NCBI RefSeq assembly: GCF_024360925.2 | Contig: NZ_CP113517.1 | Coordinates: forward strand, 3,720,001 to 3,784,000 | Source of the DNA: Methylomonas rapida | GTDB taxonomy: Bacteria; Pseudomonadota; Gammaproteobacteria; Methylococcales; Methylomonadaceae | DNA: 64,000 bases | Reading direction: 5' to 3' | Part shown: in pieces, positions 1 through 64,000 of the stretch | How positions within the stretch are numbered: the stretch's first letter is position 1 | Layout of the letters: each line of letters opens with the position of its first letter | The notes under the pieces: model-generated | What the model was told of the DNA's origin: nothing | Database searches by the model: none | What the model saw: the letters and a program-made list of their open reading frames with translations, nothing else | Program-made: the position numbers and the translations under genes

Positions 1-12
1 ATCAATGTGTCG

Positions 13-660
13 TTATCCATTTTCCAAGGCCTCAAAATCGGGATTGACGGCTCGATTGCCCGGCACCAAGCCCTGACGGTTCAAGACCGCCAGCAACGCA
101 TCAAAGCCATCGACATGAAACGCGCTCATGCCCAGGCTTTGCGCGGCATAGACATTGAACAAACAATCGTCGAAAAAATATACCTCGCCCGCCTCCACCC
201 TGCATTCGCGCAAGGCCACGGCAAAAATCTCGGGATCGGGCTTCACCATACCCAGTTGGTGAGAGAACAGCGCAAGATCAAATACGTCTGCAAAGCCGGA
301 GAATCGCTGATGATGCAAGGGATTGGAATTGCTCAGACAAGCAATTTTGTAGCGTGTGCGCAAAATCCCAAGAACTTCGCGGGCACCTGGATGAAAATAT
401 CGCGGCCAGGACGCAAAAACCCGCAAGAAGGCGTTGGGCCTCTGCCTGAGCCCCCACTCGGCAATGAAACTTTCGGCAAACTCATGAGCCGTCATGGCTC
501 CACTCTCGAATTGGAGCACCGACTGAGATGATAGCCAGCGCGCCTTGAGAGCGCTGGTTTCCAGCGGTTTATCCAATAAACGATTCAAATGCTGGAATAC
601 CGAACTGTCTATCAATACCCCGCCGAGATCGAACAATAAAAGCGAAGGTACATTCATCAT
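13..660 (-). CDS. HAD-superfamily (subclass IA) hydrolase
   Basis: A 215-residue haloacid-dehalogenase-like hydrolase, probably a small-metabolite phosphatase. Motif I is FDLGGVL with nucleophile Asp11; the usual second Asp is Gly, as in YihX-type DLG members. Motif II is CLSNSN, motif III is the Lys of MVKPDPEIF, and motif IV is FFDD. The length and the helical cap between motifs I and II fit subfamily IA. Two adjacent ATG codons open the frame and the first is used here. It stands alone, with convergent or intergenic DNA on both sides. The substrate cannot be told from sequence; a sugar-phosphate phosphatase is a reasonable guess. Confidence 0.85.
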   Translation of the reverse strand: MMNVPSLLLFDLGGVLIDSSVFQHLNRLLDKPLETSALKARWLSSQSVLQFESGAMTAHEFAESFIAEWGLRQRPNAFLRVFASWPRYFHPGAREVLGILRTRYKIACLSNSNPLHHQRFSGFADVFDLALFSHQLGMVKPDPEIFAVALRECRVEAGEVYFFDDCLFNVYAAQSLGMSAFHVDGFDALLAVLNRQGLVPGNRAVNPDFEALENG

Positions 661-842
661 AATTTCCTCTACTCGATACCTATCTGCGTATCGCTATAGC
701 TTAGAGGATGAATGTGTCGGTAATATGTCAACGCACAGAGATTTTTTGCCGCCGAGTCACGGCTGATTTGCAATTGGCAACGCCGTACCCTGTAAAATCG
801 GTTAGGCTAGTTTCACCGCTTGTCGCCGGGCACACTATCAAA

Positions 843-981
843 TCAACCTGGAAAAAGAATTTGGCCCACGAAAGACACAAAAAATCACGGACAAATGACA
901 CCCAACAGGTAAATGCATATAGTTGATAACTCATTTGATCGCTTACGTGCTTTTCGTGGACTACTGATGTTTTTAGGATCA
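843..981 (+). repeat. MITE-like intergenic repeat, copy A
   Basis: Degenerate copy of a repeat seen four times in the window (see 2071, 45839 and 62241). It opens with AACCTGGAAAAAGAATTTGG, continues with CCCACGAAAGACAC, and closes with GCTTTTCGTGGACTA followed by TTTTTAGGAT. The ends are imperfect inverted repeats (CCACGAAA / TTTCGTGG). The rest of the 365-bp gap 661-1025 shows no gene. Confidence 0.6.
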
Positions 982-1025
982 ATGGCTCGGAAAAATCCCC
1001 GTTTCACTCATCAGAATATGCGCTC

Positions 1026-1985
1026 ATGAACATCCTAAACGTCTACCTCGAACCCGCCACCTATGACGTCGATTACGAAGATTTGCATTACGTGCGAAAT
1101 TTAGTGTTCGTGGAGGAACAAGGGATTGCGCCCGAACTGGAGTTCGATGACCAAGACAGGCAATGCCACCATGTCATCGCCCGCGATGTCGACCACCGAC
1201 CCATCGGCACCGGCCGGCTGTCTCCAGAAGGCAAAATCGGCCGGATGGCGGTGTTAGCGCAATGGCGAGGTCAGGGTGTCGGCGCGTCCTTGCTGCGCGC
1301 CCTGCTTGAAAAAGCGCGCGGACTGGGAATGGCGCAAGTGACGGCCAATGCACAAACCAGCGCATTGGGTTTTTATCAGAAATACGGTTTTACGGCGGAA
1401 GGCGTGGCGTTTCTGGAAGCCGGCATTCCGCATCAAAGCGTGCGGCTGACGCTGCAACCGCTACACAAACCCTTGCGCGCAACACCCAAGTCTCGCCCGG
1501 CTTCGGTTGACGCCGAGCGCCTGGAAAGCGTCGAGTCAACCTTGGCAGCGACCCGGCAACTAATCGATGGCGCGCGCCGCCAGCTTTATATCTATAGCCG
1601 CGACCTGGAATACAGTCTGTACGGTCAGAACACGGTCGTCGAAGCCTTGAAGCAATTTGCCTTGCGCAGCCGTAACGGCGGCGTGCAAATCATCATTCAA
1701 GACCCGGCGAGCCTGCAGGGCCAAACTCATCCGGTTCTGGTATTGGCGCAAAAACTCAGTTCCTATTTTTTGCTGCGCACGCCGGAGGAAAGCGAGGAAC
1801 AAGCAAATCTTTCGGCTTTTGTCATCAACGACGCCGACGGCTATTTATTCCGCCTGCTCGGCGACCGCTTCGAAGGCCACTGGAGCCCGAATTTACCGGC
1901 GCGCAACCGTCAATTGCGGGAAGAATTCGAACGCCTGTGGCAACGCTCGCGCCCTTGTAGCGAATTTCGGGCATTGGGTTTGTAA
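1026..1985 (+). CDS. GNAT N-acetyltransferase fused to a C-terminal domain of unknown function
   Basis: A 319-residue protein. Residues 1-145 are a GNAT fold (RNLVFVEEQGI at the start, and the acetyl-CoA loop MAVLAQWRGQGVGASLL with the R/QxxGxG/A pattern), closest to the ElaA/YjdJ type that acetylates small amines or proteins. Residues 165-319 form a second domain (from ESTLAATRQLIDGARRQLYIYSRDLEYSLY) that resembles half of a phospholipase D fold but has no HKD motif. Such fusions occur as single genes in proteobacteria. The gene stands alone between two copies of the intergenic repeat. Function beyond acetyl transfer is unknown. Confidence 0.8.
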   Translation: MNILNVYLEPATYDVDYEDLHYVRNLVFVEEQGIAPELEFDDQDRQCHHVIARDVDHRPIGTGRLSPEGKIGRMAVLAQWRGQGVGASLLRALLEKARGLGMAQVTANAQTSALGFYQKYGFTAEGVAFLEAGIPHQSVRLTLQPLHKPLRATPKSRPASVDAERLESVESTLAATRQLIDGARRQLYIYSRDLEYSLYGQNTVVEALKQFALRSRNGGVQIIIQDPASLQGQTHPVLVLAQKLSSYFLLRTPEESEEQANLSAFVINDADGYLFRLLGDRFEGHWSPNLPARNRQLREEFERLWQRSRPCSEFRALGL

Positions 1986-2070
1986 ATAACTAAGCGCTAC
2001 GCTGAAAGCCATGGACGAAGCTGCGGAACAGTTGGAAAAAGCGAAAGCTTTTCCGCTCCCAAACCACGTC

Positions 2071-2250
2071 AATCTGGAAAAATCATTTGGTCCACGAAAC
2101 ACACAAAACCTGTCCTGAGCGGGGCGGAAGGGATCACGAAAAGTTGCAAACAGTTATCACACCCAAGGGCAGCACCGAACAGGTGAATCGACAAATTTCA
2201 TAACGCAATGATTTATTTCGTGTATTTAGAGGACTTGCTGCCGTTTTTAG
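2071..2250 (+). repeat. MITE-like intergenic repeat, copy B
   Basis: Contains AAAAATCATTTGGTCCACGA at the left and GGACTTGCTGCCGTTTTTAG at the right, with CAAACAGTTATC, CAGGTGAATCG and TTCATAACGCAATGATTT in the middle, all shared with copy D at 62241. It carries an extra segment (CTGTCCTGAGCGGGGCGGAA) absent from the other copies. Most of the 450-bp gap 1986-2435 is this repeat plus the candidate small RNA at its right end. Confidence 0.7.
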
Positions 2251-2343
2251 GGGCCACCGTATCCACCTTTTTAATACCGTTGTCCGTGCGAAATCCGCGG
2301 CTTCTGCGACAACTTGACTCGCGACAATATGCCACATTTTTAA

Positions 2344-2437
2344 TATAAGAAAGCCCTGATAATCTATGTGCCATTGCAGAGATGTTCATTGCAATAACTT
2401 CCTCCTCATAAATCCGGCTTCGCGCCGGATTTTTTTT
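2344..2437 (+). ncRNA. Candidate small RNA ending in an intrinsic terminator
   Basis: A strong terminator hairpin (AATCCGGC-TTCG-GCCGGATT, 2411-2428) is followed by a T tract on the plus strand, yet no plus-strand gene precedes it: the nearest upstream gene ends at 1985, beyond a repeat. Between a possible promoter (TTGACT at 2314, A/T-rich near 2341) and the hairpin lies ~70 nt with the unpaired, anti-Shine-Dalgarno-like CTTCCTCCTC. This layout suits a trans-acting sRNA. The promoter spacing is poor, so the call is tentative. Confidence 0.3.
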
Positions 2438-2729
2438 AGTCTGCCTCCCTGGCTTTTTTCCGCTCGGCTTCGTATTGGCTCGGGCTCACGCCGGCACGCG
2501 CCAAAAACTCTCGGATATGCTTAATCTCTTGCTTATTACAGACGCCGCCGTGGTGGGGATGGTGAATCATGTCCTCTATGCCGTTCAATGTCACACGAAA
2601 TCGCGCTCCGTGATTGGGCTCTATCTTGGCCCCTAAATGATGCAACAGCGACTCGATGTCCCGCCAATGCATGTTGCCGCTGACAGGGTCTTGAAATATT
2701 GCTCGTAGCAAATTTTGCTGGTGACTCAT
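2436..2729 (-). CDS. HicA-like protein without a HicB partner
   Basis: A 97-residue protein with the HicA-type dsRBD core: WRDIESLLHHLGAKIE, then a strand pair, then MIHHPHHGGVCNKQEIKHIREFL. Family members annotated as HicA-type toxins have this shape, but the usual GSHHxF active-site segment reads GARFRVTL here and the histidines sit later in the HHPHHGG loop. No hicB lies alongside, on either strand. It may be a stand-alone RNA-binding relative rather than an active toxin. The start is the ATG at 2729; the region to 2926 contains no gene. Confidence 0.65.
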   Translation of the reverse strand: MSHQQNLLRAIFQDPVSGNMHWRDIESLLHHLGAKIEPNHGARFRVTLNGIEDMIHHPHHGGVCNKQEIKHIREFLARAGVSPSQYEAERKKAREAD

Positions 2730-2926
2730 GCGCTTGTCTCCTCAACCAGATTGTTGGCGCAACATTACGCCAATCACGTCAATAAGCAAACAATCTGTAA
2801 AATCCATTTGGTTTTTGTTTCTTATTTGGAATCAAACCATGCAACAAACAACCCATTGTAAATATTTTTAATGGGCTTATAGTTAAGTCGTACTCAACAA
2901 AATGACTGTATCCAGTCAAGGCGGCA

Positions 2927-3091
2927 ATGATGAATGCTTCAAAAAACCTCTATCGGGACATTATGACGGGACTGTTTTTGTTTTCCGGCATTTTGAGTTT
3001 TATCTCGGGTCAGTACATCATGTCGACACTGTTGTTTGGCGCCGCTTCGGTATGCAGCAATTTGAATCTTGCTATCCCCGCGCGTATTTAG
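2927..3091 (+). CDS. Small membrane protein (54 aa), hypothetical
   Basis: Short open frame starting ATGATG after an AAGGCGG ribosome-binding-like stretch and ending TAG just before a good terminator (3149-3175). The product MMNASKNLYRDIMTGLFLF... has two hydrophobic stretches (about residues 13-26 and 31-43) and would be an inner-membrane microprotein. The RBS, terminator and hydrophobic composition support a real gene; no homologue is recognised. Confidence 0.4.
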   Translation: MMNASKNLYRDIMTGLFLFSGILSFISGQYIMSTLLFGAASVCSNLNLAIPARI

Positions 3092-3148
3092 TTTTTTGTC
3101 GGACCTCCCTCGTTGTTTAGCGGCGGTTAAATTGCCGCGTACTATACG

Positions 3149-3182
3149 GCCTCTATCTTTGCTCAAGGTAGAGGCTTTTTTT
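3149..3182 (+). terminator. Intrinsic terminator
   Basis: Inverted repeat GCCTCTA ... TAGAGGC followed by eight T. It lies 58 bp after the small membrane ORF and before the 116-residue membrane protein. Confidence 0.75.
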
Positions 3183-3278
3183 GATCCAAATCCATTTCCG
3201 CGTTACTCGCCTTAATGACCAAATTCGACTAAGGTAACATTTCCATACGATTGGTTCTTCAAAGGTCGGTCACTACTC

Positions 3279-3629
3279 ATGATCAACGCCGCGCAATTGA
3301 AATGTTTTGCTCTATTCCCCCTCTTCGCCCTGATCGATTTCGGTCCGGTGTCGCCGTGGTGCTTGATGGGACTGTATATCGTATTGATGCGTCCAGAATG
3401 GTTTCTGCACCTGGTCAAACGCATTTATAGCCATCCCAGGCACTCCGCCTTCATTACGACGAAGCAAACCCGAATCGCGCGCTTCATGAGTTTTCTGGCC
3501 TTGTTGGGCCTATTGATAATCGACATCGCCCCCTTGCCGGTTTCTTCGCTTTTGGCCTTGGCGATCCTGTTGGTCAAACCGAAATGGTTTTATCGTACCG
3601 TCATCGACATCTATGGCGAGATCGTATAG
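3279..3629 (+). CDS. Hypothetical inner-membrane protein
   Basis: A 116-residue protein with two similar halves, each a hydrophobic segment followed by a Pro-x-Trp-Phe turn: FPLFALIDFGPVSPWCLMGL ... RPEWFLHLVKRIY (about residues 11-50) and MSFLALLGLLIIDIAPLP ... KPKWFYRTVIDIY (about 68-112). This suggests an internal duplication with three or four membrane helices. No family recognised. It is convergent with the SOUL gene, whose stop codon lies 3 bp downstream. Confidence 0.6.
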   Translation: MINAAQLKCFALFPLFALIDFGPVSPWCLMGLYIVLMRPEWFLHLVKRIYSHPRHSAFITTKQTRIARFMSFLALLGLLIIDIAPLPVSSLLALAILLVKPKWFYRTVIDIYGEIV

Positions 3630-3632
3630 GCA

Positions 3633-4253
3633 TCATGCGATATCGATATGAATTTCATTACGACGCAGCGCCGGCAAGGTCCAGGGCGGATCATAGGCGG
3701 CGGAACGAGGGTTCGATAGTGGTTTCAGCCCTTGTCGCTCCAGCCATTCGGACAAGCGCTGACTATTTTGGCCGATGCTTTCCAGGTTCAGCGGCCCCGA
3801 ATAACGCAGTACTGCGACTTTTCTGGCCGGCATAGTCTTGAGTACCACCTCGGGGTCCAATGGCTTCGGCAAGGTTGCAAGATCGTAGCCAGCCGGCATC
3901 ACAAAGGCCATCATCCATTTGCCGTCGACCCTTTGCTGCAACACCGGCGCGGTCATTGCAATATTTTCGCCCACCGCTTCCCGAAATACCGGTGCGGTCA
4001 TGGCCATACTCTGTTTTTGCAGATTGCCGCCGAAGATATAGCCCGCCAAGCGCTTGAATCCAATGTTTCCGGCCTTGGCGTAATCGGCTTCCATGAACGT
4101 CTCTGCGACCAACAAAGCAGGATAGGCCCTGATCTGAATATCGCCATGGTCGGACAGCACTTGGCAGCTTGGCTCTTGACTGCTTCTAACCCCCATCACC
4201 GTGCATCCGGCCAAAATCAGGCTTATCAATGAACTGAAGAGTTTTTTCATCAT
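3633..4253 (-). CDS. SOUL-family haem-binding lipoprotein
   Basis: About 206 residues from the MMKKLF start chosen here; a longer frame extends upstream to 4298 but only this start gives a signal peptide. The N-terminus is a lipoprotein signal (LISLILAGC, lipobox Cys). The body has SOUL features: IQIRAYPALLVAETFMEADY, KQSMAMTAPVFRE, IAMTAPVLQQ and the FVMPAGYDLATLPKP block. SOUL proteins bind haem or related tetrapyrroles, here presumably in the periplasm. The context gives no partner apart from a small ORF just upstream on the same strand. Confidence 0.88.
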   Translation of the reverse strand: MMKKLFSSLISLILAGCTVMGVRSSQEPSCQVLSDHGDIQIRAYPALLVAETFMEADYAKAGNIGFKRLAGYIFGGNLQKQSMAMTAPVFREAVGENIAMTAPVLQQRVDGKWMMAFVMPAGYDLATLPKPLDPEVVLKTMPARKVAVLRYSGPLNLESIGQNSQRLSEWLERQGLKPLSNPRSAAYDPPWTLPALRRNEIHIDIA

Positions 4254-4270
4254 TTCGCATCTGCTTTCAA

Positions 4271-4363
4271 CTAACCGCCCTGCTGGCGCTTGACCCATTG
4301 CTCAAGAAAATACTTGTCATAATGCCAACCGATTCGACGTGCTGGTGGTGTTGGGCGTGACAT
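4271..4363 (-). CDS. Small hypothetical protein (30 aa) upstream of the SOUL gene
   Basis: MSRPTPPARRIGWHYDKYF... , 30 residues, preceded by AAGGA ten bases upstream of the ATG and followed 17 bp later by the SOUL gene start. It is basic and aromatic with no membrane segment. The good RBS and operon-like position argue for translation; it could also be a leader peptide. The remaining gap 4364-4696 shows no convincing gene or RNA. Confidence 0.35.
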   Translation of the reverse strand: MSRPTPPARRIGWHYDKYFLEQWVKRQQGG

Positions 4364-4696
4364 GGCGAGATTCCTTAACTGATTGTCGAATAAAAAATCC
4401 CCTTCCGACCGGGACCTTGCCGAAGCGACAAGAATGCAGCGTCGAAAGGGAAAGGGCAATACAGTGCCCGATTAATGGCAAAACACGCAGGATCAAATGC
4501 CTTAGGAAGTTACCAGTGAATTCGGCAAAAGCAAGATCACGCAAAGAATCCGGCAATATTTTGTCATTGGCGGCGGATATGCGCGATTTCCAGGCTGTCG
4601 AGCACGACGCGAAGGAGCTAGCCCAATTGCTCCGTCCGATTTGCTTAGTTTAGAATCAAATCAGTCTCAACTCTAAATCGCACACAGGAACCGGAT

Positions 4697-5557
4697 ATGA
4701 CAACAACCAAACCCTTGGAATACGGCGGCCACGCCCTCGTTTGGTCGGGCGATTGGACGCCCGAAGGTGCCCGCAAGGCCATCAGCGGAGCTGCGCGCGC
4801 CGGCTATGACTACATCGAGATTGCCCTGCTTGATCCTTGGAAGGTGGATGTGGCTTTGACCAAGGACCTGCTGCAGGAATATGACCTGCGGGCGCATGCC
4901 TCGCTGGGGTTGTCCACAAGCACCGACGTGACCAGCACCAATCCGGCCATCATCGCCAAAGGTGACGAACTGTTACGCAAGGCAACCGACGTGCTGTACG
5001 CGATCGGCGGCAAGGAGCTTTGCGGCGTAATCTATTGCGCGCTGGGTAAATATCCAGGCCCGGCCTCGAAACAAAACCGGACCAATTCGGTGGCCGCGAT
5101 GCAAAGGTTGGCGGATTATGCGGCAGACAAAGGTATTAACATCAACCTGGAAGTCGTCAACCGTTATGAAACCAACATCATGAATACCGGCCTGGAAGGC
5201 CTGGCTTTCTTGGACGAGGTCGATCGTCCGAATGCTTATCTGCATCTGGATACGTATCACATGAACATCGAGGAAGACGGCATGGAAAAATCCGTGCTCG
5301 CCGCCAAGGAGCGCCTGGGCTATGTGCACATCGGTGAAAGCCATAGAGGCTATCTCGGTACCGGCAATGTCGATTTCGACAAGTTCTTTGCCGCACTCAA
5401 GCAAATCAATTATCAAGGGCCAATCACGTTTGAGTCATTCTCGTCGGAAGTCGTCGATCCCAACTTGTCCAATACCTTGTGTGTCTGGCGCAATCTATGG
5501 CACGACTCCGATGATTTGGCTAAAAAAGCCTTGCTGTACATCAAAGAACGTTATTGA
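4697..5557 (+). CDS. Sugar phosphate isomerase/epimerase (D-psicose/tagatose 3-epimerase-like)
   Basis: A 286-residue TIM-barrel enzyme of the ketose 3-epimerase type. The metal-ligand set is recognisable: Glu in INLEVVNRYETN, Asp in YLHLDTYHMNIEE, His in YVHIGESHRGYLG, and the last Glu in ITFESFSSE. The HIGESHRG and HLDTYHMNIEE blocks are typical of D-psicose/D-allulose and L-ribulose 3-epimerases, so it probably interconverts C3-epimeric ketoses. The start follows AGGAACCGG. It is a single gene, convergent with the YedK gene. Confidence 0.85.
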   Translation: MTTTKPLEYGGHALVWSGDWTPEGARKAISGAARAGYDYIEIALLDPWKVDVALTKDLLQEYDLRAHASLGLSTSTDVTSTNPAIIAKGDELLRKATDVLYAIGGKELCGVIYCALGKYPGPASKQNRTNSVAAMQRLADYAADKGININLEVVNRYETNIMNTGLEGLAFLDEVDRPNAYLHLDTYHMNIEEDGMEKSVLAAKERLGYVHIGESHRGYLGTGNVDFDKFFAALKQINYQGPITFESFSSEVVDPNLSNTLCVWRNLWHDSDDLAKKALLYIKERY

Positions 5558-5662
5558 CAGCCCTGACGCAAACCTCCGGCCAAAGCCGTTGGCGATTGGG
5601 GCGTCGCCAAAATGGCTTCCAGGTTTCAGTCGATATAGCGGCGGGAAGAAAGACAAATAATC

Positions 5663-6322
5663 TCAAACTGCCTCGATGCAGCGCCGGCCGTCGTGCAGCG
5701 GATTATTGACCCAGTCGCTGACCGGCGTCGCCGCCATGTTGACATAGGCTTGGTTGTCCAGCAAGGCGTAGGCCTTGTCGGCGTCGACCGTTTTGTCCAG
5801 CCAGCGCTGGTAATTCTCGACCGCGATGATCACCGGCATCCTGTCATGAATCGGTAGCATCAAGTCGTTGGAGACGGTGGTAATGATGGTACAGGAATAC
5901 AGTGTTTCGTTTTCTTGCTGCCATTGTTCCCATAAGCCGGCAAAGGCAAACGGCCCCTCGTCGCCGCGGTGAATATGAAACGCTTGTTTGCCGGTCTGGC
6001 CTTTTTGCCATTCGTAAAAACCGGTCGCCGGGATCAAACAACGCCTATGCTTGAAGGCGGAACGAAAGGACGGTTTTTGTCGGACCGTTTCCGCTCGGGC
6101 GTTGATCAGATGAGAACTGTTCTTGCTATCCTTGGCCCAAGACGGCACCAAGCCCCAAAACAGATTGACGGCCTTGCGCGAGCCATCCTCCAGCGCGACC
6201 ACGGTGAGGATCTTCCGGGCTGGCGCGACGTTGTAACTGAGCTGAAAACGCGGCAACCGCGCCAGTGCAAAATGCTCGGCCACACGCTCCGGGGTTGCCG
6301 CAAGGTTGTAACGCCCGCACAT
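5663..6322 (-). CDS. SOS response-associated peptidase, YedK/HMCES family
   Basis: A 219-residue SRAP protein. It starts MCGRY, giving the catalytic Cys2 that forms a thiazolidine crosslink to abasic sites in single-stranded DNA. The other conserved residues are present: Asn74/Arg77/Glu79 in INARAET, Glu104 in GFYEW and His159 in PIHDRMP. It protects stalled forks from abasic-site breakage. A small Trp-rich protein gene on the same strand ends about 45 bp upstream. Confidence 0.93.
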   Translation of the reverse strand: MCGRYNLAATPERVAEHFALARLPRFQLSYNVAPARKILTVVALEDGSRKAVNLFWGLVPSWAKDSKNSSHLINARAETVRQKPSFRSAFKHRRCLIPATGFYEWQKGQTGKQAFHIHRGDEGPFAFAGLWEQWQQENETLYSCTIITTVSNDLMLPIHDRMPVIIAVENYQRWLDKTVDADKAYALLDNQAYVNMAATPVSDWVNNPLHDGRRCIEAV

Positions 6323-6367
6323 GCCTGTTTCTCGCTCCCTAGGTGCTGGCTGAGACAGAACTCTGCT

Positions 6368-6604
6368 TCAGCGCCAGCCTTGCAGCCAATCCTGGGTATT
6401 GGTCAGCTCACGCCAGGATAAGGCAAAGCTTCGGCCCGAATACACGGCCTCCAACTCTATCAGATCAATCGGTAAATCCTTGCTCTCCGGCTGGATGATG
6501 TTAGTGACGATGAAGTGTTTTTCCTTATTGCGAGGACTGGCCGAGGTCCATTTACTGCGGATCAGCTTCTTCGGATTGAGGTGGCGTGATTTTGCGGGTG
6601 ACAT
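6368..6604 (-). CDS. TIGR02450-family small Trp-rich protein
   Basis: About 78 residues from the MSPAKSRHLNPKKL start (the frame opens 33 bp earlier at 6637). It carries the family signature HLNPKKLIRSKWTS...EKHFIVTNI, followed by a hydrophilic tail with WRELTNTQDWLQGW. The family is small, conserved in proteobacteria and of unknown function. It is probably co-transcribed with the YedK gene downstream. Confidence 0.8.
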   Translation of the reverse strand: MSPAKSRHLNPKKLIRSKWTSASPRNKEKHFIVTNIIQPESKDLPIDLIELEAVYSGRSFALSWRELTNTQDWLQGWR

Positions 6605-6658
6605 GATGATGCCTCTTTGACTCCATTGCCCATGCATTGCGGCCGTGCCGTTCCGACT

Positions 6659-7055
6659 TTACCAACGATGGCGCGATCTCGGATCAGGTATGACGACATA
6701 GCCCCTTGGATGTTTGCGGTAAAAGGAATTACCCACCACATAATAGGGCCGCCCCTGCCAATGGGCAACCCGATTGTAGCGCGGCAGATAACTCACTACC
6801 GTGCCCATCGGCGCATCTATGACCACATGGCCTGGACGCACGGGCTTGTAAAACGTCGACGGCTGACGATAATTGCCTCTGCCGAACTCACCGCCTGGTC
6901 GCCAGTACTCCGGTGCCCTGATACCTCGTTCTGCATGGCGCCAGCCATCGGCCCATGCGTTCTGCATGGCGCCAGCCATCGGCCCATGCGTTTTGCTGAC
7001 TCCACAACAACATCGCGGCGACACCGAACAACAATTTCAAATTCAGTTTAAACAT
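6659..7055 (-). pseudogene. RcnB-like periplasmic protein, frameshifted by a 31-bp tandem duplication
   Basis: The gene starts at 7055 (AGGAGATC before ATG) with a clean signal peptide, MFKLNLKLLFGVAAMLLWSQ then QNAWA. Its frame runs out after the first copy of a 31-bp tandem repeat (6929-6959 and 6960-6990). The second frame continues from the same DGWRHAER into an RcnB-type body: VRPGHVVIDAPMGTVVSYLP, RVAHWQGRPYYVVGNSFY and GYVVIPDP. Removing one repeat unit joins the two parts exactly. RcnB proteins act in periplasmic nickel/cobalt homeostasis. The gene is thus inactive, reversibly switched, or an assembly error. Confidence 0.8.
6929..6990. repeat. 31-bp perfect tandem duplication inside the RcnB-like gene
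   Basis: Two adjacent identical 31-bp units beginning TTCTGCATGGCGCC. As 31 is not a multiple of three, the duplication shifts the reading frame. The repeat extends a further 2 bp on each side, so slippage back to one copy would restore the gene. Confidence 0.95.
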
Positions 7056-7141
7056 GTTGATCTCCTGGAAACGTAAACCGTTTTGACAACCGCGGCAAGC
7101 CATTGTCCACCGCGGTGAGCTGATGCCGGCTGGCCATTTGT

Positions 7142-7492
7142 TTAGTGTGCCGGTGCGTCGGTTTTTAGATGCCCTCTTTCACCCTGGTGTTTTTTCCACT
7201 TTGCGTGACGCTCCTTTTTCAGTTCGTCAAACTGGGTCATCTGCTCGGGCCTCAAAACCGCCTGCAAGCGTTGATGGGTTTCCTGGCGCAGCGCTTCCTG
7301 TTTTTCCCGTTGTTGCTGGAAAATCTGCGTGACTTGCGTCTTTTGTTCGGCGTTCAAATCCAGCTTTTCCGCCAAACGTTCCACGCGTTGCGCCCTATGT
7401 TCTTCACTGTCGCCAGGTTGAGCGCCGGGGAAAGCGGCTACGGTCAATGGCAAGGCCAAGGCTGCGACGATGATTGCGATTTTGGTATTCAT
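7142..7492 (-). CDS. Spy/CpxP-like periplasmic LTxxQ protein
   Basis: A 116-residue exported protein. The signal peptide is MNTKIAIIVAALALPLTVAA, followed by a charged all-helical body: RLAEKLDLNAEQKTQVTQIF, then a KQEALRQET helix and VLRPEQMTQFDELKKER. This two-LTxxQ-like pattern marks the Spy/CpxP chaperone and metal-sensor group. It lies 114 bp upstream, in the same orientation, of a gene pair closely resembling BaeSR; in E. coli BaeSR activates spy, which makes this a likely regulatory target. Confidence 0.8.
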   Translation of the reverse strand: MNTKIAIIVAALALPLTVAAFPGAQPGDSEEHRAQRVERLAEKLDLNAEQKTQVTQIFQQQREKQEALRQETHQRLQAVLRPEQMTQFDELKKERHAKWKKHQGERGHLKTDAPAH

Positions 7493-7606
7493 GAGCGTTC
7501 TCCGTTGATTTTAGGATTTTCCAACGGCTGATTGCCGTTTTCGGGTTCTACTCTAAGCGTCAAAATCGCAAACAATGGGGAGCAATCAAGGAAAGATTGT
7601 GCAAAT

Positions 7607-8311
7607 CTAGTCTTGGCCGGAGGCTGGCGGCTCGTAGCGATAGCCGGCGCCGTACACCGCATGTATCAGCTCCCGGCCGGGCAGCAATTCATCCAGTTTT
7701 TTGCGTAATTTCTTGATATGGCTATCAATGGTACGGTCCGATACGATGCGTTGATCCTGATAGATCGAGTCCATCAGCTTGCTACGGGAAAAGATATGCC
7801 CCGGTTGACGGTAAAGGGTTTGCAACAATTGAAACTCGACCGACGTCAGCTCTATTTCCCGGCCCGCCGCCGCGACCCGGAAACGGTTGGCGTCCAGGCT
7901 CAACGCATCGGCATGAAACGTTTCGAGGCTGGCGGATTGCAAGCGCCGCAACACGGCTTTGACCCGAGCGACCATTTCCCTTGGGCTATAAGGCTTGCAA
8001 ATGTAATCATCCGCGCCCAGTTCCAGCCCCAGCAAACGATCGATTTCCTCGACCCGGGCCGTAACCATGATAATCGGCACGGCGCTAAAACTGCGGATTT
8101 CCCGGCAAATCGACAGGCCATCGCGGCCTGGCAACATCAAGTCCAGCAAAATCAAAGCGGGATGCTGCTGCCTGACCCAGGGCAAAACGGCGTCGCCATG
8201 ACTTATGATCTCGCTGTCAAAGCCGGCATTGCGCAGATAATCCGCGGCCAATTTGGCCAGTTTGTCTTCATCTTCGACGATCAAAATTCGGCTAGCATTG
8301 CTCATCTTCAC
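7607..8311 (-). CDS. baeR: OmpR-family response regulator, BaeR-like
   Basis: A 234-residue regulator. The receiver domain (about 8-120) has acidic pocket EDED, phospho-acceptor Asp in [13 protein letters not shown], Thr in IMVTAR and Lys in [12 protein letters not shown]. The winged-helix OmpR domain (about 130-230) includes [17 protein letters not shown] and [17 protein letters not shown]. The start codon overlaps the stop of the downstream-mapped kinase gene by 4 bp (ATGA), so the two are translationally coupled. BaeR is assigned from the partner kinase. Confidence 0.85.
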
Positions 8312-9753
8312 CCCTGTAACGGTAATTCAATCCGTATCGTCAGACCACCCAGCTCCGACGGCAACGCGCTGATGTTGCCGTTGTGGGCGGCCACGATGTT
8401 ACGGCAAATGGCAAGCCCTAACCCTGCCCCGCCGTGGTGTCGGCTGCGCGATCCCTCGACCCGGTAAAAACGCTCGAACAATTGCGCCCGTTCGGATTCC
8501 GCAACCCCTGGCGCACTATCGGCCAACTCGATCAGCAAACTGGCTCCGGTGCTGAACACGGTGACTCTCAAGCGGCCGCCCGAATCCGTATAGTTCAGGC
8601 TGTTGGTCAGCAAATTCCTGAATAATTGCGCCAAACGATCGGGATCGGCATACAAGGCGACATCCGCCTTGCACTGATCCCGCCATTCAACCTGTAAGCG
8701 TTTTTGCTGAAATTGCGGCATCAGCGCCGCCAGATCGGCTTTCAACGCCTCTCTCGGGTCCAGCAGAATTTTTCGATAACTCAAGGCGCCTTGATCGGAC
8801 AGCGATAATTGATAGAGATCATCGGTCAGCCGATTCAGCCGCAGCACATCGGTTAGCAAGGAATCGACGGCTTCGGCATTCATGGGGCGAATGCCGTCCT
8901 GCAAGGCTTCCAATTCGCCACGCAGCACCGCCAAAGGCGTGCGCAATTCATGGGAAATATCGGCCACCCAGCGTCGGCGGGCTTGTTCGGATTGCTCCAG
9001 CGCCGCCGCCATTTCATTGAAATCGCGCGCCAGCTGCCCCAATTCATCCCGGGATTCGACCGGCAAGCGAATGGCATAATCCCCCACCGCCAAGCGCTTG
9101 GCCGCCGCCGCCATGCGTTTGACCGGTTTGCCCAGGGTATAAGCCAGCAACAGCGCCAATACGGCGGATAAGGTGACCATTAACAACGCGATCCAGGCAA
9201 AGGCCTGCATTTGTCGCTGCATGAAACGCAAATCACCGAGTTGATTGTCCGGCCGGCCGGGCAACAGCCCCAGAAATCCCACGATTTTGTCGTCTGCTTT
9301 GAGCGGGTGCAGCGTCAATTCAGCCAATAGCTCTTGCCGGCCAAAGATGATCGAGCGATCGGCAGCCAGCAGCATCGCTCGCATTTCCAACGGCACCCAA
9401 CGCCGATTGCGATAAACACCGGCGTCCAGATCGGGCGGCCAAAGTGTCGCGGGTTCGGACAAGTCTTGCGTCATCCAGGCTTGCGGCTGGCGGTGACGGC
9501 GGCTATCGGATTGCAACAACAGCTTGATCCATAGGCGTTTGTTGCCGGCCAAGCCTTCCCAACTGCCATGCGTCGCGTAATGCTCGCTCAGGCTGTCGAT
9601 CAAATTCTCCACCCGTTCGCGCTGGCGAGACTCGACCAGCTCGTTGAATCCGCGATCCAGCGACCAGCGGGTAAAGAAGTACATGCCGGCCACCACCAGC
9701 AAGGTGGTCAGCAAAAAAGTCAGGAATAATTTGACACGAATGGATTTATGCAC
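8308..9753 (-). CDS. baeS: Sensor histidine kinase, BaeS-like
   Basis: A 481-residue inner-membrane kinase. TM1 is about residues 9-28, a periplasmic sensor covers 29-165, TM2 is about 170-190, then HAMP, HisKA and HATPase. The H-box [20 protein letters not shown] matches BaeS almost word for word; N box is [13 protein letters not shown] and G box [16 protein letters not shown]. BaeS senses envelope stress from indole, flavonoids and metals. A Spy-like gene and an RcnB-like gene lie directly downstream, consistent with an envelope/metal-stress regulon. Confidence 0.88.
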
Positions 9754-9849
9754 GGCGAGGCTCAGTTATCGGGAATGGTATTATGGTGCGAAAATGCACA
9801 AACATCGACGTATTTTGGCCCGCAGCCAAGCCTCGGAATTCAATAAAAC

Positions 9850-12800
9850 ATGTCCACCGAATATCAACTTAAAAAAATCATTCTGCTAGACAGCTTCTGG
9901 CCCGGCAAAACCGTTTTACTGAAACTGGACGGCCATACCAATCTCAGCGGCACCAACGGCGCCGGCAAAACCACGTTCCTGCGTTTGATGCAGTTATTCT
10001 GGGGCGAACGCCCCAGCAACATCGTCGGCGGCAGCGGCAGCAAGAAAGGCTTTCTGGATTATTATCTGCCACGCGCCAGCAGTTATCTGGTGTACGAATA
10101 CCAGCGTCCCCATGGGCAAGTCTGCCACGTCATGGTGCAAAGCGACGGCCGCGCCGCCCGATACAAATTCATCGACGCCGCCTACCGGCAGGACTATTAC
10201 ATCGCCGAAACCGGCTTCCCGCGCGATCCCCAAAGCATAGAGCGCCTGTACCGCCCTACCGCGGAAGTCTCGCGCTTTCTGGCGGTCGACGATTATTGCA
10301 ACGTGATCCAATGTCATCAACTGACGGGCGGCAAGAAAGAGTTGCGCGTCCTGCAAAACCGCTTTGCGATGGCAGCTACACCCATCAACCATATCGAAAA
10401 AGTCATAGGCTCGGTGATCGAGAAAATCGGCGATTTCGACGTCATCAAGCAAATGCTGATCGACATCTCCCGCGGCAAGCTCAGCCAGGCCTTTTTGCAG
10501 AACGAAGACGAGCAACAACCCTTCCAACTTAACAAACAGCACATCGAAGCCTGGCTGGCCGATCTGAACGCCTCCCGGGAAATCGAAACCCGGCGCGCCG
10601 ATTTCGACCAGTTATTGCAAACCATCGCCGAGCTGAAGCAAACCCTGAAAACCTTATCCCACCTGCACTTTCTGACGCGGGACAAACACAAACTCGCCCA
10701 GCAAGAAACGGAAGCGCTGGAAAATAGCCTGACGCAACTGCTCCAGCAACGTGACCAGTTGCAGCAGAATCACAAGCAAGTCTTGGAGCCCAAGGAAGAC
10801 GCGTTGATCGAAGCCAATAGCCGCCTGAAAGACTTGAGCTACCAAATCGAAGCCTTAGAAACGCAAAAGCAGGCTTATGAGGAACAAGGTGCCGAAAGCT
10901 TTACTCTCGAAGCCGCCAAGGCAGAGCAATACGCCAAACAGCAACAGGATATTCAAGCCGAGCTGGATGCGCTGGAGCACAAGACCCAGCAAATCAAACA
11001 GTTTTACGAGAAGCAATTAACAGAATTGCGGCACAGGCACGAAACACAAACCCAGCTCTACCAACAACAAGGTTCCGACGCCCAACTGCAGCAAAGCCAA
11101 AACCTGCGAGAAGCGGATGCCGAATTTCAGCTACGCAAGGAACAGTTGCAGCAGAACAAGGAACACCGCCTGCAACCCGTTATAGAACAACGCGCACAAT
11201 TTTTAACGGAGTTTCAAGTCAAACAAAACCAGCAAAAAAATCCGCCGCTACCGGACGGTTTGCTCGCCGATCAGCAAAAAAACCGCGAAGCGCTGGACGC
11301 CGCCAGCAAGGAAAGCAAACTGGCTTATCAAGCCCAGACAGAAGCCCAAAGCGACTATCAAACCCGGCTGAGCCATTACCAACAAACCGAACAGGAACTC
11401 AAGGACAAAAAGGCCGAACTGAAACGTAGCCGGGAGCGCCATACCGATTGCCAGAAACGTTTGCGACCCGACCCCGGCTCGCTGCAATATTTCCTGGAAC
11501 AGGAAGCCGAAGGCTGGCAGCACAGCATAGGCCGGGTCATCGCCCCGGAACTGCTGGACCATACCGGGCTCGATCCGCAATGGAATGGCCAAGACAGCCA
11601 GGACTTTTACGGTCTCAGCATCAACCTGGCAGCAATCGCTGGCCGCAGCGATTTGACCGAAGACAAGGTCCGCCTGGAACAGCAGGAAAAAGAGCTGTTC
11701 GAGCGAGTGACCAAACTCAACAAAGAAAGCGAAGCGCTGGAAGCCGCTTTGCAAGCCGCCAACAAACTGCGCGAGCAGGCCAAAACAGTGCTGGACAAAG
11801 CCCAACAACGCGTGCAGCAGGCCGAAAAGCTGGAGGAAAACCTGCGCGGCGAGGCCCATGCACTGGCCGACCAGATCAAGGCCGAAACCGCCAGGGCCAA
11901 GCAACAGTTGGAACAGGCAATCAACCAACTGTCAGCCGACATCAAAGTCTGCGATCAAACCTTGACCGACATCGAAAACCAGCACCAGCAAGCACTGCTG
12001 GAACTGCAAAACGAGCATCTGGCCCGCAAAGGCATCATCGAATCGGATTGTAAAAATCTACTGGAAACAATAAACGAGCATAAAGAAGCACAGCGCGCGC
12101 ATTTCAATCGGGAGCAGGCGCACATCAATCAGCAGTTGAAAAGTGACCTGAAGGAAAGCGGTGCCGACGAAACCATTTTTACACGGACAAAAGAGCTGGA
12201 GATGCTCAAAGGCAAGGAACAAGACGCTCGCAGCTTCCAACGCAAGGCCCAGGAATATCAAGACTGGCTGCGACAACGCTGGCAACAGCACCCGGAACAT
12301 TGCCGACAGCGGGATGAATGCCAGCGCCAGATGCAACAATTGAACGACGAAATCAAGCAATTGAAGCAAGATTTCCAACGGCAACGCACACAGTTGAATC
12401 AGCACATCGGCGAGTTGGAGGAACAACTGAAGAAAAACAACGGCCTGCTGGCGCAACTGGAACAAAGCCTCGAGCAATTGCGCAATTGTCCACCAGTCTA
12501 CGCGGAGGAATTATCCGAATATGCAGCCGGCACGCTACCGCGCCTGACGCAAGACAGCCTCAAGGATCGCAAGCGCCACGAGCGCGAAATTCAAGGCGGC
12601 AAGCAAACCCTGGTGCAGTTGTTCAACAGACACCAGCGCAGCCAGCTGGCGGAAGCCTGGTCGCAGGCTTTGAATGCAGCAGCCAACAGCAACGAGTATT
12701 TTCAAGCCGAAGCGCTGGAAATCGAGCAACCGTTGATCGATGTGCTGCAGATGGTCGGCCATGTAAAACAGGCCACGGCCCAACAGATCGAACTGCACGC

Positions 12801-13524
12801 CTCCAGCGTCAATACCTTTTATCTGCATTTGCATAACTTCGAGCGCGCGATCAAACAAACCGGCAGCGAGCTGTCCAAATATGTCAGCGAGGAACGCTAT
12901 TTCGCCGCGCTGGGCGAGATCACCGTCAATATCCGCTCGAAGATGAGCGATCTGGAATACTGGCAGGCCCTGAAGAAATTCGGCGACCATTATGAACAAT
13001 ACCGCGACAATGCCGAACTGAGCGGATCACATGAGATTCCGGAAGGCTTGGTGCAAGCCATGGGCGAACTGACCGCGCTGCTGCCTGCCACCGGCGTCAA
13101 GATCAAGCATCTTTCCTTATTCGATATCGAATTCAGCATCTTCGAAAACGGCCAACTCAAACATGCCCGCAACGCCCGGGAACTGAAGGATGTCAGCTCC
13201 ACCGGCCTGTCTTATCTGGCCTTGATTACTTTCTTCACCGGCGTCACCGCCATGCTGCGCAAACAAAACCCGACCGTGGTCTGTTGGCCCATCGACGAAC
13301 TGGGCGACCTGGCGCCGGAAAACATCGAGGCCATGATGAATCTATTGGCCAAACAGAATATCCAAATCCTGTCGGCTACCCCGACCGCCGACCGTCACGT
13401 GCTCGGCCTGTTCAAGCGCCGCTATCTGATCAACCAGCAAAAGCTGCACGAAGTCGATTTGCCGCCCAGCAAGCTGGAGCAACTGTTGAACGCGCAAACG
13501 GAACAGGAGACCGCTCATGTTTAA
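9850..13524 (+). CDS. jetC: Wadjet/MksB-type SMC ATPase (JetC-like)
   Basis: A 1224-residue SMC-like ATPase, the motor of a Wadjet/MksBEFG condensin that extrudes DNA loops. Walker A is NLSGTNGAGKTTF (Lys40). Long coiled coils cover about 250-480 and 570-1000, split by a globular hinge-like part (around RLRPDPGSLQYFLEQEAEGW to INLAAIAGRSDL). The C-terminal head has the ABC-signature-like DVSSTGLSYLALITFF, Walker B VVCWPIDELGDL (about 1145) and a D-loop/switch region ILSATPTAD. It heads a four-gene operon and overlaps the next gene by 8 bp. It is divergent from baeS across a 96-bp promoter region. Confidence 0.88.
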   Translation: MSTEYQLKKIILLDSFWPGKTVLLKLDGHTNLSGTNGAGKTTFLRLMQLFWGERPSNIVGGSGSKKGFLDYYLPRASSYLVYEYQRPHGQVCHVMVQSDGRAARYKFIDAAYRQDYYIAETGFPRDPQSIERLYRPTAEVSRFLAVDDYCNVIQCHQLTGGKKELRVLQNRFAMAATPINHIEKVIGSVIEKIGDFDVIKQMLIDISRGKLSQAFLQNEDEQQPFQLNKQHIEAWLADLNASREIETRRADFDQLLQTIAELKQTLKTLSHLHFLTRDKHKLAQQETEALENSLTQLLQQRDQLQQNHKQVLEPKEDALIEANSRLKDLSYQIEALETQKQAYEEQGAESFTLEAAKAEQYAKQQQDIQAELDALEHKTQQIKQFYEKQLTELRHRHETQTQLYQQQGSDAQLQQSQNLREADAEFQLRKEQLQQNKEHRLQPVIEQRAQFLTEFQVKQNQQKNPPLPDGLLADQQKNREALDAASKESKLAYQAQTEAQSDYQTRLSHYQQTEQELKDKKAELKRSRERHTDCQKRLRPDPGSLQYFLEQEAEGWQHSIGRVIAPELLDHTGLDPQWNGQDSQDFYGLSINLAAIAGRSDLTEDKVRLEQQEKELFERVTKLNKESEALEAALQAANKLREQAKTVLDKAQQRVQQAEKLEENLRGEAHALADQIKAETARAKQQLEQAINQLSADIKVCDQTLTDIENQHQQALLELQNEHLARKGIIESDCKNLLETINEHKEAQRAHFNREQAHINQQLKSDLKESGADETIFTRTKELEMLKGKEQDARSFQRKAQEYQDWLRQRWQQHPEHCRQRDECQRQMQQLNDEIKQLKQDFQRQRTQLNQHIGELEEQLKKNNGLLAQLEQSLEQLRNCPPVYAEELSEYAAGTLPRLTQDSLKDRKRHEREIQGGKQTLVQLFNRHQRSQLAEAWSQALNAAANSNEYFQAEALEIEQPLIDVLQMVGHVKQATAQQIELHASSVNTFYLHLHNFERAIKQTGSELSKYVSEERYFAALGEITVNIRSKMSDLEYWQALKKFGDHYEQYRDNAELSGSHEIPEGLVQAMGELTALLPATGVKIKHLSLFDIEFSIFENGQLKHARNARELKDVSSTGLSYLALITFFTGVTAMLRKQNPTVVCWPIDELGDLAPENIEAMMNLLAKQNIQILSATPTADRHVLGLFKRRYLINQQKLHEVDLPPSKLEQLLNAQTEQETAHV

Positions 13525-14149
13525 GCAAGTCGCCGAAGCGCTACTCAGCGGCCATTTCATTTGCCCGACCGCCTACCCCGATGCCTTCGAGTATTTGTCG
13601 CAAGCGTCCAATGCCGACAAGATCAACGCGTTTTTAAAACTCTTGGACCGGGAACTGTTCGATCTGGACGGCGAATTGTTTTATGCGGCCTACACCGTGG
13701 TCGACGACAGCAATCGGCCCGCAATCAGAGAAGCCTTTTCCGAAGTCCGCTCGCAATTGCGCCCGGTAGTGGAATGGATGGACATGGTCATGACCGCGCT
13801 GGGCCAGGACATGCCGATCCGGGCCCGCGACGAAATCCGCCTGCATCAGTTACTACAGGCCCTGGAACATGAACCCTCGTTGGCTGAACAACTGAACCGG
13901 CTGACCCAATTAACGCTGTTCAAGACCAGCAAAACTAGTGTGCACGATCAATTGCTCTGGGTACTGCAAAAACTGGAACAGACCGGCTATCTGGCCCGAC
14001 CCAATCAACAGGCCTCGATGTACATCGCCACCGGCAAGATCAATTATCTGCATCAGGTCATCGCCTTCCTGAACGACGCCGAAAACCTGGAGCTGGATCA
14101 GCACGCGACCGGCGGGAGCGGCGGCGAACAGCAGGAATTGTTTTTATGA
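13517..14149 (+). CDS. jetB: KITE-like condensin subunit (JetB/MksE-like)
   Basis: A 210-residue protein, the size and position of the winged-helix KITE subunit (MukE/MksE/JetB) that bridges the kleisin and the SMC heads. It shows alternating helices with FICPTAYPDAFEYLSQ and LQKLEQTGYLARPNQQASMYIATG, the latter a wing-like beta hairpin. It overlaps jetC by 8 bp and the next gene by 4 bp (ATGA), so the subunits are made together. The role comes from operon position and size more than from motifs; direct homology should be tested. Confidence 0.7.
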   Translation: MFKQVAEALLSGHFICPTAYPDAFEYLSQASNADKINAFLKLLDRELFDLDGELFYAAYTVVDDSNRPAIREAFSEVRSQLRPVVEWMDMVMTALGQDMPIRARDEIRLHQLLQALEHEPSLAEQLNRLTQLTLFKTSKTSVHDQLLWVLQKLEQTGYLARPNQQASMYIATGKINYLHQVIAFLNDAENLELDQHATGGSGGEQQELFL

Positions 14150-15378
14150 GCTTCGACCACGAGCAGATTGCCGGCTTGATTCGTAAGCTGGCCAGTGCCG
14201 ACCAATTGCTGGCGCAAACGTATATCAACGGCGCGGTGTTTGCCGACGACGACAACCGGAGCACGATCGACAGCTTGAAAAAATCCGGCATCTTGCGCAC
14301 GGCCGATGCCAGCGATGAATACCGCTTGACCGGCGACCTCAAGCGTCTGATCGACCGTCTGCTGCTACGCAACCAGCGCTACCAGCAAAATATCAACATG
14401 GCCAAGCTGATCCTCAGCATAGAAGAGGACATCGAAGATTACCGCCGCGCGCTGGAACATAACCAGCAGGACGAAGCCCAGTTTCATCTGGAACAGATCG
14501 ACGATACGCTGTACGAAGCCATCGAGGCTTTGGAAAACAGCCTCGGCGTGATGTTCGCAGCGATCACCAGTCAGTTCGGTTTCGTCAGTTCCTTAAATGG
14601 CAAAATCCGGCAAAATCAGCGGGCACTGGCTTATGCGCAACAACTGGTGCGGGAACTCAACCACGTCAGAATCGATAATTGCTATGACTGGCTGAGCAGT
14701 TGGAGCACCATTCCGCCGGAACTGAGCCGCAAGATCATCTATTTCATCGACCAATACAAAAGCATCGTCGAACGTCTGACCGCCATCGTCGGCCGCATGA
14801 AAACATTGCTGTTCAAATTGCGGCTGCAGGAACAAACCGCCAACCGCTGCCGGGCCATGGCGCAGTTCTTGAGACAGCATCCGGAATGGGAACCTTTGGA
14901 CTGGAGCGCAAGCGCCGCCATTCCCGACCTGTTGCGCCGAGGCACCGGCCTGAACTTGCAGCCTGGTATCAACACGACCAATCCGATCTTGCAGGCCGAT
15001 CTGGCCGCCATCGTGCAGGAATTGCGGCGCCAGGCCAAACCGGTCGCGCCGCTGGCACGGGACAGCGCGACATCGCCGCTGGACACGCAAATTCCGGGGC
15101 AAATCGAATACGATCAAGACCTGTACGAAAACCATATCGAAAACCTGTTTGCACAGGCATTGGCACGGCAAGGCCGCAAAGTTTCGGCGCTGCGTTACTG
15201 GCGCGAGCAAGGCCTGGAAATCCAAGCCGAACTGTGGCTGGACATGGTGTTTGCGCAATATTGCTGCCTGCCGGGGCGCATGCGCCGCGCCATTGCATTG
15301 GACATGCAAGGCGAAAACCTGGCAGGCTTCGACGGCAACCAGATCATAGAAGAAATCCAGTTGCAACGGGTGGCATGA
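14146..15378 (+). CDS. jetA: Kleisin-like condensin subunit (JetA/MksF-like)
   Basis: A 410-residue protein in the kleisin slot. The N-terminus looks like a winged helix (LIRKLASADQLLAQTYIN to GILRTADASDEYRLTGDLKR). A long helical neck-contacting region follows (NMAKLILSIEEDIEDYRRAL to KIIYFIDQYKSIVERLTAIVGRM), then a linker with Pro/Ala and a C-terminal helical-hairpin domain. Together with the KITE subunit it would close the SMC ring. It overlaps jetB by 4 bp and is 1 bp from jetD. The assignment rests on architecture and context. Confidence 0.7.
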   Translation: MSFDHEQIAGLIRKLASADQLLAQTYINGAVFADDDNRSTIDSLKKSGILRTADASDEYRLTGDLKRLIDRLLLRNQRYQQNINMAKLILSIEEDIEDYRRALEHNQQDEAQFHLEQIDDTLYEAIEALENSLGVMFAAITSQFGFVSSLNGKIRQNQRALAYAQQLVRELNHVRIDNCYDWLSSWSTIPPELSRKIIYFIDQYKSIVERLTAIVGRMKTLLFKLRLQEQTANRCRAMAQFLRQHPEWEPLDWSASAAIPDLLRRGTGLNLQPGINTTNPILQADLAAIVQELRRQAKPVAPLARDSATSPLDTQIPGQIEYDQDLYENHIENLFAQALARQGRKVSALRYWREQGLEIQAELWLDMVFAQYCCLPGRMRRAIALDMQGENLAGFDGNQIIEEIQLQRVA

Positions 15379-15379
15379 C

Positions 15380-16276
15380 ATGGACGGCAAGATGTATCAA
15401 TGGCTCAGCGCCCTGGTCAGGGACAAGCCGGACCAAGCTACCAGCCGCGCGCTTACCCAATTGGGCCGGCAAGTACAAGCTCACTATGGCTGCGGCCATA
15501 TCAGCAAGAACCGTTTGCTTTTCAGCGCCGAAGACAAACGCCGCCTGCGCCAGCTAGTCCTGGATGAAGTCGGCCTGGACCCTTTCCTGGTCGAACGACT
15601 GCCGGAAAGCCGTCTGCAGATGGCCCACTATCATGGCAACGAAAAACTGGCAGCCAAACCCGCCAGCGCAGGCCACCTGCTGCTGAACAGCGCCGACGGC
15701 ATGCTTCGCATCAACGGCGTGCAAATAGCACTGCACCCCAAAAGCATCCTATCGGCCGGCCTGCTATGCCTGAATTCCAGTATTGAAACGGTCGAACACA
15801 AAACCCTCGTCGTCATCGAAAACCTGGCCATCATGCAGCTATGTCACACGTGGCCACTGCCGCTGCTGGACCAACAATCACTATGGATCTATCGCGGCGA
15901 CCACAAAAGCGGCGCCACGGCCCATGCCTGCCGCGACTTTGTAGAACGTTTCGGCGCCGACAAAACCGTCATCGTCTTCAGCGACATGGACCCCATGGGC
16001 CTTCAAATAGCGTTGACGATGCCCCACGCGGATTACTGGTTGGGGCCTGAGCAAATGGCATGGCGTTCCTGCCTGCAAAGCAAGCTGGCCAATCGCGAGG
16101 GATTTGATGTGCAAGCCGGCGCGCTGGCTTATTTGCAACAGCTATCGGATCAACTGACGCTGACCAGGGTTCTGCATGAACTGTTGATGTGTTTTAGACA
16201 AGAGCGGAGTTCTTATCGACAGGAGCACATGTATAGCCAGCGAGTCGGGCTGGCGTTATTTTCGGTGACAAGGTAA
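15380..16276 (+). CDS. jetD: Toprim nuclease subunit (JetD/MksG-like), short form
   Basis: A 298-residue protein with the Toprim signature: catalytic Glu in LVVIENLAIM (about 147) and the DxD in IVFSDMDPMGLQIA (about 202-204). JetD cleaves plasmids bent by the SMC complex. Usual JetD proteins are closer to 380-400 residues with a longer N-terminal arm, so this is a compact variant. The C-terminal helix-rich part (YLQQLSDQLTLTRVLHELLM) may hold the dimer interface. It is the last gene of the operon; hairpins follow at 16305 and 16365. Confidence 0.75.
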   Translation: MDGKMYQWLSALVRDKPDQATSRALTQLGRQVQAHYGCGHISKNRLLFSAEDKRRLRQLVLDEVGLDPFLVERLPESRLQMAHYHGNEKLAAKPASAGHLLLNSADGMLRINGVQIALHPKSILSAGLLCLNSSIETVEHKTLVVIENLAIMQLCHTWPLPLLDQQSLWIYRGDHKSGATAHACRDFVERFGADKTVIVFSDMDPMGLQIALTMPHADYWLGPEQMAWRSCLQSKLANREGFDVQAGALAYLQQLSDQLTLTRVLHELLMCFRQERSSYRQEHMYSQRVGLALFSVTR

Positions 16277-16304
16277 ACATCTGATTTATGCGCCCTCATC
16301 CTAA

Positions 16305-16333
16305 CCTTCTCCCGGCGGGAGAAGGCATTTTTA
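16305..16333 (+). terminator. Likely terminator of the jet operon
   Basis: CCTTCTCCCG-GCGGGAGAAGG hairpin followed by CATTTTTATG. It also looks like a dispersed palindrome (CCTCATCCTAACCTTCTCCC is a common bacterial repeat), so its terminator role is inferred. Confidence 0.5.
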
Positions 16334-16364
16334 TGACAACCGCCAAAGCATCCCGTCATGCACA

Positions 16365-16405
16365 AAGGTCGTCATTCCGGCAATCCCTGCCGGAATGACG
16401 ACCTT
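16365..16405. repeat. Perfect 16-bp-stem palindrome
   Basis: AAGGTCGTCATTCCGG and its exact reverse complement, separated by CAATCCCTG. A typical extragenic palindromic unit in the 217-bp gap after the jet operon. Confidence 0.8.
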
Positions 16406-16492
16406 GTATATAGAGATTTGCCTTAAAGCAGAGGCTATCTGATGTAACTGGCGCTTCGAGCTGGAAACGGTATAGGCTATGTAAAACGCGCC

Positions 16493-16753
16493 TTAGGCCA
16501 TTTTCTCCGGCTTGAAGGCTACTTGGCCCGGCAATAACGCGCGGACGTCTTCCGTCAAAAATCGCTTCAAGCCGCGTCCCAGTCTTTGCGCCAATAGCGA
16601 CACGGCCTGATCCTTATTGACGAAAATCGCCGCTTGTCTGCCTTTACGGTATTTGCTCAACGCCCTACGAACCGAGGCGCATAAATAGCATTCGGTTCCA
16701 GGCGGTAACGTGGCATCGAGGTCTCTCAATAAATGAGGGGTTATTTTATTCAT
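16493..16753 (-). CDS. Small hypothetical basic protein
   Basis: 86 residues from MNKITPHLL, preceded by a strong AGGAGG seven bases from the ATG; the frame opens further upstream but that start lacks an RBS. It has one CxxC (ECYLCASVRRALSKYRKGRQ) and two amphipathic segments (QAVSLLAQRLGRGLKRFL, EDVRALLPGQVAF). It might bind nucleic acid. No family recognised. It faces the jet operon tail to tail. Confidence 0.6.
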   Translation of the reverse strand: MNKITPHLLRDLDATLPPGTECYLCASVRRALSKYRKGRQAAIFVNKDQAVSLLAQRLGRGLKRFLTEDVRALLPGQVAFKPEKMA

Positions 16754-17005
16754 GGCATCCTCCTTTTCTAAACAGAAAATCAGTGGTGAATCCATAAACC
16801 AAGTAAAGGTCCTGTTCCAAACCTGTTATTTGAAAAATAACGGTTTCAAGTTAACACTGCCGCAGTAAAAATCAATAGTTTTTTGGCCGATTTTTTTGCC
16901 AGGCATGATTGACAAAACAGCAAAGGCTTGACTTACCCATTCGAATTCTGAATCCATGCCGCATTTGGTGCATAATTCAATTTCAGTTTTATTTCGGACA
17001 ACGAT

Positions 17006-18598
17006 ATGCAAATAGCGGAACACTACGCAAAACCCGTGTTTGGCAAACTTGGCGGCTATTTTCAGCGCATCAACGATTTCAAGGATACGTTCAGCCTGCG
17101 TTGGGGCCGAATCGAGTTTGATATGCATCACGGCATGTCGGCCAATCTGAAAGTGATCCTGAAGGTCTATCGCGACAGTATTTGCGAAACCTTCATCGTG
17201 GATACCGACGCCTTCGATATCGAATGGGATCGGCATAAGCGCGCTACCCGCGATTTTTTCGTTCATCCCTACTCCAGCCATTTCGGCAAGATCAATTGCA
17301 TCAAGTTTTCCTTCATCGTCCACTTGGGCGAACATTCGATAGCCTCGCGCCATGAATACATCTTCATGGACTGGCATCAACTGCAGGACGGCCATCATCA
17401 ACAGCGCACGATCACCGATGAACATGCCACGCCCAATTATTTCCGCACCTACGAACTGAATCCGGCCGAACTGCAGGCGGATGTGGATTGGTACAACCAC
17501 CATTTCGATTCCTTGCATTTGATCCCCAAATTCACCAAGGGGCAGCAATATCATCCGTATCATCCCAAGCGCTTCATCCACGACCATATCGACAAGGTCA
17601 TCATGGTCAAGCGCGACAACCCCAACCGCTTGTGCACGATCAAAGTCAGCGTCGATTGCATAGACGACAACGATTTCATCAATCATTTGATACACGCCAG
17701 CCATCAGGGGGTTTGGGTGCAATGCATCGTGGACTGGCGCAAGATGACGCTGACCAACAGTCACACTTACGCCAATCTGAAACGCTCCGGCATCGAACTG
17801 ATCGGCGTGTTCTGCACCCCGAAACACCACTTGATCGAAGTCGAGCCGGACATGCACACCAAGTTCATCATCTTCAATGATGAGGACGCCATCCTGGGTT
17901 CTTTCAACATCACCTTCGACCGCTGGTGGGCCAACTGGGAATCGGGCATGACCTTCCATTCCAAAGGGGTCTGCCGCTTGCTGGACAATATCTTTCAAAG
18001 CCAGCGCGGCGGCGTGATCCAGAAATACGGCATCGATCCTTTAAGCCCGTTCAATTTGCTGTATACCTTCGGCCGTCACACCATGGCCAACGGCAAGATC
18101 TATCGGCCGCACCACGCCATCCTGGCGGAAATCCACAGAGCCCGGCATTCGATCAAACTGTGCCTGTTCCTGATCGGCGAACTGGTGGGCGATCATCACG
18201 ACAGCGTCGTCACGGCCCTGATTCAAGCCAAGGAACGCGGTGTCGACGTGCGGATTTTGTTCAACGGCCATCTGGCCCGGCAAGGACGCATCGGCGTGGA
18301 AAGGCCGATGCACGAAGAATTGAACCGCCCGCTGCTGCCGGCCGTGCAACGCCTCAGATGGGCCGGCATCCCGGTAGGTTTGGTCTATGGGCAGGATGAC
18401 CATCCCGTGCCCTACTCGCCCATTCATTCCAAATATTGCGTGATCGACGATTACATCGTCATCGAAGGCAGTTTCAATTGGTACAATACCTCGGTGTTCT
18501 CCCATGATCTCGTCGTGGTAGCGGCCAATCATGATGTGGCGCGGCCTTACCTGTATGAATTCGACCAGATTCAACGTGCGTTTCGGGTCTTTTACTGA
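17006..18598 (+). CDS. Phospholipase D-like protein with two HKD motifs
   Basis: A 530-residue soluble protein with two complete PLD catalytic motifs: DMHTKFIIFNDEDAILGSFN (about 280-299) and PIHSKYCVIDDYIVIEGSFN (about 470-489), each HxKx4D with a downstream GSFN. Each half should supply one motif to a shared active site. Residues 1-190 form a separate beta-rich domain unlike cardiolipin synthases, and no membrane segment is seen, so a nuclease or phosphodiesterase role is as likely as a lipid one. It lies 0.7 kb after the jet operon, not co-transcribed. Confidence 0.8.
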   Translation: MQIAEHYAKPVFGKLGGYFQRINDFKDTFSLRWGRIEFDMHHGMSANLKVILKVYRDSICETFIVDTDAFDIEWDRHKRATRDFFVHPYSSHFGKINCIKFSFIVHLGEHSIASRHEYIFMDWHQLQDGHHQQRTITDEHATPNYFRTYELNPAELQADVDWYNHHFDSLHLIPKFTKGQQYHPYHPKRFIHDHIDKVIMVKRDNPNRLCTIKVSVDCIDDNDFINHLIHASHQGVWVQCIVDWRKMTLTNSHTYANLKRSGIELIGVFCTPKHHLIEVEPDMHTKFIIFNDEDAILGSFNITFDRWWANWESGMTFHSKGVCRLLDNIFQSQRGGVIQKYGIDPLSPFNLLYTFGRHTMANGKIYRPHHAILAEIHRARHSIKLCLFLIGELVGDHHDSVVTALIQAKERGVDVRILFNGHLARQGRIGVERPMHEELNRPLLPAVQRLRWAGIPVGLVYGQDDHPVPYSPIHSKYCVIDDYIVIEGSFNWYNTSVFSHDLVVVAANHDVARPYLYEFDQIQRAFRVFY

Positions 18599-18693
18599 CC
18601 CGCCACGCGCCCAGTCCAACCGGAGTTTACGTCATTGAGTGGACGTTATTGCAAAAGCGGGGCTAATTCCAATGCCGCCGGCTCTCCTCGCTT

Positions 18694-21600
18694 TTGTCAA
18701 TGCCGAGGCCTTATGTCCTCCAAGACAAGCTGATCGGCTATTCTCGAGTTTTGCCAGCCATTCCCATGCATCGACTATTCTCTCTTGTGTTACCGCTCAT
18801 TGCCTGCATCGCGCTCGTTGTCAGCTGGCACGAGCTGAATCAGCGGCACATGCGCAATCTGCAAGACCATTTCAAACTGGAATCCCAGCGTCTGGCCACC
18901 AAGATCGATGAACGCATGGCCGCCTATGCGCAGATCTTGCGTGCCGGCGCCGGCTTATTCGCGGCTTCCGGCGAAGTCACGCGCAATGAATGGCACCGCT
19001 TCGTCAAACAACTCAATCTGGATCAATCCTATCACGGCATTCAAGGCGTGGGATTTTCGCTGTACCTTCGTCCCGAGCAGCTGGCCAAGCACATTCAAGA
19101 CATCCGCCGCGAAGGATTTGCGGACTACCAGATCCAACCCGATTCCCTTCGCGCCGAATACAGCAGCATCATTTATCTGGAACCCTTCGCCGGGCGCAAT
19201 CTGCGCGCCTTTGGCTACGACATGTATTCCGAACCGGTCCGCAATGCGGCGATGACCCTGGCGCGCGACAGCGGCAAGGTGGCTTTTACCGGCAAAGTCA
19301 CACTGGTGCAAGAAACCCACGAAAAGATACAAGCGGGTTTTTTGGCTTACACCCCGGTTTACCAGAACGGCGTTTTACCCGACACCGTCGAGCAACGCCG
19401 GCAAAAACTGGTCGGCTGGGTCTATAGCCCCTTTCGCGCCAACGATTTGCTCGATCCCATTCTCCAAAACGATCTGGGGCCGATACGGCTTGAAATCTTC
19501 GACGGCGACGACACCGAGCCGCAAGCACTGCTATACGACAGCGCCAACTATTTTCTGGATACCCCGGCCCCGCCGCCCGTGGAAAATGGCATCTTCAGTT
19601 TAGTGACCCGGTTATCGCTGGAGGGGCACCACTGGACGCTGCGTTTCAACGCCTTGCCCGAGTTCGTGTCATCCACCAAGCTTGAACCGCCATGGGTGGA
19701 GATGTCGGCCATCGGCATCATCACGCTATTATTGTTTACAACCAGCTGGGCCTTCTTCAACACCCGCAAACACGCCCAGCACATTGCCGGGCAATTGACA
19801 AAAACCCTGCGCGAAAGCGAAAACAAGCTGAAACGCATCCTGGACGACATGCCGGTCGGCATTTGCCTGGTGGAGCAAGCGGGCCAAATCTCCTTTCGCA
19901 ACCAGCGTTTCAGACAATTGTTTGGCTATAGCGAAAAAGACGCGCCGTCACTCAAGGAATGGTGGCAATTGGCCTATCCAGACCCCGATTATCGCCGGCA
20001 AGTGCTCGAGACCTGGAACGGCGAAATCGCGCGCGCCGCCAGCACCGCCACCGATATAAAGCCCATTGAGTACCGCGTCACCGCAAAAAACGGACAAACG
20101 CTGGACGTGCAGATTTCCGGCATCACTTTCGGCGAAAGTTTTCTTGCCACCTTCGTCGATCAGACCGAGCGCAAACGCCTGGAACAACACCTGGCCACCC
20201 GTAGCGACGAACTCCAGGCCATATTCGATGCCGCCCCGCTGGGCATCGTGTTGCTGCGTAACCGCATCGTCCTGAACTGCAACCATAAACTGGAACAACT
20301 CTTCGGCTACTACGCCGGCGAACTGTGCGGAGATTCGACGCAAAAATGGTTCACGGACATCGCCGCATACCAGCGCTTTGGCCAGGAATTGTATCCCCAT
20401 CTCGGCACGGACAAAGCCGCTCAGCGCGAACAACTCTTCGTAGGCAAAAATGGGCGCACTTTCTGGGCGAGAGTCACGGCCCAATTATTGAGCCATTCCA
20501 CGGAAGGGGATACCTTGATCGCCATCATCGAGGACATGACCCAGGAACGCGAAGCGACCGCCAGGCTCGCGGAACAAAAAGAATTGGCCGAAGCCGCCAG
20601 CCGCGCCAAAAGCGCCTTCGTCGCCAACATGAGCCACGAAATTCGCACGCCGATGAACGCCGTGCTCGGTTTGCTGCAGTTGCTGCAACACACCGACCTG
20701 AACCCACGCCAACTCGACTATACGCAAAAAATCAAGGCCGCCGCGCAGTCCCTACTGGCTATCTTGAATGACATCCTGGATTTTTCCAAAGTAGAAGCCG
20801 GCAAACTGGTGCTCGACAGCACCGCATTTCGCCTCGATGAATTGCTGCGCAATCTCTCGGTCATGCTGGCTACAAACCTGCATAACAAGCAGGTCGAGAT
20901 ATTGTTCGAGCTCGACCCGAAAGTTCCGCGTGCCTTGCGCGGAGACCCGCTGCGGTTGCAACAAGTGCTGCTGAATCTGACCGGCAACGCCTTCAAGTTC
21001 ACCGAGCACGGCGAAGTCATCCTCGGATTGCACTTGGTGGAGGCCACGCCGGATTCCGCCCGGATCGAGTTTTCCATACGCGATACCGGCATCGGTATTC
21101 CCGCGGACCGCTTGAATGCCATTTTCGAGGGCTTTGCCCAGGCGGAATCATCGACCTCGCGCCGCTATGGCGGCACCGGCCTCGGTTTGCCTATCAGCCA
21201 GCGCCTGATCCGTTTGATGGGCGGCGAACTGATCGTCGAAAGTACGTTAGGCCAGGGGAGCCATTTTCATTTCATTCTCGACTTTGCCCGCGACGCCGAA
21301 ACCCTGGCAACTGAACGAGAAGTCGTGCGCGGCATCGACCCTGACACCTTGTCGCGCCGCATGCATGTCTTGATAGTCGACGACAATGCCACGGCTCGCG
21401 AGGTGTTGGCGCACACCACGCAATCCTTCGGCTGGCGTACCGTAACCGCGGCCTGCGGCAACGAAGCCCTGGAGTTGATACGAGACCGGCTCAAGATCGG
21501 CGATCCATTCGATGTCATTTGCATGGATTGGCTGATGCCCGGCATGGACGGCTGGGAAACCGCTCAACGCATACGCGCGCTGCAACATGAATCTATTGGC

Positions 21601-22827
21601 GCCCCTATCATTCTGATGATCACGGCGCACGGCCGAGAATTCATCGTCGAACGCCTAGAACGTGAATCCATGCCGCTCGATGGCTTTTTGGTCAAGCCCA
21701 TCACCCCTTCCATGCTATTCGACGCCATCGCCGAAGCCACCGGAGGCCGTTCGGTAACCCAGGAGCAGGTTGAAATATCCCGCCGGCCCGACGGCAAACC
21801 GCTCGCAGGCCTGCATCTGCTGCTGGTGGAAGACAATCCGTTGAATCAACAAGTCGCGCAAGAATTATTGACTCACGCCGGCGCCCACGTCCAAGTCGCC
21901 AACAACGGCGAGCAATGCATAAATTGCATCAATACGCTGCCTCGCCCCTTCGATGCGATATTGATGGACATCCAGATGCCTGGCATGGACGGTTATCAGG
22001 CCACCCACATCCTGCGGAAAGACCTGCATGTCAAAACCCCCATCATTGCAATGACCGCCAACGCGCTACCGTCCGATCGGGAGGCCTGCATGGCCGCCGG
22101 CATGAACGACCATATCGGCAAGCCTTTCGACATCGCCGAATTGATCGCCGCCTTGCTACACCATTGCGGTAAAAAAGTCAGCGGCTCGACTAACGCCGCC
22201 AAATCCATCACGGTCGACACCGGCCTGCCACCGCTGCCGGCCGGTTTCGACACCGCTCACGCCTTGGCCCGGCTAGGCAATGATCGCGGTCTGTATGCGC
22301 AAATGGCGCGGCGTTTTCAGAACGATCAACAAGAGATGCTGGCACGCATGGATCAGGCCATGCAGCAACAAGACCATGCCAGTCTGGCCCGGGAGCTGCA
22401 TACCCTGAAAGGCCTGGCGGCGACGCTCGGCGCGCGGGCCCTCTCGGAACAAGCCGCGGCGGCGGAAACCCGCATCAAGGACAAGGCGGATCGGCCAGAG
22501 ATCGAACAGCTCATCGCCGCCTTGCGCGAACGACTGCGGGAAAGCAATCGCCTATTGTCCGATTTAGCCGAGCGCTTGGATCCGCCCCGTCCTGCCGCAG
22601 CGGCCTACCCGGCCAATCCGGAACGGATACTGGAACTGCTGAAGCAACTCGAGCGGCTGCTGGTCGAACATAACATGCGCGCGCTAGAGGCCCATGCCGA
22701 ACTCAAGCGCGAAGTCGCCGCCATGCCAAGCGCGCCCTACGCCGCCTTGGACGACGCCATCGGCAAACTTGACTTTGCAGCCGCGCATGAACAAATCCTT
22801 ACTCTATTAGCCTTACATAATCCATGA
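18694..22827 (+). CDS. Hybrid sensor histidine kinase: CHASE-PAS-PAS-HisKA-HATPase-REC-REC-Hpt
   Basis: A 1377-residue membrane kinase. TM1 is about 28-45, a periplasmic CHASE domain about 75-300 (GFSLYLRPEQLAKHI, IYLEPFAGRNLRAFGYDMYS), TM2 about 335-355, then two PAS domains. Phospho-His is in NMSHEIRTPMNAVLGL (about 648); ATPase G boxes RDTGIGIPADR and GGTGLGLPISQ. Two receivers follow (Asp in CMDWLMPGMDG about 944, and LMDIQMPGMDG about 1091) and an Hpt domain (His in ELHTLKGLAATLGA about 1235). It overlaps the next gene by 4 bp, so it probably feeds the REC-GGDEF protein. A start at 18766 is also possible. Confidence 0.9.
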   Translation: MSMPRPYVLQDKLIGYSRVLPAIPMHRLFSLVLPLIACIALVVSWHELNQRHMRNLQDHFKLESQRLATKIDERMAAYAQILRAGAGLFAASGEVTRNEWHRFVKQLNLDQSYHGIQGVGFSLYLRPEQLAKHIQDIRREGFADYQIQPDSLRAEYSSIIYLEPFAGRNLRAFGYDMYSEPVRNAAMTLARDSGKVAFTGKVTLVQETHEKIQAGFLAYTPVYQNGVLPDTVEQRRQKLVGWVYSPFRANDLLDPILQNDLGPIRLEIFDGDDTEPQALLYDSANYFLDTPAPPPVENGIFSLVTRLSLEGHHWTLRFNALPEFVSSTKLEPPWVEMSAIGIITLLLFTTSWAFFNTRKHAQHIAGQLTKTLRESENKLKRILDDMPVGICLVEQAGQISFRNQRFRQLFGYSEKDAPSLKEWWQLAYPDPDYRRQVLETWNGEIARAASTATDIKPIEYRVTAKNGQTLDVQISGITFGESFLATFVDQTERKRLEQHLATRSDELQAIFDAAPLGIVLLRNRIVLNCNHKLEQLFGYYAGELCGDSTQKWFTDIAAYQRFGQELYPHLGTDKAAQREQLFVGKNGRTFWARVTAQLLSHSTEGDTLIAIIEDMTQEREATARLAEQKELAEAASRAKSAFVANMSHEIRTPMNAVLGLLQLLQHTDLNPRQLDYTQKIKAAAQSLLAILNDILDFSKVEAGKLVLDSTAFRLDELLRNLSVMLATNLHNKQVEILFELDPKVPRALRGDPLRLQQVLLNLTGNAFKFTEHGEVILGLHLVEATPDSARIEFSIRDTGIGIPADRLNAIFEGFAQAESSTSRRYGGTGLGLPISQRLIRLMGGELIVESTLGQGSHFHFILDFARDAETLATEREVVRGIDPDTLSRRMHVLIVDDNATAREVLAHTTQSFGWRTVTAACGNEALELIRDRLKIGDPFDVICMDWLMPGMDGWETAQRIRALQHESIGAPIILMITAHGREFIVERLERESMPLDGFLVKPITPSMLFDAIAEATGGRSVTQEQVEISRRPDGKPLAGLHLLLVEDNPLNQQVAQELLTHAGAHVQVANNGEQCINCINTLPRPFDAILMDIQMPGMDGYQATHILRKDLHVKTPIIAMTANALPSDREACMAAGMNDHIGKPFDIAELIAALLHHCGKKVSGSTNAAKSITVDTGLPPLPAGFDTAHALARLGNDRGLYAQMARRFQNDQQEMLARMDQAMQQQDHASLARELHTLKGLAATLGARALSEQAAAAETRIKDKADRPEIEQLIAALRERLRESNRLLSDLAERLDPPRPAAAAYPANPERILELLKQLERLLVEHNMRALEAHAELKREVAAMPSAPYAALDDAIGKLDFAAAHEQILTLLALHNP

Positions 22828-23783
22828 CTTTTAAGTATATACCGCCTTCCCAGTTAGCCCCCCTGCTTGTGTTACCGGAGCGGCCAAGGCTTTTGATCGT
22901 GGACGATCAGCCCATCAACATTCAAACGCTATATCGGATTTTTCAGAGCGACCACGAAATATTCATGGCCACCGATGGCCAGCAGGCTTTATCGTTGTGC
23001 TGGAATGGCGTGCCGCCGGATTTGATATTACTGGACATCGTCATGCCGGGCCTGGACGGTCTGACAGTGTGCCGCCAACTGAAAACCAACCCCCTGACAT
23101 CGGACATCCCGGTTATTTTCGTCACCGCGCAAACCGATCCTAATGACGAAACCCGAGCCCTGGAAGCCGGCGGCGTCGACTTCATCACCAAACCGGTCAA
23201 CCCGGCAGTCGTTCGCGCCCGCGTAAAAACCCATCTGACCTTGAAATTCCAAAACGACTTGCTGCGGGTCCTGGCTTTCATAGACGGTTTGACCGGCCTC
23301 GCCAACCGCCGCCGTTTCGATGAAACCTTGCAACTGGAATGGCGGCGCTGCCGCCGGAATGATTCGCCGCTGGCCTTGCTGATGATAGACATCGATCACT
23401 TCAAACTTTACAACGATCGCTACGGCCATCAAGCCGGCGACAGCTGCTTACAGGCCGTCGCCGCAACCCTGAAAGCCGCCTTTGGCCGCGCCCAGGATCT
23501 GGTGGCGCGTTACGGTGGCGAGGAATTCGTTTGCCTGCTGCCGGAATGCGATCATGCCGCGGCAAAACCGAAAGCCGATGCGCTGGTGCAGGCAGTGGCC
23601 GCGCTCGGACTGCCTCACGAGAGTTCACCGACGGCCGCCACCCTGACCATCAGCCTGGGGATTGCCGTGATCATTCCGAATGTCAGCCGCAGCCCGGAGG
23701 ACTTGGTGATGGCGGCTGACGCGGCGCTTTATCAAGCCAAACAGCAGGGCCGCAACCAAGTCTGCTCGGCGCCGCTATCATGA
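22824..23783 (+). CDS. Response regulator with diguanylate cyclase output (REC-GGDEF)
   Basis: 319 residues. The receiver domain has Asp in LILLDIVMPGLDG, Thr in FVTAQ and Lys in FITKPVNPAVV. The GGDEF domain starts at FIDGLTGLANRRRFDETL and has an intact GGEEF active site, preceded five residues earlier by RxxD (RAQD), the c-di-GMP product-inhibition site. So it should make c-di-GMP under feedback control when phosphorylated. Its start overlaps the hybrid-kinase stop (ATGA), which points to that kinase as its phosphodonor through the Hpt domain. Confidence 0.92.
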   Translation: MTFKYIPPSQLAPLLVLPERPRLLIVDDQPINIQTLYRIFQSDHEIFMATDGQQALSLCWNGVPPDLILLDIVMPGLDGLTVCRQLKTNPLTSDIPVIFVTAQTDPNDETRALEAGGVDFITKPVNPAVVRARVKTHLTLKFQNDLLRVLAFIDGLTGLANRRRFDETLQLEWRRCRRNDSPLALLMIDIDHFKLYNDRYGHQAGDSCLQAVAATLKAAFGRAQDLVARYGGEEFVCLLPECDHAAAKPKADALVQAVAALGLPHESSPTAATLTISLGIAVIIPNVSRSPEDLVMAADAALYQAKQQGRNQVCSAPLS

Positions 23784-23846
23784 AACCGTTAGCGGGCTTG
23801 TAATCGAAAAAGCTGAAGTTTTTTCACTCCAGAACGCGAATCCAGG

Positions 23847-23967
23847 AGTGCGATAGCTGAAGCTATCGCACTGGCCAAAGCGATTAGCCAATGTTTAGAA
23901 ATGTGTGGGAAATAAGCTCGACAATGATAGGCGCGAATTCATTCGCACTGTGCGGATAAATCCGCAC
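23847..23967. repeat. Cluster of short palindromes
   Basis: Three perfect palindromes in the gap between the cyclase and bacteriohemerythrin genes: AGTGCGATAGCT/AGCTATCGCACT (23847-23872), GCGAATTCATTCGC (23933-23946) and GTGCGGATAAATCCGCAC (23950-23967). None has a T tract. They look like extragenic palindromic elements; one could double as a terminator for the convergent genes. Confidence 0.6.
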
Positions 23968-24024
23968 CTACACCGAATACTTGCATGGATTATTTCATGT
24001 TCATTCCTTACCGACGTTGGCAGC

Positions 24025-24435
24025 CTACTGAAGCAGATGCTCATTGCTCAGAAACTTGCCGAGCTTCTTGTCGGTTTGCGAGGTGTGCATCACGAACCAA
24101 TCAAACAAGAACACAACCACCGCTTCCAGGTTGATGCGGTCCTGGGCATAAGCCTCCACCCGCTCGCGCAGGCTTTCCATCAATTCGACATGCTTGCGCT
24201 GATGGTCCAGATAATCCGGATAGCCGGTTTTCAACATCAGGTTTTCCTCGCTGTAAAAGTGAAAATCCACGAACTTTTCCACTTCCCGCAGCAAGCGCAG
24301 GCACCAATCCTTGGGCTCTTGTCGTTCGGATGCTTCCGACACATGGCGGATCAAGTCCAAAAACACCTGATGCTCGCTGTCGATGCGCGGGCGCCCTAAC
24401 TCAAACTTCTTTTCCCATGGAATATCAATAGCCAT
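24025..24435 (-). CDS. Bacteriohemerythrin
   Basis: A 136-residue single-domain hemerythrin with the full di-iron ligand set: His22 (SEHQVF), His59 and Glu63 (HFYSEE), His78 and His82 (HQRKH), His117 and Asp122 (HTSQTD). It binds O2 reversibly in the cytoplasm; in methanotrophs such proteins are thought to supply O2 to methane monooxygenase or to sense oxygen. Its position next to a c-di-GMP signalling pair may be coincidental. Confidence 0.93.
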   Translation of the reverse strand: MAIDIPWEKKFELGRPRIDSEHQVFLDLIRHVSEASERQEPKDWCLRLLREVEKFVDFHFYSEENLMLKTGYPDYLDHQRKHVELMESLRERVEAYAQDRINLEAVVVFLFDWFVMHTSQTDKKLGKFLSNEHLLQ

Positions 24436-24464
24436 GAATTGCCTCTAATGTTTTAAACAACGGA

Positions 24465-27400
24465 CTAAGGTTTGGCCGCTCGATAAGGACCGAGCGGGTC
24501 GGCGCCCAAGGTGCCGACCAACAACTGTAAATAGTCCGGACTTTTGACTTGATTCAGCTTTAGTTTGGCCCGCTGCAAGCGTTGCGTCAGTTGCATGTTG
24601 CTGACATGGGCGTTCAAACGGGTGTCTTGTGCCTGTTCTTGCAGATAGTCGACATGGCGCTGCCACAAGGCGACATCGCGCCGTTGCTTGATTTCCAGTC
24701 TTTCATGATACCAATCCGAGTTCAGCAAATACTCGCGCGTAAACATACTTCGGATTTCGTGGTGATGCGCATCCATTCCCTTGTAATGACCATCGGCCAT
24801 GATATGCAACAAGGCATACAGCGGCGGACAGGCATCCTCGATGCTGCCATCATCGAGGTATTGCTGGGCCACGCGCTGCTGAGTCTCGACGATGTTGTTC
24901 ACGCCATCGACGAACACATCCAGATTTTGTACTTCTGGCTGCAAAATGTCGTCAGTGAACACCGCATAAGGATTGTCGAAAATCTTGCCCAACAAGCCAT
25001 GCACGAAATGGCTGGTGATGCGATAACCCAGGCGACTGGCCAGCACCAGGCGGCCGTTATGCTCGAAATCGGCCAAAGGCTCCAGATAACCGTGTTTCAA
25101 AAGATAATCCGGGTGACGCTCTGTCGGAGACAGGCGGGCCCAGATTTCGGGAATCAACAAACTGATGTCGTGATCGACGCGAATATCCGGGCCGATATGG
25201 CCTGCCGAGCTGGAAAAACCGGGGTAACCCGTCAGGATGAACGATACCAGGGCATTGTTCAGATCGGCCGTCGGCCGCAGCGCATTGAAAGGTCCCTTGG
25301 TCAGCGCACCTTCGCTGCCGGCGCCGGTGGTTGACGGAGATTTGCCGGTCAACGAGCAGACGAAGTCCATGAACAGCTCGGGCAGTTCCTGGTAATGAAT
25401 CGGGTTATACACCGCCAAGGCGCGAATCGGGCCATCGGGCGGATTGTTGCGACGCCCCGTCAGCACCGCATCGACCGGGTGACAAACCGGCTGATGCAAC
25501 GGAATCTTGCGATGCAACCGCGCCCCCATTTCTGCCACGTATTTGCGTAGCGGCTTGATCAAGTCGCCGCGGGTTTCCAGATAACGCGGGTTTTTCGAGG
25601 GCTTGCCGTCCACCAACCGCGGATGAGCCGAGGACACCACATAAGGCTCCCGCTGCTGATAGGCCTCGTGCAACAGTTGCTGCATCGGTGGCGTGAATTT
25701 GGAAAACGTCATCACGTCTTCGACCACATTGGCGAGTTTTTCAGGGTCCAGTGGCTCGAAATTGGCCATGAAATTGCCCGGCGCCGACATGTTGGCTTCG
25801 GTTTGTTTGTCGTAACCGGGATGAATGGCATCGTCGGGGCGCTGGAACAGCCGGTATTCACAGTTGGTGACCAGCTTGACGCTATTGACGTGCGGATTGT
25901 CCACCGCCAGCCAGCGCCGGATGCTATCGACCGGGGTCACCACGGAGGCGCTGATATCGTCTTCCATCTGCACCTTTTCGCAGGCCAGATAATCCTGCCG
26001 TACCTTGAACGTACGCCAGCCGCCATCCTGATCGAAACCCACCCGCAAATAGGTGGCGACGATCTTGCGGTGGTGCAATTTGAGTTCATGGCCCGGCGCG
26101 CCGTCGATGATGTCGACCGACAAATGGTCGCGCCAGCGGTCGCCCCATTCGCTGCGATAGAAGCGTTTGATGATGAAGACCAAAGCCAAGATACTTGGGG
26201 GGATAGACTTGAGCCAGGCGTTGAATTCCGCCGTATAGGTCGGCGATGGAGTCAGTAGCTTGATCACGGAACCCAGGCTGCGTTCGGGGCTCAACGGCGG
26301 CCGGCTGATACCGGTCGGATGCGGCGTCAAGAAGCGGTCGGAATAGTCGCGATCGAAAATCGCCTGCACCTTATCCAGATCGCGTTGCAGATCGTCGACG
26401 AACAACGGGCCATAAATGACGGCGTCTTCGATGGACTTGGAAATTTCCGATTTGCCGCCGCCCGATACCGTGCAGGGCTTATGGCAAAAAGTGCCTTCGG
26501 CCACGGTGCCGACCAGGCGCCAGGACGGCGCGCCAGGATGTTTGCACATCTCGATTTTGTAGCCATTGGGCTGGATGTAAATCTTGCCGGGGCGCAGGCG
26601 TATGCTGTGGCTTTGGCCATTTTTGACCCAGGTGATCTTCTGGGAATTCAGATTCATGCGCAAATCCTGCGGCACGTAGATGATGTCCGGGAAATGCTTG
26701 TCGACCGCATAACCTTCGGGCTGCACATCCATCACAGGCCCATAGTGGTAGGCCATTTCGTCGAAATCGTAGCCCGGCTCGCGCGTTACGCTTTCGACGC
26801 CGAATTCGTCGCCGTGGTTATAGCGTCTGAACGCCAAGGCGCCGCCGGCATGTTCCTCTTCGGCCAGACCATAGAGATTGGCGGCGAAGCTGATCTGGGT
26901 TTTGACTTCTTTCTTGCAGTAACCGTAATAATTGTCCGCCAGCAGCGTGACGATGACGCCGGACGCATCGCGGGCCGTCAACTTGAAGGCCTGGCCGTTG
27001 TTGTACAACTCGTCTTCTTGCTCCCAGCACATGCCATCGGCGCGCTGCCGTTCCGTGGCGTCATCCCAGTGCGGCAGGCCGACATCCTTCTTGCGCAGTT
27101 TGGCCAGGTGCGGGGCCAGGATCACGCAACCACTATGCCCGCTCCAATGGTCGACATCCAACGCCGCGTCGCATTCGGGCAATGCCGGGTTGCCGCCGTT
27201 GCCGAAAATGCTCTCGACGAAATCCAGATTGCTGACTAGATTGCCGGGGGCGAAGAAACGAATCTCCATCGATTTCTCCGGCTCGATACCCGGGATCTCC
27301 GGACAAACGATAGGCCTGAGTAACAGCGAGGCAAACATCCGCGCGGGCTGAGGCTGATTGGCGGTAAACGGCACGATCAACATGTCAGCCGGCGGATTCA

Positions 27401-27935
27401 AGGCCTGCTCCAGCATTTTGGCGAAGGTCAGTTTGGGCACCAGTTTCTTGTCGCCCGGCACCGGCAAGCCGCCATCGGCGACATGAAACGAGCCTTCGGT
27501 GGTGCGCCGGTCGCTAGCCGGGTTGTGCAACACCCCTTGTTTGACTCGATAACTGGAGACGATTTCGGATTTGAACTCGTTGGCGCCCAATGGCAACGAC
27601 AACTCGCGTGCCACCCCATGGCGATCCAGTTCAAAAGTCATCGTCGGCAAGGTTGGAATTTTGTCCAATCCCACATCAGCCAGGTAGCGATCCAGGAAAT
27701 CCTGAATCCGTCGATCGGCCGGATAGAGCGAGGAACCGGCTAGCAGGCGATTTTTTTCCAGATAGCTATTCAGCAAATCCTGCGCGGTATCCATGAACGC
27801 CGCGGATTGGCCATCGTTGCAAGTCGGTTGTCCGCAAGATGCCAACTTCAGATTGATATAAAGATGCAAATGCTGCCTGATGCTATCCTGATCGCACTGT
27901 TTTTCCCCCAGGCCGAGTGCGCGTAACTGATCCAT
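24465..27935 (-). CDS. Putative PPi-type phosphoenolpyruvate carboxykinase
   Basis: 1156 residues from MDQLRALGLGE; a frame 11 codons longer exists but lacks an RBS. Size and blocks such as NYYGYCKKEVKTQISFAANL, EEEHAGGALAF and PKSTTGAG-like KSPSTTGAGSEGALTKGPFN recall the ~130-kDa PPi-dependent PEPCK family (PEP + CO2 + Pi to oxaloacetate + PPi). A P-loop-like CTVSGGGKSEISKS (about 490-500) corresponds to the kinase-1 motif of GTP-PEPCK. It would fit PPi-based central metabolism of type I methanotrophs. The identification is from memory of the family and needs an alignment; otherwise call it a conserved large cytosolic enzyme. Confidence 0.55.
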   Translation of the reverse strand: MDQLRALGLGEKQCDQDSIRQHLHLYINLKLASCGQPTCNDGQSAAFMDTAQDLLNSYLEKNRLLAGSSLYPADRRIQDFLDRYLADVGLDKIPTLPTMTFELDRHGVARELSLPLGANEFKSEIVSSYRVKQGVLHNPASDRRTTEGSFHVADGGLPVPGDKKLVPKLTFAKMLEQALNPPADMLIVPFTANQPQPARMFASLLLRPIVCPEIPGIEPEKSMEIRFFAPGNLVSNLDFVESIFGNGGNPALPECDAALDVDHWSGHSGCVILAPHLAKLRKKDVGLPHWDDATERQRADGMCWEQEDELYNNGQAFKLTARDASGVIVTLLADNYYGYCKKEVKTQISFAANLYGLAEEEHAGGALAFRRYNHGDEFGVESVTREPGYDFDEMAYHYGPVMDVQPEGYAVDKHFPDIIYVPQDLRMNLNSQKITWVKNGQSHSIRLRPGKIYIQPNGYKIEMCKHPGAPSWRLVGTVAEGTFCHKPCTVSGGGKSEISKSIEDAVIYGPLFVDDLQRDLDKVQAIFDRDYSDRFLTPHPTGISRPPLSPERSLGSVIKLLTPSPTYTAEFNAWLKSIPPSILALVFIIKRFYRSEWGDRWRDHLSVDIIDGAPGHELKLHHRKIVATYLRVGFDQDGGWRTFKVRQDYLACEKVQMEDDISASVVTPVDSIRRWLAVDNPHVNSVKLVTNCEYRLFQRPDDAIHPGYDKQTEANMSAPGNFMANFEPLDPEKLANVVEDVMTFSKFTPPMQQLLHEAYQQREPYVVSSAHPRLVDGKPSKNPRYLETRGDLIKPLRKYVAEMGARLHRKIPLHQPVCHPVDAVLTGRRNNPPDGPIRALAVYNPIHYQELPELFMDFVCSLTGKSPSTTGAGSEGALTKGPFNALRPTADLNNALVSFILTGYPGFSSSAGHIGPDIRVDHDISLLIPEIWARLSPTERHPDYLLKHGYLEPLADFEHNGRLVLASRLGYRITSHFVHGLLGKIFDNPYAVFTDDILQPEVQNLDVFVDGVNNIVETQQRVAQQYLDDGSIEDACPPLYALLHIMADGHYKGMDAHHHEIRSMFTREYLLNSDWYHERLEIKQRRDVALWQRHVDYLQEQAQDTRLNAHVSNMQLTQRLQRAKLKLNQVKSPDYLQLLVGTLGADPLGPYRAAKP

Positions 27936-28074
27936 ATTGCCCCCATGGTTGTTAATTTGTTTCTCCATGATATAGCAAAGCCGCGTTTTCGGCAGTAGTT
28001 AAACCCAGATCGAATACGGGGGATTTCGAGCAAAACTCAAGATACCGGCCGCCCTGGCAGGCAAACGAGGCCGT

Positions 28075-28245
28075 CTAGCTCATTATTGCTAACGATAAAG
28101 CTACCACGGCAAAAATGATGGCAATTTTTAGCCAGACGCGTGCGGCAATGGACAATGTGCGCTCTCCACGCAAATAATCACCGACGACGAAAGCCACGAA
28201 AATAAAAGACAAGACGCCCAATATCAGCGCGGTAATATTAACCAT
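28075..28245 (-). CDS. Small membrane protein (56 aa)
   Basis: From MVNITALILG, 56 residues. Two hydrophobic helices (ITALILGVLSFIFVAFVVG and WLKIAIIFAVVALSLAIM) are joined by a basic loop (LRGERTLSIAARV). Its ATG lies 2 bp after the stop of the TIGR02270 gene, so it belongs to the end of the T6SS cargo operon. Unknown function; a two-helix membrane protein here could be an accessory or immunity factor. Confidence 0.55.
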   Translation of the reverse strand: MVNITALILGVLSFIFVAFVVGDYLRGERTLSIAARVWLKIAIIFAVVALSLAIMS

Positions 28246-28247
28246 GA

Positions 28248-29513
28248 CTACGAGTCCGCTTGCAGCTGCCCTTGTTGACGCCATCCCGGCGCGCGCGTTT
28301 CAAACAGCCTCTCATCGGGATTCATCAAGGCCAATTCCAGCGCAGCGGCGGAGCGCTGACGCTGGAATCCCTCATGCAATATGTTCCGGCATCGAGCTTC
28401 CGAAATCGGCGCCCCCAACAAATAACGGGCACTGTTTTGAAACCGATGCTGCCTGGCCGACCACCAGGATTGAATTTTGACCGGATCGGGCCAGGGCAAA
28501 TCTTCGTCGCTATCGAGCTGAACGTTTTCATCTTCAGGATTCTCTGTCGGCCCCGATTCAAAGTTTTCTGGCTTATCGGCGTCCAAATCCTCATAGGCAA
28601 TATCGGCACCGGTAATGAAACTGAACGATTCACCCGCCAGGCGCGCCAATTCGGGTGTTTCCATTTGCTTGATCAGCCAAGGCACATAAAATGGATCACC
28701 TATCATGCCGGTGCCTGCGACCAAATCGCGTTGGCGTTCTGGATACTGAGCCAGACCTTTCAATAAGGCGCCGGCTTGGTCGACAGGCAATGCGCGCAGC
28801 AATATTGGCAAGGCCTTTGGAAACTGTTTTGCGCCGGTGACAATAAAGGTTTTCAGCGCCTCCAAAGCTTCGTTACGGTTCCCCAGCATTACCACAGACC
28901 AAGCCGCCCAAAAGCGAACCGGCGCGTCTTTGCTCAGGAAGCAGGCGCGGAGGCCATGAATCAAATCGCGGCGTTTCAGCTCGCCGGCTGCTCTCAATGC
29001 GCGTGCACGCAACGGCACGGGGGCATCGGCATCCTGAATCAGATCATCCAGGATTTTGCCAGGATCGACACGATGAATCGAGCAGGCGGAAATGCCGATG
29101 AATTTGTGAAAATCTGACGCCGAAGCCAGCCATTGTTTTACCGTGCCTGAAAGTTTCGCGGGTTCCGTCCAACCCAAGGCCGAAATCAAACCTTTGCAGG
29201 CCTCAGGCGACGTTTCGGCGACGCCGAGCACCTTGACCAACTTTTGCGGGTCTTTGCTTTCCAGGGCCAATAAACCGGCCGCAAACACCTCGCCCGCCTC
29301 GCCGATTTCCAAGGCTTGCGCACACAGCTCCCAACCTTCCGCGCCGGCAATCCGCAAGCCGTCCAGATGCGCTTCGACGCGGTTGTCGAGTTTGGCCAAG
29401 TCTTTAAGGCGGTAATGCGGAGCATGCACGGCATAACTGCGGAGCACCCACAGAAAAGCCGCTTCTTCGGCGTGTTGTTCGATGATATGGGAAACGACGG
29501 CAGCGGACATCAA
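28248..29513 (-). CDS. TIGR02270-family HEAT-repeat protein (T6SS-associated)
   Basis: A 421-residue protein that starts MMSAAVVSHIIEQHAEEAAFLW and has successive HEAT-like helix pairs (LDNRVEAHLDGLRIAGAEGW, DAPVPLRARALRAAGELKRR, APVRFWAAWSVVMLGN), then an acidic middle (ENPEDENVQLDSDEDLPWPDP) and a C-terminal helical part. The family is found with VgrG/DUF2169/DUF4150 cargo genes of type VI secretion, probably as an adaptor or chaperone. It lies in the same orientation as the cargo genes, 158 bp after the propeller-like gene. Confidence 0.75.
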   Translation of the reverse strand: MMSAAVVSHIIEQHAEEAAFLWVLRSYAVHAPHYRLKDLAKLDNRVEAHLDGLRIAGAEGWELCAQALEIGEAGEVFAAGLLALESKDPQKLVKVLGVAETSPEACKGLISALGWTEPAKLSGTVKQWLASASDFHKFIGISACSIHRVDPGKILDDLIQDADAPVPLRARALRAAGELKRRDLIHGLRACFLSKDAPVRFWAAWSVVMLGNRNEALEALKTFIVTGAKQFPKALPILLRALPVDQAGALLKGLAQYPERQRDLVAGTGMIGDPFYVPWLIKQMETPELARLAGESFSFITGADIAYEDLDADKPENFESGPTENPEDENVQLDSDEDLPWPDPVKIQSWWSARQHRFQNSARYLLGAPISEARCRNILHEGFQRQRSAAALELALMNPDERLFETRAPGWRQQGQLQADS

Positions 29514-29671
29514 CTATGGCCTAATTAAATTATTGTTGAAATCGTAGGGTGGTTTCGGGCCATTGAAGCGCCATTTCAAGACGCCCAGAAACGTTGGTAT
29601 ATATTGCGGCTTCATATCGGTCACGATGGATTGCCAGGCAAATCCCCCTACCTTAATCCATCGTACGCCGT

Positions 29672-30568
29672 TTACACGATCCTAACCCAGACCTTTCCAT
29701 CAAAAGACATGATGTCGTCTTCACCGTTAGACCACATCACACCATCTGCGGTACTTAGCTGATAGCAAGTCTTAGGAGCATCATTTCCAAAATCAACTTT
29801 GACCAACCGCTGTCCTTCCAGTCTATATACCGAGCTCATGGACGAAACATAGACTGTATCCTCAAACCACTCGACATCCCAAAGATCCTCATCGGTGCTT
29901 TCATGATTTATAACTTCCCATGTTTCGCCCGAGCCGCACATTAATGTACCGTTGTGGCCGGCAATATATACTTTTCCATCAGCAGCACATTTAACGCTCG
30001 TTAAATGTGCGTTTGTTGGCATATCAAGTTTCACCCAAACTTGTCCGTCATAATGCCATACCTCCCCTTTACGACCGACAGCATAAATATCTTTTTCAGC
30101 AAACCCATGAATTGCTTGAATATTAAAAGTATTTGGCAATCCATCATCAATACGCATCCACAGATTCAATTCATCCAGCCGATAAACCAGACCACGTAGC
30201 CCAACGGCGAAAGCCCGACCAGCTATCTCTGAAACAGAACGAAAACCACCATAACGCGCTTCCTTTGGCGGTGGTTGACTGCTCTCTAATATATCGCCAC
30301 TCATAAATCCATTGGCTGTATTTACGGAGTAATACCCCTGTTCAGATATATCTACCAATCCCGGTTCTGGTCTATTAATTAAACAAAGGCTATGCGCATT
30401 ATAATTACGATCGCCCTGATTAAAATCCCCTCTATTCCATGTAAAAAAAATGGTATGAGGCTCCGCCATCTCTATCTTGGTATCTGCAGCAGCAATATAT
30501 CCACGGTCCGGTAAACGTACTACGGCAGTTCGTATTGTCAGTCCTTCTAAAGGCAATCTATTATTCAT
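29672..30568 (-). CDS. Beta-propeller-like protein, candidate immunity protein
   Basis: 298 residues with four or more repeats ending in a Trp-containing strand (YRLDELNLWMRIDDGLP, WHYDGQVWVKLDMP, GSGETWEVINHESTDEDLWDVEWF, FDGKVWVRIV), a WD/Kelch-like propeller without signal peptide. Codon use is more A/T-rich than its neighbours. It lies 36 bp downstream of the GHH-nuclease effector gene, the usual place for a cognate immunity gene. That role is inference; an adaptor is the alternative. Confidence 0.5.
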   Translation of the reverse strand: MNNRLPLEGLTIRTAVVRLPDRGYIAAADTKIEMAEPHTIFFTWNRGDFNQGDRNYNAHSLCLINRPEPGLVDISEQGYYSVNTANGFMSGDILESSQPPPKEARYGGFRSVSEIAGRAFAVGLRGLVYRLDELNLWMRIDDGLPNTFNIQAIHGFAEKDIYAVGRKGEVWHYDGQVWVKLDMPTNAHLTSVKCAADGKVYIAGHNGTLMCGSGETWEVINHESTDEDLWDVEWFEDTVYVSSMSSVYRLEGQRLVKVDFGNDAPKTCYQLSTADGVMWSNGEDDIMSFDGKVWVRIV

Positions 30569-30604
30569 GCGTATCTTTGCTCGATGGCTTTTTAATCTCT
30601 ATCT

Positions 30605-31690
30605 CTAATACCCTGAACCTGTACCACTAGCGGGGCGAGTCGTTCTACCCGTAACAGTCGGACGTATATCATCCCCTGAATCTATACCCATGTCGGAATG
30701 CCCCGCACGCACTTGCGCTTCAATACAGTCTTTATCACAGCCAGTCACATCTGCGACTGCTTTGGCTCCTACCGCTTCAGACTCTCCTACCTTCCATTTG
30801 GCATCCTTTTTGATCGATTTTTTAGATTCAGTCAAATTAGGTTTAACCGACTCATGCTCGAGGGTAGCAATATTTGTTTCGGTATGAATGTCGCCATGTT
30901 TTCCTTCTGTTTGACTTGTCCCTTCTTCGCATATGCATGGCGCTTTATTTATTGAGTATTTGTTATCACCGTTTTCATCTTTAAGAAGTGCCCCTTTGTC
31001 TTGTTCGGCTTTACTACTTTTACCCGCAAATCCGGACTCATAAAATTGTGATTTTAGAACGACATGGTGCGGCGTCTTTTGTTCTCCATTCCTCCCATTA
31101 CAACACTTATTAGGGCTATACGGGACTAGCATGCACTTGCGTGCTTCGCAGCAGCCCGCAGAATAATCGTCTTCCGGTGGATTATTACAGTTGTCGGTAA
31201 CTTTCTTGGCATCGCCTGATTGATTGCAGGGATGAGATGATGTATCCAGCGCCATGCTGTCTAAAAAAGGCCATGGCGGCGTATTCGGTCCCTGAGACGC
31301 ATGATTATGCGTCGTCATATCCAAATGCCGGACAACGTTTTCCCCCTCAAACTTCACATCCATCGACCAACTGGTAAAGTAAACCTTGCCCCGATTAACG
31401 CTGGTAATCACCCCTTTTTTTGCCGCGCATCCCGCCTCATCGCCATAACTGGTCTTGAAGTAGGATTTGTTTTTCAGCATGACTTCCTTGCCGGTTATCT
31501 TGACGTGCTTGGTGCCTTCCGTGGTATCCGAATCCTTGCCTGTATTCGGGTAAGGGATGGGAACGCCCGGTGGGGTGGCGGGGTTTTCTGGAGGGGTAAA
31601 ACAGACGTCGGGAAAAGCGCAGATGGTATTGCCTGATCCCGATTTGCAGGAGACTTCCCGATTATTGGCGAATACGTTATTGGCCATCAA
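30605..31690 (-). CDS. PAAR-like (DUF4150) effector with C-terminal GHH-type nuclease domain
   Basis: 361 residues. Residues 1-130 are a DUF4150 PAAR-like tip domain (MMANNVFANNREVSCKSGSG, CFTPPENPATPPGVPIPYPN, MTTHNHASQGPN). Residues 175-280 match Tox-GHH2 nucleases: a Cys-rich start (CCEARKCMLVPYSPNKCC), the HH pair in TPHHVVLKSQFY, then APCICEEG and EGKHGDIH. So it is probably a DNase delivered on VgrG into rival cells. The last ~80 residues are Lys/Glu/Thr-rich. It overlaps the upstream ketosynthase-like gene by 4 bp. Confidence 0.75.
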   Translation of the reverse strand: MMANNVFANNREVSCKSGSGNTICAFPDVCFTPPENPATPPGVPIPYPNTGKDSDTTEGTKHVKITGKEVMLKNKSYFKTSYGDEAGCAAKKGVITSVNRGKVYFTSWSMDVKFEGENVVRHLDMTTHNHASQGPNTPPWPFLDSMALDTSSHPCNQSGDAKKVTDNCNNPPEDDYSAGCCEARKCMLVPYSPNKCCNGRNGEQKTPHHVVLKSQFYESGFAGKSSKAEQDKGALLKDENGDNKYSINKAPCICEEGTSQTEGKHGDIHTETNIATLEHESVKPNLTESKKSIKKDAKWKVGESEAVGAKAVADVTGCDKDCIEAQVRAGHSDMGIDSGDDIRPTVTGRTTRPASGTGSGY

Positions 31691-32727
31691 TTCCTCGCAG
31701 CTTGATAAGACAAAATCAGCGCGCAGCGCTTGCCGTTGTCGTTACCCGTATGCTTTAAAATCCGGTGGCCGGGGGCGATGCCTTTTTTGAATGCATCCAA
31801 CAACACGACTAAAATCGCAGGGCCAATGCCGGCACCCACTTCGCCAAAGCAATCGGCCGGGTGCCAGATGTCGTAGAATTCCTTGCGCTGTCTCAAGGTA
31901 CGCGACAGTGCCAGAGCCGCCTCCTTGAAATAGTACTGTTCGCCAGACAGGTCGGTGATGCGGAAATCGGTCGAACCAATCGTACAACCGGCATCGGCTT
32001 CGGCCGATTTGATCGCGGCGGCAAGGCCATCCGCGCGCAAAGGCAGTTCGGCATCGACGGTTGCCTTTTCGATGGCAAAGCCCATACCGAGACAATGCAG
32101 CCTGGGTTTGTCATCGGCTATTGGTGCGCCGACGATGATCGCCGAAGCGGCTTCACCCGGAATGAAGCCATTCGAATTCTGACTGGTCAACAAGCGTTCC
32201 CGTTCCTGATAAGCCATCAGTGACGATGCATTCAAAAAGCCGTCAACGCCCACGATTAGCACTTGCTTGAAACCCTGATCGTGTATCAGCTTTCGGGCTT
32301 GGTATAACGCGACGGAACCGGCAACGCGGCCTTGCGGAATCAGAGAGGATTGTTCGTGAAAATCCATCCCCAATTCGGTTTGGACTGCGTGGAACAATTC
32401 GTGATCCAGCCCGTCCAATCTTCCTGGCCGCTCGCCTTCCGCGACGCATAACAAGACAGGTGTTTCCACCGGCACGATTTTGATTTCAGAATTGGCCATG
32501 CATTCCGCAATCGCCATGCACGCCATTTTTACCAGTTTGGTCAATCCCCGCCAGGGTTGAGCCAACGGAACTTCACAACCCATGATCCACTCACCGCCGG
32601 CATCCATGAAACGCGTTTCCTGGAAGTTGTTGATGCCGGCACGAATCGCGGCACACGCGGCGGCGGCATTCAGACCAACACCGCAGACCAGGCCGGTGCC
32701 ATAGACAGTCAGAGCCTGTGTACTCAT
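31687..32727 (-). CDS. Ketosynthase-like protein of T6SS cargo clusters
   Basis: A 346-residue thiolase-fold protein resembling beta-ketoacyl-ACP synthases: VYGTGLVCGVGLNAAAACAA at the start, VLIVGVDGFLN, and NGFIPGEAASAIIVG in place of the usual DGFVMGEGAG. The active-site Cys position reads RVAGSVALYQ, with no Cys, and the first His is replaced (ITDLSGEQYYFKEA). It is therefore probably a non-catalytic scaffold or adaptor, as in other VgrG-DUF2169 loci. It overlaps the genes on both sides by 4 bp. Confidence 0.72.
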   Translation of the reverse strand: MSTQALTVYGTGLVCGVGLNAAAACAAIRAGINNFQETRFMDAGGEWIMGCEVPLAQPWRGLTKLVKMACMAIAECMANSEIKIVPVETPVLLCVAEGERPGRLDGLDHELFHAVQTELGMDFHEQSSLIPQGRVAGSVALYQARKLIHDQGFKQVLIVGVDGFLNASSLMAYQERERLLTSQNSNGFIPGEAASAIIVGAPIADDKPRLHCLGMGFAIEKATVDAELPLRADGLAAAIKSAEADAGCTIGSTDFRITDLSGEQYYFKEAALALSRTLRQRKEFYDIWHPADCFGEVGAGIGPAILVVLLDAFKKGIAPGHRILKHTGNDNGKRCALILSYQAARN

Positions 32728-33833
32728 TCGATTTCCACGCTGGCTTCACGCCGCTTGCTTTTTACCACGGCATCCAGCGACGGATAATAGGTTTTGCCCA
32801 ACTCCCTAGCCCGCCACCACGCCGGCGACATTTTGCCCACCAGAACCTGGGCAATCTCGAACATGTTGCGTTTCAACGGCAATCTGGCGCGCCAACACAT
32901 TGTAAACACGCCGGCGTCGGGTTCGATGATCAAGGTATCGATCACCCCGGATGTTTCGTGTTTGCCGCCTTTTTTGTAAAAAAACACGATCGGCATGTCG
33001 ATTCTGGGCAATTTGAACCGAATGTTTGATTGCGGGGCCAAATTTCCCAAGGCTACGTCTTCACCGCCTTGCAGATAAGGCAGTTGCTGATCGGGCGGAG
33101 CTGCCTGGAAATATTGGTTATCGAAGTCGTGCGGCAAGAACGGAAAAATATTGTCTATCCAGTTTTGATCGTAGGTGCCGGCAAAGGGAAAACGCGGCAG
33201 CCAGTTACGACCGATAACGCCAAACGACATCGGCCGATATTCGCCTTTTGGCGAGGTGATGGGACGGTCCATTTCTTCCGTATTCGGTAGCGGTTTGCCT
33301 TCGATTTCGATCAAGTGCCGGCGGTAGCCGCGGCCGACCGGGTTTTGCATGAACGCGCCGTGCTGGCCGGGATCGACATGGAAGTTGTCCTGTCCGCCAT
33401 AAGCACGGTCGTAAGTGATCGGCATTTGTAGAAATGGCCGCGGTCGGCCGGGATTTGCGCCGAGTGCGTTGACTTCCCACTCCCTGTCGCCCACCACATT
33501 GAAGGTTTTGATCATGTCGCCTACCTTCAAGCCTACGGGCAATTTGCTGACCGGCTGGCCATTGGGGGCATGGGCGCTGCCGACCAGCAAAACGTCGCAG
33601 CGCGGCTTGATCGGGGCGAAGTCGGCTTCGTAAATGGGGGCGGAAAAACCCGGTTCACCGGTAAAGGTGTCGGCCATGATCAACGGCTTTTGTTCCTGCG
33701 CCAGTTTGGCGTCGCCGCCGTCGAGTGGAATATTAAACGTGCCCTTGACCACCACCACCAGACTGTCGCGTGCATCCTTATCGGTGCCCTGGGTATAGGT
33801 GGCCTGCATGTCGGTGGCGTTTAACAAGTCCAT
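32724..33833 (-). CDS. DUF2169 T6SS adaptor
   Basis: 369 residues from MDLLNATDMQATY, the start that leaves 11 bp to the upstream stop; a frame 44 codons longer is spurious because it reads through the DUF6484 gene. Family features: SLVVVVKGTFNIP, FAPIKPRCDVLLVGSAHAP, PITYDRAYGG and GFGVIGRNWLPR-like FGVIGRNWLPR. DUF2169 proteins couple PAAR-domain effectors to VgrG. It is translationally coupled to the ketosynthase-like gene by a 4-bp overlap. Confidence 0.85.
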   Translation of the reverse strand: MDLLNATDMQATYTQGTDKDARDSLVVVVKGTFNIPLDGGDAKLAQEQKPLIMADTFTGEPGFSAPIYEADFAPIKPRCDVLLVGSAHAPNGQPVSKLPVGLKVGDMIKTFNVVGDREWEVNALGANPGRPRPFLQMPITYDRAYGGQDNFHVDPGQHGAFMQNPVGRGYRRHLIEIEGKPLPNTEEMDRPITSPKGEYRPMSFGVIGRNWLPRFPFAGTYDQNWIDNIFPFLPHDFDNQYFQAAPPDQQLPYLQGGEDVALGNLAPQSNIRFKLPRIDMPIVFFYKKGGKHETSGVIDTLIIEPDAGVFTMCWRARLPLKRNMFEIAQVLVGKMSPAWWRARELGKTYYPSLDAVVKSKRREASVEIE

Positions 33834-33844
33834 GTGAGTGTCTA

Positions 33845-34330
33845 TTAGTTGATTTGCACCGAACCGCCCTTGATGCGGTTGACGCCGGAGGAACGGCTCA
33901 GGACATAGGCCCCGCGAAGGATGATCTTGCCGGCTTTGGTCAGCGTGATGCTGGCTTTGCCACATTTCAACACGATTTCTTCCTTGGCTTCGATGACATT
34001 GCGTTCTCCGTCGACGTCGACGATTTTGGCCTCGGACGGAAGCAGTACTTCGGTTTCCTTGGTATGGCGCAATCGTCCAATGATCATCGGCGCGTTTGGA
34101 TCGCCGTTTTCAAACAGCAAGGCGACTTCCTTGCCTACATCGTCCTTGGTTAACACGGTCGTTGCCCGCGCGGTTAAAGAGGTATCGCTCGGGTTGCCTG
34201 GAAAAACCACCAGAGGATGCTGCTCGCCATCGAATCCGGTCAGCACCCCAATCACTACGCCATCGATACGCGTTTGAGCTGAAGTTTCGATTTGATTGTC
34301 GAATGCGGTTTCATTCATTGTCGCTACCAC
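33845..34330 (-). CDS. DUF6484-type protein of VgrG loci
   Basis: 161 residues. The N-terminal beta domain has DGVVIGVLTGFDGEQHPLV and VGKEVALLFENGDPNAPMIIGRL, close to the gp5/OB-fold of VgrG. A short beta-helix-like tail follows (IVLKCGKASITLTKAGKIIL), echoing the VgrG tail GKASITMKKDGTITI. It lies 5 bp after vgrG and probably helps trimerise or cap the spike. A second possible start, MNETAF, lies four codons in. Confidence 0.75.
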   Translation of the reverse strand: MVATMNETAFDNQIETSAQTRIDGVVIGVLTGFDGEQHPLVVFPGNPSDTSLTARATTVLTKDDVGKEVALLFENGDPNAPMIIGRLRHTKETEVLLPSEAKIVDVDGERNVIEAKEEIVLKCGKASITLTKAGKIILRGAYVLSRSSGVNRIKGGSVQIN

Positions 34331-34335
34331 TCGCT

Positions 34336-36525
34336 TTAATTCTGCAATATATTCTTGCCCTTGATCACGACATCCTTGTTGGCCTTGGCGTTGATTTCTC
34401 CTGTCCCCTTGATCGTGATGTCCTTGCCGGATATCGTAATCGTGCCGTCCTTTTTCATCGTGATACTGGCCTTGCCGGTTTTGATGGTGACCGAATCGCC
34501 GGCATCGATGACCAGATTCTTGCCCACTTTCAGGCTGTCATCCTTGCCCACCGACCCGCTACGGTTTTCTCCGATAGTGGAACTCTGATTCTTGCCTACG
34601 CTGACGGTCTGATCTTTGCCAACACTTACCGAATGAGAATTGCCGATGTTGGTCGCCTGATTGGCGCCGACGTTGACCGTTCTGGCCGCGCCCACCACGA
34701 CCTCTTGCGCCGCGCCGATCGCAATGGCTTCGTTGACGCCGACCGATCGCGTCCTATTCAGGCCAATCGTGATCGTTTCATTGGAGCCGACGGTTTCCGT
34801 GCGGTTGACGCCGATGGTGATATTCTCGTTACTCCCTACTTTTTCGGTCCGGTTGACGCCAATCGTGATAGTTTCGTTGTTGTCCACGGTTTCGGTGCGA
34901 TCATGCTTGACGTGCGTGGTTTCGTCGTGATCGATGGTTTTGCTGCGATCGTGGCCGACCCAATGCGTTTCGTCGTTCTCGACTTCGATATCCTGATTCT
35001 TTTCGGCGTGGAGATAAACCTGCTCCGAGCCTTTTTTGTCTTCGAAGCGCAGTTCGTTGGCATTCGCGGAAGAACCACCCTTGGACGAGCGGGACAGAAT
35101 GCCGGTTTGCGTCATATTGGCCGGCAACGCATAGGGCGGCATGTTGTCACCGTTGTAGACGCTGCCTACGATCAAGGGTTGATCGGGGTCGCCTTCCAGA
35201 AATTCGATCACCACTTCATGACCGATGCGCGGAATGGCAACCATGCCCCAGTTCTTGCCGGCCCAGGGATGCGCCACCCTGACCCAGCATGAACTGTCCT
35301 GATCCTTTTTACCGAAGCGATCCCAGTGAAACTGCACCTTCACCCGACCGTATTTATCCGTGTAGATTTCTTCGCCGGCAGGCCCCACCACGACGGCCGT
35401 CTGCGCGCCATGCACGAGCGGTTTGGGGCTGACTCTGGACGCGCGAAACGGATGTTTATTGTCTTGAGCAATGAAACTGCAATCGAACAATTTCCCTGCT
35501 CCCCCCCGCAGCGAACTGGAAAAATATTCTTCCAAAACCATGTGGTAGCTCGCGGAAACGATCAAATATTGTTTGTTTTGGTCATCGCGCGGATGATCCT
35601 GCAAGGTAAAAACATGACCTGTCGCCAACCCGCGCGCGTTGCCCTGCCCTTCGCTACGATCGAAGCGCGCATGCAGTTCTTCGATACGCTGGCGGACGAA
35701 ATGATCGCCAGTGCTGGTTTCGGTGTAATGTCCCGGATAATCGAAGAATTCATGCTCCGCATGGGCATGCGATTCTTTGAGATTCAACTTGACCAGCAGA
35801 TTGGCTTTGGGCTTTTTGAAGTCATAGTCGGTGATTTCGTAACGCCCCGTCTGCACTTCCCGCGAAAATCCCCACTGGAAAACATGATCGGCACGGGTTT
35901 TGTCCACGAGGCCCGTTTCGACATGATACGGAATCCTGGCATAACCGGGAAATGGGCCGAGAGCGGTATTGGCATCGACCAGATACAGCGTGTGTTTGTT
36001 CTGTTCGTGGCTAAAGTAATAAAAAATGCCTTCTTCTTCCATCAAGCGACTGACGAAATTGAAGTCGGTTTCCCTGTATTGCACACAGTATTCCCGCTTG
36101 GTGTAGCTGCCGGTGAGCTTGAGCTGAAAGTCGCTGAAGCCCTGGTCACGAAAAACTTGCGAGATAATTTCGGGCGCGGTTAGATTTTGAAAGATGCGGC
36201 AATTGGCGGTGCGCGTCAAAAACCACAGCCAGGGCCTTACTTCGGCGCGGTAATGAAAGTATTCATTGATGTTGCCATATTGACCGAAACGGCTGACATA
36301 GCCATTGAAATAGCGCCAGCTGCCATCGTCCAGCTGCATGCGAATCGTGAAGTTTTCGCCCAATAATGATTCGGGCGCGATGTCGGATTTTTCGCTTAAT
36401 AAATCAAGTTGAAATTCGAAGGGCTCGCTTAGGCTTTCTTTGCCATGCATTTGATAAAACAGCAAAGTGTTTTCGCGTAACGGCGTAAACACTTGAATTT
36501 TGCGGTTTTCTTGGATGGCTGCCAT
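34336..36525 (-). CDS. vgrG: VgrG type VI secretion spike protein
   Basis: A 729-residue T6SS tip protein. The gp27-like part has the usual blocks (YFHYRAEVRPWLWFLTRTA, REYCVQYRETDFNFVSRLME, EGIFYYFSHE), and the gp5 OB fold has VVVGPAGEEIYTDKYGRVKV, SCWVRVAHPWAGKNWG, IPRIGHEVVIEFLEGDPDQP. After about 520 comes a long beta-helix of ~8-residue repeats of the type xVGxNxTxxI (over 15 turns). It heads the cargo operon. No effector domain is fused; toxicity is supplied by the DUF4150-GHH protein. No sheath or baseplate genes are in the window, so this is an orphan VgrG island. Confidence 0.95.
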   Translation of the reverse strand: MAAIQENRKIQVFTPLRENTLLFYQMHGKESLSEPFEFQLDLLSEKSDIAPESLLGENFTIRMQLDDGSWRYFNGYVSRFGQYGNINEYFHYRAEVRPWLWFLTRTANCRIFQNLTAPEIISQVFRDQGFSDFQLKLTGSYTKREYCVQYRETDFNFVSRLMEEEGIFYYFSHEQNKHTLYLVDANTALGPFPGYARIPYHVETGLVDKTRADHVFQWGFSREVQTGRYEITDYDFKKPKANLLVKLNLKESHAHAEHEFFDYPGHYTETSTGDHFVRQRIEELHARFDRSEGQGNARGLATGHVFTLQDHPRDDQNKQYLIVSASYHMVLEEYFSSSLRGGAGKLFDCSFIAQDNKHPFRASRVSPKPLVHGAQTAVVVGPAGEEIYTDKYGRVKVQFHWDRFGKKDQDSSCWVRVAHPWAGKNWGMVAIPRIGHEVVIEFLEGDPDQPLIVGSVYNGDNMPPYALPANMTQTGILSRSSKGGSSANANELRFEDKKGSEQVYLHAEKNQDIEVENDETHWVGHDRSKTIDHDETTHVKHDRTETVDNNETITIGVNRTEKVGSNENITIGVNRTETVGSNETITIGLNRTRSVGVNEAIAIGAAQEVVVGAARTVNVGANQATNIGNSHSVSVGKDQTVSVGKNQSSTIGENRSGSVGKDDSLKVGKNLVIDAGDSVTIKTGKASITMKKDGTITISGKDITIKGTGEINAKANKDVVIKGKNILQN

Positions 36526-36767
36526 CGTTTTTGATTCCTGGGAATGAAAGTTTCTGTATTGAGATCAGGCAGTTTGTAGTCCTGTACAAAAGTACCGATC
36601 AAAACCAATATCGTCGTTCCGGTGCATGCCAAAAAACCTGAAAATTTGAAACCGTAGCCCTGCCTTCGGCTATTGTCGATTCATCTAACACTACATTGGC
36701 CGGGTTTGTATACCATTTTTCGCTGGCTAACAAGGCATTTTTATCGTCACCGTGACGCCCGATCCGG

Positions 36768-37718
36768 CTAATGGGCATTGACGATTTGAATGACCTCCGC
36801 GGCAATACTGACCGCGATTTCCTCGGGGGTGTGGCTGTTGATCGACACCCCCATGGGCGCATGAATGTCCTGCCAATAGTGCAGCGGCAATGTATGACTC
36901 AGCCGCTGTTTTAGCAGTGCAATTTTATGCCGACTACCCAGCAAGCCAAGATAGGCAAAGCGTTTGCCGGCCAGCTTGGATAGCACCAGCTCGTCCGTGT
37001 AATGATCAGGCGTCATGATGAATACGAATACGTCCGAGCCTTCAGGAATATGCCCGGCAATATCGGCATAGGAAAGCCGTTTTTTGTGCTGGACACCATT
37101 GCCAAGCGGCAGCGAATCGAGCGGTTCACGTTCATCGATCACGCTGATATCGAAATCAAGCATAGTCAACACTTTGGATAACGCCAAACCGACGTGCCCG
37201 GCTCCAATGATATAGGCCCGTTTGCATTGTCCAATGGTTTCCCTATAAAGCCAATTTTCGCCGTCCACGAACTCGCCTGAGACAAAATCCGCCGCCGGCG
37301 CAAGCTTCATCCCCCGCGCGGAAACACACCAATTTAACGGCACACAGCTGCGGCAACTTGCCAATAAACGCTCAAAAGCTTGCCGGTCATTCGAACTGCA
37401 GGGATAAATCAGCACCGTCTGTTCGCCGCCGCAAATCATGCCGGAAGGCGCTATGTTGTCCGAGGGATGATGAGCGCGACGGCAGATTTTTGGCGTGGCT
37501 TCACCATCCGCCAACATACGCTGGGCTATTGCGATAGTCTCAGCTTCGATCAAACCGCCGCCTATCGTACCGATACACTCACTGGCTGTCAGCGCCATTT
37601 TGGCACCCACTTTGCGCGGCGTACTGCCACGGCTTTCGGTGACGATCAACAATACCGCGGACTGATGCGCATCGAATGCATCGAGCAGCCATCGCCAGAT
37701 TGCGCCCGGCTCAGCCAA
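36768..37718 (-). CDS. xdhC: XdhC-family molybdenum-cofactor insertion protein
   Basis: 316 residues. The N-terminal XdhC_CoxI domain has GSTPRKVGAKMAL, CIGTIGGGLIEAE and SGMICGGEQTVLIYP (Cys for Moco binding). The C-terminal Rossmann domain has AYIIGAGHVGLALSKVL and FAYLGLLGSRHK. XdhC binds and sulfurates the cofactor and loads it into XdhB. It is last in the purine operon, overlapping the membrane-protein gene by 8 bp. The 240 bp to vgrG hold no recognised gene. Confidence 0.92.
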   Translation of the reverse strand: MAEPGAIWRWLLDAFDAHQSAVLLIVTESRGSTPRKVGAKMALTASECIGTIGGGLIEAETIAIAQRMLADGEATPKICRRAHHPSDNIAPSGMICGGEQTVLIYPCSSNDRQAFERLLASCRSCVPLNWCVSARGMKLAPAADFVSGEFVDGENWLYRETIGQCKRAYIIGAGHVGLALSKVLTMLDFDISVIDEREPLDSLPLGNGVQHKKRLSYADIAGHIPEGSDVFVFIMTPDHYTDELVLSKLAGKRFAYLGLLGSRHKIALLKQRLSHTLPLHYWQDIHAPMGVSINSHTPEEIAVSIAAEVIQIVNAH

Positions 37719-38205
37719 ACCACACCTCGCTCAAGGCAAAATAAATCGCCATCAGGGCCGAATAGGCCGCACTCGCCAAAAAACGCCAAGTCAGCGGCAC
37801 CCGGTTTTGTATCAAATAATTCATCAGCAGACCGACCGGCACGATATGCAGAAAAGAATCCAACCCTATGCTCAATAACTGCCAATTCAGCTCGGACCAG
37901 CGCGCGGAAAACAGACGGATGAACAGCAAATGCCGGGCGATCCATAGCGGATTGAAGAAAGCTTGCGCCAGCAAGGCCCTGTTCAGCGAATTCCAGCGTC
38001 CCGGCAGGCCAAACCGGCTATGAATCCAGCGGAAATAGGACGGAATTTCCGTCGCGTACACTGTCGCCCCCACAAGCAGCAAGCCCAATGCCCTAGACGG
38101 GGAAAACTCACCGACTATCAGCGTGGCTATCGTATCGCCAGCGGCATAGATCAAGCCACCGCGCAGCGCGGTACGCCAGTCAGGCAGGAGAAATATTTTT
38201 GCCAT
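37711..38205 (-). CDS. Four-helix integral membrane protein within the purine operon
   Basis: About 164 residues from MAKIFLLPDWR (a start three codons earlier also exists). Hydrophobic segments: LRGGLIYAAGDTIATLIVG, ALGLLLVGATVYATEIP, FFNPLWIARHLLFIRLF, and two C-terminal stretches (LLSIGLDSFLHIVPVGLLM, FLASAAYSALMAIYFAL). A weak likeness to Mpv17/PMP22 proteins (GGLIYAAGD) is noted. It overlaps xdhB by 26 bp and xdhC by 8 bp. In this setting a purine or product transport role is possible but unproven. Confidence 0.65.
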   Translation of the reverse strand: MAKIFLLPDWRTALRGGLIYAAGDTIATLIVGEFSPSRALGLLLVGATVYATEIPSYFRWIHSRFGLPGRWNSLNRALLAQAFFNPLWIARHLLFIRLFSARWSELNWQLLSIGLDSFLHIVPVGLLMNYLIQNRVPLTWRFLASAAYSALMAIYFALSEVWFG

Positions 38206-40447
38206 ACAATGCAAGCAGCACTCGTTCCGGCGTCATTGGCGCATCAAAGTCGGCTTGCCACCCCGGATTGAAGGCCTGTATGGCCTTGGTCAGCGCAAAA
38301 TAAACCGCAATACCGTACATTAAAGGCGGCTCGCCGACGGCTTTGGAATGCAGCAAGCCCGACGGATTGTCTGCATTCTCTAAAAAGTTTACATCTATTT
38401 CCGGAGCAAAATGCATGTCCGGAATCTTGTATACGCTCAATTTGCCGGTCTGCAGCCGGCCGCCGGCGTCGTACGCCACCTGTTCCAGCGTCATCCAACC
38501 CAATCCCTGCACGACCGCGCCTTCGATCTGGCCTCTATCGATGATTTCGTCCAAGGGTTTACCGTCGTCGTGCACGATGCTGACCCGGTCGATGCAATAG
38601 CGGCCGCGCAAACAATCGACGGTCACTTCGACCGAAGCACAACCATAAACATGGTAGACAAAGGGATGGCCCTTGTTGACCGTCCGGTCGAAGAATACAT
38701 CCGGCGTCGCATAATGGGCGTGAGCGGACAGCGCCGTCCGCGCCAGGTAAGCCTGGCTGATCAGTTTGTTCCAGGACAGATCGGTCGGCTGGCCTTGGTA
38801 AACGACACGCTCGTTTTCGATGCTTAGTCGCGAGACCTCTGTGTTCTCCAATAAACCGGCCGCGACCGTCAATAACCTTTGTTTGATTTGCGAACAGGCC
38901 ATGCGCGCGGCCTGACCGTTCATGTCGGCGCCGGTGCTGGCGGCGGTCGGCGACATATTTGCGATGCGGCCGGTATTGGTGCTTTCGATCTTGATCCGCT
39001 GCTCGGCAATGCCGAAGGTTTGGGCGACGACTTTGACGAGCTTGCTTTTGACGCCCTGCCCCATCTCCACCGCGCCGCAACTGACATTGACGCTGCCGTC
39101 GGCATAGACGTGCACCAGTGCGTCGGCCTGATTCAAAAACGTCGCGGTAAACGAGATGCCGAAGCAAATCGGCATGATCGCCATGGCTTTTTTTTCCAGG
39201 GTATGCGTGGCATTAAACGCGTCTATCTCCCGTTGGCGCTGGCGCCAAGCGAAATTCTGCTCGGCTTGCGCCCAACTGGATTCGGTCTGGCAACGTTGCG
39301 CCGGCATGCCGTAATAAAAGCTATCGCCTTCTTTCAGCAAGTTGCGCCGTTGCAGTTCGCTGGGTTCGACGCCCATGGCTTGGGCAGCCTTGAAAATCGC
39401 CGCTTCCAATGCAAACATCGCCTGCGGCCCGCCGAAACCGCGGAACGCGGTATTGGGCGGCAAGTGGGTGCGACAACTCACCGCACTGACTTGCATGTTC
39501 GGAGTGTAATAGGCATTGCCGGCATGAAACAGCGTGCGTTCCAGAATCGCCAGCGACAAATCGGCATAGGCACCGGCGTTTTGATAAAAATCCACCTGAT
39601 AAGCCAGTATCTTGCCGTCCGCATCCAGGCCCAGTTTGAAATCCGCCTCATAGGGATGGCGCTTGCCGGTGATGTTGCAATCCTCGTCGCGGCGCAACGT
39701 CAGTTTGACCGGGCGCTGCAGATGTAAAGCCGCCAGCGCCACCATCGCCGCAAACGGCGTGGCCTGCTCTTCCTTGCCGCCGAAGCCGCCGCCCAATCGT
39801 AATACGTCAACTTCCACCTGATGCATGGCCAAGCCCAGCATCCGGGCGATGATGCGTTGCGTCATGCCGGGCGATTGCGTGGCCGAAAACACTTTCAATC
39901 CTCGATTTTCCAACGGATAGGCGATCGCAGCCTGGGTTTCCAGATACATGTGTTCCTGGGCGCCGGTCCGCGCCGAGCCTTCGACGATCCATGCGCATTC
40001 GGCAAAAGCGGCCTCGACATCGCCGCAAGCGAATAGCCGTTTGGGTGCGATGTGCAATCCTAAGCCGTCCGCTGCGCGGGCGTCGAAAACCGCCGGCAAA
40101 GGCTGATAATCGACTGTCACCAAGGCTGCGGCCTGCCGGGCTATGCTTGCAGATTCGGCCACGACCAAGGCTAAAACCTGGCCGTGGTAAACCACTTCCT
40201 TATCGGCCAGTAATACCTCGTCGGTGGCGACATTGCCGACCTGGTTCTGGCCAGGAATGTCCGCGGCGGTGAAGATTTTGACGACGCCCGGCAAGGCGTG
40301 CGCCGCTTGTGTATCCAGTTTCTCGATCAGGCCGTGCGCCAGCGTAGACAGTACCGGTTGCAGGAACAAGCAATCGGCTGGAGCCGGCAGATCGTCAGTA
40401 AACTGCGACGCCCCCATCGCGTGTAATGCGGCATCATCCAAGCGCAT
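38180..40447 (-). CDS. xdhB: Xanthine dehydrogenase, molybdopterin-binding subunit
   Basis: 755 residues. It has the family's substrate and cofactor motifs: LGGGFGGKEEQATPFAAM, TAFRGFGGPQAMFALE (Arg that orients purine substrate), VEMGQGVKSKLVKVVAQ, TAASTGADMNGQAA and the catalytic Glu in KAVGEPPLMYGIAVYF. It oxidises hypoxanthine to xanthine and urate together with XdhA. It overlaps xdhA by 14 bp and the membrane-protein gene downstream. Length is normal for a two-subunit bacterial enzyme. Confidence 0.95.
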   Translation of the reverse strand: MRLDDAALHAMGASQFTDDLPAPADCLFLQPVLSTLAHGLIEKLDTQAAHALPGVVKIFTAADIPGQNQVGNVATDEVLLADKEVVYHGQVLALVVAESASIARQAAALVTVDYQPLPAVFDARAADGLGLHIAPKRLFACGDVEAAFAECAWIVEGSARTGAQEHMYLETQAAIAYPLENRGLKVFSATQSPGMTQRIIARMLGLAMHQVEVDVLRLGGGFGGKEEQATPFAAMVALAALHLQRPVKLTLRRDEDCNITGKRHPYEADFKLGLDADGKILAYQVDFYQNAGAYADLSLAILERTLFHAGNAYYTPNMQVSAVSCRTHLPPNTAFRGFGGPQAMFALEAAIFKAAQAMGVEPSELQRRNLLKEGDSFYYGMPAQRCQTESSWAQAEQNFAWRQRQREIDAFNATHTLEKKAMAIMPICFGISFTATFLNQADALVHVYADGSVNVSCGAVEMGQGVKSKLVKVVAQTFGIAEQRIKIESTNTGRIANMSPTAASTGADMNGQAARMACSQIKQRLLTVAAGLLENTEVSRLSIENERVVYQGQPTDLSWNKLISQAYLARTALSAHAHYATPDVFFDRTVNKGHPFVYHVYGCASVEVTVDCLRGRYCIDRVSIVHDDGKPLDEIIDRGQIEGAVVQGLGWMTLEQVAYDAGGRLQTGKLSVYKIPDMHFAPEIDVNFLENADNPSGLLHSKAVGEPPLMYGIAVYFALTKAIQAFNPGWQADFDAPMTPERVLLALYGKNISPA

Positions 40448-41855
40448 GCAAGTCCTCCCAGCGAATCAGCTCCGGAAACAGTTTCAAGAAATGCGCGAAG
40501 AACAGTTGCCTGAACAACAAGCGCTTATATTCGATGGAGCCACGCAGATCGCCAATAGGCGCAATCTCGGTTTGGGCGATTGCCGCCGCGGCAAGCACGG
40601 TTTTAGCGTTGATCGCTTTGCCGCGCAGATAATCGCAGACCGTCGCCAGATACAGCGGTAGCGGCGCCACGCCGCCTGCCGCCAAATGCACATGATCAAT
40701 CACGCCATTGGCTAACCCAATCGACAGCGCGGAATTGACGCTGGCAATGTCCAAGTGCATGCGTTTGCAGACTTTTTCGAAACTGAAACTCGCCACGACA
40801 TTGACGGCGATTTCAGCGATGCGCTCGCCGGACTGCAGGGCGGTTTGTTTGTAGGCCAGGAAAAATTCGCGCAACGGCAGGCGCCGGCGCGAACCTCGCT
40901 TTTCCAGGATCAATTCCGCATCCAGCGCCAGAAAAAACACCGCCAAATCGGCGATCGGCGAGGCATTGGCCAGATTGCCGCCCAGCGTGGCATGCTGGCG
41001 TATCGGTGCCGAACACAGCAGCTGCAAGTCTTCGGCGATGCTCGGCAGCAGCTCTTGCAATACCGGCGACGTCCGCAGTTGTTCGATAGTGGTCCCGGCG
41101 GCTATGCGGCAGCGCTCACCGTCCAGGCGTATACAATCCTGATCGGCAATCCGGGGTAGAAATTGCAGGTTTGCAGCATTTGCGGTTTTAGCTTGATGCA
41201 CCATCAAATCGGTGCCGCCGGCTACCAAAATCCCTGTTTCCTTGGTTTGAGAGACAGCAGGCGTGGGCGCCGGTAAGCTCGCCAATTGAGCTTCGATATC
41301 GGCAAAATACGCGGGTAACAAGCGCCATTGCAGACAATCGTCTAGCCGCTTTGCCGGCTGCGATCGGGCCAAATCGAACTGTTCGCACAGTTGCTGAATC
41401 GCTCGTTTGATGCCGGCGTAACCGGTGCAGCGACAAAGGTTACCGGCCACCGCTTCGAGCGCCGCATCGACCTCCGAAGTCGGGCTATTCAGGAAAAACG
41501 CCGTCAGCGCGACGACGATGCCGGGCGAGCAGAAGCCGCATTGGATGCCGCCCTGCTCGACCAAAGCCTGTTGGATAGGATTTGGCTTAGTGCCGCTCAA
41601 GCCTTCTATCGTGACCACATGCCAGCCTGCCAGCGCGCCCAACGGCACCAGGCAAGCCGTCGCCGGCCGATAGACCAGCTTGCCGCTCTCGCGTGTGCCG
41701 AGCAAGACCAGGCAGGCTCCGCAATCGCCCTCGCGGCAACCTTCCTTGCAGCCGGTCAAATGCTGGCTGCCGCGAAGGATGTCCAACAGTGGCGTACTCT
41801 CTAAAGTCCGTTCGGTGACGACGGTTTGGTTCAGTAAAAAAGTGATAATGCTCAT
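40434..41855 (-). CDS. xdhA: Xanthine dehydrogenase, 2Fe-2S/FAD subunit
   Basis: 473 residues. A plant-type ferredoxin domain (about 1-75) has CKEGCREGDCGACLVLLG. The second 2Fe-2S domain has GIQCGFCSPGIVVAL and CRCTGYAGIKRAI. The FAD domain (about 205-370) has ILVAGGTDLMV and ATLGGNLANASPIADLA, then the CO dehydrogenase flavoprotein C-terminal domain. It passes electrons from the Mo site to NAD. It starts 3 bp after ade stops and overlaps xdhB. Confidence 0.95.
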   Translation of the reverse strand: MSIITFLLNQTVVTERTLESTPLLDILRGSQHLTGCKEGCREGDCGACLVLLGTRESGKLVYRPATACLVPLGALAGWHVVTIEGLSGTKPNPIQQALVEQGGIQCGFCSPGIVVALTAFFLNSPTSEVDAALEAVAGNLCRCTGYAGIKRAIQQLCEQFDLARSQPAKRLDDCLQWRLLPAYFADIEAQLASLPAPTPAVSQTKETGILVAGGTDLMVHQAKTANAANLQFLPRIADQDCIRLDGERCRIAAGTTIEQLRTSPVLQELLPSIAEDLQLLCSAPIRQHATLGGNLANASPIADLAVFFLALDAELILEKRGSRRRLPLREFFLAYKQTALQSGERIAEIAVNVVASFSFEKVCKRMHLDIASVNSALSIGLANGVIDHVHLAAGGVAPLPLYLATVCDYLRGKAINAKTVLAAAAIAQTEIAPIGDLRGSIEYKRLLFRQLFFAHFLKLFPELIRWEDLHALG

Positions 41856-41858
41856 GGC

Positions 41859-43520
41859 TCACACCGCCAGCAGGGTGAATTCGAAGCGTTGACCGTCGAA
41901 CAAGCCCTGGTCGCTGAGCTTCAGCTCCGGTATGACCAACAAGGCCATGAACGACAGAGTCATGAACGGCGCCCGCAACGGCGAGCCCATCTGTTTGGCC
42001 AGCTGGTCCAACTCGGCATAGCGATTTGCCACGCCGTCGCCGGCGGCATCGCTCATCAAACCCGCGATCGGCAACGGCAAGCTATGGATTTGATCGTCAC
42101 AGACACAGGCGATACCGCCTTGGCTGGCGATGACGCTGTTTACCGCCCGGCAAACCGAATCGGCATCGCAGCCGACCGCGATGAGGTTGTGGGAATCGTG
42201 GGCGACGCTGGAAGCCAAGGCACCCTGGCGCAAGCCAAAGCCATTGATGAAAGCGACGGCCGGCTGGGCCGGTTGGTAACGGTTCACGACCACCAGCCAG
42301 AGCAGGTCTCTTTCCAGATCGGGTACGATGCAGCCGTCGCGGACTTTGGGCGCCAGCTGCAATTGCCGGGTCAGCAATTCGCCGTCCAGAGCCTGGATGA
42401 CTCGAATCGGCTGACCGGAATCAGCAATTTGCAAATCGGCTGCTTGCACGGGACGGGCATTGAAGCAGTTGATGATTTGCGGCTTGCTCGATGGCAATAG
42501 CGATAGGCCATATTCTGCGACCAAGCGGCCTCTTATCCAGGTTTTGACTGGCTTGAGTGTGGTCAAATTGGCCAGCAGCACCGCGTCCATGCTATCGCCA
42601 GCCCGCAGTTGCCCGACCGGCAAATCATAATGATCAATCGGATTCAGGCAGGCGCATTGAAGTACGTCGAATACATCATGGCCGTGCGCAAGCGCGCGGG
42701 CCACCAATTGGTTGATGTGGCCGGCCTGCAAGTCGTCCGGATGCTTGTCGTCGCTGCACAGCATCACTTGGTCGGGATAGCGCCCGATCAAGGGATGCAA
42801 GGCTTCGAAATTGCGCGCGGCCGAGCCTTCGCGGATCAAAATCTTCATGCCGCAGGCCAATTTGGCTTCGGCTTCCTGCAAGCTGCTGCATTCGTGGTCT
42901 GTCGTGATGCCGGCTGCAGCATAACGCGCAGCCTCTTCCCCACTCAAACCGGGCGCGTGGCCGTCGATCGGCAAGCCGAAGCGGCGCGCCAAAGCCAGTT
43001 TGGCCAGCACCTCGGGGTCGCCATTCAGTACGCCGGGATAATTCATCATCTCCGACAAATAGCGGATTTGGCCACCTTCGAATAGCGCCTGGATTTGGTT
43101 GACATCCAACGTGGCGCCGGCGGTTTCGAACGGCGTGGCCGGCACGCAGGACGGCGCGCCGAAAAAGAACTTGAACGGGGTATCGCTGGCATCGTTCTGC
43201 ATGAATTCGATGCCGGCGACGCCGAGCACATTGGCGATTTCGTGCGGATCGGAAACGCAAGCCACCGTCCCATGGCGGACTGCCAAGCGGGCGAATTCGC
43301 TCGGCGTCAGCATCGAGCTTTCGATATGCACATGGGCGTCGATGAAGCCTGGAATCAAATACGGCAGGCTGGGATCGGCCGGGCCGAGTTCGTTGATGAC
43401 TGTTATGTTGCCGTCGCGCCAAGCCACTTCGGCGCGCGCAATGCGCCGTGCCTGGATTTGCACGACATTGGCTAGCAATGAACCGCTGGAGGAAGCGGGC
43501 GCTGAATTCGTTTCCGGCAT
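41859..43520 (-). CDS. ade: Adenine deaminase
   Basis: 553 residues. The amidohydrolase metal motif is LIPGFIDAHVHIESSMLTPS; other ligands lie in GTVACVSDPHEIANVLG, LPIDGHAPGLSGEEAARY and MLCSDDKHPDDL, with HDSHNLIAVG in the C-terminal domain. It converts adenine to hypoxanthine, the substrate of the xanthine dehydrogenase encoded just downstream. It is the first gene of the ade-xdhA-xdhB-membrane-xdhC operon. Confidence 0.95.
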   Translation of the reverse strand: MPETNSAPASSSGSLLANVVQIQARRIARAEVAWRDGNITVINELGPADPSLPYLIPGFIDAHVHIESSMLTPSEFARLAVRHGTVACVSDPHEIANVLGVAGIEFMQNDASDTPFKFFFGAPSCVPATPFETAGATLDVNQIQALFEGGQIRYLSEMMNYPGVLNGDPEVLAKLALARRFGLPIDGHAPGLSGEEAARYAAAGITTDHECSSLQEAEAKLACGMKILIREGSAARNFEALHPLIGRYPDQVMLCSDDKHPDDLQAGHINQLVARALAHGHDVFDVLQCACLNPIDHYDLPVGQLRAGDSMDAVLLANLTTLKPVKTWIRGRLVAEYGLSLLPSSKPQIINCFNARPVQAADLQIADSGQPIRVIQALDGELLTRQLQLAPKVRDGCIVPDLERDLLWLVVVNRYQPAQPAVAFINGFGLRQGALASSVAHDSHNLIAVGCDADSVCRAVNSVIASQGGIACVCDDQIHSLPLPIAGLMSDAAGDGVANRYAELDQLAKQMGSPLRAPFMTLSFMALLVIPELKLSDQGLFDGQRFEFTLLAV

Positions 43521-43734
43521 GGTGCTAATCCGTTAGTGGTTATTTTTATGGATCGAGTATAGCCCAGCACGGAGGATAGCGGGTTTTATCAATGATGGGT
43601 TCTGTTACGGCGCCAACTCGCGTTAAAATAGCAGGCCGCTTAGGCGACATCATTTTCTTTGCTCGAAACAACTATCAGCATGACGCTGGTTAAAACAAAA
43701 AGTCTTTCATAGAGCCAACTAGGTCAATAAACAC

Positions 43735-44955
43735 ATGGCATTGTACGTTTTTAAATTCGGCGGCACGTCCGTCGGTTCGGTCGAGCGCATTAAAGCCGTC
43801 GCCGAGAAAGTCAAAAAGGCCCACGAGGCGGGCGATCAGATCGTGGTGGTGGTTTCGGCGATGAGTGGCGAGACCAATCGCCTGGTGGCGCTGGCCAAGG
43901 AGATGCAGCCGCAGCCGACCGACCGCGAGCTGGACGTATTGCTGTCCACCGGCGAGCAGGTCACCATCGCCTTGTTGGCCATGGCGCTGCATAACCTCGG
44001 CGTAGAAGCACGTTCCTATACCGGCGCCCAGGTGCGCATTTTGACCGACAGCGCCCATACCAAGGCCCGCATTCGCGAGATCGACGAAGCCAAGATGCGC
44101 GCCGATTTGAATGCCGGCCGGGTCGTCGTCGTGGCGGGTTTTCAGGGTGTCGATGAACATGGCAATATCACGACTTTGGGCCGCGGTGGTTCCGATACCA
44201 CAGGCGTTGCGCTGGCCGCGGCGTTGAAGGCCGACGAGTGCCATATCTATACCGACGTCGACGGCGTCTACACCACCGATCCGCGCGTGGTGCCCAAAGC
44301 CCGCCGCCTCGATCGCATCACCTTCGAGGAAATGCTGGAAATGGCCAGCCTGGGTTCCAAGGTCTTGCAGATCCGCTCGGTCGAATTCGCCGGCAAATAC
44401 AATGTCAAATTGCGCGTGTTGTCTTCGTTCATGGAAGGCAACGGCACCCTTATTACCTACGAGGAATCAGAAATGGAAAAAGCGTTAATTTCGGGCATCG
44501 CCTTCAACCGCGACGAGGCGAAACTGACCGTGACCGGCGTTGCCGACCTGCCCGGCGTGGCGTCGAAAATCCTGGGGCCGATCGCCGCCGAAAACATCGA
44601 AGTGGACATGATCGTGCAAAACATTTCCGCGCACGGCACCACCGATTTTACCTTTACCGTCAATCGCAACGACTTCACTCGCGCTAAAAACGTGCTGGAA
44701 GGCCTGTGCGCCGGCTTGGGCGACAACACCACAGTCATCGGCGACGACAGCATCGTCAAGGTGTCCATCGTCGGCGTCGGCATGCGCTCGCATGCGGGTA
44801 TCGCCAGCACCATGTTCAAGGTATTGGCCGACGAAGGCATCAATATTCAGATGATTTCCACCTCCGAAATCAAGATTTCTGTGGTCATCGACGAGAAATA
44901 CCTGGAGTTAGCCGTGCGCGCCTTGCACAAAGCCTTTGGCTTGGATCAGGAATAA
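43735..44955 (+). CDS. lysC: Aspartate kinase
   Basis: 406 residues. The kinase domain has [38 protein letters not shown] and [15 protein letters not shown]; tandem ACT domains occupy about 265-406 ([37 protein letters not shown]). This is the monofunctional, feedback-controlled class that starts lysine/threonine/methionine synthesis. The internal start typical of such genes ([10 protein letters not shown]) could give a separate ACT-only beta chain. Followed by a strong terminator. Confidence 0.96.
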
Positions 44956-44973
44956 GTTTCGACTCAAAAAATC

Positions 44974-45009
44974 AAGCCTCGGCAATCGGTTTTTGCCGAG
45001 GCTTTTTTT
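44974..45009 (+). terminator. Intrinsic terminator of lysC
   Basis: AGCCTCGGCAA ... TTGCCGAGGCT hairpin with a seven-T tail, 19 bp after the lysC stop and just before the convergent Fic-like gene. Confidence 0.92.
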
Positions 45010-45018
45010 ACAGGCTGG

Positions 45019-45819
45019 TCAAAGTTTTTGCTCGCCTAATAAAAAGTAATCGAGCGAATCGGCTTGAGCTTGTACGCGATCAAACAGCCGTTGCGCGTTG
45101 TGCAGCGCCTGTTCGGCGATAAAGCCAAACCATGCATTTTTGTCCGCATCGGATTGCGCGTTGGCGAGGGCTTGGCAATAGGCCGCACGGCCGACATCGT
45201 CGTCGTTGATGCTGAGCAAGGGATAACCTTCTTCCAACAAAATCAGATTCATCGCCAGCCTGGCGCAAAGGCCGTTGGCCGTCGGGAAAGGTTGCAAAGT
45301 TTCCAGGCGCAGCAGGATTTCGGCGGCGAAAACGATAGGATGTAAAAAAGCCCCCTCCAAGCGCGTCCAACGCATAAAGTCAGCCATTAATCCTGCCAAG
45401 TCTTCTGGTGGCGTGGCCGCTTGACCATTGGCCAGCGTAGCCGCCTGGGTACGATAACTGCCAGCTTGCTGCCGGTTTAACGCTTTCGATAATAGCGCAT
45501 GCAGTTGCTTCAGCAATTCTTCGGATAACAAAGCATGTTCGCCGGCTTGTTCGCGTATGAACTGTATGGCTTGATAATGGTTTAGCGCCGCCAGGTTTTC
45601 CGCCATCGACTTGCCCGGCAGCATCAGGCCCGTGCGTATCACCAGTTCCGTTTCTCTTAGGCTCAACGAACTGCCTTCCAGATGGTTGCTGTGGTAAGTA
45701 TTTTCGATCGCCTGAGCTTGCAGCCAGGCTTGCTCTTGCAAGCGGCTGTGCCATTGCAGTTCGGCTTTCAATAAGTCGATTTCGCTGAACAGCAATTCCA
45801 GATTGTCGATTTGCGCCAT
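45019..45819 (-). CDS. Fic-family protein with degenerate catalytic motif
   Basis: A 266-residue class II Fic protein in fold and order: N-terminal inhibitory helix with the S/TxxxEG/N motif intact (SNHLEG, Ser44/Glu48/Gly49), then the Fic core (MAENLAALNHYQAIQFI, FAAEILLRLETL). But the catalytic HPFx(D/E)GNGRxxR reads QPFPTANGLCAR (about 176-187): the catalytic His, the Asp/Glu, the first Gly and the first Arg are all changed. AMP transfer is not expected. The open frame and good codon use argue for a kept non-AMPylating role. It is followed by no partner gene. Confidence 0.85.
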   Translation of the reverse strand: MAQIDNLELLFSEIDLLKAELQWHSRLQEQAWLQAQAIENTYHSNHLEGSSLSLRETELVIRTGLMLPGKSMAENLAALNHYQAIQFIREQAGEHALLSEELLKQLHALLSKALNRQQAGSYRTQAATLANGQAATPPEDLAGLMADFMRWTRLEGAFLHPIVFAAEILLRLETLQPFPTANGLCARLAMNLILLEEGYPLLSINDDDVGRAAYCQALANAQSDADKNAWFGFIAEQALHNAQRLFDRVQAQADSLDYFLLGEQKL

Positions 45820-45838
45820 CTAAGCTCTCCTGATTCAT

Positions 45839-46013
45839 CTTAAAAACGGCAGTAAGTCCACGAAAATCACGAAATACACGAAAGAAATCGTTGCGTTATG
45901 AAGCTTATCGATTATCGATTCACCTGTTCGGAGCTGCTATTAGTGCGATAACTGTTTGAAACTTTTCGTAATTTTCGCGTGCTTCGTGGACCAAATGATT
46001 TTTCTAGGCTCAT
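45839..46013 (-). repeat. MITE-like intergenic repeat, copy C (inverted)
   Basis: Inverted copy: begins AAAAACGGCAGTAAGTCCAC and continues GAAAATCACGAAATACACG; ends GTGCTTCGTGGACCAAATGA then TTTTTCTAGG. It fills the gap between the Fic-like gene and tgt. Confidence 0.75.
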
Positions 46014-46016
46014 CGC

Positions 46017-47671
<1,655 letters not shown>

Positions 47672-47928
47672 GGTCGGGTATTTACTCAGTGAAAACAGGG
47701 GATTGGTCGGTTAAACAAACCGGCCATTATAATTGAGCCGAAAGGCGATGCGTTGAATTCTGTTTGGACGAAACAGAAAAGTTTCGGCGAGTCGCGCAAG
47801 TTGTAGGGTACGCATTGCATACCAAATAAAGGCTTATTCGCCCCCATCGACCGATTCGAACCGCTCCGCCAGATCCGCGCCCTAATGCGAAGGATAATGC
47901 CCCGCGCGAACGAAGCGATGAAAATTCA

Positions 47929-48228
47929 TGTTGCGAATTGTGGAGGTGTTTAAATCAGTCGGCAATTCAGCGTAGGGTACGCATTGCGTACCAATTTAAG
48001 GCCGACCCGGTGCGCAAAGCAGAAGGTACGCGGTGCGTATCTACATGGCTTTTGGATGACCACGCCGCTCTGGTTCCCACGGTCCTCCGTGGGAACCCGT
48101 ACTGCGTGTTGAAGGCTGGTATGCATTCCCACGCAGGAGCGTGGGAACGAGAAAACGTAAAAAAGTAAGAGCCGCCCGGTACATAGCAACGCCGATAATT
48201 CGCCATCGCAAACCCCGTTTGCAGAAAT
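47929..48228. repeat. Intact ~300-bp repeat unit (REP doublet, palindromes, RAYT 5' fragment)
   Basis: Begins CATGTTGCGAATTGTGGAGG, contains REP palindromes at 47977-47993 and 48025-48041, then GGTTCCCACGGTCCTCCGTG, the palindrome TTCCCACGCAGGAGCGTGGG, and a RAYT gene start at 48204-48206. The following copy (48229 on) is the same sequence but is interrupted at CGGTCTTCCG by the composite transposon and resumes at 56262. The 47672-47928 stretch has only a degenerate REP-like piece. Confidence 0.8.
48153..48206 (-). pseudogene. RAYT (REP-associated tyrosine transposase) 5' remnant
   Basis: Encodes only MANYRRCYVPGGSYFFT, identical to the start of the longer RAYT remnant at 58240, before running into a palindromic repeat. 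The catalytic HUH region is missing. Confidence 0.75.
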
Positions 48229-48393
48229 TCATGTTGCGAATTGTGGACGTATTTAAATCAGTCGGCAATTCAGTGTAGGGTACGCATCGTGTACCAATCG
48301 AAGGCCGAGCCGGTGCGCAAAGCAGAAGGTACGCGGTGCGTACCCTACATGGCTTTTGGATGACCACGCCGCCCTGGTTCCCACGGTCTTCCG
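48229..48393. repeat. Left part of the second ~300-bp repeat unit, cut by the composite transposon
   Basis: Matches 47929-48088 with a few changes; REP palindromes at 48279-48295 and 48328-48344. It ends in CGGTCTTCCG (48384-48393), the outer target duplication. The right part of this unit is at 56262-56335. Confidence 0.8.
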
Positions 48394-49852
48394 CTCATCG
48401 TTATACACATCTCTGTGCGACAACCTGCTGAGCTTCCAATGCAATGACAAAATCGCGCAAACGCTGCAGTCCGATCCACATGGCTTTGGCACCCGGCGGC
48501 CCGTCATGCTTGCGTCCGAGATAACCGCCCAAGCTCGCCACCAAGAGAATCACTTCGCCCAAGCGAGGTGGCGTAAGCGGCGGCGGGCAAAGCTTAACCA
48601 CAATGTAAGCAGCCCGCCACTCCTGTGGATCGAAGATAATTTCACAATCCATGTCCGGCGTAGTCCGTCCCAACATCAGCGTGAACAATACCCGCCAGGC
48701 AATAACCATGTACAACGCTAAACAAGGTAGCAGTCGGTCCTCGGTTTCCAGATGCAGTCGCTTAATCTGGCATCCGCTCTTGAGCACATGGAAGTACACT
48801 TCAATGCACCACCGCACGGCGTACCACATGACGATCGTTGCCGCCTGTTCGAAACAATCGATCGGCAAGCTAGTCAACAATAGCCATTCCAAACGTTCCA
48901 CGCCAGACGGTGGTGCATCTTCGCGTGCCAGCACCGCATTGATGGTGAGTTCCGGTAGCCGATACCCTATCCGCTTAGGCGGTTTGAGGGTCACTGTAAT
49001 GGCGCGTAACGTGATATGCGCCAGTCGCGCCGTGCGGTTCGGTCGCGGTTTGACGTTCACCTCAGAGTAACCCAATACAGGAGCTTGCTCCACGGCGGCC
49101 CACAGGCATTTCGTACCGTTCTCCGGCGAAGCCAACACTCGGTTTTGCGCCGCACGTACGATCCATTGAGCCCGTACCGCAGGTGCGTAGTCATGGTATT
49201 CGGCAAACCACTCGTAAATATCGCCCTCCCTGTCGGCAAGATTGATCAGCAGGGTGTCCGGCATTTGCGCCTGTAAAGCGCAACTGTCCTGGTAACTTTC
49301 CAGCCAATGGCGACTCTCTTTTTCGTCTACGCCTTTGTGAAGTCGTTCACTCCTTTGGCTTGGGATCTCTCGAGGCCAATACGATGCTTTCACGACACCC
49401 AAACAAATACGCGATGGCGTAAAGGCAACTGTCGGATGCAGGCGGCGCAAGTGTTTCTCCACGTCTTTCACTGTGCCAAGTCCCTTCGGCCCCAAGCAAA
49501 TATTCTTATCGTCCTCGGTGGTGTCCTGTGCCAGCAGCACGATTGGGCTGCTCTTCATGCGCTCGATCGTGGCATCTCGATGCGGCGCCAGTATCTTCTC
49601 GAATGTCGTCTTAGCGTTATTGAAGAAGCGATAGGCTCCCATCGTCTCCTTCCAGCCTCCGCAGGCCGCCGGAATACTGAGTTGTGGATGCTCGCCCAAT
49701 TGCTCCAATAGCAAGGCCAATCTCTTGTTTAGACGTTGATCTTCCAAATTGGCAGTTTGCACTTCTTCTTCGGCCCAGTTGCTCATCGCCTTTCTCCTGT
49801 TTCTGTGTCTCCTTGTAGTTTAGTCTTTGAGGGACTTGTGTATAACGATGAG
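48394..49852 (-). mobile_element. IS50-like insertion sequence (IS4 family), left copy
   Basis: Ends CTCATCGTTATACACATCT (inner-type) and, in the other orientation, CTCATCGTTATACACAAGT. Both align with the 19-bp IE and OE of IS50 (TTATACACAAGT for OE, ATCT for IE), which fixes the boundaries. Identical in sequence, as far as read, to the copy at 54803. Confidence 0.9.
48401..49786 (-). CDS. IS4-family (Tn5-like) transposase
   Basis: 461 residues with Tn5 transposase architecture: N-terminal DNA-binding part (MSNWAEEEVQTANLEDQRLN, SIPAACGGWKETMGAYRFFN), first Asp in IVLLAQDTTEDD, second Asp in INLADREGDIYEWF, and Glu in the YREK-like motif YAVRWCIEVYFHVLKSGC; the C-terminus resembles the Tn5 dimerisation domain. 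A shorter inhibitor form from an internal start, as in IS50, is possible. Stop codon overlaps the IS end. Confidence 0.95.
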   Translation of the reverse strand: MSNWAEEEVQTANLEDQRLNKRLALLLEQLGEHPQLSIPAACGGWKETMGAYRFFNNAKTTFEKILAPHRDATIERMKSSPIVLLAQDTTEDDKNICLGPKGLGTVKDVEKHLRRLHPTVAFTPSRICLGVVKASYWPREIPSQRSERLHKGVDEKESRHWLESYQDSCALQAQMPDTLLINLADREGDIYEWFAEYHDYAPAVRAQWIVRAAQNRVLASPENGTKCLWAAVEQAPVLGYSEVNVKPRPNRTARLAHITLRAITVTLKPPKRIGYRLPELTINAVLAREDAPPSGVERLEWLLLTSLPIDCFEQAATIVMWYAVRWCIEVYFHVLKSGCQIKRLHLETEDRLLPCLALYMVIAWRVLFTLMLGRTTPDMDCEIIFDPQEWRAAYIVVKLCPPPLTPPRLGEVILLVASLGGYLGRKHDGPPGAKAMWIGLQRLRDFVIALEAQQVVAQRCV

Positions 49853-49882
49853 CGGCGGACCGTGGGAACCAGGAAAATTAGA

Positions 49883-49959
49883 TATGCAGGCAAATTTGCC
49901 CGATTTACCGGCTAATATCAAAATATTAGGCATATTTGCCTGCTAATCAATGGTTATGC
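49883..49959 (-). other. attC-like site, probably truncated by the IS
   Basis: Arms GCAGGCAAATTTGCC and GGCATATTTGCCTGC enclose a loop; the right core is GTTATGC (49953-49959), where the stop of the first cassette gene lies. The left core (RYYYAAC) is missing, so the site may have been cut by the IS or belong to a variant. Confidence 0.4.
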
Positions 49960-50172
49960 GTTATCAACAATCGCTTTCTTTGCGTCTAAAATTTGCTCAT
50001 CTGTAAGGTGTTCAAATTCTCCAATACCAAGTGTTTTCCTGCACGCTTGCCCAATTGGAGATTTTGCGCCCTGGTGGTGATACAAAATCCAAGTCAGTAG
50101 CCTTCTGATATGCCGCAATTCATTCTCGGCTTCTTCATTACCATATGTTGCTTCGTCTAATGCTGTCAGCAT
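49954..50172 (-). CDS. Integron cassette protein, hypothetical (72 aa)
   Basis: MLTALDEATYGNEEAENELRHI... is mostly helical, with RRLLTWILYHHQGAKSPIG and FEHLTDEQILDAKKAI; soluble and acidic. GGAG lies seven bases before the ATG, and the stop codon lies in the core of the downstream attC-like site. Upstream is the attC at 50188. Size and flanks are those of a gene cassette; function unknown. Confidence 0.65.
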   Translation of the reverse strand: MLTALDEATYGNEEAENELRHIRRLLTWILYHHQGAKSPIGQACRKTLGIGEFEHLTDEQILDAKKAIVDNA

Positions 50173-50187
50173 TGTTCAGCTCCCGCC

Positions 50188-50273
50188 GCATAACACGGCA
50201 CTAAAGGCGACACCCGGAAGCATCGCGGTATTGTTTAATTTAGTCGGCGGCGCGCCTTAGTTCGGCGTTATGC
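50188..50273 (-). other. attC recombination site 1
   Basis: Cores GCATAAC (50188) and GTTATGC (50267). The arms pair imperfectly: GCATAACACGGCACTAAAGG against the reverse complement GCATAACGCCGAACTAAGGC, with unpaired bases on one strand as in folded attC. 86 bp, orientation for minus-strand cassettes. Confidence 0.8.
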
Positions 50274-50470
50274 GGCACATTTCCAGTTCCGCCGCATTTG
50301 TGGCACGATTCGCTCTCTAAACCGTACAAACGCAAATCGGCATAGTCTGTTTTGACTTCACCGCTCCCGGCACATGCCAGGCATTTCCGCATAACCACAC
50401 GTTGCACCGGAACAGCTAAAGCTAAGTCGTTTTCGGTGTCGCCGTCTTCGTTAAAATTTATTTCACTCAT
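50240..50470 (-). CDS. Cassette protein with two DnaJ-type CxxCxGxG zinc motifs
   Basis: 76 residues. Residues 1-28 (MSEINFNEDGDTENDLALAV then PVQRVVMR) are encoded by attC site 2 and are shared with the protein at 51400. The middle is a minimal zinc ribbon, CLACAGSGEV ... CHKCGGTGNV, like the DnaJ central domain, and the last residues (NAELRRAAD) are encoded by the arm of attC site 1. It may be a small chaperone- or RNA-binding zinc protein. Its start overlaps the upstream cassette gene. Confidence 0.6.
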   Translation of the reverse strand: MSEINFNEDGDTENDLALAVPVQRVVMRKCLACAGSGEVKTDYADLRLYGLESESCHKCGGTGNVPHNAELRRAAD

Positions 50471-50517
50471 ATCGTTCTCCAGTTAATCCGCTGTCCGGTA
50501 AACTCTGCGCGTTAGGC
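50389..50517 (-). other. attC recombination site 2 (129 bp, VCR-like length)
   Basis: Cores GCATAAC (50389) and GTTAGGC (50511). Arms GCATAACCACACGTTGCACC (then GGAACAGC) and, as reverse complement, GCCTAACGCGCAGAGTTTAC (then CGGACAGC) match at most positions. Contains the start of one cassette gene and the stop of the next. Confidence 0.8.
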
Positions 50518-50792
50518 GGCTCATTCTGGTTCGTCTTGTTGTAATCAAGTTGTGCCTTATAGGCACAACGCGCCAACAACAATACCGCCTCAGCTAATCC
50601 AACAACCTCTAACCTATCTTCTTCATTATCGCTTTGCGATAGCCTTATCAATTGTTCTGCGGTTTTCTTCATTGCCCAAAAATGAAGCATCACATTTATT
50701 TCATTGTTATCATCCACGCTTTGTAAATAACCGTCGCGTTTACCTTCTGCGTGCCCAGTGTAAAAACCGTGGCCCCATTGTTTACTACTCAA
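50463..50792 (-). CDS. Integron cassette protein, hypothetical (~109 aa)
   Basis: Start chosen at a TTG six bases after GGAG (upstream frame extends 4 codons to another TTG at 50804). Helical product with GFYTGHAEGKRDGYLQSVDD, MLHFWAMKKTAEQLIRLSQS and VVGLAEAVLLLARCAYKAQL. Its last residues, PNAQSLPDSGLTGERYE, are encoded by attC site 2, and it overlaps the next cassette gene by 8 bp. No family recognised. Confidence 0.5.
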   Translation of the reverse strand: MSSKQWGHGFYTGHAEGKRDGYLQSVDDNNEINVMLHFWAMKKTAEQLIRLSQSDNEEDRLEVVGLAEAVLLLARCAYKAQLDYNKTNQNEPPNAQSLPDSGLTGERYE

Positions 50793-50811
50793 ATTTTTCT
50801 CCAATAAAAAC

Positions 50812-50868
50812 GCATAACCAGTCAGTCAACCCGACCGCTATCGCGGCGGGTTACTTTTTGCGTTATAC
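50812..50868 (-). other. attC recombination site 3 (57 bp)
   Basis: Cores GCATAAC (50812) and GTTATAC (50862). The stem is clear: CAACCCGACCGC TATC GCGGCGGGTT, with mismatched spacer bases near the cores. The shortest and best-formed site of the array. Confidence 0.85.
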
Positions 50869-51096
50869 GTCAAAATCATTTTCGTGAAATAATTCGATCG
50901 TTTCTTTTGATTTACTATTCGCAGTCAATTTTATGTACCACCATCCGGACGCAACAGAATTTTCACGATCAACAAATCCAACCCGCCCAGGATATTTGGG
51001 TTTTCCGAGACGATCCTGGTCTCGCCGTATCGTAACAATCTGTCCAGGCCGTATAACTCGGCGCTCAACCGGAGCGCGGAAGCAAGGTTCATTCAT
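50863..51096 (-). CDS. Integron cassette protein, SH3-like (77 aa)
   Basis: MNEPCFRAPVERRVIRPGQI... has a KOW/SH3-like beta pattern: IRPGQIVTIRRDQD, KYPGRVGFVDRENSVASGWW and YIKLTANSKS. The first ~16 codons lie inside attC site 4 and the stop codon lies in the core of site 3. A fold similar to small beta-barrel binding proteins is likely; function unknown. Confidence 0.6.
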   Translation of the reverse strand: MNEPCFRAPVERRVIRPGQIVTIRRDQDRLGKPKYPGRVGFVDRENSVASGWWYIKLTANSKSKETIELFHENDFDV

Positions 51097-51139
51097 TTCT
51101 CAGTCTCCTGGGCCGCGCCCGGTTAGCTTTGCGTTATGC
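51051..51139 (-). other. attC recombination site 4 (89 bp)
   Basis: Cores GTATAAC (51051) and GTTATGC (51133). Arms GTATAACTCGGCGCTCAACC (then GGAGCGCGG) and reverse complement GCATAACGCAAAGCTAACCG (then GGCGCGG) pair well. Confidence 0.85.
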
Positions 51140-51400
51140 GGAATCTAATATTTGCTTAATTCTGCTAATGAACTGCTCTTTTGTTTCATGATGCGATGTA
51201 CAAACATGTGTAATTTGTTCCAGTTTGTCAGTGGCAAAATCTATATCTAAACCAACTTGCTTCGGGTCTGGCTGTTCTGTATCGGCTCCTCGGCGCCATT
51301 CATTGAAATAGCGCAGCCTCATAACCACACGTTGCACCGGAACATCTGAAGCTGCGCGGTTTTCAGAGTCTTTGTCTTCGTCAAAATTCGTTTCACTCAT
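51134..51400 (-). CDS. Integron cassette protein, hypothetical (88 aa)
   Basis: Starts MSETNFDEDKDSENRAASDV then PVQRVVMR, the same attC-encoded N-terminal peptide as the zinc protein at 50470, followed by an unrelated body (LRYFNEWRRGADTEQPDPKQ, ITHVCTSHHETKEQFISRIK). The stop lies in the core of attC site 4. The body looks like a small helical domain. No family recognised. Confidence 0.6.
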   Translation of the reverse strand: MSETNFDEDKDSENRAASDVPVQRVVMRLRYFNEWRRGADTEQPDPKQVGLDIDFATDKLEQITHVCTSHHETKEQFISRIKQILDSA

Positions 51401-51447
51401 GAATCTCTCCAGTTAATCCGCTGTCCGGTAAACTCTGCGCGTTATAA
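51319..51447 (-). other. attC recombination site 5, end of the minus-strand cassette run
   Basis: Near-copy of site 2: TCATAACCACACGTTGCACC at the left and AACTCTGCGCGTTATAA at the right (51441-51447). It contains the start of the cassette gene at 51400. The hicA gene starts 18 bp beyond, on the other strand. Confidence 0.75.
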
Positions 51448-51465
51448 GTGGTTATAATAACCATC

Positions 51466-51648
51466 ATGAACAGCAAGCAACTGATTAAGCAACTGGAACA
51501 AGACGGCTGGTATCTGGCGCGGGTCAAAGGCTCACACCACCAATTCAAGCACCCCACCAAACCCGGTTTGGTCACCGTCAAGCATCCAGACAGCGACATT
51601 CCAAAACCCACGTTGCACAGTATTTACCGGCAAGCCGGTTGGCGTTAA
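51466..51648 (+). CDS. hicA: HicA toxin
   Basis: 60 residues from MNSKQLIKQL (frame opens six codons earlier). dsRBD-like mRNA interferase with the active-site His in VKGSHHQFKHP, and GLVTVKHPDSDIPKPTLHSI at the end. It cuts mRNA and tmRNA when free of HicB. It precedes hicB by 19 bp. A HicAB pair next to cassette sites is common, since toxin-antitoxin pairs stabilise arrays. Confidence 0.92.
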   Translation: MNSKQLIKQLEQDGWYLARVKGSHHQFKHPTKPGLVTVKHPDSDIPKPTLHSIYRQAGWR

Positions 51649-51667
51649 TTGCATAGGAGAAGCACCC

Positions 51668-52060
51668 ATGAAATTTACCGTTGTTTTGCATACTGATGAT
51701 GGTCATCATTACGGGGTCATCGTGCCTGATCTTCCCGGCTGTTTTTCCGCCGGTGACGGCATCGATGAGGCGCTGTCATCCGTCATAGAAGCCATTGACC
51801 TGCATGTTGAAACATTGCTGGAAGACGGCGGCGATATTCCGGCACGTTTGCCCATCGATGCGCACAAAGACAATCCTGATTTTGCCGGCGGTATTTGGGC
51901 GGTCGTTGACGCGCCCATTGAAAAATACTTTGGCCCGGCGGAAAAAATCAACATTACCTTACCCAAGCTGTTACTGGCCAAGATCGATAGCTATGCTAAG
52001 GCGCATGGCGCTACCCGCTCAGGGTTTCTGGCCGATGCGGCGCGCTCTGCCATGCGGTAA
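51668..52060 (+). CDS. hicB: HicB antitoxin
   Basis: 130 residues. The N-terminal partial RNase H-like fold has DDGHHYGVIVPDLPGCFSAG and IDEALSSVIEAIDLHVETLL. The C-terminus is a ribbon-helix-helix DNA-binding domain (INITLPKLLLAKIDSYAKAH, RSGFLADAARSAM) for autoregulation. AGGAGAAGC precedes the ATG. It binds HicA and represses the operon. Confidence 0.93.
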   Translation: MKFTVVLHTDDGHHYGVIVPDLPGCFSAGDGIDEALSSVIEAIDLHVETLLEDGGDIPARLPIDAHKDNPDFAGGIWAVVDAPIEKYFGPAEKINITLPKLLLAKIDSYAKAHGATRSGFLADAARSAMR

Positions 52061-52063
52061 GTG

Positions 52064-52088
52064 GTAGGGTACGCACGGCGTACCCTAC
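52064..52088. repeat. REP-type palindrome between hicB and the phage genes
   Basis: GTAGGGTACGC ACG GCGTACCCTAC, 11-bp perfect stem with a 3-nt loop, the same family as the GGTACGC-NNN-GCGTACC units at 47977, 48279, 48328, 58308 and 58358. May also end transcription between convergent genes. Confidence 0.8.
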
Positions 52089-52381
52089 AATTGGGCATTA
52101 TCAGCGCCGGATAACGCCATTTGCTTTCGCTTGGCGTTGCTGCGGCTGGTTTTGCCGCCTTCCGCGCAATTGGGCGGCGGCAATAGATTGGATTCGGGGG
52201 CCGCCTCCAGGTGGTCTTTCAGCATTTGAAAGGGGATTCTGACGCTGCCGTCTGATACGAGCTTGCCAATCAGCTTACCCTGGCGCCGCAGTTTTTGAAT
52301 GGTCGATACGGACACGTCTAGCAGCTTGGCGGCGGTTTCTTCGCTGACTGCCAGGGGTTCACAGGTAATAATCTCTTTCAT
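52085..52381 (-). CDS. Helix-turn-helix (excisionase/MerR-like) protein
   Basis: 98 residues with an HTH_17-type domain: LAVSEETAAKLLDVSVSTIQ then KLRRQGKLIGKLVSDGSVRI, the pattern of phage excisionases and small regulators, plus a basic tail (SRSNAKRKQM). Last gene of the prophage-like row; 3 bp after its upstream neighbour's stop. Confidence 0.7.
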   Translation of the reverse strand: MKEIITCEPLAVSEETAAKLLDVSVSTIQKLRRQGKLIGKLVSDGSVRIPFQMLKDHLEAAPESNLLPPPNCAEGGKTSRSNAKRKQMALSGADNAQL

Positions 52382-52384
52382 GGG

Positions 52385-52627
52385 TTATTGTCCGTCGTTG
52401 AGAGGGTCAACCAAGTGTTTGGCCGCGCGATCGATGTCAGCGCGGTCGGCGTTGTATAACAGTTCGTACAGCCGGCGCATTCTGCCAGTGCGCCTATGGC
52501 GGGCGCGGCGGAATACTTCGCGCCAGTCGCCACCCAGTTCCATGGCCGTGCAGGCTTCGAGCAGGCGGTTATGCAGCTCGTGGATCTGGGTGTCGGTGAG
52601 TTTAGGCAGTTGTTTGGTTAGGCTCAT
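52385..52627 (-). CDS. Phage-like hypothetical protein
   Basis: 80 residues from MSLTKQLPKLTDTQIHELHN, the start that suits the 26-bp overlap with the upstream gene; the frame could open 24 codons earlier. Helical and basic (FRRARHRRTGRMRRLYELLY). It belongs to the run of overlapping phage-type genes. Function unknown. Confidence 0.55.
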   Translation of the reverse strand: MSLTKQLPKLTDTQIHELHNRLLEACTAMELGGDWREVFRRARHRRTGRMRRLYELLYNADRADIDRAAKHLVDPLNDGQ

Positions 52628-52808
52628 CGTGTGCCTCCGCTTCAATTTCATCCGCCCATTCCGCCACCAAGCCAGCCGCGCCGGACAATTCGCGTCCATG
52701 CTGGCTGTATAGCGGGTTGAATCCGCCGTAGAAGTCCATTGCCGTTGCGATCTCGAGCATGTCGTCCTGGAGCAGGCGCAATTTATGGGCGATTTGTTGT
52801 TTTGTCAT
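52602..52808 (-). CDS. Phage-like hypothetical protein (68 aa)
   Basis: MTKQQIAHKLRLLQDDMLEI... is a small helical acidic protein with GGFNPLYSQHGRELSGAAGL. It starts in a 4-bp overlap with the exonuclease gene upstream (ATGA) and overlaps the next gene by 26 bp. Unknown function. Confidence 0.55.
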   Translation of the reverse strand: MTKQQIAHKLRLLQDDMLEIATAMDFYGGFNPLYSQHGRELSGAAGLVAEWADEIEAEAHDEPNQTTA

Positions 52809-53353
52809 CGCGTTACACCGGTTTGCAGCAACTCAAAGGCTTTGCTGACGTACTTGGCTTGATGTATTGCGTCTGACAGGGCGTCGTGTTGGGTGCCGTC
52901 GAACGGGGTTTCTTTTTTGGCATCTATGCCGGTGATACGCTTGGCGATGTCTACCAACGTGCGGGTGTCGCGTTCTTGCCAATAGTGCCATGGGGTCGTT
53001 AGCCCGTGGCGTTCGTATGCGCTGCGCAATATAACCAAATCGAAACTAGCGCCGTTGCTCCAGATGTTATGCGCCATTCTTGACCAAGCCGAAAGTCTGT
53101 TCAATGCTTCGGCCAGGTAAATTTTTTCGCCATCCAGCAGTCTTGCCTGCGCTTCTTTTGGCTGTTTTAGCCACCACTCGACGGTATCCGCACTAATGTG
53201 GCCAAACCACGTCACATCTTCCATGTTGATTTTGGTTTGATAGCTTTGGCCTATTTTCCCAGTGGTAATGTCGAACAGGCAGAGTCCGATACTCAATATC
53301 GCCGCATCGTGCCGCGTACTCAGGGTTTCTAAATCGATCATGATGTCGTTCAT
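52805..53353 (-). CDS. DnaQ-like 3'-5' exonuclease of phage type
   Basis: 182 residues from MNDIMIDLETLST; the frame runs 15 codons further up but that overlaps the previous gene. DEDDh exonuclease motifs: ExoI DxE in MIDLETLS, ExoII Asp in IWSNGASFDLVILR, ExoIII with HDALSDAIHQA. This matches the 3'-5' exoribonuclease/phage exodeoxyribonuclease VIII-like group. The catalytic residues are intact. It could process RNA or DNA ends during phage growth. Confidence 0.75.
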   Translation of the reverse strand: MNDIMIDLETLSTRHDAAILSIGLCLFDITTGKIGQSYQTKINMEDVTWFGHISADTVEWWLKQPKEAQARLLDGEKIYLAEALNRLSAWSRMAHNIWSNGASFDLVILRSAYERHGLTTPWHYWQERDTRTLVDIAKRITGIDAKKETPFDGTQHDALSDAIHQAKYVSKAFELLQTGVTR

Positions 53354-53355
53354 GT

Positions 53356-53595
53356 TTAATCCTGTTGGAGGGTTTTGTCTTCGATAAACGTGTCGCAACC
53401 GCCTTGGTCATCAATCATGGTGCTGACGTAAGACAAGGCTTCGATGGGATCGAATTTGATGGTGATAAATCGCTGGCATTGGCGTTTGCGCGGGCAATGC
53501 ATGCCGTAACAGCGGGTGATGTCGTTGGGGAGTGGTGTCATGTTGTGCATCACGCGACGTCCGTCGGCAAAAAGGATTCTGCGCGGTTGATCCAT
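53356..53595 (-). CDS. Phage-like Cys-rich hypothetical protein
   Basis: 79 residues with a possible zinc knuckle, CYGMHCPRKRQCQRF, and an acidic C-terminus. It overlaps the endolysin gene by 46 bp if the first ATG is used; a start at 53541 would avoid this but has no better RBS. Stop is 2 bp before the exonuclease start. Unknown function. Confidence 0.5.
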   Translation of the reverse strand: MDQPRRILFADGRRVMHNMTPLPNDITRCYGMHCPRKRQCQRFITIKFDPIEALSYVSTMIDDQGGCDTFIEDKTLQQD

Positions 53596-54089
53596 CCTGA
53601 CAAAAACACGCGCTGGGTAGGATCTGCTTTGACCAAGCCCTCATAGAAAATCACTCTTCGGCGGACCAAGACTTTGATCAGCTCATTGCCCATGTGTTGG
53701 GCGGCTGCCGAGGCTGCGGCGGCGGTTTTGGGGCCGATGCGGCCGTCCGCTTTGCCGCAGGCGTAGCCGTGGCAATTCAGCGCGTCTTGCAAAATTTTGA
53801 TGCCGCGCTTGCCGCTGTTGACCACCATGTCAAAGACGATGGGGCGGATCAGTTCGGGCAGGTCATCGATGCCGTGTTTGATGTAGTACTGGCTGTAATA
53901 GATGTCTCTGGCGGTTTGTTTGCTGAGCTTTTTAACGTCGGCTACGGTCGCTTCGCGTGCAAGCCAGTGCGTCAACGTCTTTTGGGTGATGCCCATGTTG
54001 GTGGGGCCGCCGCGGTCGGCGGAATGATTCACAAAGCCACCCTCGCGCTTGAGGATTTGCTCGATTTCGTGGTGGATGTTAAAGCTCAT
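53550..54089 (-). CDS. Phage endolysin, glycoside hydrolase family 108
   Basis: 179 residues. The GH108 catalytic domain has ILKREGGFVNHSADRGGPTN then MGIT (Glu of KREGG is the acid). The C-terminal peptidoglycan-binding type 3 domain has ALNCHGYACGKADGRIGPKT. It cleaves cell-wall glycan for lysis or DNA entry. No holin gene is nearby. Start overlaps the upstream gene's stop by 4 bp (ATGA). Confidence 0.88.
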   Translation of the reverse strand: MSFNIHHEIEQILKREGGFVNHSADRGGPTNMGITQKTLTHWLAREATVADVKKLSKQTARDIYYSQYYIKHGIDDLPELIRPIVFDMVVNSGKRGIKILQDALNCHGYACGKADGRIGPKTAAAASAAAQHMGNELIKVLVRRRVIFYEGLVKADPTQRVFLSGWINRAESFLPTDVA

Positions 54090-54664
54090 GCCGCCTCCAG
54101 TTTTTCCAGATCCATCCTGATGCCAAACAACAGCGACTTGACGTCGCCCGGCAGCAGGTCGTTGTTTTCCATCCGTTCCAGCAATTGCAGCTTTTCGGCC
54201 TTGCGCTCGATCATGGGTCCGGCGATGGCGTGGATTTTGTTGACCAGGGCGATGATGGCCGCGTCGATTTCATAGGCGGGATCGAGCAGCAGCGATTGCC
54301 CGGCGGGGGCGGTTTCCTGTTGCAGTGTTTCCAGCATGGCCGGGGGATAGGTTTTGATCGGCAGTTCCGCGGGCGGCTCGATGACGGCATTGTCATCGGC
54401 GGCTGGGTCATCGGCGTCATCGTGAAGAACCGAATAAGCCGCGCGGCCTTGCGGTGTTATGGTCCAACGGCAGCCGTCCATGCCTTGGCGGGCGCCTTTG
54501 CTGACGTGGCCAGCATTGAGCATGGCGTTGAGTGATCTGCTGATTTTTTCAGCGTCGTTGTTGCTCAGTTCCTGCGGTATTTTTTCCAGCAGTTGTGAGC
54601 GAAACAGGCCAATGGGCGATTCTGAAAGCTTGCGTGCGATGGCGCTTTGTAAATTATCTGCCAT
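54086..54664 (-). CDS. Phage-like winged-helix protein
   Basis: 192 residues from MADNLQSAIARKL (the frame extends 85 codons more, but that part reads through palindromic repeats and the IS end). The N-terminal half looks like a winged helix (RSQLLEKIPQELSNNDAEKI, MLNAGHVSKGARQGMDGCRW, TITPQGRAAYSVL). The C-terminal half is helical (IIALVNKIHAIAGPMIERKA). First gene of the phage row. Its promoter region has been replaced by repeats and the IS. Confidence 0.6.
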   Translation of the reverse strand: MADNLQSAIARKLSESPIGLFRSQLLEKIPQELSNNDAEKISRSLNAMLNAGHVSKGARQGMDGCRWTITPQGRAAYSVLHDDADDPAADDNAVIEPPAELPIKTYPPAMLETLQQETAPAGQSLLLDPAYEIDAAIIALVNKIHAIAGPMIERKAEKLQLLERMENNDLLPGDVKSLLFGIRMDLEKLEAA

Positions 54665-54802
54665 TTTTTTTCCTCTTCTGATAGTCGGCAACGGCTTGTT
54701 TTTTGATTTCCAAGCCGCATATCTGTGTTTCTCTCGTTCCCGCGCTCCGGCGTGGGAATGCATATCGGTCTTCCGCGTCGCATGGATTCCCACGGCGGAC
54801 CG

Positions 54803-56261
54803 CTCATCGTTATACACAAGTCCCTCAAAGACTAAACTACAAGGAGACACAGAAACAGGAGAAAGGCGATGAGCAACTGGGCCGAAGAAGAAGTGCAAAC
54901 TGCCAATTTGGAAGATCAACGTCTAAACAAGAGATTGGCCTTGCTATTGGAGCAATTGGGCGAGCATCCACAACTCAGTATTCCGGCGGCCTGCGGAGGC
55001 TGGAAGGAGACGATGGGAGCCTATCGCTTCTTCAATAACGCTAAGACGACATTCGAGAAGATACTGGCGCCGCATCGAGATGCCACGATCGAGCGCATGA
55101 AGAGCAGCCCAATCGTGCTGCTGGCACAGGACACCACCGAGGACGATAAGAATATTTGCTTGGGGCCGAAGGGACTTGGCACAGTGAAAGACGTGGAGAA
55201 ACACTTGCGCCGCCTGCATCCGACAGTTGCCTTTACGCCATCGCGTATTTGTTTGGGTGTCGTGAAAGCATCGTATTGGCCTCGAGAGATCCCAAGCCAA
55301 AGGAGTGAACGACTTCACAAAGGCGTAGACGAAAAAGAGAGTCGCCATTGGCTGGAAAGTTACCAGGACAGTTGCGCTTTACAGGCGCAAATGCCGGACA
55401 CCCTGCTGATCAATCTTGCCGACAGGGAGGGCGATATTTACGAGTGGTTTGCCGAATACCATGACTACGCACCTGCGGTACGGGCTCAATGGATCGTACG
55501 TGCGGCGCAAAACCGAGTGTTGGCTTCGCCGGAGAACGGTACGAAATGCCTGTGGGCCGCCGTGGAGCAAGCTCCTGTATTGGGTTACTCTGAGGTGAAC
55601 GTCAAACCGCGACCGAACCGCACGGCGCGACTGGCGCATATCACGTTACGCGCCATTACAGTGACCCTCAAACCGCCTAAGCGGATAGGGTATCGGCTAC
55701 CGGAACTCACCATCAATGCGGTGCTGGCACGCGAAGATGCACCACCGTCTGGCGTGGAACGTTTGGAATGGCTATTGTTGACTAGCTTGCCGATCGATTG
55801 TTTCGAACAGGCGGCAACGATCGTCATGTGGTACGCCGTGCGGTGGTGCATTGAAGTGTACTTCCATGTGCTCAAGAGCGGATGCCAGATTAAGCGACTG
55901 CATCTGGAAACCGAGGACCGACTGCTACCTTGTTTAGCGTTGTACATGGTTATTGCCTGGCGGGTATTGTTCACGCTGATGTTGGGACGGACTACGCCGG
56001 ACATGGATTGTGAAATTATCTTCGATCCACAGGAGTGGCGGGCTGCTTACATTGTGGTTAAGCTTTGCCCGCCGCCGCTTACGCCACCTCGCTTGGGCGA
56101 AGTGATTCTCTTGGTGGCGAGCTTGGGCGGTTATCTCGGACGCAAGCATGACGGGCCGCCGGGTGCCAAAGCCATGTGGATCGGACTGCAGCGTTTGCGC
56201 GATTTTGTCATTGCATTGGAAGCTCAGCAGGTTGTCGCACAGAGATGTGTATAACGATGAG
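54803..56261 (+). mobile_element. IS50-like insertion sequence (IS4 family), right copy
   Basis: Same 1459-bp element as at 48394, opposite orientation; end CTCATCGTTATACACAAGT on the left (cargo side) and the inner-type end on the right. Flanked by CGGCGGACCG on the cargo side and CGGTCTTCCG outside. Confidence 0.9.
54869..56254 (+). CDS. IS4-family (Tn5-like) transposase
   Basis: 461 residues, the same protein as the copy at 48401-49786 with no difference seen. DDE residues in IVLLAQDTTEDD, INLADREGDIYEWF and YAVRWCIEVYFHVLKSGC are intact. AAGGAGACAC precedes, and the ATG follows GGAGAAAGGCG. The identity of the copies implies recent transposition or gene conversion. Confidence 0.95.
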   Translation: MSNWAEEEVQTANLEDQRLNKRLALLLEQLGEHPQLSIPAACGGWKETMGAYRFFNNAKTTFEKILAPHRDATIERMKSSPIVLLAQDTTEDDKNICLGPKGLGTVKDVEKHLRRLHPTVAFTPSRICLGVVKASYWPREIPSQRSERLHKGVDEKESRHWLESYQDSCALQAQMPDTLLINLADREGDIYEWFAEYHDYAPAVRAQWIVRAAQNRVLASPENGTKCLWAAVEQAPVLGYSEVNVKPRPNRTARLAHITLRAITVTLKPPKRIGYRLPELTINAVLAREDAPPSGVERLEWLLLTSLPIDCFEQAATIVMWYAVRWCIEVYFHVLKSGCQIKRLHLETEDRLLPCLALYMVIAWRVLFTLMLGRTTPDMDCEIIFDPQEWRAAYIVVKLCPPPLTPPRLGEVILLVASLGGYLGRKHDGPPGAKAMWIGLQRLRDFVIALEAQQVVAQRCV

Positions 56262-56335
56262 CGGTCTTCCGTGGGAACCCGTACTGCGTGTTGGAGGCTG
56301 GTATGCATTCCCACGCAGGAGCGCGGGAACGAGAA
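56262..56335. repeat. Right part of the interrupted repeat unit
   Basis: CGGTCTTCCGTGGGAACCCG (outer target duplication plus flank), TACTGCGTGTTGGAGGCTGG and the palindrome TTCCCACGCAGGAGCGCGGG, continuing the unit broken at 48393. The stretch to 56455 has no gene; a 19-bp palindrome GCCTAACGTTGAGTTAGGC (56456-56474) sits at its end and may be part of an attC. Confidence 0.8.
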
Positions 56336-56468
56336 AAAAATTTGTTAATAGCCGCTTCGGGGTATTTGTACGGATGCCCCGATGAGTTTTCCGTTGCACT
56401 CGTCCGTTATTCGCGTAACGCGGTTGAGCGCAACGGTTTCTCACAAAACTATAGTGCCTAACGTTGAG

Positions 56469-56888
56469 TTAGGCGTTTGCATAGGACAAAAGATGATTAA
56501 TATTTGTAATAGCAAGATTTCTAAGACGCTTTCTTTCTACAACGTCACCGCCGGAGTATTTTTCAAGAAATGGAAAAGGATGTTTTTTCATATCTTCGTG
56601 GTATGCGTACTTGTGCCAAGCCTCCAAGAATGCCTTGCGGTTGAAGCCAAGAAACCTACTGAACTCCAGCACAGCGGACTCGTGAGCGGGGAAGGAAGCC
56701 ATAAGGATGTCGTAAGTGGCATTGACAGAGTTAGATTCGGAGTTTCTCAGGTCGGACAAAGTTAGATCAAAGGCAGCTCGGAAGGTAGCGGCGGCGTTGG
56801 CTTGCCTAGTTTTAAAGTTGTTACGCCACACAAAATACGCGCCGATACAAGCAAGAATGAGAAGCGCAATGAAGTATTCGAGAGTCAA
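56469..56888 (-). CDS. Cassette-encoded single-pass membrane protein, hypothetical
   Basis: 139 residues: an N-terminal membrane helix (MTLEYFIALLILACIGAYFV), then a soluble helical domain (ATFRAAFDLTLSDLRNSESN, FPAHESAVLEFSRFLGFNRK, YHEDMKKHPFPFLEKYSG). The stop lies in a GTTAGGC core, and the attC at 56966 lies upstream, as for an integron cassette. Related small proteins are seen in environmental cassettes; function unknown. Confidence 0.6.
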   Translation of the reverse strand: MTLEYFIALLILACIGAYFVWRNNFKTRQANAAATFRAAFDLTLSDLRNSESNSVNATYDILMASFPAHESAVLEFSRFLGFNRKAFLEAWHKYAYHEDMKKHPFPFLEKYSGGDVVERKRLRNLAITNINHLLSYANA

Positions 56889-56965
56889 ATGTTTATCCTT
56901 CTTGGGTTTATATTTGCGGTACTAATACCACTGTTTAGCAATTACAATCAAAACGCAGCACGAAA

Positions 56966-57049
56966 GCCTAACACCCGCAGCACGCGCGGCTTTGTAGTGA
57001 AGGCGTAGCCGCAACGGAAAAGACGTCGCTGTGACTGCGATTGTTGGGC
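56966..57049 (-). other. attC recombination site 6 (84 bp)
   Basis: Cores GCCTAAC (56966) and GTTGGGC (57043). Arms GCCTAACACCCGCAGCACGC and reverse complement GCCCAACAATCGCAGTCACA pair with extrahelical bases. It sits 1 bp from the SDR stop codon, as expected for its attC. Confidence 0.8.
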
Positions 57050-57050
57050 A

Positions 57051-57797
57051 CTATTTTCCACCCGCCAAATCAATAAAGGTGCCTGTTGTATATGATGCTT
57101 CTTCGGATAGCAGCCAAAGGATTGCATTTGCCACTTCGATTGGCTGCCCGCCTCTCTTCATCGGCAAAGATTCTTTTATACGATCCACCCGCCCCGGCTC
57201 CCCACCATCAGCATGCATATCAGTATAAATAAATGCAGGGCGTACAGCGTTAACCCGAATTCCTTCTTCTGCAACCTCTCGGGACAAGCCTATAGTGAGC
57301 GTGTCAACCGCGCCTTTTGATGCTGCATAATCAACATATTCTCCCGCCGAGCCGAGTCTTGATGCGGCCGATGATACATTTACGATTGCTCCGCCATACC
57401 CGCCATGTTTTGTAGACATGCGCCTCACTGCCTCTCTCGCACACAGAAACGAGCCGAACACGTTCGCCGCAAAAATCCGATGAAGTCGCACTTCATCAAT
57501 ATCTTCGACTCTTATTTGCTTCTCAAGAATACCGGCGTTATTAACTAGCGCTGATACTTGCCCGAGTTCCTGATCTACGGTCTTGAATAGATCTTTTACA
57601 TCCGACTCCCGCGAAACATCTGCCGCTACTGCAATCGCCTTACCTCCGGCTGACTTGATCTGATCGACAACGGCGTCAGCCGCTGTCTTATTCTTGTGAT
57701 AGTTAATGCAAACGTCATATCCGCGTGCTGCCGCAAGAAGTGCGGTTTCCGCACCAATCCCGCGACTGCCACCAGTAACAACTAATACTTTACTCAT
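57051..57797 (-). CDS. Cassette-borne SDR-family oxidoreductase
   Basis: 248 residues, classical short-chain dehydrogenase: cofactor motif VVTGGSRGIGAETALLAA, NNAGIL, catalytic Ser in IVNVSSAASRLG, and Tyr/Lys in EYVDYAASKGAVDTL. CINYHKNK favours NADPH. The SDR role is typical of sugar or acyl ketone reduction, but the substrate is open. Flanked by attC 6 and a GCCTAAC core at 57825. Confidence 0.9.
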   Translation of the reverse strand: MSKVLVVTGGSRGIGAETALLAAARGYDVCINYHKNKTAADAVVDQIKSAGGKAIAVAADVSRESDVKDLFKTVDQELGQVSALVNNAGILEKQIRVEDIDEVRLHRIFAANVFGSFLCAREAVRRMSTKHGGYGGAIVNVSSAASRLGSAGEYVDYAASKGAVDTLTIGLSREVAEEGIRVNAVRPAFIYTDMHADGGEPGRVDRIKESLPMKRGGQPIEVANAILWLLSEEASYTTGTFIDLAGGK

Positions 57798-57824
57798 GAA
57801 GAAGCATTGTCTCCCGATTCAGAT

Positions 57825-57900
57825 GCCTAACAAGTAATTAAATGGTTCTGTATATCATCCCAAACTAACGGATATACAGGGCGACTTTAGCACAACACCC
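57825..57900 (-). other. attC-like sequence upstream of the SDR cassette
   Basis: GCCTAACAAGTAATT (57825-57839), then a hairpin CTGTATATC ... GATATACAG (57849-57878). A related sequence, GCTAACAAGTAATT plus ATATATC/GATATACA, lies at 59330-59380. No GTTRRRY right core is present, so it may be the array's last junction rather than a full site. Confidence 0.4.
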
Positions 57901-57972
57901 AACAAAAAAGGCCGGTTTCCCGGCCTTTTCCAAATCAAAACAACTTACTTCAACAACCCTTGCAACAAGCCA
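57901..57972 (-). repeat. 72-bp duplicate of the htpG 3' end and terminator
   Basis: Identical to 59394-59465: last eight htpG codons (encoding GLLQGLLK), stop, and the hairpin GGCCGG TTTC CCGGCC. Here it abuts the truncated RAYT gene. Confidence 0.95.
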
Positions 57973-58240
57973 ACCAGTGTTGAGTAAAGTATTTTTTGAC
58001 GAAGCCCCAACGTTTCGAGTAATCGCAATCGCCCGGCGGCAGCGTCCAAATCGCGTGCAGATGATCCGGCAACAACACCAGCGCATCGACCGAGAACGGC
58101 CATTGTTGTTGGCAAGCCCGAATCGCCGAGCGTAGCAAATCCCGAGCGGCATCATTTGCCAAAATCAGCGCCCGCCGTTCCGTCACCAACGTAAAAAAGT
58201 AAGAGCCGCCCGGCACATAACAACGCCGATAATTTGCCAT
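57950..58240 (-). pseudogene. RAYT transposase, 3'-truncated
   Basis: 96 codons. The N-terminus MANYRRCYVPGGSYFFTLVT and the HUH-type site LLPDHLHAIWTLPPGD mark REP-associated tyrosine transposases. The frame runs into the 72-bp htpG repeat after YFTQHW, so the catalytic Tyr region is lost. REP doublets lie just upstream at 58308 and 58358. It is inactive but shows the source of REP spread. Confidence 0.85.
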
Positions 58241-58307
58241 CGCATCACACGATTAAAAAAACAAAGTTTGAATTGTGGACGGATTTAATCCGGTCGCCAA
58301 TTCCAAG

Positions 58308-58374
58308 GGTACGCATTGCGTACCATTTGGAGGTTGTCCCGGTGGTAAAAGCCAAAAGGTACGCGGTGCGTACC
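58308..58374. repeat. REP doublet (third copy)
   Basis: GGTACGCATTGCGTACC (58308-58324) and GGTACGCGGTGCGTACC (58358-58374), 50 bp apart, with flank AATTGTGGACGGATTTAATC like that of the 47929 and 48229 units. The second palindrome touches the DUF4268 stop codon. Confidence 0.85.
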
Positions 58375-59312
58375 TACGGGGCTGCACATTGCTTGATATA
58401 TTTCCCAAATACTTTCTGGAAACTGACTACTTTTTCAAGCATCCATAAATGATATTGTTCCCAGCTTTCCTGATTGGATAGATTGCCTTTGCTGATAAGC
58501 TTGATTCTGCTTGCTTTTTTTTCTGGCAATTCTTCCCACACCAATTGCTCCGCTAAGTCGCTTTCTATCTTTTCTTTCTGTTCGCGCAGGGCTGAAAACA
58601 GTTGCTTGGCATCAGGTATGTATATTTCACATGCCATTTGCTCTGACTGGCTATTGATAGTTAATGCAATGTGTGCATTTGAGAAGCCAAAGCTTATATC
58701 GTACCAATGCTGGGGATAAGCTTTACGTAATTTGATTTTTCCGTTTTTGTCCTGAACAAATTCTTTAAATTTTGTCCAGAATTCTAGTTGCAATAATTTG
58801 GTGTCAGAGAGTTCGCTCTGGGTAGTTGCTTTTTTTACTGCCTTTGCCCAATCATTCGGTTTGGCAATAACTTGAAATTTTGGCGCATATGGCGAGTTAG
58901 CAATCTTCCAGACTTCCATTTGAATTGCAAAAATATTAATGTTGGAGTCTGTATGCTCATTAAGCCAATCCACTGCTTGCTTATGTTCATCGCGCACACT
59001 TTTGACAATCCAGACAATGATTTCAGCATCAAAACCAGACGCGTAGGTAATGATTTTACCCAAGTGGTCATGATCGGTTGATTCGAGCTGATTTTCGATC
59101 ACAATTTTTCTGCCCGTATTTTCTTCTTCAGCCAATATATCTACATTGAAGTTTCCGACGCTGGCTTCGGTCTGAATAAGTGCAATATCTATCCCGATTT
59201 CATCGCTCAACAGCTCAAGATTCTCTGGTTTGGCAAGCCAATTAGTAAAGTCCAGCGCTTCATGCTTCCAAACCTCTCTCAAATCGACTTTTTCAAGCTT
59301 CGATAATTGCAC
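58374..59312 (-). CDS. DUF4268 protein with PD-(D/E)xK-type nuclease domain
   Basis: 312 residues. The N-terminal domain has the nuclease core: Asp in NFNVDILAEEENTGRK, Glu and Gln in IVIENQLESTDHDHLGKIIT (ENQ replacing ExK). The middle (VDWLNEHTDSNINIFAIQME) continues the fold. The C-terminal DUF4268 (FWTKFKEFVQDKNGKIKLRK, YEIYIPDAKQ-like CEIYIPDAKQLFSAL) is found in genes of defence islands and restriction loci. Codon use is A/T-rich compared with htpG. No methylase partner is present. Confidence 0.75.
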   Translation of the reverse strand: MQLSKLEKVDLREVWKHEALDFTNWLAKPENLELLSDEIGIDIALIQTEASVGNFNVDILAEEENTGRKIVIENQLESTDHDHLGKIITYASGFDAEIIVWIVKSVRDEHKQAVDWLNEHTDSNINIFAIQMEVWKIANSPYAPKFQVIAKPNDWAKAVKKATTQSELSDTKLLQLEFWTKFKEFVQDKNGKIKLRKAYPQHWYDISFGFSNAHIALTINSQSEQMACEIYIPDAKQLFSALREQKEKIESDLAEQLVWEELPEKKASRIKLISKGNLSNQESWEQYHLWMLEKVVSFQKVFGKYIKQCAAP

Positions 59313-59393
59313 AGATTCTCCTTTTGATCGCTAACAAGTAATTGAGAAGATCTATATATCACCCAAGATGACATGATATACAAATCCAAATAT

Positions 59394-59465
59394 AACAAAA
59401 AAGGCCGGTTTCCCGGCCTTTTCCAAATCAAAACAACTTACTTCAACAACCCTTGCAACAAGCCA
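59394..59465 (-). repeat. 72-bp repeat, native copy (htpG end and terminator)
   Basis: The htpG gene's own last codons and terminator; the exact duplicate is at 57901. The ~1.4 kb between the copies holds the RAYT fragment, REPs and the DUF4268 gene. Confidence 0.95.
59397..59422 (-). terminator. Intrinsic terminator of htpG
   Basis: On the minus strand AAAAGGCCGG GAAA CCGGCC then six T. A second copy lies at 57904-57929 in the duplicate. Confidence 0.9.
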
Positions 59466-61372
59466 TTCAACTTGTGCACGAACGCTGCCGGGTCGTCCAG
59501 TTGGCCGCCTTCGCTGAGGATGGCCTGGTCGAACAGGATGTGGCTGATGTCGGCGAAACGGGCATCGTCTTGCTCGTTTTTCAGGGCCTTGACGATGGCG
59601 TGCTCCGGGTTGATCTCGAAGATCGGCTTGCTGCCGCCCATGCCCATCATGCTCATGGCGTGGCCTGCTTCCTTCATGATGCGCTCCATGTGCAGGCTCA
59701 TGTCGTAGGCACCGGTGACCAGACAGGCGGGCGAGTCGGTCAGACGATGGCTGATTTTCACTTCGCTGACTTTGTCTTTCAGCACGTCCTGGATTTGTTT
59801 GACGACCGATTCGAAGTCTTTGCTGACTTCTTCCTGATGTTTTTTCTCTTCTTCGCTGTCGAATTTGTCCAGGTCCAGTTCGCCTTTGGCGATCGATTGC
59901 ATGTGCTTGCCGTCGAACTCGGTCAGGCTGGACACCAGCCATTCGTCGATGCGGTCGGTCAGCAATAACACTTCCAGGCCTTTTTTGCGGAACACCTCCA
60001 GATGTGGGCTGTTTTTGGCCGCCGCATAGCTGTCGGCGGTGATGAAGTAGATTTTGTCCTGGCCTTCCTTCATGCGGCTGACGTAGTCGGCCAGCGACAC
60101 GTTTTGGGTTTTGTCGTCAGTGTGTGTGGATGAGAAACGCAACAGGTTGGCGATGCGGTCTTTGTTTTTGTGGTCTTCTATCGGACCTTCCTTGATGACG
60201 TTGCCGAACTGTTCCCAGAATTTTTGGTATTTTTCGGCGTCGTTCTCGGCCATGTCTTCCAGCATGCCCAGCACTTTTTTCACCGCGCCGGATTTGATCG
60301 CGCTGATTTGCTTGCTTTGTTGCAGGATTTCCCGTGATACGTTCAGCGGCAAGCTGTCGGCATCGACGATACCGCGCACGAAGCGCAGGTAGCGCGGCAT
60401 CAGTTGTTCGGCGTCGTCGGTGATGAAGACTTTCTTGATGTACAGCTTGACGCCGTGTTTGGCGTCGCGGTCCCACAAATCAAACGGCGCCCGACCAGGA
60501 ACGTACAGCAGCAGGGTGTATTCGTTGGTGCCTTCGACCTTGCTGTGGACGTGAACTAGCGGGTCCTGGAAGTCGTGGGCGACGTGTTTGTAAAACTCGT
60601 TGTATTGTTCTGCGCTGATGTCGTCCTTGGATTTTGTCCACAAGGCCGAGGCGCTGTTGACGGTTTCGTCTTCGACACGGGCCGGCGCGGTTTCATTGCC
60701 GTCGTCGTCCTTCTCGGCCGGGATTTCCTTGCTCATGATGATGGGCAAAGAGATGTGGTCGGAGTATTTCTTGATGATGGAACGTAGCTTCCAGCTGCTC
60801 AGGAAATCGTCTTCGCCTTCTTTCAGATGCAGCACGATTTCGGTGCCGCGACCAGCTTTTTCGACGGTTTCGATGCTGTATTCGCCCAGGCCGTCGGATT
60901 CCCAGCGCACGCCCTGGTCATGCGGCGCGCCGGCCTTGCGGGTCGTCAGCGTGACTTTGTCGGCGACGATGAACGACGAGTAAAAACCGACGCCAAACTG
61001 GCCGATCAGCTCGCTGTCCTTGGCTTGGTCGCCGGTCAATTTTTCGAAGAATTGCTTGGTGCCGGATTTGGCGATGGTGCCGATATGATCCTGCACTTCC
61101 TCGCGGCTCATGCCGATGCCGTTATCGGTGATGGTGATGGTTTTTTTGGCTTCGTCGAAATCGACGCGGATTTTCAATTCGCTGTCGCCTTCGTACAGGC
61201 TGTCGTTGGCCAGCGCTTCGAAGCGCAGTTTGTCGGCGGCGTCGGAGGCGTTGGAAATCAATTCGCGCAGGAAGATTTCCTTGTTGCTGTATAGCGAGTG
61301 AATCATCAAATGCAACAGATGCTTCACTTCGGTTTGAAAGCCTAAGGTTTCTTTTTTTGCTTCAACAGTCAT
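59438..61372 (-). CDS. htpG: Molecular chaperone HtpG (Hsp90)
   Basis: 644 residues. N-terminal GHKL ATPase: [56 protein letters not shown]. The middle domain has the catalytic-loop Arg region ([14 protein letters not shown]), and the C-terminal dimer domain ends GLLQGLLK. Length is usual for bacterial Hsp90. The last 25 bp are part of the 72-bp repeat. Confidence 0.98.
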
Positions 61373-61642
61373 GTGTGGTCTCTTGAAAGTTAAAAATCGG
61401 ACTGCTGCGATTTGGGGATAGCACTGGCGTTTTTCAAGGCCACATTTAAAAAAGCCGATGGATTACACGATTCCCGCTCTGCCCGTAAACAAATCTGACC
61501 CATTCTCTGAAATAGCTAACCTGCCCTAGGAGAATCGCCGCGATTTCAATGCAAAAATCATTCATACTATTGGGCAATAGTTCGCGTTTGGTTGAATCAG
61601 TAGACTATGGCGCAATCTTGTTTCAAAAGGAGAAAAACAAAG

Positions 61643-62242
61643 ATGAAAACCAAGTCCATAACGGCATTGCTTTTTGCGATGAGCTGCGCAAGTAGTTCGG
61701 CATTTGCTTACACGACGGATATCGCGGACGCCACCCGAACCTTTACCTTTGATTCGACCAGTTTCTTTTCCGGTAGCGACAATGACGCCGATACACTGTT
61801 GTCTTACGGCAAAGGCAACATCACCGGTAATGTCAAAAACGGCAAAGGCAATGTTCCAGCAGGCTGGCAGGTGACGGTTGACGGCAGTCAGAGCACATAT
61901 AGCACCAACGTATTTTCCGTGTCTTCGCTAGGCGCCAGCTCCGGCACGTTTTCATTGAGCAGTAATGTTTGGGATATCTATTCAAGAATTGCGATCGGTT
62001 TCAAGGTAGGCAGCAACAAATCAATAGATTGGGCGATATTCGAATTGGAACAATTTGCGCAATCCGGCATTTGGTCCACCGGCCCCAAACAAGGCGGCGG
62101 ATTGTCACATTACATGGTCTACACAATCCCCAATTCGCCTGTGCCACCCAGCCAAGTACCACTGCCTGGCGCCGCCTGGCTATTTTTGACCGGCATCCTG
62201 GGCTTGATGGCTCGCAAAAAATCAGGACTCAAGGCGAGCTAA
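61643..62242 (+). CDS. VPLPA-CTERM exosortase-sorted protein
   Basis: 199 residues from MKTKSITALL (AAAGGAG upstream; the frame opens 12 codons earlier). Signal peptide ends SSSAFA. The mature part is Ser/Thr/Asn-rich beta (YGKGNITGNVKNGKGNVPAG). The tail has the sorting signal VPLPGAAWLFLTGILGLMAR then KK, i.e. motif, membrane helix and basic end. Such proteins are exported and processed by exosortase, often with exopolysaccharide. No exosortase is in the window. Confidence 0.88.
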   Translation: MKTKSITALLFAMSCASSSAFAYTTDIADATRTFTFDSTSFFSGSDNDADTLLSYGKGNITGNVKNGKGNVPAGWQVTVDGSQSTYSTNVFSVSSLGASSGTFSLSSNVWDIYSRIAIGFKVGSNKSIDWAIFELEQFAQSGIWSTGPKQGGGLSHYMVYTIPNSPVPPSQVPLPGAAWLFLTGILGLMARKKSGLKAS

Positions 62243-62420
62243 ATTAACCTAGAAAAATCATTTGGCCCACGAAACACACGAAAATCACGAAAAATTTCAA
62301 ACAGTTATCCCCCAAAGATACGCGCCGGCCAGGTGAGCCGATAACCGATAAGGACCGATAAGCTTCATAACGCAATGATTTCTTTCGTGCTTTTCGTGGA
62401 CTTACTACCGGTTTTAGGAT
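62241..62420 (+). repeat. MITE-like intergenic repeat, copy D
   Basis: Best-formed copy: left end AACCTAGAAAAATCATTTGG, CCCACGAAACACACGAAAAT; right end TTCATAACGCAATGATTTCT, GTGCTTTTCGTGGACTTACT, GTTTTAGG. The two ends are inverted repeats around CCTA and GTCCACGAAA. The rest of the 427-bp gap to 62670 has no gene. Confidence 0.8.
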
Positions 62421-62670
62421 TAACGCGCTCCGCCATCGACAACCATCCAATAATCTGGCGCCAATATCGATATTGATCGAATTTGGCGCCAGGCATGCAC
62501 ATGCACCACCCGCCAATTCTGCTGGCCAATTAGCTTTCTGACGATCCGTTATTCAATGCCAATGGTCGGCACCAGCCCTTTCGGCAACAGTGAAATTATC
62601 CTGGTTATGAGTGGAATTGAGATTATGCGGCGTGTCCTGCAGGGTCAGCGCCGAATAGCTGAATACTGTT

Positions 62671-64000
62671 TCAGACCTTGCGTCTGACTTCCATGACATT
62701 GGGCAATTGACTGATGCGCCCAAGCACGAAACTCAATTGCGCGGTGTTTTCAATCTGAATTTGCATGGTCAAGGTGGCTGAATGGTCGGCATGGGTTTTC
62801 AACGAGGCATCGGTGATTTGTACCTTGGCATAGTGCAATAGCTGGGAAACCTCGATCAACAGGTTCTGCCCACTCAATGCCTCGATCACGATAGGCACAT
62901 TGTGATGCGCTTTATGCACGCCGCTCCATTCGGCTTTGAGCAAATGCGTCTGTTGTTGCGGCGTCAAATGCTGGATGTTTTCGCAATCGATTCTATGGAT
63001 GGTAATGCCCCGCTTATGCGAAACATAACCGATGATCTCGTCGCCTTTCACCGGGGAACAACAATGCGCCAGCGTGGTGACGACGTTATCCATGTCCTCC
63101 ACGGTGACCACGGAATTTGGACTGGCTTTGGAAGGCGACAATTTAAAGGATACCGGCGCCAGTTCGGGAATTTTCAAGGCACTCGCCAATTGCCGGCTAT
63201 TGATATCCCCCCGCCCCAGAGCCTGGTGGAAATGTTCCGCATCGGGCATCTTGAAATGCTTCAGCAATTCGGCCAGATCGACCTGCTTGAGCCCCAGGCG
63301 CCTGCTTTCCTTGTCCAATAAATTTTTGCCGGCGGCGATGTTTTCGCTGAGTTCCTGTTGCTTGAACCAGTTTTTGACTTTGCCGATCGCGCGCGGAGTT
63401 TTCAGATAACCCAGGTTTGGATCGAGCCAATTTCGGCTGGGCTGACCGTTTTTGACCGTAATGATTTCCACTTGCTCGCCGGATTTGAGCTCGTAAGTCA
63501 AGGGTTTGATCTGCCCATTGACCTTGGCGCCCCGGCAGCTGTGGCCGACTTCGGTATGAATCGCATAGGCAAAATCCAAGGGCGTCGCACCCTTGATCAA
63601 ATCGACCAGCTTGCCGGTCGGCGTCAAGACGAACACCCGGTCCGAAAACAGCTCGGTATGAAAGCTTTCCAGCAGAGTGTCTCCGCTACGCTCTTCCAAA
63701 AGCATACGCAACGAGGTGATGTTTTTTTCCGAAGCCGCACTGTGCCTGCCGCCTTCTTTATAGCGCCAATGCGCGGCAACCCCGAGTTCGGCAAACTCAT
63801 GCATCGCGCGGGTACGAATCTGTATTTCGATACGGTTGCCTTGCTTATCGACCACCACGGTATGCAAAGACTGGTAACCGTTTTCCTTGGGGTTGGCGAT
63901 GTAATCGTCGAATTCCTTGGGGATATATTGCCACTGACTGTGCGCCAATCCCAATACGGTATAACACGCCGCCAAATCGTCGACGATCACACGCACGGCC
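62671..64000 (-). CDS. relA: (p)ppGpp synthetase RelA, 5' end beyond the window
   Basis: About 443 C-terminal residues seen. The synthetase domain end has RVIVDDLAACYTVLGLAHSQ, IANPKENGYQSLHTVVVD and RTRAMHEFAELGVAAHWRYK. TGS follows (RVFVLTPTGKLVDLIKGATP, DFAYAIHTEVGHSCRGAKVN), then helical, zinc-finger (CCSPVKGDEIIGYVSHKRGI with H and C) and ACT domains (TLTMQIQIENTAQLSFVLGR). The VDDLAACY segment favours RelA over SpoT. The stop is at 62671; no terminator is evident in the gap. Confidence 0.93.
   Translation of the reverse strand, partial: AVRVIVDDLAACYTVLGLAHSQWQYIPKEFDDYIANPKENGYQSLHTVVVDKQGNRIEIQIRTRAMHEFAELGVAAHWRYKEGGRHSAASEKNITSLRMLLEERSGDTLLESFHTELFSDRVFVLTPTGKLVDLIKGATPLDFAYAIHTEVGHSCRGAKVNGQIKPLTYELKSGEQVEIITVKNGQPSRNWLDPNLGYLKTPRAIGKVKNWFKQQELSENIAAGKNLLDKESRRLGLKQVDLAELLKHFKMPDAEHFHQALGRGDINSRQLASALKIPELAPVSFKLSPSKASPNSVVTVEDMDNVVTTLAHCCSPVKGDEIIGYVSHKRGITIHRIDCENIQHLTPQQQTHLLKAEWSGVHKAHHNVPIVIEALSGQNLLIEVSQLLHYAKVQITDASLKTHADHSATLTMQIQIENTAQLSFVLGRISQLPNVMEVRRKV

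Follow-up and report, generated by a model that had tools for sequence, protein, structure and literature searches.

Integron attC sites of phage type that may double as translation starts for the cassettes behind them

Three attC-like sites of a cassette array in Methylomonas rapida contain both an SD sequence and an ATG, and the frame opened there passes through R' (GTT ATG/ATA) into the next gene. With a probability of roughly 0.6, we take them to be phage-type integron cassette sites in which the attC would double as a portable translation initiation region. In a wider form, which we hold tentatively and at somewhat worse than even odds, mobile units in the arrays of environmental phages and prophages would carry the start of the next gene at their 3' end, so that shuffling by IntI would swap N-termini together with genes and make start-less bodies mobile and immediately translatable.

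Cassette array in the window

The window, i.e. the whole stretch of DNA analysed (64,000 nucleotides), covers positions 3720001-3784000 of the single-contig 4.59 Mb genome of M. rapida. From 51447 to 50188 its minus strand, to which all array coordinates refer, carries five attC-like sites, A to E, each with one small gene behind it. Site A (51319..51447) has R'' TTATAAC and R' GTTATGA, with the SD GGAG at 51407-51410 and the ATG at 51400, and its 3' half encodes a leader of 28 residues. Gene A (51134..51400, 88 aa) starts inside this site and joins the leader MSETNFDEDKDSENRAASDVPVQRVVMR to a body with the motif WRRGAD; its stop codon TAA lies within R'' of site B. Site B (51051..51139; R'' GCATAAC, R' GTTATAC) carries the SD AGGAG at 51105-51109 and an ATG at 51096, from which gene B (50863..51096, 77 aa) starts with the leader MNEPCFRAPVERRVI. 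As the TAA codons of genes A and B both sit inside the next R'', the direction of the array is fixed. Site C (50812..50868) is short (57 nt) and has no internal start codon, and site E (50188..50273) likewise has none. The genes behind these two sites begin after R': gene C (50463..50804, 113 aa from the listed TTG) has a second TTG, with GGAG, 19 nt behind R', and gene E (49954..50172, 72 aa), the final cassette gene, has its own SD (GGAG) and ATG. Site D (50389..50517; R'' GCCTAAC, R' GTTATGC), with the SD GGAG at 50477-50480 and the ATG at 50470, encodes the leader of gene D (50240..50470, 76 aa), which starts inside the site and consists of the leader MSEINFNEDGDTENDLALAVPVQRVVMR and a zinc-type CxxCxGxG body (E 2.1e-5 against PF00684, under the cut-off of that family).

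The GGAG stands 6 nt before the ATG in A and D, and the AGGAG 8 nt before it in B. Gene C extends across site D's 5' half, and its stop codon, the TGA of ATGAGTGA, overlaps the ATG of the gene D leader; with the leader in the other half, both halves of site D are therefore coding. In the body of gene B, the first in-frame ATG, GTG or TTG follows only at +122 after R', so that by standard starts this gene would hardly be readable except from the attC ATG. Leaders A and D are identical in 20 of 28 residues, and the DNA of their sites is 85-86% identical over 125-130 nt, with identity dropping straight after GTTATG. The description in the earlier note thus holds, both for A and D as near-copies in which the genes at 51400 and 50470 start and remain alike up to the core, and for the site at 51096 as the source of the N-terminal residues of its gene.

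The array is copied at 2243261-2247121 of the same genome, in a version that has two insertions with transposase genes. Because of this duplication there are merely two independent A/D-type sites here, and the window alone cannot choose between a device and an accident. The two insertions in the copy (L023, 5732-7401 and 7479-8602) are different elements with DDE transposase genes of 444 and 348 aa; they disrupt attC C and gene B and have 5- and 7-base repeats at their joints. An element carrying a Tn5-type transposase gene (461 aa) occurs twice in the window, in opposite orientations, at 48376-49871 and 54783-56279, and the two copies are 99.5% identical. This pair brackets the array together with phage genes, resembling a composite transposon, and copies also lie near the duplicate array. 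A HicA/HicB toxin-antitoxin pair (51448..52060, plus strand; PF07927, PF15919) borders the array upstream, on the opposite strand. The adjoining phage genes (52085..54089, minus strand) comprise an HTH gene with a weak excisionase match, an exonuclease and an endolysin, with PHROG matches to phrog_66 (E 5.8e-4), phrog_315 (E 2.6e-40) and phrog_255 (E 1.2e-62).

Identity of the attC sites

R'' and R' are complementary in 6 of 7 positions in A, B and D, and the inner arms of the attC-like sites, ACCGG/CCGGT, pair in the folds. The strict R' consensus is GTTRRRY, from which R' of A, B and D deviates. In single-strand folding against shuffled sequences, C (z = -4.4) and B (-1.9) fold better than the shuffles, whereas E (0.34), A (0.27) and D (0.74) do not; the arms of site A pair in the single-strand fold although its energy is no better than that of shuffles. 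The five sites alternate with five co-oriented minus-strand genes, and the flanks differ around the same attC. The sole intI above the cut-off in the genome is intact (2150174-2151127, 446 bits) and distant from both copies of the array. As intI and attI are not beside it, the array in the window is a CALIN and not a complete integron. A crude scan of 2148000-2167000, around the genomic intI, gave no convincing attC array.

Relatives in genomes, plasmids and phage contigs

Site DNA of A type was found in one of the 61 genomes searched and the B-type pattern in one of 369 genomes of the class, in each case in this genome. As far as searched, the leader was accordingly rejected as a feature of methanotroph genomes, as it occurs only in this genome, save for weak body matches in three others (G088, G108, G143), and its relatives come mostly from phage contigs. 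The weak relative of the gene A body in G143 (L034; 41% over 34 residues, E 9.6e-4) has a different N-terminus. Among named phages, body homologues were weak for A and D and absent for B, and neither site A nor site B had a convincing match; among plasmids there was no convincing match to site A and one to site B. This one, on a plasmid of Methylomonas sp. AM2-LC (L211, 5990-6090), is a B-type attC of 76% identity with AAC in place of the ATG, and may be read as a decayed or start-less leader.

A scan with an L'-R' pattern gave 67 stretches in genome contigs and 8 in viral contigs, with 31 attC-like matches. Relatives of site B were found in four phage contigs (L106, L116, L120, L148), and in L106 the homologous site has an SD, an ATG and a different body. 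Scans for the anatomy of L106, with the phase left free, yielded 56 rows corresponding to 52 distinct loci, which together with 40 fetched contig pieces gave 48 distinct attCs of the family in phage contigs; within this main set, the pattern loci had been chosen for having an ATG, not for its phase, and were pooled with the fetched contigs after removal of duplicates. Two further pattern scans added 35 new loci with 2 family attCs among them, and a third added none. As the general attC finder was too noisy on phage contigs at low threshold, all counts are restricted to one family defined by its L' motif. The leaders of this family end in PV(E/Q)R, and examples such as MNEDYNRAPVERFVMR, MTYEEATLPTALVGPVERRVMR, MTTDTTMTPPTDANHRTAVAGPVERGVMR and MTEDTTTPAPSEPVAGPVQRPVGR are alike mainly at the end encoded by L'-R'. 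The sites in the window are one case of an attC family found mainly in environmental phage contigs.

The phage character of the contigs was assessed by PHROG matches of one or two proteins each from 21 of the 24 IMG/VR records (G213, G221 and G224 were left out). Portal, terminase, head, virion or tail families were matched in 12 of the 21 (a lytic tail protein in G217) and other phage-type families (lysis, helicase, integrase, methyltransferase) in 6, with nothing found in the remaining 3 (G210, G219, G232). Among the 24 records, G216 alone has an integron integrase above the cut-off; its intact intI (428 bits) is aligned with a cassette array comprising fused-leader sites and one site of the coupling type. 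In the phage record L171 (16878-19600), an intact intI lies on the same strand as the cassette genes and directly behind them, with a phage integrase adjoining, and the attC at 19400-19530 is of the coupling type, its ORF with SD and ATG being closed by a TGA immediately ahead of the following start codon. L173 (859-2409) has an integron integrase match of 244.6 bits that covers positions 7-210 of 315 and ends early within a longer open frame; given its position near a phage tail gene, it is possibly a broken or fused intI. The bodies of L138, L153, L162 and L276 open with R(L/P)xPER right behind R' (e.g. VGRLVPER), which may represent a common 5' end of cassettes. In three named attC-bearing phages, a crude finder detected 3 attCs, none with an SD-led leader.

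Shared attC sites with exchanged bodies

Across the listed pairs, not all of which are leader sites, the attCs are 81-98% identical, the bodies 43-53% and the upstream flanks 40-56% where measured, with a mean body identity of 46% over all pairs. Seven of eight aligned pairs share the attC or leader type, and identity is lost within about 10 bases behind R'; in pairs with attCs of equal length, it also starts at R''. Thus L173 and L204 have attCs of 95% identity and different bodies, and L175 and L206 have one leader type and different bodies. Conversely, L173 and L175 share the methyltransferase body RCLDLFCGAGGAG behind different leaders; the two copies of the body are 84% identical over 150 nt and almost the same from some 12 nt past R' onward. 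This body matches 296 phage records; since the 12 homologues listed all align from residue 25 onward and the Pfam methylase domain begins at residue 34, the leader is an addition. The proposal that a constant leader would be fused to new bodies is supported by the anatomy of the sites, the occurrence of alike leaders before different bodies and of one body with two leaders, and the change of sequence at most about 12 bases from R'.

Reading frames across R'

For each attC, the longest frame of the body was compared with the frame of the attC ATG, using one ATG per attC (an SD-bearing one first, then the most upstream). Sites with less than 120 nt behind R' were dropped (1 of 88 attCs, a genome one), and for the held-out set and the start-codon counts those with less than 150 nt (2 of 58 in the held-out run). 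One frame of CCGGTTGAGCG is closed by a stop, which leaves two open to leaders. An ATG in the PVER frame, open to R', was present in 28 of the 48 phage-contig attCs, and in 23 of these 28 it agreed with the longest frame of the body (p=1.5e-7 against an expectation of 1/3, p=4.6e-4 against 1/2); the counts are not fully independent because some bodies are related (L138/L141, L142/L155). The mismatch in L136 is a narrow one (96 vs 106 codons). Among PVER-frame leaders with an SD, 12 of 15 agreed. For an ATG in the other frame, agreement was 3/10 (3/4 with SD, 0/6 without), and in attCs without ATG the body was in frame 0 in 4/10. Sites without ATG and sites with an SD-less ATG in the other frame are thus at or below chance. 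The sites in the window agreed in 3/3 cases, and the two attCs from the further pattern scans in 2/2.

A held-out scan in which no ATG was required gave 26 new attCs, 25 of them usable. Agreement was found for 6 of the 9 with a PVER-frame ATG (p=0.042), and 7 of the 16 others had the body in frame 0 (Fisher within the set, p=0.25), a result that is weak alone, and two of the nine attCs (L251, L261) are near-identical. Among family members in bacterial genomes, agreement was 1/6 in the PVER frame and 3/4 in the other open frame, one of the latter with an SD. This site, in a Thermoanaerobaculia genome (L080, 1159-1287), is a family attC with AGGTG; its ATG lies in the second of the open frames and in phase with the body. 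It suggests that the device may extend beyond phages.

Start codons behind R' and conservation of the leader

An SD start within 60 nt of R' was found for 7 of 33 leader bodies and for 20 of 42 other attCs of the phage family (p=0.016), a contrast that depends on the control: among bacterial-genome members an SD start was present in 4/33, and the contrast disappeared when the span was 75 nt and every other attC was pooled for comparison (no SD start in 23/28 vs 46/59). Six of the 33 bodies behind leaders, gene B included, have no start codon at all from R' to +60.

In 28 leader pairs, which overlap, so that codon counts are descriptive and not a formal test, the differences by codon position were 77:79:76, with 34 synonymous and 120 nonsynonymous codon differences. 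Between leaders A and D, all 8 differing codons before L' are nonsynonymous. Since the differences carry no codon-position bias, the start and the frame look kept and not the peptide; conservation of the leader as a protein was rejected on these counts. The part of the leader before L' ranges from 24 to 63 nt. In RNA folds, the unpaired fraction was 0.73 for the ATG, 0.43 for the SD and 0.40 for the whole site. The leader looks to have been kept as a portable translation start instead of a tag.

Discussion

The proposed mechanism would work as follows. The attC has its SD and ATG towards its end; their frame passes the crossover core R' (G^TTRRRY) without a stop and, in the phage contigs, usually matches the longest frame of bodies that are largely unrelated. 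IntI would recombine the site through the usual single-strand hairpin. Because the leader would belong to the 3' end of the preceding cassette, translation of a cassette inserted behind it would yield a fusion of leader and body. The L'-R' arm of an ordinary attC is reported to hamper translation behind it, and a ribosome starting within the hairpin would also open this arm. With a body in another frame, the leader would end soon after R' and could serve as a short ORF for re-initiation, as ORF-11 does. Selection would seem to act on the start, the frame and the openness, not on the peptide; perhaps phage operons need compact arrays in which new genes are translated at once. The anatomy suggests that the attC start would let captured genes be translated in this immediate way.

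It is rather unlikely, in our estimate, that the leader ORF serves only as a short upstream ORF for termination-reinitiation, with read-through into the body being incidental. Precedents for such ORFs exist in attI1 (ORF-11) and in attC, as described in the available text of PMC8876359; one attC in G216 has an ORF, opened by an SD-led ATG, that runs to a TGA shortly ahead of the following start codon, there are leaders that end soon after R' in L144 (11201), L151 (1522), L160 and L253, and in the window itself stop and start overlap at 50463/50470. The 23 of 28 leaders that continue in the longest frame of the body argue against a role in re-initiation only, as do gene B and the five other bodies that have no start codon of their own up to +60. 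Less likely still is a true start at the ATG of the R' core (GTTATGC) or at codons just behind it, which would make the attC part an accidental open frame. R' contains an ATG in 11 of the 33 leader sites, A and D among them, with GAGG 4 nt before it in L141 and L142, and by the criterion used an SD of 4 bases is missing in 14 of the 33 leaders. In comparator arrays at six loci (from Pseudoxanthomonas, one Thermoanaerobaculia genome and one Chromatiales genome), too, the first candidate start follows R' by 0-24 nt in 35 of the 51 sites listed; the finder behind this list includes doubtful sites. Against this, R' lacks an ATG in 22 of the 33, an SD precedes the attC ATG in 19 of the 33, and the observed agreement of frames would not be expected. 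Several Pseudoxanthomonas cassettes (L065, L069, L099) have their start codon 4-5 nt behind the AGG of R' GTTAGGC, as if the core acted there as a short SD.

That the leader peptide itself functions in the fused proteins, by targeting, degradation or partner binding, appears very improbable. Within one attC family the leaders resemble one another, and many are acidic and polar to the eye; this is outweighed by the even distribution of differences over codon positions, the ratio of 34 synonymous to 120 nonsynonymous changes, the lack of any synonymous change among the eight between A and D, and the variable length of the part before L'. The device for expression and tagging suggested by the earlier note is therefore retained in its first half: the SD, the ATG and the in-frame leader from the attC, and the alike leaders before different bodies, support it as anatomy, and the frame statistics support it further, whereas the tagging half is not supported, as the leader peptide gives no sign of being conserved at the protein level. 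We return to the attC as a portable translation initiation region as the preferred reading.

How translation gets past attC hairpins in cassettes distant from Pc, or in phage arrays where Pc is absent, is an open question. If the preferred reading is true, an answer for one class of sites would be an attC that carries a ribosome start and whose own arm is read through, N-terminal exchange would be a product of integron recombination, and start codons in cassette catalogues may be misplaced. An attC with its own start would also be a ready part for in-frame capture of cassettes.

Precedents exist in ORF-11 of attI1, in short ORFs in attC and in attC sites of phages. A description of an attC that encodes the N-terminal end of the protein from the following cassette was not found in the literature covered, subscription papers being mostly outside its scope; this feature is new as far as found, which is no proof of novelty. 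The accessible text of PMC9892861 reports attC sites and CALINs in phage genomes, some with intI, together with methyltransferase cassettes, and recombination of 5 of 6 tested phage attCs by IntI1. These resemble the present arrays in being phage-borne, with no leader reported in that text; in its main text, the terms start codon, translation and ribosome binding have no occurrence.

ORF-11 is described in the available part of PMC8876359 as an SD and ATG in a recombination site, with an ORF that spans the crossover and aids TIR-poor cassettes, changes in its peptide mattering little. Going by that text, ORF-11 and ORF-18 of attI1 in class 1 integrons resemble the sites in the window in their SD and ATG and in the ORF over the crossover point. 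They differ in that they lie in attI and not in attC, serve the first cassette, and usually have their stop in the core or just behind it, which leads to re-initiation and not to fusion; the frames of A, B and D instead run on through the body, and coupling of the ORF-11 type was thus not what was found. Short ORFs within attC, which ease the hairpin barrier for the next cassette (Jacquier et al., as related in the portion of PMC8876359 at hand), are alike in their location in attC, whereas in the present sites the ORF continues in frame and forms the N-terminus of the next body. In fused cassettes such as blaGES-1/aacA4, the next gene is likewise translated from an upstream start (PMC4670013, as far as its accessible text goes); these fusions arise by loss of the attC, whereas in the present sites the attC is intact and itself encodes the leader.
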